DNA of 32,554 bases, taken from Opitutaceae bacterium. GTDB taxonomy: Bacteria > Verrucomicrobiota > Verrucomicrobiia > Opitutales > Opitutaceae. Under the pieces are notes generated by a model, which saw only the letters and a list, made by a program, of their open reading frames with translations, did not search any database and was not told where the DNA came from. The stretch is from NCBI GenBank assembly GCA_025360455.1, contig JANYCF010000104.1, positions 1-32,554 of the forward strand. The letters run 5' to 3'. Below, one piece after another: positions 1-32,554 of this stretch. The position numbers and the translations under genes are program-made. The first letter of the stretch is position 1. Each line of letters opens with the position of its first letter.

Positions 1-2
1 AG

Positions 3-155
3 CGGCAGGCGTCCCTGCCTGCCGAGTTTGACGCACGCATCCCAGACCCACAGGCACGGCGGCCTGTGGCTACCCAAGCAATCTCCACGACCAACCGTAA
101 ACAGCGAGGAACCAGCTTGCTTGGCAGGGAACATCCTTGTCGCCTGTAAACAGGC
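3..155. repeat. Cluster of palindromes upstream of trmD (REP-like region)
   Basis: This spacer carries four inverted repeats in a row. CGGCAGGC at 3-10 pairs with GCCTGCCG at 17-24 around a 6-nt loop. CCACAGGC at 48-55 pairs with GCCTGTGG at 62-69, also with a 6-nt loop. CCAAGCAA at 74-81 pairs with TTGCTTGG at 117-124 across 35 nt. GCCTGT at 142-147 pairs with ACAGGC at 150-155. Three of the four share the core CAGGC/GCCTG, which suggests a family of related units rather than chance. No gene is visible here. It could be a dispersed intergenic repeat or a structured leader of trmD; the multi-copy idea cannot be tested inside this window. Confidence 0.6.
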
Positions 156-174
156 TCCTACCGTTTTCATTTCA

Positions 175-852
175 ATGCGTATCGACGTTCTCACGCTTTT
201 CCCTGCCATGCTCGACGGCTTTCTCTCCGAAAGCATGCTGGGCCGGGCGCAAGCAGCCAAATTACTCGAGATCAACGTCCGCAATACCCGGGACTGGTCG
301 GTCGATAAACATAAGACGACCGATGACCGTCCTTTTGGCGGTGGGGCGGGGATGGTGATGAAGTGCGAACCCATCTTTGCGGCCATCGAGGAATTGCAAA
401 CTCCGGGCTGCCGTCGCATCTATCTGACGCCCGACGGCGTGCCATTTACGAGTGCCAAGGCGGAGGAGCTCTCGAAGCAGCAACATCTTATTTTCCTGAG
501 CGGTCACTATGAAGGGATCGACCAGCGGATACGCGACACGGTGATCGATGAAGAGATCAGCATCGGGGATTATGTGCTGACCAATGGCACTTTGGCGGCC
601 GCTGTCGTGATCGATGCACTCGCTCGTTTCATTCCAGGTGTACTCGGTGAAGAAAAGTCATTGACCAGCGAAAGTTTCACCCGCAACTTGCTCGACTTTC
701 CCAATTACACGCGTCCCGCCGTTTACCGCGGCATGTCCGTGCCAGAAGTGCTCCTCCAGGGCAACCATGGCGAAATCGAGAAGTGGCGGCACGCGCAGCA
801 ATTGGAAAGAACTCAAAAATTTCGTCCCGATTTAATAAAAAAACAGCCATGA
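175..852 (+). CDS. trmD: tRNA (guanine-N1)-methyltransferase TrmD
   Basis: TrmD is a cytoplasmic SPOUT methyltransferase that uses S-adenosylmethionine to make m1G37 in tRNAs and so prevents +1 frameshifting. The 225-residue product starts MRIDVLTLFP and carries the family signatures TTDDRPFGGGAGM (about 48-60), GHYEGIDQR (110-118), IGDYVLTNG (130-138), RFIPGVLG (151-158) and LLDFPNYTRP (172-181). R151 matches E. coli Arg154. The position of E. coli catalytic Asp169 aligns with Glu166. The frame stays open upstream to base 28, but those residues fall in the palindrome cluster and lack homology to the family, so the ATG at 175 was chosen. There is no Shine-Dalgarno sequence before it. The stop overlaps the rplS start (ATGA), the usual trmD-rplS pairing; rpsP and rimM, often upstream, are not seen. 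Confidence 0.97.
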   Translation: MRIDVLTLFPAMLDGFLSESMLGRAQAAKLLEINVRNTRDWSVDKHKTTDDRPFGGGAGMVMKCEPIFAAIEELQTPGCRRIYLTPDGVPFTSAKAEELSKQQHLIFLSGHYEGIDQRIRDTVIDEEISIGDYVLTNGTLAAAVVIDALARFIPGVLGEEKSLTSESFTRNLLDFPNYTRPAVYRGMSVPEVLLQGNHGEIEKWRHAQQLERTQKFRPDLIKKQP

Positions 853-1214
853 ATCCGATCATCAAAGAAATCACCGCCCATCAGGTGAAAACAAATATCA
901 CCTCCTTCAAGGTCGGTGATGGTGTCAAAGTGCACACCAAGGTTCGCGAAGGCGACAAAGAGCGCGTCCAGGTTTTCGCCGGCGTCGTGATTGCCCGCAA
1001 GGGCAGCGGCATCCACGAATCCTTTACGGTCCGCCGTATCAGTTACGGCGAGGGCGTCGAGCGCGTCTTCCCGGTCAACTCGCCCAACATCGAGAAGGTC
1101 GAGGTCGAGAAGAATTCCGAAGTCGGTCGCGCCCGTCTCTATTACCTCCGTAACCGTACCGGTAAGGCCGCTATGGCCGTCAAGGTGAAGCGTTACGAGG
1201 CCGCCAAGGCCTAA
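849..1214 (+). CDS. rplS: 50S ribosomal protein L19
   Basis: L19 is a large-subunit protein at the interface with the 30S subunit. The 121-residue product aligns along its whole length with E. coli L19 (115 residues): FKVGDGVKVHTKV near the start, VFAGVVIARKGSGIHESFTVR in the middle, the highly conserved ISYGEGVERVFPVNSPNI, and RARLYYLRNRTGKAA near the end, followed by a short basic tail. The ATG at 849 overlaps the trmD stop codon by four bases, which points to translational coupling, and a strong intrinsic terminator lies just downstream. Longer upstream starts in this frame lie inside trmD and are not supported. Confidence 0.97.
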   Translation: MNPIIKEITAHQVKTNITSFKVGDGVKVHTKVREGDKERVQVFAGVVIARKGSGIHESFTVRRISYGEGVERVFPVNSPNIEKVEVEKNSEVGRARLYYLRNRTGKAAMAVKVKRYEAAKA

Positions 1215-1236
1215 TTAATCCTGTCTGCACTCTCTC

Positions 1237-1265
1237 AAGCGAGCCCACCGTGGCTCGCTTTTTTA
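1237..1265 (+). terminator. Intrinsic terminator of trmD-rplS
   Basis: A perfect 9-bp stem, AAGCGAGCC at 1237-1245 with GGCTCGCTT at 1252-1260, has a 6-nt loop and runs straight into a T tract. It lies 23 bases after the rplS stop, as expected for a rho-independent terminator ending this operon. Confidence 0.9.
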
Positions 1266-1377
1266 TTGGCCGTGAAAAACTTTCATGACAGTTCAATCAT
1301 GAGGCTTAAATTGGGCTTTGCAGCCGCCGCCCGGATCACGCTAACTAACCCTTTATTCTGAAAAACTTTTCCATTTC

Positions 1378-3372
1378 ATGAAGCTCCAGACTGATATCCT
1401 CACCACTGCCTCTGCCCAAGCCCGCGGTCTTGCCATCGATGCCGTGCATAAATGCAACTCCGGCCATCTTGGTCTACCTCTCGGTGCGACCGAGATCGGT
1501 GCCGTGCTTTACGGCCACGCGCTCACGCACAATCCCGACGAGCCCCGCTGGCTCAACCGCGATCGCTTCGTTCTCTCCGCCGGTCACGGCTCGATGTTTA
1601 TCTACACCTGGCTGCACCTGAGCGGCTATGATCTGTCGCTCGACGAGCTGAAGAATTTCCGTGTCCTGCACAGTAAGACTCCCGGCCACCCTGAATTTCA
1701 CGAGACGCCCGGCGTTGAATGCACCACGGGGCCGCTTGGTCAGGGTATCGGCAACTCGGTCGGTCTTGCGATGTCGGGCAAGATGGCTGCGGCACGTTTC
1801 AATACGCCGACGCATACCATCTTCGATCAACACATCGTTTGCTTGGCCGGCGACGGCTGTATGCAGGAAGGCGTGGCCATGGAAGCCGTGGAATTTGCCG
1901 GCCACCAAGGTCTCGATAATCTGATTCTATTCTACGATTCCAACGACGTCACGCTCGACGCGATGGCCGACAAGAGCCAAAGCGAAAACACCGCGCTCCG
2001 TTTTAAGGCGATGAATTGGGATGTGCAGACGCTCGCCGATGGCCACGATCTCACGGCGATCTTGAAGGCTTTCAACAAAGCCAAGAAAGCGACGAGCGGA
2101 AAACCTCAGCTCATCATCGCGAAGACGATCATCGGCAAAGGCATTCCCGAAGTCCAAGGCACCGCGAAGGGCCACGGCGAGGGTGGGGCGAAATTTGCCG
2201 ATGCGGCCCGCAAAGGTCTCGGTCTCCCCGAGGAGCATTTCTACGTCAGCGAGCCGGTGCGCGAGTATTTCGCCGCCCACAAAAAACGCCTCAAGCGCGG
2301 TTATTCCAAATGGAAGAAGACATACGCTGAGTGGCGCACTGCGAATCCAGATAAAGCAGCGTTGCTCGATTCCTCCAATAACAAGCCCAGTGCCGCTGCG
2401 CTGTTGGAAAAGATTCCGGCCTTCGCGGCCGACGCCAAACTCGCGACCCGCGCGGCCGGCAAGGATATTCTCCAACCCATCGCCGCAGAGTTGCCTTTGC
2501 TGATTTCGGGCAGCGCGGATCTCTACGGCTCAACGCTCAACTATATCGCCTCCGATAAGGATTTCGACAAAACCAATCGCGCCGGCCGCAATCTGCGCTA
2601 CGGCATTCGTGAGCACGGAATGGCCGCGATCAACAACGGCCTCGCCTATGACGGCATTTTCCGCACCTCGTGCGCCACGTTCTTGGTGTTCGCCGATTAC
2701 TCGCGTCCCTCGATGCGGATCGCCGCTCTTTCGAAACTCCCGGTCATTTATATCTACACGCACGATTCCATCGGCGTGGGCGAAGACGGCCCGACGCACC
2801 AACCCGTCGAAACTGTCTCCGGCCTGCGCGTGATTCCGAATCTCGACGTGATTCGTCCTGCTGATCCCGAGGAAACCGCCGGCGCTTTCGCCGCCGCGCT
2901 CGAGCGCACCGATGGTCCGACCTTGCTCTCACTCAGCCGCCAGGCCGTCCCGATGTTGAATGAAATTTCCGTCAGCGCTCGTCGTAACGGCGTGCTGAAG
3001 GGCGGTTATATTGCCGTGCCGGAAACGGCGCCGCTCACGCACATTCTTCTCTCCGCCGGCAGCGAATTGCAGTGGGCCGTGGCCGCCGCCAAAGCCTTGG
3101 GTGGCGGCGCGCGCGTGGTCTCGATGCCCTCCTTCCTGCGCTTCGATGCGCAGTCTCCGGAATATCGTGAGTCCGTTCTTCCGTCGTCGTGCCGCAAGCG
3201 CGTGGCGATCGAGGCGGGCGTTACGGCTCTCTGGCATAAGTACGTTGGGCTCGACGGCAAAATCGTCGGCATCGACCGCTTCGGTCTGAGTGCTCCCGGT
3301 AACATCGCGATGAAGGAACTCGGTATCACCACCGACGCCGTGGTCGCTGCCGCGAAGGCACTGCAAGCATAA
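1378..3372 (+). CDS. tkt: Transketolase
   Basis: Transketolase moves two-carbon ketol units between sugar phosphates using thiamine diphosphate and a divalent metal, linking the non-oxidative pentose phosphate pathway to glycolysis. At 664 residues it matches the usual length (E. coli TktA 663). The pyrimidine-binding and substrate histidines are visible in CNSGH (H30), LSAGH (H70) and TPGHPE (H104). The ThDP/metal motif is GDG at 158-160 followed by SND near 188-190. The second half has GIREHGMAA with the conserved catalytic Glu, and [15 protein letters not shown] for substrate phosphate contacts. It appears monocistronic: an own terminator follows, and TTGCAG (1318-1323) with TAACTA (1342-1347) at 18-bp spacing is a weak promoter candidate. 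The start has no Shine-Dalgarno sequence; its context is TTCATGAAG. Confidence 0.97.
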
Positions 3373-3400
3373 CACTGACGCAAATTATCTGCTCTTTCCC

Positions 3401-3429
3401 AGCCGGCCATTAGGCCGGCTGTTTTGTTT
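3401..3429 (+). terminator. Intrinsic terminator of tkt
   Basis: AGCCGGCC (3401-3408) and GGCCGGCT (3413-3420) form a perfect 8-bp G+C-rich stem with a 4-nt ATTA loop, followed by GTTTTGTTT. It begins 28 bases after the transketolase stop. Confidence 0.88.
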
Positions 3430-3481
3430 ATTAGTGCCGGCCACTGTATCGGAATAGGATGAACGGCGGCTTGCAAAAGTG

Positions 3482-3513
3482 ATTAGGATGCTAATGGTCT
3501 GCCTCCTTATAAC
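3482..3513 (+). promoter_or_regulatory. Putative MarR/SlyA-type operator with -10 element
   Basis: ATTAG at 3482-3486 and CTAAT at 3491-3495 form a perfect inverted repeat around GATG. Its inner part, TTAG-N4-CTAA, has the same half-sites and spacing as the known SlyA box (TTAGCAAGCTAA). A -10-like TATAAC lies at 3508-3513, and the repeat sits about where the -35 element should be, so a bound repressor would block RNA polymerase. The MarR-family gene starts 18 bases later. Operator and promoter roles are inferred from position and similarity. Confidence 0.5.
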
Positions 3514-3531
3514 TCAATTCGCTCGCTAGCC

Positions 3532-4092
3532 ATGCCTCATCTCATCCTGAAAAACCTCCCGCGCTACGAGTGCCTCCTCGAGGCGGCGCAGACGTTTCCG
3601 GAATTGGATCCCTCGGCTTGCGAAGCGTTCCTGCACCTGCTGCGCACGGGTGACGAGGCTTTTCTGTATTCCGAACAAAATCTGACCGAGCACGGGGTTT
3701 CCCATGGTCGTTTTGGGGTGCTGATGCTGCTGTGGGGCGAATCCCATAATCCTGAAGCGCACGCTCACGGGATGACTCCAGCCGAATTAGCGGATCAATC
3801 CAATGTGACCCGGGCAACGATGACTGGGCTGGTGGATACGTTGGTGCGCGACGGATTTGTGAAGCGCACCGCGGATAAGCAAGACCGGCGCATGATGCGC
3901 GTTGCGCTTACCCGCAAGGCCAGGACTTTTCTGGACAAATTATTGCCCGGACATTTCCGGCGCATGGCCGCACTGATGGATCCGCTCAGTCAGGCCGAGC
4001 GCAAGACCCTCGTGAAGCTTCTCAATAAAATACTCCAGAATGCGTCGACGCTGAATGCCGAACCGGTGGCGTCTGCCGCTGCGGCGCGCTGA
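3532..4092 (+). CDS. MarR-family transcriptional regulator
   Basis: A 186-residue winged-helix regulator of the MarR/SlyA family, most likely an autorepressor of the efflux operon it heads. The helix-turn-helix is visible as MTPAELADQSNVTRATMTGLVDTL at about residues 80-105. It is followed by a wing, KRTADKQDRRMMRVALT, with the family Asp-x-x-Asp-Arg-Arg pattern. The flanking N- and C-terminal helices would form the dimer interface. The adaptor gene begins 37 bases downstream, then permease and TolC genes with short gaps, so all four are probably co-transcribed. The inverted repeat at 3482-3495 is a likely binding site. The inducing ligand cannot be read from sequence; MarR proteins beside RND pumps commonly respond to phenolics, antibiotics or other lipophilic compounds. 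Confidence 0.92.
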   Translation: MPHLILKNLPRYECLLEAAQTFPELDPSACEAFLHLLRTGDEAFLYSEQNLTEHGVSHGRFGVLMLLWGESHNPEAHAHGMTPAELADQSNVTRATMTGLVDTLVRDGFVKRTADKQDRRMMRVALTRKARTFLDKLLPGHFRRMAALMDPLSQAERKTLVKLLNKILQNASTLNAEPVASAAAAR

Positions 4093-4129
4093 ATTGTCTC
4101 TCTCCCTTTAATACTAACGCTGATTTCCT

Positions 4130-5248
4130 ATGTTTAAAAAATTCATTTTTGCGATTGTTGGTCTGGTCTTGGTGCTCGGCACCATCGTGGGCCTTAAGAA
4201 AAAAGAGATGGCTCCGGGCCCGGCCTTTCAAATGCCACCGGAGAGTGTCACCACGGCTAGTGCGGCCGCCCAAGACTGGGATCGTACGATCAATGCCGTT
4301 GGCTCGCTCCGTGCGGACCAGGGTGTGACCGTCGCCAGCGAAGGGCAGGGGACCGTCAAGCGCATCGGGTTCGAGTCGGGTGCCTTGGTGAAAGCCGGCG
4401 ATATTCTCATCGAATTGGATGCCGATGTGGAACGCGCCCAGCTCGCGGCGATTGAAGCCCGGTCCGAATTGGCGCGAATTAACATCACGCGAGCCCGTGA
4501 TCTGTGGGAGCGTAACGCTATGTCGAAATCCGATTTTGATAATGCCGAAGCTGCTTTTAAACAGGTGGTGGCCGATGTGAATTCCATCAAAGCCATCCTG
4601 GAAAAAAAGACCATGCGCGCGCCTTTCGCCGGTCGTGTGGGCATTCGGCTCGTCAACCTTGGCCAGTTTCTCGATCGTGGGAATCCCATCGTGACGTTGC
4701 AGGCACTCGATCCGATTCACGTTGATTTCTCTTTGCCGCAGCAGCGCGTCGCTGATCTCAAGGTCGGCTACGCCGCCCATGTGACGCTGGATGCCCGGCC
4801 TGGTGTGGCCTTCGAAGGCCTCGTTACGGCCATCAGCCCGGAGATTGATCCGACGACCCGCACCTTGCGCGTCGAGGCCACTCTGGCCAATGCGGCAGAA
4901 CAATTAAGTCCCGGCATGTTCGTGAATGTGCGGGTTGTTTCCCCTGAGAAGACTCACGTCATCGCTATTCCCTCCACGGCTATTTACTATCAGCCCTATG
5001 GCGACACGGTTTTTGTAGCCAAAGAAGTGAAGGATGAAGCATCCGGCCAAATAACGAAACGCGCCGAACAACGCTTTGTTAAACTGGGCGAGACACAAGG
5101 GGACTTTGTCAATGTACTCTCCGGGGTGCAGGCGGGCGAAGAGGTCGTTACCTCCGGGGTTTTCAAATTAAACAAGGGCACGCTTCTCATCATCGACAAT
5201 TCCCTCGCGCCCAAGGCCGACCTCAACCCTAAGCCAACGAATACCTGA
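4130..5248 (+). CDS. RND efflux periplasmic adaptor (membrane fusion protein)
   Basis: A 372-residue adaptor of the HlyD/MexA type that bridges the inner-membrane RND pump and the outer-membrane channel. One N-terminal hydrophobic segment (about 4-22) acts as signal anchor; no lipobox cysteine is seen. The order is typical: a lipoyl half (GQGTVKRIGFESGALVKAGD, about 75-95), an alpha-helical hairpin with IEARSELARINITRARDLWERNAMS (about 108-132), the second lipoyl half (TMRAPFAGRVGIR, about 160-172), a beta-barrel with VDFSLPQQRVADLKVG, then the membrane-proximal domain with AIPSTAIYYQPYGDTVFV. It lies between the regulator and the permease (31-bp gap). The start follows a pyrimidine-rich leader without a Shine-Dalgarno sequence. 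Substrate is unknown. Confidence 0.94.
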   Translation: MFKKFIFAIVGLVLVLGTIVGLKKKEMAPGPAFQMPPESVTTASAAAQDWDRTINAVGSLRADQGVTVASEGQGTVKRIGFESGALVKAGDILIELDADVERAQLAAIEARSELARINITRARDLWERNAMSKSDFDNAEAAFKQVVADVNSIKAILEKKTMRAPFAGRVGIRLVNLGQFLDRGNPIVTLQALDPIHVDFSLPQQRVADLKVGYAAHVTLDARPGVAFEGLVTAISPEIDPTTRTLRVEATLANAAEQLSPGMFVNVRVVSPEKTHVIAIPSTAIYYQPYGDTVFVAKEVKDEASGQITKRAEQRFVKLGETQGDFVNVLSGVQAGEEVVTSGVFKLNKGTLLIIDNSLAPKADLNPKPTNT

Positions 5249-5279
5249 TCTCTTAGCTTATTCTTATTCCCCAGCGCTC

Positions 5280-8200
5280 ATGAAGTTCACCGATATTTTT
5301 ATCCGTCGCCCTGTGTTGGCGATCGTGGTCAACCTGATCATCATCATTGCCGGTCTGCAGGCCTGGAGTTCGCTCAATGTCCGCCAGTATCCCAAGAGCG
5401 AAGTTGCCTCGATCATCGTTTCTACACCCTACATCGGGGCGAATGCCGATCTCGTCCGTGGTTTCGTTACCAGTCCGCTGGAACGGGCGATCGCCGCCGC
5501 AGATGGCATCGACTACATTGAGTCGCAGAGCTCCCAGGGATTTTCCACCATCACGGCACGGCTGAAGCTGAATTACGACGGCACCAAGGCCCTCGCGGAA
5601 ATCAATTCGCGCGTCAATCAAGTGCGCAACGATCTTCCTCCCGAGGCTGAGCTGCCTGCGGTGAGTCTGATATCCGCCGATTCCCAATTCGCCTCCGCGT
5701 ATCTTAGTTTCCGCGCCGATACCTTGCAGCCCAATCAGGTGACCGATTATTTGGTGCGCGTTGTACAGCCGGCCCTAACCGCAATTGAAGGCGTGCAACG
5801 GGCCGATATTCTTGGTGGCCGCACTTACGCTATGCGCGTATGGCTCAAGCCTGACCGACTCGCCGCCCTCAATATCAGTCCCGCCCAAGTCCGCCAGGCA
5901 CTCAATAATAACAATGTCCGCGCCGCCATCGGCCAGACCAAGGGTGCCTACATTCAGGTCAATCTTACAGCCAACACCAGTTTGCAAAACGTCGAGGACT
6001 TCCGACAGCTCGTGGTCCGGCAGGACAAGGACACCATTGTCCGTTTGCAGGATGTCGCCGATGTCGTGCTCGGGGCGGAAAATTACGATACCGAGGTGCA
6101 TTTTTCGGGCAAAGACGCGGTTTTCATGGGCATCTGGGTTTTGCCCAACGCCAACTCACTGGACGTGATTCAGCGGGTTCGCACTGCGATGGATGCCCTG
6201 CAAAATCGTTTCCCGGTCGGGTTTACCGGCGGCATCGCCTACGACGGCACCAAGTACATTAAGTATGCGATCAGTGAGGTCAAAAAAACCCTCTCTGAAA
6301 CTCTGCTCATTGTCGTTATTGTTATTTATCTTTTTCTGGGTTCGCTGCGTTCCGCTTTGGTCCCGATCGTGGCGATTCCGGTTTCATTGATCGGCGCGAT
6401 TTTTCTGATGCAGATTTTCGGCTTCACCATCAATCTGCTTACGCTGCTCGCCATCGTGCTCTCCGTGGGTCTCGTGGTCGATGATGCCATTGTGGTGGTG
6501 GAGAATGTTGAGCGACATTTGCGCGAGGGCCGCACCCCGATCGATGCAGCGATTGTCGGCGCGCGTGAACTGGTCAGCCCGATCATCTCGATGACGATTA
6601 CGCTCGCGGCCGTTTATGCCCCCATTGCGTTCCAAGGCGGATTGACCGGCGCCCTGTTCCGGGAATTTGCGATTACGCTCGCCGGGGCGGTGTTGATCTC
6701 CGGGGTCGTGGCGTTGACGCTTTCGCCCATGATGGCGGCCTACTTCCTCCACAACGCAGCGGATGAAGAAAAAGGTTTCGCTGGTTTCGTGAATCACGCC
6801 TTTGATCGCTTGAAGAAAGCCTATGGACGGGCGCTGGCCGGTACGCTCAATGCGCGTCCCGTGGTCTATATGGTGTGGGCCGTGATCACGCTGAGTGTTT
6901 TGCCACTGTTCATTCTCTCCTTGTTCACCTCCGAGCTCGCGCCGCTGGAAGATCAGGGCGTGGTGCTGGGTATTGTTGATACCGCTTCGAACTCGACCAT
7001 GGAGCAAACGTCCAAGTTCGCCGAGCGGATTAACGACGCTTTTTTTCAAGTGCCCGAAGTGGAGTTTTCTTTCCAGATCACTTTCCCCAATGGGGGATTC
7101 AGTGGTGCGGTCATGAAAACGTGGGATGAGCGCAAACGGAATATTTTTAAAATCAAACAAGAATTGGGCCCTAAACTTCATGTGATTCCGGGTATTTCAG
7201 TGCGCCCCATTCTTCGTCCGGCGCTTCCGGGTGGCGGGACTTTTCCGGTTGAGTTCGTCATCGCTTCGACGGCGGATTCGCGCCAGGTATACGAAATTGC
7301 CAAGAAGGTAATGGCTGCGGCGATGCAGAGTGGGAAATTTGCCTTCCTGACCCTCGACATTAAGTATGACCAGCCTCAGTCGGAGGTGGCCGTCGATCGC
7401 GACAAGGTCGCCGCCCTTGGTCTTAACTTGCAACAGGTCGGCAGTGATTTGGGTTCCATGTTGGGTGGCGGCTACGTCAATCGTTTCAGCATCGATGGCC
7501 GCAGCTACAAGGTGATTCCGCAAATCCAGCGCACTGATCGGCTCAACACTGATCAGCTGAAAGATATCTACATCTCCGGTCCCGGGGGAAAACTCATCCC
7601 CTTGTCTTCCGTGGCCACGCTGAATAACTCCGTCACTCCGCGCACCCTCAACCGGTTTAATCAGCTGAACGCCGTCAAGATTTCCGGCATCCTTAAAGCG
7701 CCGCTGGATGACGCCTTGAAGATCCTGGAGACGGAAGCCCGCAAGGTGATGCCGCAAGGCTACACCATCGATTACGGTGGGGAATCGCGTCAATTGCGCC
7801 AAGAGGGCAGCAAGTTTCTTCCGGCACTTGGTCTCGCACTGGTGCTGATCTTTCTCGTGCTCTCCGCCCAGTTTAACAGTTTCCGCGACCCGTTGATTAT
7901 TATTCTGGGTTCAGCTCCGCTCGCGATGTTCGGCGCGCTTATCTTTACCGCGCTGCGCATCCCCGGTGATCCGTCGGTGCCGGATTGGAGCTGGGGTTGG
8001 ACGAGCTCATGGAATATTTATTCCCAAGTCGGTCTGATCACCCTCATCGGCTTGGTGGCCAAGAACGGTATTCTTATCGTCGAGTTTGCGAATGCGCTCC
8101 AAGAACAAGGCCGGACCAAGCTGGCCGCCGCGCACGAAGCCGCTTCGACCCGTCTTCGTCCCATCCTTATGACGACGGCCGCCACGGTCTTTGGTCACTT

Positions 8201-8405
8201 GATGCTCGTGTTCGTCACCGGTGCCGGTGCTGCGGCGCGAAATTCCATCGGGCTGGTCCTCGTTTGCGGTATGTCCATCGGTACGTTTTTCACGCTGTTT
8301 ATTATTCCGTCACTCTATGTGCTCATGGCGAAAAATCACTCTCATGAACATCTGCACGCTCCCGTCCCGGAACACGTGCGGACGCAACCTGTGCTCGCCA
8401 AATAA
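5280..8405 (+). CDS. RND-family multidrug efflux permease (HAE-1 type)
   Basis: A 1041-residue proton-driven inner-membrane pump of the AcrB/MexF/MdtBC superfamily. It opens with MKFTDIFIRRPVLAIV, the usual RND amphipathic helix plus TM1, and has the classic arrangement of 12 membrane helices with two large periplasmic loops between TM1-TM2 and TM7-TM8. Proton-relay residues are in place: adjacent D401 and D402 in TM4 (GLVVDDAIVVVENVERH) and K928 in TM10 (GLVAKNGILIVEFANA), equivalent to AcrB Asp407, Asp408 and Lys940. The length is standard and no frameshift is seen. It sits between adaptor and outer-membrane factor in one operon. Substrates cannot be inferred; efflux of lipophilic compounds is the family expectation. 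Confidence 0.95.
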   Translation: MKFTDIFIRRPVLAIVVNLIIIIAGLQAWSSLNVRQYPKSEVASIIVSTPYIGANADLVRGFVTSPLERAIAAADGIDYIESQSSQGFSTITARLKLNYDGTKALAEINSRVNQVRNDLPPEAELPAVSLISADSQFASAYLSFRADTLQPNQVTDYLVRVVQPALTAIEGVQRADILGGRTYAMRVWLKPDRLAALNISPAQVRQALNNNNVRAAIGQTKGAYIQVNLTANTSLQNVEDFRQLVVRQDKDTIVRLQDVADVVLGAENYDTEVHFSGKDAVFMGIWVLPNANSLDVIQRVRTAMDALQNRFPVGFTGGIAYDGTKYIKYAISEVKKTLSETLLIVVIVIYLFLGSLRSALVPIVAIPVSLIGAIFLMQIFGFTINLLTLLAIVLSVGLVVDDAIVVVENVERHLREGRTPIDAAIVGARELVSPIISMTITLAAVYAPIAFQGGLTGALFREFAITLAGAVLISGVVALTLSPMMAAYFLHNAADEEKGFAGFVNHAFDRLKKAYGRALAGTLNARPVVYMVWAVITLSVLPLFILSLFTSELAPLEDQGVVLGIVDTASNSTMEQTSKFAERINDAFFQVPEVEFSFQITFPNGGFSGAVMKTWDERKRNIFKIKQELGPKLHVIPGISVRPILRPALPGGGTFPVEFVIASTADSRQVYEIAKKVMAAAMQSGKFAFLTLDIKYDQPQSEVAVDRDKVAALGLNLQQVGSDLGSMLGGGYVNRFSIDGRSYKVIPQIQRTDRLNTDQLKDIYISGPGGKLIPLSSVATLNNSVTPRTLNRFNQLNAVKISGILKAPLDDALKILETEARKVMPQGYTIDYGGESRQLRQEGSKFLPALGLALVLIFLVLSAQFNSFRDPLIIILGSAPLAMFGALIFTALRIPGDPSVPDWSWGWTSSWNIYSQVGLITLIGLVAKNGILIVEFANALQEQGRTKLAAAHEAASTRLRPILMTTAATVFGHLMLVFVTGAGAAARNSIGLVLVCGMSIGTFFTLFIIPSLYVLMAKNHSHEHLHAPVPEHVRTQPVLAK

Positions 8406-8418
8406 CTTTCGATCCCTC

Positions 8419-9792
8419 ATGAAAACCAGCATGCGCCTGACCAGTCTTATCCTTGTGGGAGCGAGCTTACTCGCGACATTCCCCGTGTCTGCCCAGCTCA
8501 ACGACGGCCAACCCGATCCGACTTTCTCCGTGCCGGAGAAGCTCGATCTCGAATATGCGCTGGCCTTTGCGCTCGATAATAACTTCGCCATTCGTCAGGC
8601 GAAAGAGCGTATCCGTCAGCAAGAGGGGGTCGTGCTCGAAGTACGTTCAAGGCAGATTCCGAATGTCGCCGCCTCCGCCGGTTACCAGCGCAATGCCGAC
8701 GAGACTTCGATCAATGGCCGCGATCACGCCTGGTCCATGGACATTACCGCCCGCCAAGTTTTATACGCCGGGGGTGGCGTGACCGCCGGGGTCAAGAGCC
8801 AGCAGCTTGCTCTCGAAGCCGCCACGCTCGCCCTGCAGTCGGTTATCAACGATGCTTTGCTCGATGTGCGCGTGCGTTTCTACACGGTGCTGGTCAATCG
8901 CGAGAAAATTAAAGTACAGGAAAAGAATGTCGAACTCCTCCAGCGCCAGTTGCAGGATGTGAAGAACCGGTTTGAAGCCGGTACCGTCTCGAACTTTGAA
9001 GTGCTGCGCGCCGAGGTCGCTTTGGCCAATGCCCAGCCCGCGCTCATCACCGCCCGCAACGACCATCGCCTTGCCATCGAGACCCTGCGGCAATCGCTGG
9101 GTTACGTTACCGCGAACGACGCCAACGTGACGAAACTACCCGAGTTTCTCGGCACGCTTGAATTCAAGCCCGCCAGTTTCGATCTGCGTTTGGCTCTGAA
9201 CGAAGCAAAAACCCAGCGGCCAGATTTGCAGCGCCTGCAGAAACTGGAGGCCGCCGCCGCCGAAGGGGTGACAATTGGCCGTGCCGGCTATTTGCCGAAT
9301 CTCTCGGTGTACGGGGCTTATGATTGGCGCCAGTCACCGGTTACTAGCACCAAATCATCTCTCGATGGCTGGACTGTTGGCGTGCAGTCCCAATGGAATA
9401 TCTTCGATGGCCGCGCCACCGCGGGCCGCGTAGTGCAAGCTCGTTCTTTTCTTGAGCAGACCAAGCTCGCCCTGGCTGAGGCGCAGTTATCGGTCGATAT
9501 CGATGTTCGCCGCGCTATTTCTGTTTTCCAGCAATCCACCGAGCTGGCTGAAGCTTCAAAGAAAGTTGTGGAGCAGGCCGAAGAAGCCGTGCGTCTGGCC
9601 GATGTCCGCTACAAGGCCGGTACGGCCACCCAACTCGACGTGCTTACGTCGCAGGTTGATCTCACCACCGCTCGCTTGAATCAACTACAAGCTTACTACA
9701 GTTATAATGTTTCCGTGGCCAGTACGCGCCGCGCGATCGGTTTGTCCGACGAACTCCGGCCAACGAAAGAGATCAAGTACCCGAGCCAGTAA
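8419..9792 (+). CDS. TolC-family outer membrane efflux protein
   Basis: A 457-residue outer-membrane factor that completes the pump. A Sec signal peptide is clear (about residues 1-25, hydrophobic core LTSLILVGASLLATF, ending VSA before QLNDG). The mature part shows the duplicated OEP pattern of long helices: LDLEYALAFALDNNFAIRQAKER at the start of the first repeat and FDLRLALNEAKTQRPDLQRLQKLE at the start of the second, with VKNRFEAGTVSNFEVLRAEVALA and VRLADVRYKAGTATQLDVLTSQVDL as the matching internal repeats. The ATG at 8419, 13 bases after the permease stop, was chosen; ATG 8431 is also possible. Upstream in-frame codons overlap the permease and are not used. Confidence 0.94.
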   Translation: MKTSMRLTSLILVGASLLATFPVSAQLNDGQPDPTFSVPEKLDLEYALAFALDNNFAIRQAKERIRQQEGVVLEVRSRQIPNVAASAGYQRNADETSINGRDHAWSMDITARQVLYAGGGVTAGVKSQQLALEAATLALQSVINDALLDVRVRFYTVLVNREKIKVQEKNVELLQRQLQDVKNRFEAGTVSNFEVLRAEVALANAQPALITARNDHRLAIETLRQSLGYVTANDANVTKLPEFLGTLEFKPASFDLRLALNEAKTQRPDLQRLQKLEAAAAEGVTIGRAGYLPNLSVYGAYDWRQSPVTSTKSSLDGWTVGVQSQWNIFDGRATAGRVVQARSFLEQTKLALAEAQLSVDIDVRRAISVFQQSTELAEASKKVVEQAEEAVRLADVRYKAGTATQLDVLTSQVDLTTARLNQLQAYYSYNVSVASTRRAIGLSDELRPTKEIKYPSQ

Positions 9793-10037
9793 GGGAGGGA
9801 AGGGAGCGCGGCCGCTCTCGGCTGCGACTTACCCAGAGTAGCCGCGTTGCCTTTCGGCTCCGCTCTAGGCCCTGAGCCTGCCGAACGGGGAGCGAACGCG
9901 ACAACGTGGTCGCTCGTTGTCATGACCACCTTTTCGGGCTATGCCCTCAAACGCGGCGACATAAGAATTCATTGATTTCTTTCTCTCACCTTGCCCGCAA
10001 CTTCCTCTTTGCTACCGTGTCGTAGTCGCAACTCTTC
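9793..10037. other. Intergenic region with short inverted repeats
   Basis: No gene is seen in these 245 bases between the pump operon and the AsmA-like gene. GAGCG/CGCTC flank a short core near 9813-9826. Further on, GAGCGA (9890-9895), GACAAC (9900-9905), TCGCTC (9910-9915) and GTTGTC (9916-9921) are interleaved so that the first pairs with the third and the second with the fourth. No stem with a T tract was found, so the end of the tolC transcript is not defined. A promoter for the next gene must lie here but none is convincing. Confidence 0.4.
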
Positions 10038-13000
10038 ATGAAGCTGGTTCGTCCGATTCTAATTTTTGTTGGGGTTATTTTGCTGCTCTGCGTTCTCGCC
10101 GTGGGCTTGGCGTTGATTCCAGCACTGCAACGCCGGGCCATCTTGCGCGCGGCGGGGAAATATCCGGAACTCCAACTGAAACTGGATTCGGTTTCTGCCG
10201 GCTTTTCATCTCTCACCTTGCGTGGCGTGCAAGTCGAACACCGCGGGGTGAAAGTGTCGCTCGAGCAACTGCACGCCGACTATTCACTCTGGGCGTTCCT
10301 CATGGATCGACAGATCCAGATTGAGCAATTGACCGCGCAAGGCTTGCTCGTTGATGCCAGCCAGTTGTCCGCGCAAAAGACCCAGGCAGGCTTGGCTGCC
10401 GCGCCCGCCGCCACCTCCGGTGCCTTGGCGCAAGTGAAGCTGCCGTGGGCACTCACACTCGGAAAAACTTCCATTCAAGGTCGTGTTTTGCTGGCCGGAT
10501 CGTCCGGACAACCCGCCCTGCAGGGTGAGTTTCAGCTGACGGGGGGACAAATCAGCCCGGGGCACGAAGGGGAACTCCGCTTGCTGACTCGGGTGAACGA
10601 TCCGACTCCGGGTGCGAGGGTCACGACGCTGGATGCCCTGGCCACGCTGCAACTGCGGGAGTCACTGGAAAGAAATTTTGACCACATCGCGATCACCTCG
10701 GTGCTGAATGCCTCCGGCCCGGGTTTATCTGGCCAGAACCAGTTGAAACTGAGGGCTGAGATGTCCCGGATGGCTGCGGGCGAAAACTATCAGGTTACGC
10801 TCGACACCTTGCGCGCAGGAAAAAGTGAACAGGCGCTGAAGCTCAACGCTACGCCGACCGCCGGAAACCAAGCTTACGTCGGTGAGTGGACGCTCGCCCT
10901 CAGCTCCGCCCAGTTGGAATCTTTTTTTCTGGGCTATTTATTACCCAAGTTTTCGGCCAACGGTTCCGGCCAGTTCACGGTTTCCACCGCCACGACCAGA
11001 GCGAGCATGCAAGGAAACTTGCAAGTGGAAGCGTCTGAGTTTGAAAAACTGCAACCGAAACTGCGCGCGGTGGGCGCGGTCCAGTTGCAGAGTTCTTTCG
11101 ATCTCGTGGCTGAAAAAGGCTTGATCCAAGTGAAGCAACTCGCGCTCGGGCTCGCGTCAGGTGCGCAACCTGTGCTCGAACTGCGTACGTCGGGTACGCC
11201 CCAATTCAACCGGAAGTCACGTCAGCTCGAAACGGCCGACGCTCTGCCGGGTGAAATTCTCCGTTTGAAACTATCCGGTCTGCCCGTTGCCTGGCTCGCC
11301 CCGTTTTGTACCGCGGCGGAAATTTCTGGCGGTCACGTCACGGGCGAGATTTCCGTCGTGCAGGGAAAAGGGCGGCAAATCACGTTGCAGACGACTGCTC
11401 CTTTGGCCACTGATGGTATTGCCGTCGCCCGCGCGGGGCGGACTTTGCTGGCCAAAGCGTCGCTGCTGATCGAGGCCGAAGCCGAGCTCTCTCCCGCGCA
11501 GATGGGGGCGAAGATTCGGGCCTTCACGCTGAAAACGCCCGAGGGCGATATCGTGCATGCCCGGATGACGGTGTCCGTTCCCTCGGGCCTTCCTCACGCA
11601 GTTGCGATGTCCGGCGATTTTACCGCCGAGTTGCCGACTTTGCTGCTGCCTCTTCTGCCTGCGGGTGCTTTGAAGGCGAAAGGTGACGTTGATCTTACGT
11701 GGCAAGGCGATCACCTCGAAGTCCGTCGGCTGGCGTCTGAATCAACTGATAGCAAAGGCAGCTTGCTCGGTTCGATCACGGTTATCCACCCGTTCACGTA
11801 TGATCTGGCTCACGGCCAAGTGGCGACGGATGATCCCAACGAAATCTCGCTGGCCAATATTAAACTGGGCCAGTGGCCTTTGCTCACCGTCGCGCAAATT
11901 TTTGCGGACTATAGCGTGAGTGGACGCCTCGCTCCGGCGGAGTGGGTGGTCTCGGCGCAAGCTGGAAAACTTTCGGTGCGCGCGACTGCCCCGGTTTCCA
12001 TTCTGGATTTTTCCCTTACCCAAAAGAAAGCACCTGTACTCGATCGGTTAAAACTACAGCTCCAACCGATCGTGGAGTTCAATGCGGGAGCGGTGACGCG
12101 CGTGCAGAGTGGGGCAGTCACGCTGCAGACGGGCAGTGACGTTTCCCTCGCTCAGTTGAAAACCGAACTGACTCAGGGTGAGGCGGGACTGCGCACCACC
12201 ACTACTTTCAGTTTGGATCTTCCGGCCTGGTCGTCGCAGCCCATGCTGGCAGGACAGGATGCCTTGTCGGCTGGCCAAGCCAGCGGGGAAGTGCGGGCGG
12301 CCTTCGCGGGTGGCTCAGCCCAGATTGAAGCGCGCGCGACGCTGAATGGAATGGTCGCCAGTGAAAGCGGACAAACCTTACCCGTGGCCAACTTGAGTCT
12401 GCGCGCTGATGTCGATGCGAGCGGGCATTTCTCTCTTAAATCCCCCCTCTTGCTCGATCACGCGGGGCACCGTTCCGATCTGCTTTTTGTCGCCGAAGGC
12501 GCGGTGGCGGCTAAAGGCCTTTCGTTCGATGCCAAGCTGACTGCCGCGCATCTCGAATTACCCGACATGCTGCTGCTCCTCGCCGTCGCCGGATCGCCGC
12601 TCGGAGGCGAAGGCGCTGAAAGCACGGCGGCGCAAGGCCGGGCGCTTTCGCCACCGGCTGCCGATCAAACCGCCTTCTGGATTGGGACACGCGGCCAGAT
12701 CTCGCTCGATTGCCAATCAATCGTCAGTGGCAAGGATTGGATGATGTCGGGTTTGACCGGCCGGCTCAGCGTGAGTGACGACAGGGTGCAGCTGGAAAAA
12801 CTCGCAGCCTCCTTCGACGAGAAAAGCCAATTCACCGCCGAGGGTGCGCTCGTCTTTGAGCCCGGCTTGGATCCGTATCATCTCACCGGAGAATTTTCGC
12901 TCACCGAGTTCGATACGGGACGATTTTTCAAAGCCATAAATCCCGAAAGCACGCCGACGCTGGAAGGACTTTTCACCGTCAAGGGCCAGTTGGAAGGACA

Positions 13001-13592
13001 GGGCTTGAATTTCGACGACACCTTTGATCGCACGCGAGGTACGTTTGACCTCACCAGCCGGAAGGGAGTATTCCGTGGACTGAAAAGGTTAACGGATAAA
13101 ACTTCCATAGTCACCAAGGCGGTGGATTTGGTTGGCTCTATTATTGGCGATAAAACTGCGGAGAAAATCGCCACCACTTCCTATTTTATTGACCAACTTG
13201 CGCAGGAGTACGGGGAGTTGAAGTTTGATCAGTTTGCGGTCCACGCGGTCCGTGAGCCATCGCTTAATCTTCGCCTGGAAAACATAAGTTTGGTTTCACC
13301 GCAGATTCGTTTGTTGGGATCAGGCTTGGTGACCTATGCCCCGGCTACACCTCTGCTCAAGCAACCGCTCCAGGCGACCTTTTCACTGCGCGCCCGGGGC
13401 AAGACGGAAGAGCTCCTGGCCAAGATAAAAGATCTGGAAGGTACGCGCGATGAATTGGGCTATGCCAAAACCAAGACCGAAATCATTGTGGGCGGCACCT
13501 TGCTCAAACCCGATGCGGAAGCCTACTTCATCCGTCTTGGGGTCAGTAAACTCAGTGACAAGCTTAGCGAGTTTCTCGCTCCGGCTAATTAA
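10038..13592 (+). CDS. AsmA-like / DUF748-type large envelope protein
   Basis: A 1184-residue protein with a single N-terminal membrane helix (about 5-28, LIFVGVILLLCVLAVGLALI) and a very long periplasmic part rich in short beta-strands. This is the layout of the AsmA/TamB/YhdP group, whose members form long grooved beta-structures that carry or govern phospholipids between the inner and outer membranes. Near residue 30 the pattern PALQRRAILRAAG...LKLDSVSAGFSSLTLRGVQVE resembles AsmA N-termini. Near the C-terminus, LFTVKGQLEGQGLNFDDTFDRTRGTFDLTSRKGVF and a final LGSGLVTYAPATPLLKQPLQ followed by IIVGGTLLKPDAEAYF look like AsmA C-terminal strands. It stands alone, converging on the rhamnosidase gene. 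The family call rests on architecture and motif style; the exact subfamily and cargo are not known. Confidence 0.75.
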   Translation: MKLVRPILIFVGVILLLCVLAVGLALIPALQRRAILRAAGKYPELQLKLDSVSAGFSSLTLRGVQVEHRGVKVSLEQLHADYSLWAFLMDRQIQIEQLTAQGLLVDASQLSAQKTQAGLAAAPAATSGALAQVKLPWALTLGKTSIQGRVLLAGSSGQPALQGEFQLTGGQISPGHEGELRLLTRVNDPTPGARVTTLDALATLQLRESLERNFDHIAITSVLNASGPGLSGQNQLKLRAEMSRMAAGENYQVTLDTLRAGKSEQALKLNATPTAGNQAYVGEWTLALSSAQLESFFLGYLLPKFSANGSGQFTVSTATTRASMQGNLQVEASEFEKLQPKLRAVGAVQLQSSFDLVAEKGLIQVKQLALGLASGAQPVLELRTSGTPQFNRKSRQLETADALPGEILRLKLSGLPVAWLAPFCTAAEISGGHVTGEISVVQGKGRQITLQTTAPLATDGIAVARAGRTLLAKASLLIEAEAELSPAQMGAKIRAFTLKTPEGDIVHARMTVSVPSGLPHAVAMSGDFTAELPTLLLPLLPAGALKAKGDVDLTWQGDHLEVRRLASESTDSKGSLLGSITVIHPFTYDLAHGQVATDDPNEISLANIKLGQWPLLTVAQIFADYSVSGRLAPAEWVVSAQAGKLSVRATAPVSILDFSLTQKKAPVLDRLKLQLQPIVEFNAGAVTRVQSGAVTLQTGSDVSLAQLKTELTQGEAGLRTTTTFSLDLPAWSSQPMLAGQDALSAGQASGEVRAAFAGGSAQIEARATLNGMVASESGQTLPVANLSLRADVDASGHFSLKSPLLLDHAGHRSDLLFVAEGAVAAKGLSFDAKLTAAHLELPDMLLLLAVAGSPLGGEGAESTAAQGRALSPPAADQTAFWIGTRGQISLDCQSIVSGKDWMMSGLTGRLSVSDDRVQLEKLAASFDEKSQFTAEGALVFEPGLDPYHLTGEFSLTEFDTGRFFKAINPESTPTLEGLFTVKGQLEGQGLNFDDTFDRTRGTFDLTSRKGVFRGLKRLTDKTSIVTKAVDLVGSIIGDKTAEKIATTSYFIDQLAQEYGELKFDQFAVHAVREPSLNLRLENISLVSPQIRLLGSGLVTYAPATPLLKQPLQATFSLRARGKTEELLAKIKDLEGTRDELGYAKTKTEIIVGGTLLKPDAEAYFIRLGVSKLSDKLSEFLAPAN

Positions 13593-13607
13593 ACGGGTTC
13601 GTCGAGG

Positions 13608-13625
13608 GTTGTCCGAGACAACTTT
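13608..13625. terminator. Possible short terminator between convergent genes
   Basis: GTTGTC (13608-13613) and GACAAC (13617-13622) form a perfect 6-bp stem with a CGA loop and only three T residues after it. It lies in the 40-base gap where the AsmA-like and rhamnosidase genes converge. The stem is short and the T tract weak, so this is tentative. Confidence 0.35.
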
Positions 13626-13632
13626 GCTGTAC

Positions 13633-16038
13633 TCAGGGGAAACGCAGCGTTTGGTTTCCCGAAACGAGGGCCGCGCTTTTCCCCTGCCAGATCAACATAC
13701 CGGTCAGGCCGAGCGGGAGAGACACTTGCGCCGTGAGTCCTGTCAGTGTGCGGTCTAATGAAACCGTAATGTCACCGAGCGGATGCGGGACTTTTCCTTC
13801 CGCGTGGTGCAACGCACCGAGATGAGGCTCGATCCGTACCGTGGTAAAACCCGGCGATGCCGGCTCGATGCCGCACACGGTGGCGAGCAATTCATAAACA
13901 GGCGAAGCACTCCAAGCGTGGCAATCCGAACGCGTAGGATCGGGCTTTTCCGCAAAGGTCGTCAGGCCGGTTGCGAGCATGTCGTGCCAGGGACCCAGCT
14001 GGGCGAGATACTCATCGCCCAGCCCTGCCTTCTTCATCGCTCGCAGGAGATAAAACCGAAAATAGGTGGAGCATTGAATCAGCGATTTATCTGCCGCCAC
14101 CCGCTGGATCAATTCCTTGGCTGCCTCGCCATCGATCGCCCCGGATAATACCGCGAACACATTGGCATGTTGGCTGAATACTTTTTTCTCCGCGGTATCG
14201 GCGAACAACCGGCGTTTCTCATCCCAACACGAGTGAACTACGGCCACGCGCAAACTCGCCGCCCGTTGTTCATAGCGTGCCGCCAGATCCGCTCTGCCGT
14301 GCGTTTGGAAAAGTTCGACCGCGCGCTGCAATGTGTCGGCGAGTTGCAATGAAACGATGCTCGATCCGCCTTCGCGTGCGCCGGCCGGCGTGCCGCCGAA
14401 GCCCAGCTCATTGTTCCATGGCCACTCGTTGGTCCAATCGACAAACGTCCAATAGGGCAGGGGGCCGAGCAGTCCCGTCTTGGGGTCGATCTTCCGCTCG
14501 AACCAGCCCAGCACACTCTCAATCCCGGGCAAGCGCTCCTGGATAAAAGTGTTATCCGGGCGATGCATCCAATAGTCGTGGACCATATCGATCCAGAATA
14601 AGGAAAACGTATTGATGATTTGCGGACTGGCCGAGGGATACCGGCTTTGCGTGAGCCCCTCGGGAATGCGCGAACGGTCGAACAACTCGATCGCATTCCG
14701 CATCAACCGGTCGTCGCCCGCCACATAGAGCGAGATCAGGCTTTGGATGCGGGTGTCACCGACGTATTGGAGTTGTTCGTAATACGGACAGTCCATGTAG
14801 GTTTCACCCGCGCACAGCCGCGCGGTGCGCCAACCCACGTTCCAAATTTTAGCCAGCGAGGGATTATCACTGGTAAAGGAAGCGCGTTCCTGCAACGGAT
14901 AGCCGGTGAAAACTCCGTGGAGATCCTCGAGCACCAGCGGCTCCTCGCCCGTCTCGATCGCTAATTCAAGATAACGATAGGTGCGGAAATCCAAGGGCGC
15001 AAAAAGCCGGTGTAATCCGCCGTCGGGATGAAATTCATCGCTCACGCCGACGAGTTCGCGCCTATCGATCTCGTCGCGGTTGCCTTTTTGCCCGTGAGAA
15101 TCGAACAGGGCTTCGGCATAGGTGAGCGACACCCGGCTGCCTTTGCCGCCGCTGACTATGAGTTGGGGGAACGCATTGGTTTCAAATCCTTGATCCAGCA
15201 ACACCGTTGCGCTGGTCTTGGCTGGCACGATCAGGGGGGCCTTTCCTTCGAGAAATCCCGTGGCTGGCACGATCCCGCGGGTGCGACGCACCTGCGCGAG
15301 ACGGAGCGGAGTTTCTTCCATCAAGGGAATCGTGCGCGGTACCAGCCAGCAGCTGATGTCCGTGCCCCAGCCTTGCGGCGTTCCGCGCCCGAGCACGCGT
15401 GACGTCGGCCACGCCTGCTCGTTGAACTCTGTTGTTTCCCAGCCCCAGGGCTGGGCCGAACCTTCCACGCGATCACCCGGACCAATCACGATAAATGTTT
15501 TAAGCTTGGCCCGGTCAGGTGGAATCGCCCGGTAGGCCTCGTCACGAAATACCTTCCAGGATTCATTGGTGTCAATGGCCCGTTCCGCACTCGTGTCACC
15601 TTGCAAAAGAAATCCGGTCCGTTGGCTGATAATGGCGAAGGGCGCGTCTTCGCCGTAACTCCATACCTGCGCCGCAATCACATTGGCGCCGGCGTGCAAC
15701 CACGGAGCGAGATCGATACTCTCATAATGCCAGGCCATTAAATCGCTGCGTTGCGGTCCAAAGCAGACCGAGTGACCATTGACGAAGAGCCGGTAGCGTG
15801 CGTCCGCCGTTACATGCACGATGAAACGCGCGGGACGTTGTTCCAGATTCATCGCTTTGCGAAAAAGATATACGCCGTATTCATTCTTCGGTGCGGTCGG
15901 ATGGGTGATCCAATGGGCCGTCCATTGCCCGCTGAGTAATTGCGGGGCTGGTGCCGGCAGTCCGCTGTCGGTCGGCGCGGCGTGCGTCGCAGTGGTTATC
16001 ACTGAAAAAATCAGGAGTAATCCCAGATATGGCTTCAT
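13633..16038 (-). CDS. Alpha-L-rhamnosidase, glycoside hydrolase family 78
   Basis: An 801-residue secreted enzyme that removes terminal alpha-L-rhamnose from plant or microbial glycans by an inverting mechanism. A Sec signal peptide covers about residues 1-20 (LGLLLIFSVITTATHA) with no twin arginine. N-terminal beta-sandwich domains include YGVYLFRKAMNL and FIVHVTADARYRLFVNG. The (alpha/alpha)6 catalytic domain has MDCPYYEQLQYVGDTR at about 415-430: D416, E421 and D428 have the same spacing as the catalytic acids of Bacillus RhaB (Asp567, Glu572, Asp579). E697 in TTFAEKPD, just before SDCHAWSASPVYELL, fits the general base. No other rhamnose gene is nearby. It lies 123 bases after tatC on the same strand, so it may have its own promoter. 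Confidence 0.9.
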   Translation of the reverse strand: MKPYLGLLLIFSVITTATHAAPTDSGLPAPAPQLLSGQWTAHWITHPTAPKNEYGVYLFRKAMNLEQRPARFIVHVTADARYRLFVNGHSVCFGPQRSDLMAWHYESIDLAPWLHAGANVIAAQVWSYGEDAPFAIISQRTGFLLQGDTSAERAIDTNESWKVFRDEAYRAIPPDRAKLKTFIVIGPGDRVEGSAQPWGWETTEFNEQAWPTSRVLGRGTPQGWGTDISCWLVPRTIPLMEETPLRLAQVRRTRGIVPATGFLEGKAPLIVPAKTSATVLLDQGFETNAFPQLIVSGGKGSRVSLTYAEALFDSHGQKGNRDEIDRRELVGVSDEFHPDGGLHRLFAPLDFRTYRYLELAIETGEEPLVLEDLHGVFTGYPLQERASFTSDNPSLAKIWNVGWRTARLCAGETYMDCPYYEQLQYVGDTRIQSLISLYVAGDDRLMRNAIELFDRSRIPEGLTQSRYPSASPQIINTFSLFWIDMVHDYWMHRPDNTFIQERLPGIESVLGWFERKIDPKTGLLGPLPYWTFVDWTNEWPWNNELGFGGTPAGAREGGSSIVSLQLADTLQRAVELFQTHGRADLAARYEQRAASLRVAVVHSCWDEKRRLFADTAEKKVFSQHANVFAVLSGAIDGEAAKELIQRVAADKSLIQCSTYFRFYLLRAMKKAGLGDEYLAQLGPWHDMLATGLTTFAEKPDPTRSDCHAWSASPVYELLATVCGIEPASPGFTTVRIEPHLGALHHAEGKVPHPLGDITVSLDRTLTGLTAQVSLPLGLTGMLIWQGKSAALVSGNQTLRFP

Positions 16039-16161
16039 GAAAGAGAAACAAGGAGCAAGGGCGACCCGAGCAAAACAGGTTGGGCGAATTGATCAAGTTC
16101 CGGTCGCTGTTGATTGGTCTGCCGCGCAGGCGGGCACTAGATCACCCTATAGAAACCAATA

Positions 16162-17136
16162 CTATATTTCGATTACCGTTTCATTGCGGCGTTTTTTTCT
16201 TTCCCAATACCAAGCGATCCAGATGCAAATCTCGTAGAGAATATAGAGAGGAATGGCCATGGCAACCTGGGTGATGACTTCGGGTGTGGTGAGCACTGCG
16301 CCAAGAATGAACGACAGCACGCAGACATGGCGTCGGTAATGCGCGAGCTGCTTGTGGGTCAGCAGGCCGATCTTGACCAGAAAAAGCACCACGATCGGAA
16401 ACTGGAAACCAAGGCCCATGCCCAGGATGAAATGGGTGACGAAACTGATATAATCGTCGGCGCGCCAATCGTAGCCGTCAAACCCCAGCATATCGGAATA
16501 GGCGACCGAGGCGCGCAGAGAAACCGGCAACAAGACAAAGAAAGTGCTGAGGACACCGATGATGAACAGCAAGAAGCTCCAGCCGACCCAAGGGAAAATG
16601 GCCTCGCGCTCTTTCACATGGAGCGCGGGCATGATGAAGCCACCAATAAAATACATCCAAAAGGGGGCCGAGAGAATCAATGCGGCATAAAGTGAAACAT
16701 GAAAAGCGACGAGGAAACCCTCGGTCGGGCCAAAATTATGCAACTTCACCCGCAGAGTGCCCAGTGCACTGGATTCAGGGGTGGGAGGGAGCAGCTTCAA
16801 GGTCGCGACCTGTTCCTGCCCGACCTTTGCGACGCCGATCTGGAATACGGCATGCGGCGTTTCACCCGCAGGCAAGCCGGCGAACTGGTCGGGCGAAACG
16901 ACATAAGGACCGAGCAGGGTGGAGCCGATCTGGAAACTAACGGTCGGTCGCGGTTTCTCAAAGAGCTCAAGATGTCGCAAGGGATACTCTGAAATCTGCA
17001 CGAGCTTGTCCGCAAAGGTCAGACAAATCATCAAAGAAATCCCTACCGCAATGCCGGCGCGGATAAGAGCCTGGCGCAGATCCGCAAAATGCGCCCAAAA
17101 CGTTTTTGTGGCGGTTGAATCGTCGTCGGTGTTCAT
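16162..17136 (-). CDS. tatC: Sec-independent protein translocase TatC with long P1 loop
   Basis: TatC is the polytopic receptor of the twin-arginine pathway, which exports folded proteins. The 324-residue product has the expected six membrane segments: the N-terminal FWAHFADLRQAL before TM1, the ALHVKEREAIFPWVGW cytoplasmic loop between TM2 and TM3, and LTTPEVITQVAMAIPLYILYEI towards the end. Against E. coli TatC (258 residues), D19 stands where Glu15 is expected, while R21 and E176 match Arg17 and Glu103. The first periplasmic loop, between YPLRH (about 51) and GPTEGF (about 136), is about 65 residues longer than in E. coli. ATG at 17136 was taken; a TTG nine bases upstream is possible and has a GGGGA five bases before it. 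It follows uppP by 58 bases. No tatA/B is in the window. Confidence 0.92.
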   Translation of the reverse strand: MNTDDDSTATKTFWAHFADLRQALIRAGIAVGISLMICLTFADKLVQISEYPLRHLELFEKPRPTVSFQIGSTLLGPYVVSPDQFAGLPAGETPHAVFQIGVAKVGQEQVATLKLLPPTPESSALGTLRVKLHNFGPTEGFLVAFHVSLYAALILSAPFWMYFIGGFIMPALHVKEREAIFPWVGWSFLLFIIGVLSTFFVLLPVSLRASVAYSDMLGFDGYDWRADDYISFVTHFILGMGLGFQFPIVVLFLVKIGLLTHKQLAHYRRHVCVLSFILGAVLTTPEVITQVAMAIPLYILYEICIWIAWYWERKKRRNETVIEI

Positions 17137-17164
17137 CGATCGCAACTATTTCCCCATAGTATTG

Positions 17165-17179
17165 CGGTCAGACTGACCG
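17165..17179. promoter_or_regulatory. 15-bp perfect palindrome between uppP and tatC
   Basis: CGGTCAG and CTGACCG flank a single central A. The site lies between the uppP stop and the tatC start, 28 bases upstream of the tatC ATG. As RNA it could only fold with a 6-bp stem and 3-nt loop, and no T tract follows on the minus strand, so a protein-binding site is as likely as a terminator. Function unknown. Confidence 0.35.
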
Positions 17180-17194
17180 TATGGTCGCGGTGAC

Positions 17195-18061
17195 TCATCG
17201 CCCGACGGGTAGGTCATAGTGGTTCAGCCCCGCGACGAGGATGGCCGCGAGAATACAATAATAACCAAAGTATTTCCATTGTCCTTTCTCCAGGACACCC
17301 GCCAGGTAACGCAGGGCGACCAATCCGGCGATGAAGCTGGCCAACATGCCCAGCAGCCCCGGACCCAGCAGAGGGAGATTAAGTGAAACGGCCTCGGCTC
17401 CCGCGTGCGCGTGCAGCAATCGCATCAGTTCTTTGCCGATCACCGCTGGTGTCAGTACGACCGCCAGCGCGAAACTGAATTCCTCCATTTTGACTTTCCC
17501 TATACCAAGGAGCAGTCCGGTTGAGATCGTTGCCCCGGAACGGGAAAATCCTCGGAATGGCAGACATAGCCCCTGTACGGCACCGATCCAGGCCGAGTCG
17601 CGCAGAGTAATTTCGTCAGTGGTCGGGCGGTCCTTTCGGCGAAGTCCGGCGCCAATGATCAGAATTCCTACACCGAAAAGTGCCCCGGCAATCAGGGGAA
17701 GACGCGAGAAAAGCGATTCGATCTCGCCGCCCTTGAGCAGGATTTTTTCGATTAACTGTTTAAGGGTCAGCCCGAGTCCTACGGTCACGGCTGTCGCGAT
17801 TATTACCCGCCCGCCGATGGCTTGCAAAGCGGCACTGCTCGAAAAATAACTCTGCCGCCAGCTGCGCCAAAAGAAGACGATCACCGCGAACATCGTTCCG
17901 GTGTGAAGCATGACGAGGAGAAAGGTTAATTGGGGATCGGCTGGGTCGAGTCCCATTAGTTTTTCCGCCACGATTACGTGGGCGGAGCTGGACACGGGCA
18001 ACAGCTCCGCCGCTCCTTGGATAAGGGCAAGAATGAGAATTTGCAGGAGGCTCAAGTGCAT
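17195..18061 (-). CDS. uppP: Undecaprenyl-diphosphatase UppP (BacA)
   Basis: UppP dephosphorylates undecaprenyl diphosphate to recycle the lipid carrier used for peptidoglycan and other surface polymers; overexpression gives bacitracin resistance in other bacteria. The 288-residue, strongly hydrophobic product has the two BacA signatures. The first is QGAAELLPVSSSAH at 15-28, an (E/Q)xxxE motif with Q15, E19 and H28. The second is FSRSGATIS at 172-180, with R174. Just before the second motif the sequence reads LPFRG where many homologues have IPG, a small local difference. It lies 44 bases after the DUF4340 gene and 58 before tatC, all on the same strand, so it may belong to the long exporter operon. 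Confidence 0.95.
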   Translation of the reverse strand: MHLSLLQILILALIQGAAELLPVSSSAHVIVAEKLMGLDPADPQLTFLLVMLHTGTMFAVIVFFWRSWRQSYFSSSAALQAIGGRVIIATAVTVGLGLTLKQLIEKILLKGGEIESLFSRLPLIAGALFGVGILIIGAGLRRKDRPTTDEITLRDSAWIGAVQGLCLPFRGFSRSGATISTGLLLGIGKVKMEEFSFALAVVLTPAVIGKELMRLLHAHAGAEAVSLNLPLLGPGLLGMLASFIAGLVALRYLAGVLEKGQWKYFGYYCILAAILVAGLNHYDLPVGR

Positions 18062-18105
18062 CGTGAGTGTCGTTATTGTTTCCCTCTCAATTGCCCGAGT
18101 CGAAT

Positions 18106-19296
18106 TCAGTCCCGTTTGGGCTCATCAATTTTTTCGTCAGCGGATTTCGCGGGCTCAGGTGGTGGGATAGACTCGAAAAGCTCATCGGCTTTCTGCGGCA
18201 GATCCGCCAAGATGTAGCCGGCAATTTGAAACGCTCGTTTCTGCATGATCGCGTTCACCGGTGCGGAAGCGTCGCTGTGGGTGATCACCACAAAGACCGG
18301 ATTGACGGGGGCGTTCGCGAATCCGGGAGTGGTCGTATTCGCCGGCTGCGGGAGGGGGATAGGACCTGCGTCTGATGGCGGGAAAACGATTTGCTTGGGA
18401 GCATTGAGCGCTGGGCTCGGTTTAGAGGGGCTTGTCGTGACGTCGGCGATGGCCGCAGTCGGTGAAATTTTTTCTTCGGGTTTGTGGCTGAACGTAAGGG
18501 TGAGGGTTTTCCCCTCGAAAGTGGTGAGCTTGCACACACGCGCGCTGGCTTTCGTGGCAATGTAACCGGGGTCATTGAGCTCACTGGTCTCCGTAAAACG
18601 GAGGTTCCCCAGCGAAGCCAGCAATGCGGAGATCTTGTTGGCGTTGATTTTTTTACCGCCGGGGATTTGGGCCGAAGTCCACGCCTCGTCTTTTTTCGTG
18701 CGTGAAATGAGGATCGATGATCCTTGACCGGTGGAAATATCCGCCTGCGCGATGTCTTCAGGTTTGAGATTGAGGAGTATTGGGTTTGCCCAGTTTTTCG
18801 ATTCGGCATCGAGGCTTCCTTCGAAATTAGCCAAGTACGCTTTGGGCTCGACGCCGTAGCGTACAAAGCGACCGCCCCCCTCCGCGTTCTTGCCCAGGCT
18901 CAGGGAGAGAAACTCTTTTCCCGAAGTGTTGATTAGTACGACCTGAGTGTCCTTGAACCCAAGGTGATCCATGCGCTCCGCCCGAGTGGTGACCAGTCGC
19001 TGAATCTTTGCCTCAGTCAGACTGCCCACCAAGCCGGTTATTTTTGCGAAATCAGCGGGAAGATCAAAAAAACTGGTGACACTCCATGAACCGTCCGGCT
19101 GGCGGGCCAGTGTGACGGTCTTGTTCTGGTCAGTAACGCGAAGATTCACCGCTTCTTCGATCTGGGCGATAGTGGTGAGCGGCTCGCCCAGACGGATGTC
19201 GGCTGACTTTGGTCGTGGTGATCGCTGAGTGAAGAAAACTGCGGCAGACAGCGCAGCGAGGATGGTAACAACAAGGAGAAGAGTACGGAGTTTCAT
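18106..19296 (-). CDS. DUF4340 domain-containing protein
   Basis: A 396-residue membrane-anchored protein: one N-terminal helix (about 3-22, LRTLLLVVTILAALSAAVFF), then a periplasmic region with the DUF4340 pattern. Recognisable pieces are ITDQ-type strands such as NLRVTDQNKTVTLARQPDGSW, the segment LVGSLTEAKIQRLVTTRAERMDHLGF, and LSLSLGKNAEGGGRFVRYG with its ligand-like loop. A Pro/Ala/Thr-rich low-complexity stretch follows (about 275-330) and the C-terminus is highly charged. The ATG at 19296 was chosen because the hydrophobic anchor starts there; codons further upstream overlap the GldG-like gene. It starts 19 bases after the GldG-like stop. DUF4340 proteins typically accompany GldG-like/ABC-2 exporter genes; their biochemical role is unknown. 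Confidence 0.88.
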   Translation of the reverse strand: MKLRTLLLVVTILAALSAAVFFTQRSPRPKSADIRLGEPLTTIAQIEEAVNLRVTDQNKTVTLARQPDGSWSVTSFFDLPADFAKITGLVGSLTEAKIQRLVTTRAERMDHLGFKDTQVVLINTSGKEFLSLSLGKNAEGGGRFVRYGVEPKAYLANFEGSLDAESKNWANPILLNLKPEDIAQADISTGQGSSILISRTKKDEAWTSAQIPGGKKINANKISALLASLGNLRFTETSELNDPGYIATKASARVCKLTTFEGKTLTLTFSHKPEEKISPTAAIADVTTSPSKPSPALNAPKQIVFPPSDAGPIPLPQPANTTTPGFANAPVNPVFVVITHSDASAPVNAIMQKRAFQIAGYILADLPQKADELFESIPPPEPAKSADEKIDEPKRD

Positions 19297-19315
19297 CGCA
19301 ATGGGGAACGCGGCA

Positions 19316-21211
19316 TCACTTGCGGCGGGTTTGGTGGAACCAGAGGCCAAATACGCCAAGGAGGAGCGGCGCGGCCAGCAGGTTGATGACGAGCAGTCGG
19401 TTTTCGAGGCGTTCGATTTCTTCCCGGAGTGAGCGGCGGATTTCACGGCGTTCAGCGCGCATCACGGTCGACTGTTTCTGAAAGTCCTCGATGGCTTTGG
19501 CCATTTCCGGAGTGGCGACGAGCCGGTTCCCGGTGTTTTTCTTGCCCCGGAGTTCGGTGAGTTTCGTCTGCACCTGCTGGAGGCGAGCGTCGAGGGCGGT
19601 GAGTCTCTCCTGATATTTTTTCTGCGCCTCAATCTCCATCTGGCGCACGACCGTAAACGGACGGAGCGAGTTGCCCTTGCCTCGGATCGAGATGAGATCC
19701 TGCGAGCCTCCGAGAAATTCGACCGAGTTGGAGGCGAAGGCGAGATTGTCGTTCAAAGGCTCGACAGCCGTCTGGCCGAAAATTTCCTGCTTTCTTACAC
19801 TGTAGTCATCGAACAGCCAGTCCGAGTCGGCGACAATAAGAAGGGTGGAGGTGTTGGAGGATTCCTTTAGCGAGGCTTTAGGTACTGCTGGGATCGGGGT
19901 ATCGCCCGCAGGTTTGGCTTCTGGTTTTACCAGGTCCTTGGGTGCGCCGTCAGGAAAGGCGCTCTTGAATTTACCAGTAACCAGGGCGGCGATGGTTTTC
20001 TTGCCGTTGGGTGTGATTTGGCGGGCGATGTCTTCGGGCTGGGCAAGCTGAAGCGGCATGCTCGCGATCTCACCTGTTTGCGTGGAAGTTTGGATGAGGG
20101 GCGTAAAGGTGAGTGTACTGCCGGCTTGCGGTGTTAGGCTGCCGGCCTCGATGAATACCGCTGACTTGAGCAGCGCGGTGGGCAAGGCCTTGTCGCTGAA
20201 ACTTTCGCGACGGAGCTTCAGCCACACCGGATTGCGCAGCACGCCGGTCGGAGCTTGAAATTGTGCGGCATTTTCGAGGTCGCCGACAATTTGTTGTGAG
20301 TCGTAGGTGATGCCGTAGGCATTGAGCAGGACCGGCAGATCGGAGGAGACGTTCGGGGGCGGACCATTGCCGCTCATCATGGCGTGCATGCGGCCCTGGC
20401 GTTTGAAATACAGCGACGAGGGATCGACGCAGAGAAAGACGGGCTTGCCACTGAGGAGAAACTGGTCGATCGCGAATTGAAGTTTCGGCGTGAGATTCTG
20501 CGGGTGAATGACGGCGAGCACGTCGAGGTCGGCCGGCAGGTTGGTGGCGGAGGCTTCGACTTTAATGAGCTGGAAGGAGCGTTCCCACTCACTGGTGACG
20601 AACTGGGAGAGTTGAGGCTGTTGACCCATCATCGCCATCATCTGCGCGTCAAGGCCATTGCCCTGAAGCGGGAGACTGGTGAGCAGGCCCAGTTTTCGTT
20701 TCTCGGTTTGCTGGACGTTGTAGATGAGCTGCGAAAGATCGTATTCGAGGAATTGCTCGCGCTGCGGCGTGAGCGCGGCGATGACTTTTTGTTGGTCGGC
20801 CTGGATAGCGACGAGTCCGAATAAAAACTGCTCCCCGCCCTTGGTTGCGGCCATGGGGGTGAGACCCGCGGCAGTGGCGCGCTCTTCCTCGGGGGTATCG
20901 GGACCCGGGTTGATAACGCTTAACACCAGCTTGCCGTGGGAAGCACGGACGTATTGGCGGATCATCTCCTGCACGCGCTCACAATAATTTTTATAGAAAA
21001 TGGGCAGCCCCCCGGTATCTTTGGAGGCGTAGAATTCGAGGGTGACGGGTTCCTCGATTTTGCCGAGCATGGCTTTGGTGCCGGCCGAGAGCGAGTAGAT
21101 GGATTCGGCGGTGAGATCGAGGCGCACCGGTAAGGACGAAGCCAAGTAATTGACCAGCACGAGGCCGAGGAAGAGGAGAGCGATAACGAGGGATTTGCGG
21201 CCGAATTTCAT
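19316..21211 (-). CDS. GldG-like ABC-type auxiliary protein
   Basis: A 631-residue protein of the GldG/ABC_transp_aux group. An N-terminal membrane helix (about 7-25) is followed by VRLDLTAESIYSLSAGTKAMLGKIEEPVTLEFYAS, the hallmark N-terminal segment, and then a large extracytoplasmic alpha/beta domain with LDVLAVIHPQNLTPKLQFAIDQFLLSGKPVFLCVDP. A Pro-rich linker sits near 430-455. A predicted coiled coil of charged repeats (about 535-600, RQMEIEAQKKYQERL onwards) leads into a second membrane helix at 605-625. In Bacteroidota, GldG works with GldA and GldF for gliding and type IX secretion, but relatives occur widely in non-gliding bacteria, so motility is not implied. It is 18 bases after the permease gene. 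Confidence 0.9.
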   Translation of the reverse strand: MKFGRKSLVIALLFLGLVLVNYLASSLPVRLDLTAESIYSLSAGTKAMLGKIEEPVTLEFYASKDTGGLPIFYKNYCERVQEMIRQYVRASHGKLVLSVINPGPDTPEEERATAAGLTPMAATKGGEQFLFGLVAIQADQQKVIAALTPQREQFLEYDLSQLIYNVQQTEKRKLGLLTSLPLQGNGLDAQMMAMMGQQPQLSQFVTSEWERSFQLIKVEASATNLPADLDVLAVIHPQNLTPKLQFAIDQFLLSGKPVFLCVDPSSLYFKRQGRMHAMMSGNGPPPNVSSDLPVLLNAYGITYDSQQIVGDLENAAQFQAPTGVLRNPVWLKLRRESFSDKALPTALLKSAVFIEAGSLTPQAGSTLTFTPLIQTSTQTGEIASMPLQLAQPEDIARQITPNGKKTIAALVTGKFKSAFPDGAPKDLVKPEAKPAGDTPIPAVPKASLKESSNTSTLLIVADSDWLFDDYSVRKQEIFGQTAVEPLNDNLAFASNSVEFLGGSQDLISIRGKGNSLRPFTVVRQMEIEAQKKYQERLTALDARLQQVQTKLTELRGKKNTGNRLVATPEMAKAIEDFQKQSTVMRAERREIRRSLREEIERLENRLLVINLLAAPLLLGVFGLWFHQTRRK

Positions 21212-21229
21212 GACAGTGCGGCGAAGATA

Positions 21230-21955
21230 TTAGCGTTCAAGAGCGACGACATTGAGAAAGAGGGTGAAGCCGGTCAGGGACAGGAAGAATACGACATCCT
21301 TGGGATCAACGAGGCCTTGGGTGAACGGTTCGAAGTGCGTGATGAAGCTGAAATTCGCGAGCGCGTCCGCCATGGCGATCGGTAATATTTTTTCAAGAAT
21401 GTCGGTAAAACTGCTGAACCCGAGGAAAAGCAACACCGCGCAGGCCGCGAGGCTGAGAACGAAGCTGACGACCTGGTTCTTTGTGAGCGCCGAGGTCAGT
21501 GCGCAGACTCCGAGATAGCTGCCGGCCATTAAAATTGCCCCGAGATAGTTGCCCGCAATCACGCCCCAATCCGGGTGGCCGAGATAGAAGATCGTGATCG
21601 CCAGGGGAAAGCTAAGGAGGACGGCGAGCGCGAGGACGGCCCAGCCCGCGAGGAATTTTCCGAGCACAGCTTCAAGGGTGGTAACCGGCAAGGTGAACAA
21701 GAGTTCGGCGGTGCCCGAGCGTTTTTCCTCGGACCAGAGTCTCATGCCGACAGCTGGAACGAGAAAGAGATAAAGCCATGGGAAAAACGTGAAATAACTT
21801 TCCATCTCCGCGACCCCAGCTTTGAAGAACCCGCCAAAACGGGAGAAGGCAAGAGAGACCGAGAGCGTGAGAAAAGCGATGAGGAAGACGTAGGCGACCG
21901 GCGTGCGGAAATAGCCGAGGAACTCGCGTTTGAAGATGGGGGCGATTTGTTTCAC
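21230..21955 (-). CDS. ABC-2 type transporter permease (GldF-like)
   Basis: A 241-residue inner-membrane permease with about six hydrophobic segments, starting VKQIAPIFKREFLGYFRTPVAYVFLIAFL, the usual cytoplasmic lead-in and TM1 of GldF/NosY-like ABC-2 permeases. The loop GMRLWSEEKRSGTAELLFTLPVT is the most typical motif of this group. The GTG at 21955 was chosen because homology begins there. The frame is open further upstream, but those residues are Pro/Ser/Arg-rich and overlap the end of the ATPase gene in another frame. It works with the ATPase 55 bases upstream and the GldG-like and DUF4340 proteins downstream. Substrate unknown. Confidence 0.9.
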   Translation of the reverse strand: MKQIAPIFKREFLGYFRTPVAYVFLIAFLTLSVSLAFSRFGGFFKAGVAEMESYFTFFPWLYLFLVPAVGMRLWSEEKRSGTAELLFTLPVTTLEAVLGKFLAGWAVLALAVLLSFPLAITIFYLGHPDWGVIAGNYLGAILMAGSYLGVCALTSALTKNQVVSFVLSLAACAVLLFLGFSSFTDILEKILPIAMADALANFSFITHFEPFTQGLVDPKDVVFFLSLTGFTLFLNVVALER

Positions 21956-22010
21956 AAGGATTCGTCGTTTCCAGCGGGCGGATTGTTTTTTAAGAGGGGA
22001 CGTTGGTGTC

Positions 22011-22733
22011 TCAGGCGTTCGAACGGGTGAGATCGCGGAAGATTTCGTCGAGACGTGCGCCCGGAGCCCGGGCGCGCAGTTCGGCGGGGGTTTCATCCGC
22101 GACGACCCGGCCCTGCGCGATAATGATAACCCGGGTGCAGATGGCATCGACTTCTTCAAGGATATGCGTCGAGAGAATGACGGCCTTTTCCTGCGCCATA
22201 CTTTTGATTAGCGATCGAACCTCATTCTTCTGATTGGGATCGAGTCCGTCTGTCGGCTCGTCAAGCACCAGTGCGGGCGGATTGTGCAGCAGTGCCTGCG
22301 CGAGGCCAACGCGCTGTTTATAGCCTTTCGAAAGCGTTTCGATCACCTGTCGGCGTACCGTGACTAACTGCGTGCGCGCAAGCGCAAGATCGACCTGAGC
22401 CCGTCGGGCGGCGATGGTGCGAAAACCGCGAATTTCGGCGATGAAACCAAGAAATTCCTCAACGGTCATCTCGGGATAAGCGGGTGAATTTTCGGGCATG
22501 TAGCCCAGTTGGCGTTTTACTCCGACCGGATCTACGGTCACATCGAGGCCGCCTACCATGACGGTGCCTTCGTCGGGGCGTAGGTAGCCCGCGATCATTC
22601 GCATAGTTGTCGATTTGCCTGCGCCGTTCGGGCCGAGGAATCCGAGGATGTCGCCGCGATTGACGCGAAACGAAACACCGGCCACGGCGCACTTCGTCCC
22701 GTAATTTTTGACGAGATCTTTGACTTCAATCAT
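22011..22733 (-). CDS. ABC transporter ATP-binding protein (GldA/ABC-2 type)
   Basis: A 240-residue ATPase that powers the adjacent permease. All nucleotide-binding motifs are present: Walker A GPNGAGKST (34-42), the signature segment LSKGYKQR (134-141), Walker B ALVLDEP (154-160) with catalytic E159, D-loop DGLDP (162-166) and the H-loop histidine H190 in STHILEE. At the Q-loop position the sequence reads GYMPEN, as in GldA-like and other ABC-2 exporters. It lacks the long C-terminal extension found in GldA proper (about 300 residues). It is first of the run ATPase, permease, GldG-like, DUF4340, with a promoter candidate directly upstream. Confidence 0.93.
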   Translation of the reverse strand: MIEVKDLVKNYGTKCAVAGVSFRVNRGDILGFLGPNGAGKSTTMRMIAGYLRPDEGTVMVGGLDVTVDPVGVKRQLGYMPENSPAYPEMTVEEFLGFIAEIRGFRTIAARRAQVDLALARTQLVTVRRQVIETLSKGYKQRVGLAQALLHNPPALVLDEPTDGLDPNQKNEVRSLIKSMAQEKAVILSTHILEEVDAICTRVIIIAQGRVVADETPAELRARAPGARLDEIFRDLTRSNA

Positions 22734-22741
22734 AGGCTTAA

Positions 22742-22770
22742 AATAAAAAGAGAACGGTTGATCGCCGCAA
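22742..22770 (-). promoter_or_regulatory. Candidate sigma70-type promoter of the exporter operon
   Basis: On the minus strand TTGCGG (22770-22765) and TTTATT (22747-22742) are spaced by 17 bases. Transcription would start only a few bases before the ATPase ATG at 22733, giving a nearly leaderless mRNA, in keeping with the absence of a Shine-Dalgarno sequence. Identified by eye from the -35/-10 match only. Confidence 0.35.
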
Positions 22771-22805
22771 TGGTAGGGCGGGAAAATTGCCCCACTCGGA
22801 GGGTT

Positions 22806-23897
22806 TTATGATCCTGTGTGCATGGACTCTAAGGCAAGGTTGCTCTGGGAGTGACTGTGCTCCGCCGGAGCACGGTGAGGGTAAGGTTGAATCGCGAGGG
22901 ACGGCGATTTTGAAAACCCTGCGAGGCAAGCCTGTAGATCCGCGGTAAGGCGAGCCAGGAGCTGGTAACGCCGATGATAGAGTGAACGCTTGTTTGATTT
23001 GATCTCCGCATCACTGCGTCGAACCAGCTGCAAAGGTAAATCGTAATAGCCGACGGGGTCGATCTTCCCGCCACTTTCTTCCCAAAAACTATCGTAGGAA
23101 AGATTCGGCCGACGCGTGCTATTGAGCGCATAGTCACGATGGCGCGAGATATGCAGTTTGTTGCTGGTCGCTTTGAGTTCTTTTAGTTGCCAGATATTCG
23201 CCACCTCTTGCGCGATGAACAAAAGCAAAGCTTTGGGGCGCAAGCCGTGCAGTTGCTTGGAAATTTCCTTGATAATATCCTTATGGGCGTCCGGTGGGAG
23301 TCCTTGCGTGGCGCCGATCAACATGAGGTAACCTGGGCCGGTGCTTCGCTTGAGAATGACGAAGGTTAGGCTGGAAACATAACAGCGATACTTTGCGCTA
23401 GTAAGGACCAAGCTCAATTCGCCTTCCTTGCTATAGCGCGGATCGCTGACCCAACGGACCTGAAGCTGCTCGTCCTCGTGGACGAGATTGAGTAAGGCGT
23501 GCCCTGTCGGTGTGCAGCTCTGCAAAAAAGCGCTGGCTGATAAATGATCGGCCAGAAAAGTATAATGCGTTTTCAGCACGAGTAGCTTTTGCGCCACCGT
23601 CCAACTTGGGTTGATGTAAGGACGAACGATTTTTTTATAGAGAATGGGGTTGGTCTGAGATACGGGCGCAAGGCTTCCTTTGTTCAGCCATTCATACCAA
23701 TGGTTGGCCTGCGGGTAGCAACGGATGCTGCGCAGTATAAAAAGCAACCGCTCGGCGACCGCCTTAAGGCTTGGTTTGGGATAAACGGCGCGCGCGACCG
23801 TATAAGTCCGCAACAGCATTTTATACCAACGGGAGAACAATCGGGGGCTATCAGACTTAACCTCGCAAAATGGGCTATTGTATTCGGTCGCTTTCAT
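22806..23897 (-). CDS. DUF535 (VirK/YbjX) family protein
   Basis: A 363-residue soluble protein recognised as DUF535. Characteristic stretches are YPKPSLKAVAERLLFILRSIRC near 40-61, KIVRPYINPSWTVAQKLLVLKTHYTFL near 88-114, a central ELSLVLTSAKYRCYVSSLTFVIL, then LIGATQGLPPDAHKDIIKEISKQLHGLRPKALLLF, and the ending YDSFWEESGG...YYDLPLQ...KSNKRSLYHRRYQLL. Salmonella VirK and E. coli YbjX belong here; they are linked to envelope stress and resistance to host peptides, but no biochemical activity is firmly established. The gene and its flanks have visibly lower G+C (about 43-48% in lines I counted) than neighbouring genes, which hints at acquisition. The last 35 or so residues (PHRAPAEHSHSQSN) are polar and not part of the family core. 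Confidence 0.85.
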   Translation of the reverse strand: MKATEYNSPFCEVKSDSPRLFSRWYKMLLRTYTVARAVYPKPSLKAVAERLLFILRSIRCYPQANHWYEWLNKGSLAPVSQTNPILYKKIVRPYINPSWTVAQKLLVLKTHYTFLADHLSASAFLQSCTPTGHALLNLVHEDEQLQVRWVSDPRYSKEGELSLVLTSAKYRCYVSSLTFVILKRSTGPGYLMLIGATQGLPPDAHKDIIKEISKQLHGLRPKALLLFIAQEVANIWQLKELKATSNKLHISRHRDYALNSTRRPNLSYDSFWEESGGKIDPVGYYDLPLQLVRRSDAEIKSNKRSLYHRRYQLLARLTADLQACLAGFSKSPSLAIQPYPHRAPAEHSHSQSNLALESMHTGS

Positions 23898-24183
23898 TCA
23901 ATCATCGGCGGCGTTTTGGAAACTTTTTTGACTCTATGAGTGTGGTGTGGATTCATCTTTTGTGCTTTGCTTTGTTAGCCACAGATAAATCCATCACCCC
24001 AGTCCGAGCATTGATGATTCAAATCTCCGATATTAATTTCCGATATCCACGCCCATAGTGGGGCGACAGGTTCGAGTGCAGTGGTATGAAAATGGACATC
24101 AATAACACTAGTACTCAGAAATTGATAAAGTCACCTGTGGCGAATAGACACCGCTTGTAGGCTTAAACCCTACAGTAATCCGC
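23898..24183. other. Low-G+C intergenic region with tandem 12-mers
   Basis: No gene is seen in these 286 bases upstream of the DUF535 gene. AATCTCCGATAT (24022-24033) and AATTTCCGATAT (24035-24046) are direct repeats with one mismatch and a 13-base period, about 125-150 bases upstream of the DUF535 start: a candidate tandem binding site. Nearer the response-regulator stop, TGTAGG (24156-24161) and CCTACA (24169-24174) form a 6-bp stem with a 7-nt loop but no T tract, a weak candidate for the end of the kinase/regulator transcript. Confidence 0.45.
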
Positions 24184-24876
24184 CTAGCTTCCGCGCTGTT
24201 CCTGCTCAAACCAGCTTACGGCTGCGCGAATTAAGGCAGTGAAATTATCGAGCTGTAATTTATCTTTGATTCGCCCGCAGTAGACTTGGACCGTTTTGGG
24301 GCTGAGTCTCAAATCATCAGCGATCCGTTTGGTCTCATAGCCTTGGCCGAGCAGGGCAAAAACCTCCATCTCGCGATCACTCAATTGGGCGAGGGGAGAT
24401 TCTTTTGCATTGGTCCCACCACTCAGAAATTTACCTGCCAGCTGGGTAGCCAGTGTTTTACTGATGTAAAGTTGTCCTTGGAGAACCTGTCGGATCGCCT
24501 CGATCACTTTGCTCGTTGCTTCGCGCTTCATTACATAACCTAAGGCGCCGGCCCGCAAGGCCCGTTCCGCATAAAATGCTTCATCGTGCATGGAAAGCAC
24601 CAGCACCCGTGGATTCACCAGCAAAGGTTGCAGCTGTTTGATTAATTCGAGGCCCGTTTGCCCTTGGAGTGAAAGGTCGACAATTGTCACATCAGGCTGC
24701 AAGCGGGTGATTTCTTTCATCGCACTACTGGCGTCGCTGGCCTGTCCGCACACAGTCAAATCCGCCTGCTGCTCAATGAGGCTGGTCAACCATTCCCGTA
24801 CGAGGGGATGATCGTCGACGAGAAAAACGCGGTGCCGCTTGGTAACGGACGGAACAATAGTCATGGGGTCAGGCAT
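24184..24876 (-). CDS. NarL/FixJ-type response regulator
   Basis: A 230-residue two-component response regulator. The receiver domain has acidic residues D21 and D22 (FLVDDHPLVR), phospho-acceptor D67 (TIVDLSLQG), the switch Ser/Thr region (VLVLSMHDE) and conserved K117 (GYVMKREA). A short linker joins a LuxR-type helix-turn-helix at about 166-210 (LSDREMEVFALLGQGYETKRIADDLRLSPKTVQVYCGRIKDKL). The start ATG at 24876 overlaps the kinase stop by eight bases; an ATG at 24864, just after that stop, is equally possible. It is cotranscribed with the kinase and surely its partner. The target genes are unknown; the DUF535 gene downstream is a natural candidate. Confidence 0.93.
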   Translation of the reverse strand: MPDPMTIVPSVTKRHRVFLVDDHPLVREWLTSLIEQQADLTVCGQASDASSAMKEITRLQPDVTIVDLSLQGQTGLELIKQLQPLLVNPRVLVLSMHDEAFYAERALRAGALGYVMKREATSKVIEAIRQVLQGQLYISKTLATQLAGKFLSGGTNAKESPLAQLSDREMEVFALLGQGYETKRIADDLRLSPKTVQVYCGRIKDKLQLDNFTALIRAAVSWFEQEQRGS

Positions 24877-25981
24877 CGAAATGGATTGAGGCATGAGGCA
24901 ACCGGCATTCCACCAGTGTGCCGCCACCCAGCTGGGCTTCAACCTTGAAGCGGGCATGAATTATCCCGGCGCGGTGCGCCATGATGCGCAGCCCAAGACC
25001 CTGGCCTCTTTGGGGTGGCGGCGGCAGACCTGTCCCGTCATCATCCACGGACAGGATTAGACAATCGTCGCAGGACGTCAGGGAAATTTTCACGTGGGTT
25101 GCCTTGCCATGTTGCACCGCGTTTCGCACTGATTCCTGGGTGATGCGATAGAGATGGGTGGCCTCACTGCCAGCAGTGCAATCAGTTTCATCGTCACCTT
25201 GAAACTGACACTTGACGTGAAATTGTTCCGCTGCGGTCACGGCATATTCCTGCAATGCGGCGCGCAAGCCGTTGCGCTCAACTTCCGCGAGCAATAGGCC
25301 CCGGGCGAGACGCCGCGTCTTCTCAATACCTTCTTCCACCAGGCGAACGATTCTCCAGGCATCGGATGTCTCCGTCGCCTGACGGGCCTGTAATTTTTCT
25401 CCCAAAACCTGGCCGGCCAGGGCCGTTCCCGTGAGGTGCTGCCCGAGATCGTCATGCAGATCGCGGCCGATGCTGCTGCGCTCGCGTTCGCCAATTTCCA
25501 GAATCACTTTTTCCAATCGTTCTCGTTCGCTGATAACCTCGGTCAAGGCGACGGTGCGTTGTTGAATGCGCTGCTCCATTTCGCGTTGCAGGCTGCGTAC
25601 GGACGAGAAGAGCCAAACAATGATCAAATAGGTACTGAGTGCGATCGTGGCATTCCAGCAGGGCACGATCCAATGGCTGTAATGCGCCCCGGCGGCCAGA
25701 TCCCCCGCGATGCCGATGGCAACACAGATGACGGCAATCGTGCTGCCAAATCGCCACCCGGCGGCGGCCGTGCCCAGCACGACCGGCAGGCAATAGAAGA
25801 CCGACAGTGAAAATTCAAAGCTGAACAGAAAATCAAGCGCCCCAATGAGGGCAATCAGCAGCAGTGCGATGAGGGCGAGCTGTCGCCTGAGCCGCTGGTC
25901 TGAGGAAACGAGGATATTCTTCGCAAGGTTAGTCAGCCGGGTGAGAATGGCTTGGCGTGAAAAATGCGATGGAGCGGACAT
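24869..25981 (-). CDS. HisKA_3-type sensor histidine kinase
   Basis: A 370-residue membrane kinase. Residues about 34-128 hold several hydrophobic segments (LALIALLLIALIGALDFLF, LSVFYCLPVVLGTAAAGW, STIAVICVAIGIAGDLAAG, TIALSTYLIIVWLF) with very short loops, so the sensor is probably embedded in the membrane. A coiled linker (about 130-165) leads to the HisKA_3 dimerisation helix ERERSSIGRDLHDDLGQHL with phospho-acceptor H176. The HATPase_c domain has N288 (QESVRNAVQHG), the G1 box DDDGTGL (313-319) and the G2 box GQGLGL (327-332). The ATG at 25981 was preferred to a TTG nine bases upstream. The signal it detects cannot be inferred. Confidence 0.92.
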   Translation of the reverse strand: MSAPSHFSRQAILTRLTNLAKNILVSSDQRLRRQLALIALLLIALIGALDFLFSFEFSLSVFYCLPVVLGTAAAGWRFGSTIAVICVAIGIAGDLAAGAHYSHWIVPCWNATIALSTYLIIVWLFSSVRSLQREMEQRIQQRTVALTEVISERERLEKVILEIGERERSSIGRDLHDDLGQHLTGTALAGQVLGEKLQARQATETSDAWRIVRLVEEGIEKTRRLARGLLLAEVERNGLRAALQEYAVTAAEQFHVKCQFQGDDETDCTAGSEATHLYRITQESVRNAVQHGKATHVKISLTSCDDCLILSVDDDGTGLPPPPQRGQGLGLRIMAHRAGIIHARFKVEAQLGGGTLVECRLPHASIHFDA

Positions 25982-26137
25982 TCGGCTCAAAAGTCCCTAG
26001 GTGATTGGCTTTCGACAAGCGAGCAAATCAAAACCACCTGAACGGCGCGATAAACGATACGAGAGCAATTACGTCTTGTTTGTTTTGAATACGGAGCCCC
26101 GGAGCGAACTCGCTCCCCAGTCCCAACTCTTGGCTAA
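25982..26137. other. Gene-free spacer before the MITE-like element
   Basis: No gene is seen between the kinase start and the inverted-repeat element. The only clear structure is GGAGCGA (26101-26107) with TCGCTCC (26110-26116), a perfect 7-bp inverted repeat around AC. The promoter of the kinase gene must be here, reading leftwards, but no convincing -35/-10 pair was found. Confidence 0.4.
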
Positions 26138-26261
26138 GAGCCTATCCGAATAACGATGGTACGATGGTACGTATTTTGGGTAGGGCGAGTCGTCCCTGAC
26201 GAGCCGCGGCTCACCGGGACGGTTCGCCCTACCTCATTGCAGCCAATATTCGGATAGGCTC
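26138..26261. mobile_element. MITE-like element with IS5-type terminal inverted repeats
   Basis: The 124-base element starts GAGCCTATCCGAATA (26138-26152) and ends with its perfect complement TATTCGGATAGGCTC (26247-26261). TAA lies directly outside both ends (26135-26137 and 26262-26264), consistent with a 3-bp target duplication. Inside, 26179-26196 and 26216-26233 form a second inverted repeat of 18 bases with two mismatches, and GAGCCGCGGCTC at the centre is a perfect palindrome. ACGATGGT is repeated in tandem at 26153-26168. There is no coding capacity. Ends beginning GAGCC with a TNA target resemble the IS1031 subgroup of the IS5 family, so this is probably a non-autonomous derivative moved by such a transposase. 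It lies 73 bases before deoC. Confidence 0.65.
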
Positions 26262-26334
26262 TAAGCACGCCCGTACCTTTGTGATTCTTTGAGCGTGGCT
26301 TTTTCTACGATTCCCGCGATATTACGCCCGTTAT

Positions 26335-27123
26335 ATGAATACCACCGCTTATAAAACCACCGTGCGTGATCTCGCGCGGATGATCGATCACTCCCTCTTG
26401 CATCCGACGATGACCGACGCGCAGTTTGATGCAGGCTGCGCGTTGGCCGTCCGTTATGGTGTGGCGACGGTTTGCGTGAAACCTTGCGATGTGCCCCGGG
26501 CGGTCGAACTCCTCAAAGGGTCGGCGGTGTTGGTCTGCTCCGTCATTGGTTTTCCTCACGGCAACAGCCACACTTCGATCAAGATTCTCGAAACCGAACT
26601 CGCCATCCGCGAAGGCGCGAAAGAAATCGATATGGTGGCCAATGCGGGGAAAGTGCTTGGCGGCAATCTGGCCTACGTCGCCGCAGATATCAAGGCGGTC
26701 AACGACGCCTGCATCACTCGCGGTGCCATCTTGAAGGTCATTTTTGAAAACGATTACCTGCAGGATGCGCACATCATATCGCTCTGTGAAATTTGTACCA
26801 AGATCGGCGTGGCCTTTGTGAAAACCTCCACCGGCTACGGTTTCGTCAAGCAACCGAACGGCGACTATAACTACAAGGGCGCAACCGAGCATCACCTGAA
26901 ATTGATGCGCGCCTATTGTTCGGAGAAAATCCAAATCAAGGCTGCTGGCGGCATTCGCACCCTTGACGAACTGCTGCGCGCCCGCGCCCTAGGCGTCACG
27001 CGCATCGGTGCCTCCGCCACTGAAGCGATGCTCAACGAAGCGGTGCAGCGTGGCTTCCCAGGGGAATCCGCGGTTGGGATCGGGCCGGCACTTTCTACTT
27101 CCTCTACTCCCTCCGGATATTAG
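26335..27123 (+). CDS. deoC: Deoxyribose-phosphate aldolase
   Basis: DeoC is a class I aldolase that cleaves 2-deoxyribose 5-phosphate to glyceraldehyde 3-phosphate and acetaldehyde, the last step of deoxyribonucleoside catabolism. The 262-residue product has all catalytic features: D99 in EIDMV, the Schiff-base lysine K163 in FVKTSTGYGF, and K202 in IKAAGGIRT. ARMIDHSLLHPTMT near the start and SVIGFPHGNSHT at 69-80 also fit the family. Other nucleoside-catabolism genes (deoA, deoD, cdd) are not in the window. The last 15 or so residues are Ser/Thr/Pro-rich and beyond the usual family end. The start has no Shine-Dalgarno sequence, and a MITE-like element lies just upstream. Confidence 0.96.
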   Translation: MNTTAYKTTVRDLARMIDHSLLHPTMTDAQFDAGCALAVRYGVATVCVKPCDVPRAVELLKGSAVLVCSVIGFPHGNSHTSIKILETELAIREGAKEIDMVANAGKVLGGNLAYVAADIKAVNDACITRGAILKVIFENDYLQDAHIISLCEICTKIGVAFVKTSTGYGFVKQPNGDYNYKGATEHHLKLMRAYCSEKIQIKAAGGIRTLDELLRARALGVTRIGASATEAMLNEAVQRGFPGESAVGIGPALSTSSTPSGY

Positions 27124-27159
27124 TCAGCGGGGAAGTCGGCTTGGTTGCTTGGAAATAAT

Positions 27160-27259
27160 GCAGAGCTCGATTTTTTGTTTTCCGGGGTCAAATCCCCGGG
27201 AGCTTGCGTGGATGGGTAGCTGCGAGCGCCCGCGAACAGAAGGCAGACCACTCGCGGGC
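27160..27259 (+). other. Structured spacer after deoC: compound hairpin and second hairpin
   Basis: No gene is seen between deoC and the convergent small gene (27124-27341). GCAGAGCTC (27160-27168) pairs with GAGCTTGC (27200-27207) over 8 bp with one bulged G. Directly stacked on it, CCGGGG (27182-27187) pairs with CCCCGG (27194-27199) around TCAAAT. Between them on the 5' side is an unpaired T-rich bulge, 27169-27181. Farther on, GCCCGCGA (27228-27235) pairs with TCGCGGGC (27252-27259). No canonical terminator T tract follows. It could be a structured 3' UTR, a small RNA or a decayed repeat; none is proven. Confidence 0.4.
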
Positions 27260-27341
27260 AATCGTGGCGACAAGAACTGGGGATATGAGGCGGAGGCAGG
27301 TTTTTCTGAAATGACCTGAAGCCTGCGTGGGGCCCGTACTG

Positions 27342-27662
27342 TTAATTATCCAGCTCTTGGACGCCTTTGGCTTTGCAGAGCGCGGTGAGAATGCGGAATT
27401 CGAGACTGAGGGCGTCGTGCTTTTCCGGAGTCACTACGAAACCGGTCAAAAGAGTTTTCATGACTTCACCGTGTGTCTTCACGTTAGGCGTAATCTGGAT
27501 CCGCTCGAGAGCCTTGGGGCCGTGTTGAATAAACGTGGCGGCGGCGGCATAGAGGTCGCGCACCTCAGCTTTGCCTTTCACGGAACCGCTGCGGACCGTG
27601 ATCTCCATCTGACCCTCAGGGGTGTTAAATTTAAAAGGCATGTGTGGCAGTTTGATTTCCAT
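27342..27662 (-). CDS. Hypothetical protein, 106 residues
   Basis: I do not recognise this family. The product is a small, soluble, mixed alpha/beta-looking protein without signal peptide or membrane helix. An N-terminal part rich in beta-prone residues (EIKLPHMPFKFNTPEGQMEITVR) is followed by helices (AEVRDLYAAAATFIQHG and ALSLEFRILTALCKAKGV). The amino-acid make-up looks like a genuine protein rather than an antisense shadow, and no other gene competes here. The ATG at 27662 was chosen; a GTG 18 bases upstream is possible. It converges on deoC and is divergent from sufT, with 115 bases between the two starts. Confidence 0.65.
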   Translation of the reverse strand: MEIKLPHMPFKFNTPEGQMEITVRSGSVKGKAEVRDLYAAAATFIQHGPKALERIQITPNVKTHGEVMKTLLTGFVVTPEKHDALSLEFRILTALCKAKGVQELDN

Positions 27663-27777
27663 TTTTAGAGTGTATCGCACCTCGCTGGGGGTAGCCAGTG
27701 CTAATACGGCTCACGCTTAGTTACCTGTGGAAATAACGAAGAGTTGCGCTGGCGAAGTCCGCTGGCATAGTGCTGAC

Positions 27778-28320
27778 ATGACTCAGGATCACACACTTTC
27801 GAAGGATTGTCCGGCTACGATTATTCCCGCTGGCGGGAAAGTGCTACTGCCGGCCGGGGCCAAGGTCTTCATTACCCAGACATTGGGTGGAAATGTGACC
27901 GTGCGCACCGACCATGGTTTGTTCCGCATCGCCCGGGAAGACACGGGCCTGATCGCCGGCTACACCCAGGCAGCGGCCAGCCCTGCGTCTGACCTAGGGC
28001 CGACGGAATTTTCTGAAGAAGCCGTTTGGGCTGCCCTCAAAACCTGTTTCGATCCCGAAATTCCGGTCAATATTGTCGATCTCGGCCTGGTTTATGATTT
28101 GGCCATCGAGAAAACCGCGTCTGGGAAAAATGGGGTGGAAGTGAAGATGACTTTGACGGCGCCGGGTTGTGGTATGGGGCCAACGATTGCCGAGGACGCA
28201 CGGCAGAAGATTGCAGCATTGCCGACCGTGGAGTCAGCGAAGGTCCATATCGTCTGGGATCCGCAATGGGTACCGCAGATGATCTCCGAGAACGGCCGCA
28301 AGGTCCTGGGCTTGGAGTGA
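27778..28320 (+). CDS. sufT: SufT-type Fe-S assembly protein (DUF59/MIP18 family)
   Basis: A 180-residue member of the long SufT family, implicated in maturing Fe-S proteins when demand is high. The first about 60 residues form the SufT-specific N-domain, ATIIPAGGKVLLPAGAKVFITQTLGGNVTVRTDHGLFRIA. The MIP18/DUF59 domain follows, with FDPEIPVNIVDLGLVYDL (91-108), the conserved cysteine C131 in LTAPGCGMGP, and the ending VWDPQWVPQMISENGRKVLGL. The ATG at 27778 was chosen because family similarity begins near it; an upstream GTG at 27727 would add 17 unlike residues. No other suf genes are present in the window, whereas sufT often lies in a SUF operon. The gene 50 bases downstream may be cotranscribed. 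Confidence 0.9.
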   Translation: MTQDHTLSKDCPATIIPAGGKVLLPAGAKVFITQTLGGNVTVRTDHGLFRIAREDTGLIAGYTQAAASPASDLGPTEFSEEAVWAALKTCFDPEIPVNIVDLGLVYDLAIEKTASGKNGVEVKMTLTAPGCGMGPTIAEDARQKIAALPTVESAKVHIVWDPQWVPQMISENGRKVLGLE

Positions 28321-28370
28321 GGAAGAACTCTTGAAATGTAGCTCCGGTTAGCTAACAAAGCACTACCCCT

Positions 28371-28778
28371 ATGTTTAATCGTCTCTTCAAATCTACCCCA
28401 GAACCCAAAGATGGATTGCTTCAAGCTCAGCGCGAAGCCCTGGTCGACCTTCTCAACTACTGCATGTTTGCAGATAAATTGGTCACGATTAGCGAGAGTC
28501 GCTTTGTTGCGGCCAAGGTCGAGGAACTGAATAGGGACCCGAAAATGCCTTTCGACTATTACCAGAACAAATCGATTGGAGCGGCCCGGGCTGCTTTAGA
28601 TAAGCCAGAAGCGAAGAAGATTTTTTTCGGTTCAGTTCATCAGCGGCTCGCTACGCCCGAGGTGCGCAATCGCGCTTTTACTCTCTGCCAAAAACTATTT
28701 CTGGCTGATGGGATCAAGCGTGACAGTGAATCAGCAGTCCAAGTGGAAATTCGGCAAACACTGCATATTGCTCAGTGA
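28371..28778 (+). CDS. Small TerB-like helical protein
   Basis: A 135-residue cytoplasmic protein predicted to be all helical. ALVDLLNYCMFADKLVTISESRFVAAKVEEL (about 23-53) and RNRAFTLCQKLFLADGIKRDSESAVQVEI (about 99-127) look like two related halves, each with a hydrophobic helix, a short ADK/ADG acidic turn and a following Glu-containing helix. This is the pattern of TerB/DjlA-N-like domains, which bind metal ions in some members. The assignment rests on pattern only. It lies 50 bases after sufT on the same strand; GTTAGCTAAC (28347-28356), a 10-bp palindrome, sits 14 bases before its ATG. Confidence 0.6.
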   Translation: MFNRLFKSTPEPKDGLLQAQREALVDLLNYCMFADKLVTISESRFVAAKVEELNRDPKMPFDYYQNKSIGAARAALDKPEAKKIFFGSVHQRLATPEVRNRAFTLCQKLFLADGIKRDSESAVQVEIRQTLHIAQ

Positions 28779-29057
28779 GGTTGCCTGCTCGACGGCGAAA
28801 TAATATCACGCCGGGTGAATTAGGAAGGGGGGTAGGACGGTCATCGAAAATCCACCACACACTCACCGCCATGGATTTTCAAAATTTTCAACTTTTAGAT
28901 TTTCCGCTGCCCGCTTTCAAGATTTTCAGAATCGCCCACGACAGGGGAATCCTGACCACGAACCCTAAACTGCATGACCTGACTCCTGACCGTACCATGT
29001 CAACTTTTGCCTTTCCCGGGAAGGTGTGAGGGGCAAAGTTACGGATGTTACCCACGC
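28779..29057. other. Intergenic region, T-rich
   Basis: Nothing firm is seen in these 279 bases. The strand is T-rich from about 28870 to 28935, with GATTTTC repeated three times. CGGCG (28793-28797) and CGCCG (28809-28813) could form a weak stem after the TerB-like gene. A 52-codon reading frame starts at 28871 but shows no protein-like features. A promoter for the long gene downstream is expected here. Confidence 0.35.
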
Positions 29058-32000
29058 ATGAAATTACCCCGTGCTTCGCTGGCGGCGCTCTTAACCGCTC
29101 AGGCTCAAGAAACCTTCAACGATTGCGCTGCGAAGTTCATGCTGATCGCGCTCGTCCAACAGCTCGCGCACGCGGCGGGAGATGATCCGAAACCGCTGAT
29201 CGCGAGGATCGCCGCACTTTTTATTCTGCCGTACGTGCTGTTCGGTCCAATCTGTGGCTGGATGGCCGATCGTTTCTCCAAACGTACGGTGCTGAACTGG
29301 GTGCTGGCGGCGCAAATTGCCGTGATGGGGCTTTTGATGTTCGCCCTCTGGTGCCACTCCTTGCGCGGGGCGATGGGTTGTTTTTTTCTCCTCTCCGTGG
29401 TGATGGCGCTGCTCTCTCCGGCCAAGCGTGGCATTTTGTTGGAGTACGTCGGCCCGATGAAACTTTCGCGGGTGGTCGGTTTCATGGAGATGGCCAATAT
29501 CACGGCCATGCTTGTGGGCTCGTATGCCGGCGGGCAATGGTTCGCGCACTGGCTGGCGGGCGGCGGTGACGTGTGGGCAGCGGGACTGAAAGTGGCGGGA
29601 GTTCTGACGGGGTCGTCGGTGGTGGCGTGGCTGATTTTTAAAATAACCCCACCGACTCAGGCACAAGCGCAGGAGCCCTTTCGCGGCAGTCTTTTGGTGC
29701 GGCATTTTTCGGATTTGGCCGTTGTGTGGCAGGATCGTCCGTTGTGGCGGGCGACGATGGGGATTTGTTTTTTCTACGCCTTGGGGGGCTACCTGTCGCT
29801 GCTGATGCCGCAGATCGCGTACGAACTGCAGCAGGGCGGCGTGCAGACCAGTGCGGTGTCGAGCACGCTGCTGTTGATGGTGGGCGTGGGGACGATGCTG
29901 GGCAATCTTTCCGCCGGGCTGCTTTCGCGGCGCGGAGTTGAACTCGGCTTGATTCCGCTCGGGGGGACGTTGCTGGTGGCTGCGCTGATCGCGTTGGGCT
30001 TGCAACCGGCCGGAGGTCGGGCGTTCACGGGTCTGCTGATAGTAGGGGGCTTTTCATCCGGATTTTTTCTCGTGCCACTCTACGCCTATATCCAACAACG
30101 AGCAGCTAACGAACGGCGAGGGCGGACTCTGGCCGGTGTCAGTCTGCTCGACAGTTTGGCGGGGTTTTTCGCCAGCGGGCTTTATCTGCTCGTCGCGGGC
30201 GATCAAACCTTGGGCTGGCTCCCGTCGTCCCAGATATTCCTGCTTGCGGCGCTGACGCTCGGCATGCTCCTCTACGGGCTTTGGCATATTCCCCATCACA
30301 CGGTGTGCACGGTGATGCGGTTGATCGGGCCGATTTTCTACCGGGTGAAATCTCGCGGTTGGGAAAATATTCCCACGGGTGGGGCGCTGATGATCTGTAA
30401 TCATTTGTCGTACGTGGATGCCGTGGTACTACAAATTGCTTCGCCGCGGCCGATTCGCTTCATCGCGTTTGCGGGTTTCGCGAAGAGTCCGTTTCTGCGT
30501 TTTATTTTTCGAGCGGCGGGAGTGATCCCCGTGGCGCCCAACAAACCCATGAAGGGTATTCGCCTGGCCTGGGACGCGATCAAGGCGGGCGAACTGGTGT
30601 GCGTGTTTCCCGAGGGGGCCATCTCACGCACGGGGCAGTTGATGCAGCTTAAGCGCGGTTTCGGTTTGATTGTGGAGTTGGCAAAAGTCCCCTTGGTGCC
30701 GGCGGTGATCGATGGACTTTGGGGCTCAATTTATTCTTTCGCCGGCAATAAATATCTGTGGAAATCTCCGCGACTGATGCCGACGCCCGTCTGCGTGCTC
30801 TTCGGCAGCCCCATGCCCCACGAGCAGGTGACGCTGAGTTCAGCGCGACGGGCACTGCTGGATTTGGGCGAGGAAGCATTTCAAGAGCGCCCGGTTTTGA
30901 AACGACATTTGGGCCGCGAGGCGGTACAGGCACTGGCGAAATATCCGCGGCATATCGTAATCGTGGATCGCACGGGTGAACGGCGCGAGCTGTCGGGTGC
31001 GGAATTGCTGGCTGTGGTGGCGGTCTTGTCGCGCCGACTGCGGGCGACCGTGCCGGAAGCCCGGATCGGTATCGTGCTGCCGCCCGGGGCAGGAGCCTTC
31101 ATCGCCAATCTGGCGGTATCGTGTGCGGGGAAGACTCCGGTGAATTTGAATTTCACCACGGGGCGCGCCTCTTTGGAGGCCTCGCTGCGCTTGGGTGAAA
31201 TTAGCACGGTGCTCACGGCGGATGCGCTGCGGGAAAAGCTGCCGAACTTTCCGTTCCCCGCTCGGACACTGGATCTGAAAACGGAAATTGAATCAGCGGG
31301 TGGCAAGCGAGCGATTTGGCCGTGGTGGCTCGCCGCACAGGTGATCCCGAATCAATGGCTGGCGGATTTGATGCAGGTGCCGCGCACCGGTGATCGGGCC
31401 GAAGCGGCGTTACTTTTCACCAGTGGCAGTTCCGGTGAACCAAAGGGCGTGGTGCTCAGCCACCGCAACATCATCGCGAATTGCGCGCAGATTTCCTCGC
31501 TGTCGATTTTGCCTGAATCCACTTCGTTGCTCGGATGTCTGCCGGTTTTTCACTCTTTCGGATTCACGGTGACGCTGTGGTATCCGCTCTTGCGCGGTTG
31601 CAGTGTGGTTACGGTGCCCAGTCCGCTCGACACGAGAAAAATTATCGACGCGATCAAGCAGGAGAAAGTAACGGTGATGCTGGGCGCACCGACCTTTATC
31701 CGACCGATGCTTAAGCGGGCAACGAAGGAAGAAATCCGCACGCTCAAGCTGGTGATTTCCGGGGCGGAGAAATTACCCTTGGAACTTTACGAAGCATTTT
31801 TGAAGCAATTTGAGATCGAGATTTTGCAAGGGTATGGACTGACCGAGACGACACCGGTCGCGAGTATCAATCAGTATCATCCGCTCATCACGACCACGAC
31901 GGCGGAGCATCAGGAAGGGAAGCGCGTGGGGGCGGTCGGCCGCCTATTGCCTGGAACTACCGTACGCATCGTCGATCCCGATTCAGGTGATGAATTGCCA

Positions 32001-32501
32001 ATGACCTCCACGGGAATGTTGTGGCTAAAAGGCCCGAATATTTTCACCGGTTACCTCAAGGATGAAGAAAAGACCGCGGCGGCGCTGAAAGAAGGTTGGT
32101 TCATCACGGGGGATTTGGGGCGATTGGATGAGGATGGTTTTTTATTTATCGAAGGTCGGCAGTCGCGTTTTTCCAAGATTGGAGGTGAGATGGTGCCGCA
32201 CGGCACGGTGGAGCAACACATCAACACGGCCTTCGGCTGGGAGCATCATGAAGTGCCAGTGGCGGTGATTACGAGTGTGCCGGACAGTAGCAAAGGAGAG
32301 GCCTTGGTTCTTCTGACTACGCAAGACGTCACGGTGGCGGATATTCGCGGCAAGCTACTGGAGGCCGGGTTGCCTAATCTCTGGGTGCCAAAGGCGGTCT
32401 GCAAGGTGGAGCGCATCCCGGTCTTGGGCACCGGCAAGACCGACCTGAAAGCATGTCGCACCCTTGCACTGGATAAGACTGGAGAAGCGGCGAGCGCTTG
32501 A
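29058..32501 (+). CDS. Fused LplT transporter / PlsC acyltransferase / acyl-ACP ligase (Aas-type)
   Basis: A 1147-residue three-part membrane enzyme for lysophospholipid recycling. Residues about 1-420 are an MFS transporter like LplT, which flips lysophospholipids inward (opening SLAALLTAQAQETFNDCAAKFML; loop GWMADRFSKRTVLNW). Residues about 430-630 are a PlsC-type acyltransferase with H449-x4-D454 (NHLSYVDAV) and FPEGAISRTG. Residues about 640-1147 are an AMP-forming acyl ligase: FTSGSSGEPKGVVLSHRN (from 787), GYGLTETTPV (925-934), WFITGDLGRLDEDGFLFIEGR, and a terminal GTGKTDLKA with the catalytic Lys. In E. coli lplT and aas are separate neighbouring genes; here all are on one chain. The ATG at 29058 was chosen because LplT similarity begins there. 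Confidence 0.93.
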   Translation: MKLPRASLAALLTAQAQETFNDCAAKFMLIALVQQLAHAAGDDPKPLIARIAALFILPYVLFGPICGWMADRFSKRTVLNWVLAAQIAVMGLLMFALWCHSLRGAMGCFFLLSVVMALLSPAKRGILLEYVGPMKLSRVVGFMEMANITAMLVGSYAGGQWFAHWLAGGGDVWAAGLKVAGVLTGSSVVAWLIFKITPPTQAQAQEPFRGSLLVRHFSDLAVVWQDRPLWRATMGICFFYALGGYLSLLMPQIAYELQQGGVQTSAVSSTLLLMVGVGTMLGNLSAGLLSRRGVELGLIPLGGTLLVAALIALGLQPAGGRAFTGLLIVGGFSSGFFLVPLYAYIQQRAANERRGRTLAGVSLLDSLAGFFASGLYLLVAGDQTLGWLPSSQIFLLAALTLGMLLYGLWHIPHHTVCTVMRLIGPIFYRVKSRGWENIPTGGALMICNHLSYVDAVVLQIASPRPIRFIAFAGFAKSPFLRFIFRAAGVIPVAPNKPMKGIRLAWDAIKAGELVCVFPEGAISRTGQLMQLKRGFGLIVELAKVPLVPAVIDGLWGSIYSFAGNKYLWKSPRLMPTPVCVLFGSPMPHEQVTLSSARRALLDLGEEAFQERPVLKRHLGREAVQALAKYPRHIVIVDRTGERRELSGAELLAVVAVLSRRLRATVPEARIGIVLPPGAGAFIANLAVSCAGKTPVNLNFTTGRASLEASLRLGEISTVLTADALREKLPNFPFPARTLDLKTEIESAGGKRAIWPWWLAAQVIPNQWLADLMQVPRTGDRAEAALLFTSGSSGEPKGVVLSHRNIIANCAQISSLSILPESTSLLGCLPVFHSFGFTVTLWYPLLRGCSVVTVPSPLDTRKIIDAIKQEKVTVMLGAPTFIRPMLKRATKEEIRTLKLVISGAEKLPLELYEAFLKQFEIEILQGYGLTETTPVASINQYHPLITTTTAEHQEGKRVGAVGRLLPGTTVRIVDPDSGDELPMTSTGMLWLKGPNIFTGYLKDEEKTAAALKEGWFITGDLGRLDEDGFLFIEGRQSRFSKIGGEMVPHGTVEQHINTAFGWEHHEVPVAVITSVPDSSKGEALVLLTTQDVTVADIRGKLLEAGLPNLWVPKAVCKVERIPVLGTGKTDLKACRTLALDKTGEAASA

Positions 32502-32517
32502 GGTAAAAGCTTAATGC

Positions 32518-32554
32518 TTAGCCGCAGATTTCTTTGGTGCGGGTGATGGCTTCG
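32518..32554 (-). CDS. 3' end of a gene running off the window
   Basis: Read on the minus strand, the last bases encode EAITRTKEICG followed by TAA (32520-32518). The frame stays open to the window edge and converges on the Aas-type gene with a 16-base gap, a common arrangement. Eleven codons are too few to name the product, and a chance open frame cannot be excluded. Confidence 0.35.
   Translation of the reverse strand, partial: EAITRTKEICG

Follow-up and report, generated by a model that had tools for sequence, protein, structure and literature searches.

Identical terminal ends around different REPINs: a MITE-like element upstream of deoC in an Opitutaceae bacterium, and its counterparts in relatives

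Described systems closest to the element

GTAG REPs, REPINs and RAYTs are already established, and the accessible part of PMC3733652 describes a strong enrichment of GTAG repeats in O. terrae (Verrucomicrobia). The element reported here resembles the REPINs, GTAG REPs and RAYTs presented there and in the accessible part of PMC3116915 in having two inverted GTAG hairpins, solo copies and RAYT genes flanked by the same REPs; unlike those REPINs, it lies inside IS ends and target duplications, so that a DDE transposase could move it. REP dimers within palindromes were published in 2013, and a link to transposon ends is absent from the accessible part of that paper (PMC3733652). In two of its species, A. 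variabilis and H. neapolitanus, REP dimers are nested in outer palindromes, as in our case, and no REP-free outer palindromes were found in these two; however, each species has one palindrome and one REP type, and transposon ends, target marks and an IS go unnamed in the same part of the text (PMC3733652). QMITE2 of Coxiella burnetii is likewise a MITE containing a GTAG REP, but according to the accessible part of PMC5896051 its direct repeats are 7-11 nt long, its helper is unnamed, it has one REP type, and the REP is the target of IS1111.

A literature search of titles and the beginnings of abstracts, with subscription papers mostly out of reach, returned no paper in which a single set of IS ends encloses different REPINs. 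Like IS5-family MITEs, the element is non-coding, stays under about 300 bp, and has short inverted repeats at its termini and target marks of 3 bp (TNA); its end sequence recurs at IS ends of relatives. In contrast to these MITEs, its interior is a host REP dimer, the kind of which varies by species under the same ends. The genome studied belongs to the Opitutaceae, the family of which O. terrae, presumably Opitutus terrae, is taken to be a member.

The element between a histidine kinase gene and deoC

The window, by which we mean the whole stretch of 32,554 nucleotides that was analysed, comes from a genome of 4.85 Mb, referred to below as the window genome. The 15-bp terminal ends of the element are called shell-1. 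The earlier note on this DNA had described perfect 15-bp ends with TAA on both sides, a nested inverted repeat and a central 12-bp palindrome. The ends and flanks are indeed present in the sequence (Table 1), and a repeat search extends the outer arms to 20 nt at 95% (26133-26152 / 26247-26266) and recovers the nested pair at 89% (26179-26196 / 26216-26233); the palindrome was seen by eye. What the earlier reading overlooked is that the inner inverted repeat is a REPIN, and this is the more interesting part of the element. The core consists of two inverted units, each beginning with GTAG and each able to fold as a hairpin. Folded as RNA, the 124 nt reach -72.2 kcal/mol (z -8.2), and as DNA the fold has a z of -6.8.

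Table 1. Positions of the element's features in the window, and of shell-2 elements in the window genome
Feature	Position	Strand	Remark
Left target duplication, TAA, 3 bp	26135..26137	.	Equals right flank
MITE type A, 124 bp, shell-1 ends and REPIN core A	26138..26261	+	Repeat and copy searches
Left terminal inverted repeat GAGCCTATCCGAATA	26138..26152	+	Same sequence at IS ends of the relatives G447 and G482
REPIN core, two inverted GTAG-tagged REP units	26179..26233	.	Kind also solo in window genome, beside RAYT gene
REP unit 1, GTAG and hairpin, arms GTCG/TGAC	26180..26207	+	
REP unit 2, GTAG and hairpin, arms ACCG/CGGT	26206..26232	-	
12-bp palindrome GAGCCGCGGCTC, REPIN centre	about 26201..26212	.	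By eye
Right terminal inverted repeat, exact complement of left, 15/15 bases	26247..26261	-	
Right target duplication, TAA, 3 bp	26262..26264	.	Sequence read
Shell-2 elements, window genome	L054:1264-1385, L003:1383-1501, L078:1377-1497, L003:151-267		

As the earlier note had placed it, the element sits between a kinase gene and deoC, in a divergent gap of 344 bp. The histidine kinase gene (mechanical ORF start 25990, minus strand; HisKA_3 and HATPase_c) is adjoined by a LuxR-type response regulator, and deoC (PF01791) has its ORF start at 26335 on the plus strand, 73 bp after the end of the element. A search of 25500-27200 against Rfam gave a single chance-level match, which lies outside the element. 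Elsewhere in the window, an open frame of 1164 aa at 29007-32501 looks by eye like a fusion of a transporter, an acyltransferase and an acyl-CoA ligase.

The earlier suggestion of a non-autonomous and possibly multi-copy element is borne out by 11 near-full-length type A copies (81-100% identity to a 141-bp query) and additional truncated ones in the window genome. Six of these copies are about 124 bp long and 93-100% identical, and the other five measure 147-149 bp, with 81-82% identity and some 24 extra nt within one REP. Elements of type A (L007-L011, window genome) and of type C (L117, genome G005) have an insert of about 24 nt in apparently the same position within the REP, the two sequences being different. 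Altogether, the 15-mer of shell-1 occurs at 50 sites in the window genome with up to two mismatches (27 forward and 23 reverse); since the reversed control pattern gave 0 forward and 0 reverse sites under the same limit, these occurrences are not due to chance.

We defined two-ended elements as those with both ends, 85 to 200 bp apart, and compiled a catalogue of 76 rows, one of which, from genome G536, was dropped since its second end was a chance match inside another element. The two relatives compared in most detail here are a congener (G005) and a member of another genus (G049). Two-ended shell-1 elements number 19 in the window genome, 8 in G005 and 32 in G049. In this order, the 3-bp flanks are identical in 9/19, 7/8 and 9/32 elements, TNA is present on both sides in 13/19, 7/8 and 10/32, and on at least one side in 19/19, 8/8 and 31/32; the flanks of the copy L010, whose right end has a 1-nt deletion, were counted as unequal although TAA is readable on both sides. 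The TNA target named by the earlier note thus holds on at least one side in all 19 two-ended elements of the window genome. We take this target to be a rule of the IS1031 subgroup, and it is the sole feature of the element that fits that subgroup. Many copies of G049 (e.g. L114, L226 and L235) combine TNA at one flank with unrelated bases at the opposite flank, a pattern that could have arisen via recombination or via transposition without duplication.

To identify uninvaded sites, we fused the two flanks of the element in 75 of the 76 rows of the catalogue and searched all retrieved DNA for them; six rows gave a match across the junction, two of them clear. The flanks of a type A MITE (L002) are continuous through window positions 9839-9911 and through L021, where TGA is single. 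Likewise, the flanks of a G049 element in L231 are continuous through L238, where TAA is single. In each case a one-base change affects one of the two duplication copies (TTA for TGA, and CAA for TAA, respectively), and the remaining four junction-spanning matches (L127, L236, L238 and L313) are not clean. The search for empty sites proposed earlier has therefore yielded uninvaded counterparts with a single TNA for two elements. Window positions 9839-9911 belong to a dispersed repeat, of which the L002 copy holds the type A MITE. At C251 (L075:222-341), a type B MITE is situated within or next to what is left of a DDE transposase gene.

A decayed IS start, GTGCCTATCCGAAAA, is present in the window genome, with TTAA before it, and begins 57 nt ahead of an open stretch. 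The first 48 residues encoded there match DUF4096, a domain of IS4/5 transposases (E 1.6e-7); the 31.9 bits are under the cut-off of 34.3, and this score belongs to the remnant in the window genome. A search with these 48 residues among 252 genomes of the family gave matches in 6, the window genome included. In one of them, G447, all four transposase matches are preceded by an exact 15-bp end, which starts 58 nt before the match and has TTA or TAA outside it. The putative opposite end of the IS, recognised by eye as the reverse complement of a transposase tail, begins with these 15 bases in both G447 and G482. All four transposase matches of G447 and the opposite ends of both genomes are at contig edges, off which these IS pieces run. 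The motif TNAGAGCCTATCCGAA was detected in 14/252 genomes of the family and 6/372 of the order, and a plasmid collection gave no match to the 48-aa IS start at E up to 1e-3. We also considered PF01609 transposases as the shell-1 helper and rejected them: the 14 matches in the window genome and the 4 in G005/G049 have no shell-1 end nearby (up to 3 mismatches), except for the one match that lies beside an inserted type B element.

The candidate helper of shell-1, judged from sequence, would be an IS5-type IS that shares the 15-bp ends. The search for an IS5-family transposase with the same ends, proposed in the earlier note, led in G447 to a transposase start behind an exact end and in the window genome to a decayed start. 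The earlier note had also named a contrary outcome, a lone copy conserved upstream of deoC with no IS sharing its ends; the element is multi-copy and IS ends were found. The MITE reading of the element is supported.

REPIN cores, RAYT genes and a second shell

The core of the element also exists outside the shell. Ten complete solo copies of core A were found in the window genome (L014, L015, L017, L019-L024 and L026), each of them more than 150 bp away from any shell-1 or shell-2 end, and both tags are kept in nine of them. The 124-bp query had matches in 21 of 95 genomes, including the window genome; among the matches listed, those in relatives are confined to the core and a margin of no more than about a dozen bases, with the exception of one in G005 that extends to the right end. 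The arms of the REP hairpins covary. Across 126 units from the retrieved loci, with 44 distinct arm pairs, 17 of them fully paired, the mean number of paired positions is 2.86 out of 4 versus 1.84 after shuffling, and 0 of 2000 shuffles reach the observed value, which is not to be read as a probability given that the units are related.

Three REP types were found at RAYT genes. A gene of contig C97 in the window genome stands between two type A REPINs, with 2-3 mismatches per unit, and B REPs flank a gene of contig C164 in the same genome, as C REPs flank a gene in G005. All three pass the NCBIfam RAYT cut-off with 93-94 bits versus 80 for NF047646 (94.1 bits for the C97 gene); for Pfam Y1_Tnp the C97 gene reaches 21.6 versus 23, and the type C gene is likewise just under the cut-off. 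The RAYT genes of A and C are 47% identical and those of A and B 34%, so the closeness of A and C among the genes parallels the closeness of the two REP types. Among 14 Y1_Tnp matches in the window genome 10 were inspected, and two (C97 and C164) are flanked by REPs. C-like REPs (up to 5 mismatches) are present at 3 of 8 Y1_Tnp matches in G005, and no D REPs were found near the 5 matches in G049. The C164 locus (L038:1335-1952) has, besides its RAYT gene and the B REPs on both sides, one MITE-B arm on the right with a diverged end; this arm agrees in 37-48 of 57 bases with four of the five B copies compared and in 29 with the fifth.

The same shell encloses different REPINs in different genomes. 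In G005 and G049, which were sampled by end sequence alone, 11/11 exact shell-1 ends lead into core C and 40 of 41 distinct ends into core D, respectively. The G049 figure includes 39 ends assigned by script and one, cut by a contig edge, by eye; the 41 contexts come from 42 end places, two of which share a context, and at the remaining end (C10:1527) another sequence follows. The window genome has 26 exact ends, with 15 leading into A, 8 into B and 3 unscored by script, which by eye are a truncated A, a longer-form A and a B-like arm leading elsewhere. The intact GTAG...CTAC order is found in 11/19 two-ended shell-1 elements of the window genome, 8/8 of G005 and 30/32 of G049, the others having altered tags or having lost one unit. 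Single elements with B were assigned by script in G229 and G480; by eye, there is one with B in G341 and one with D in G469, and other GTAG dimers in G430 (two kinds), G536 and G447. In addition, three elements of 178-179 bp (L255, L311 and L315, in genomes G283, G464 and G517) have shell-1 ends around a palindromic middle without GTAG. Altogether, the 69 two-ended shell-1 elements comprise 59 with a computed REP type, 7 with a GTAG- or REP-like core seen by eye and these 3; none of the 69 is plainly empty.

Type D is a REP family of its own. Its units number 175 in G049, 131 in G469, 67 in G480, 32 in G005, 21 in G229, 8 in G341 and 0 in the window genome. G005 has its 32 units although shell-1 holds C there, and G469 has 131 versus one exact shell-1 end; D is thus not part of the shell as such. 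Solo D dimers were found in G469, G229, G005 and G341/G480. The 149 kb of G049 read around the elements contain 68 D units near shell ends and 0 elsewhere; one solo D unit was seen at L345, a locus assigned to G049 by the order of loci. The spacers of three shell-linked D dimers in G469 differ from each other and from the spacer of G049, which suggests that shell and D were joined more than once.

A second shell, unrelated to the first, is present in the window genome, where ends GAGGGCGTCTAAAAAGG enclose REPIN E in four elements (Table 1), all with T-N-A on both sides and two with identical flanks. Such an end also follows directly (L044:3167, contig C140) after an apparently frame-shifted DDE transposase (PF01609, 29.5 bits), and is possibly the end of a partner IS. 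Two chimeras (L079:1501-1657 and L251:1247-1385) have one end from each shell, with the change-over by eye within the REPIN. In L003 and L078, a shell-1 element abuts a shell-2 element and the TNA is shared. The chimeras, the abutting elements and the MITE-B arm of C164 are the best hints of an exchange of shells and cores.

Origin of the composite element

Taken as a whole, the element is very probably a MITE with a REPIN filling, in which shell and core come from separate mobile kinds; its identity, as a MITE by its ends and a REPIN by its core, is well supported. Judging from the ends, the flanks and the uninvaded sites, an IS5-type transposase would act in trans and move the whole 124-bp unit via its ends, and the inner REPIN would once have been moved by its RAYT, which perhaps still recognises it. 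Shell and REPIN would have been joined repeatedly. Either IS ends would have closed around a REPIN at the birth of a MITE, or REPIN cores would have exchanged sequence with each other, and the latter would explain the chimeras with one end of each shell. More broadly, we tentatively propose, with confidence a little short of even, that in Opitutaceae the REPIN of a given host has time and again been enclosed by IS ends, and that these ends are of two or more unrelated kinds. The outcome would be a modular class of elements served by two transposases, in which a DDE transposase works on the shell and a RAYT works on the core, while shells and cores are exchanged with the core as homology joint. 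A palindromic REP dimer may be required in such elements, because no plainly empty shell was seen.

The joining might also have proceeded from the inside, with RAYTs putting REPINs into pre-existing MITEs, which would make the MITE a preferred landing place and no vehicle built around the REPIN. REPINs are mobile, and the accessible part of PMC3733652 reports REP dimers inserted in palindromes of other species, as well as hundreds of REP-free targets in T. roseum; moreover, the RAYT gene of C164 has its MITE-B arm attached. Among the 69 two-ended shell-1 elements, however, no plainly empty shell was found, and most copies of one type have common arms and a common core, as if multiplied as one unit, so we regard insertion into ready-made MITEs as rather unlikely. 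An ordinary MITE that merely needs a palindromic middle, with an incidental likeness to REPs, is improbable. It would accommodate the three palindromic elements without GTAG and the restriction of D units to the vicinity of shell ends in the part of G049 read by place, but it is contradicted for A and D by solo core A copies and by solo D dimers in other genomes, for A-C by the RAYT genes with flanking REPs of these types, and further by the compensatory arm changes in A. Least probable is a conserved regulatory hairpin of deoC, despite the position of the element shortly before this gene, the divergent gap and the strong fold. The element is multi-copy at unrelated places, and the scan of 25990-26340 gave no promoter- or terminator-like site. 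When 19 deoC loci of other genomes (80 retrieved) were compared for synteny and an uninvaded site, DeoC alone matched, besides one weak ABC match; since the kinase and the regulator of the window had no match in these 19 loci, the neighbourhood of deoC is not conserved there. A role in regulating deoC is thus contradicted as the primary one, and a secondary role acquired later is possible.

The usual view is that REPINs depend on RAYTs and that a MITE is a shortened relative of an IS. Elements with the properties of MITE and REPIN alike, and with the same ends around different REPINs, would give REPINs a second route of spread. They would also offer a possible answer to why REP dimers occur within outer palindromes of other bacteria, and with them the origin of a MITE interior becomes directly testable.
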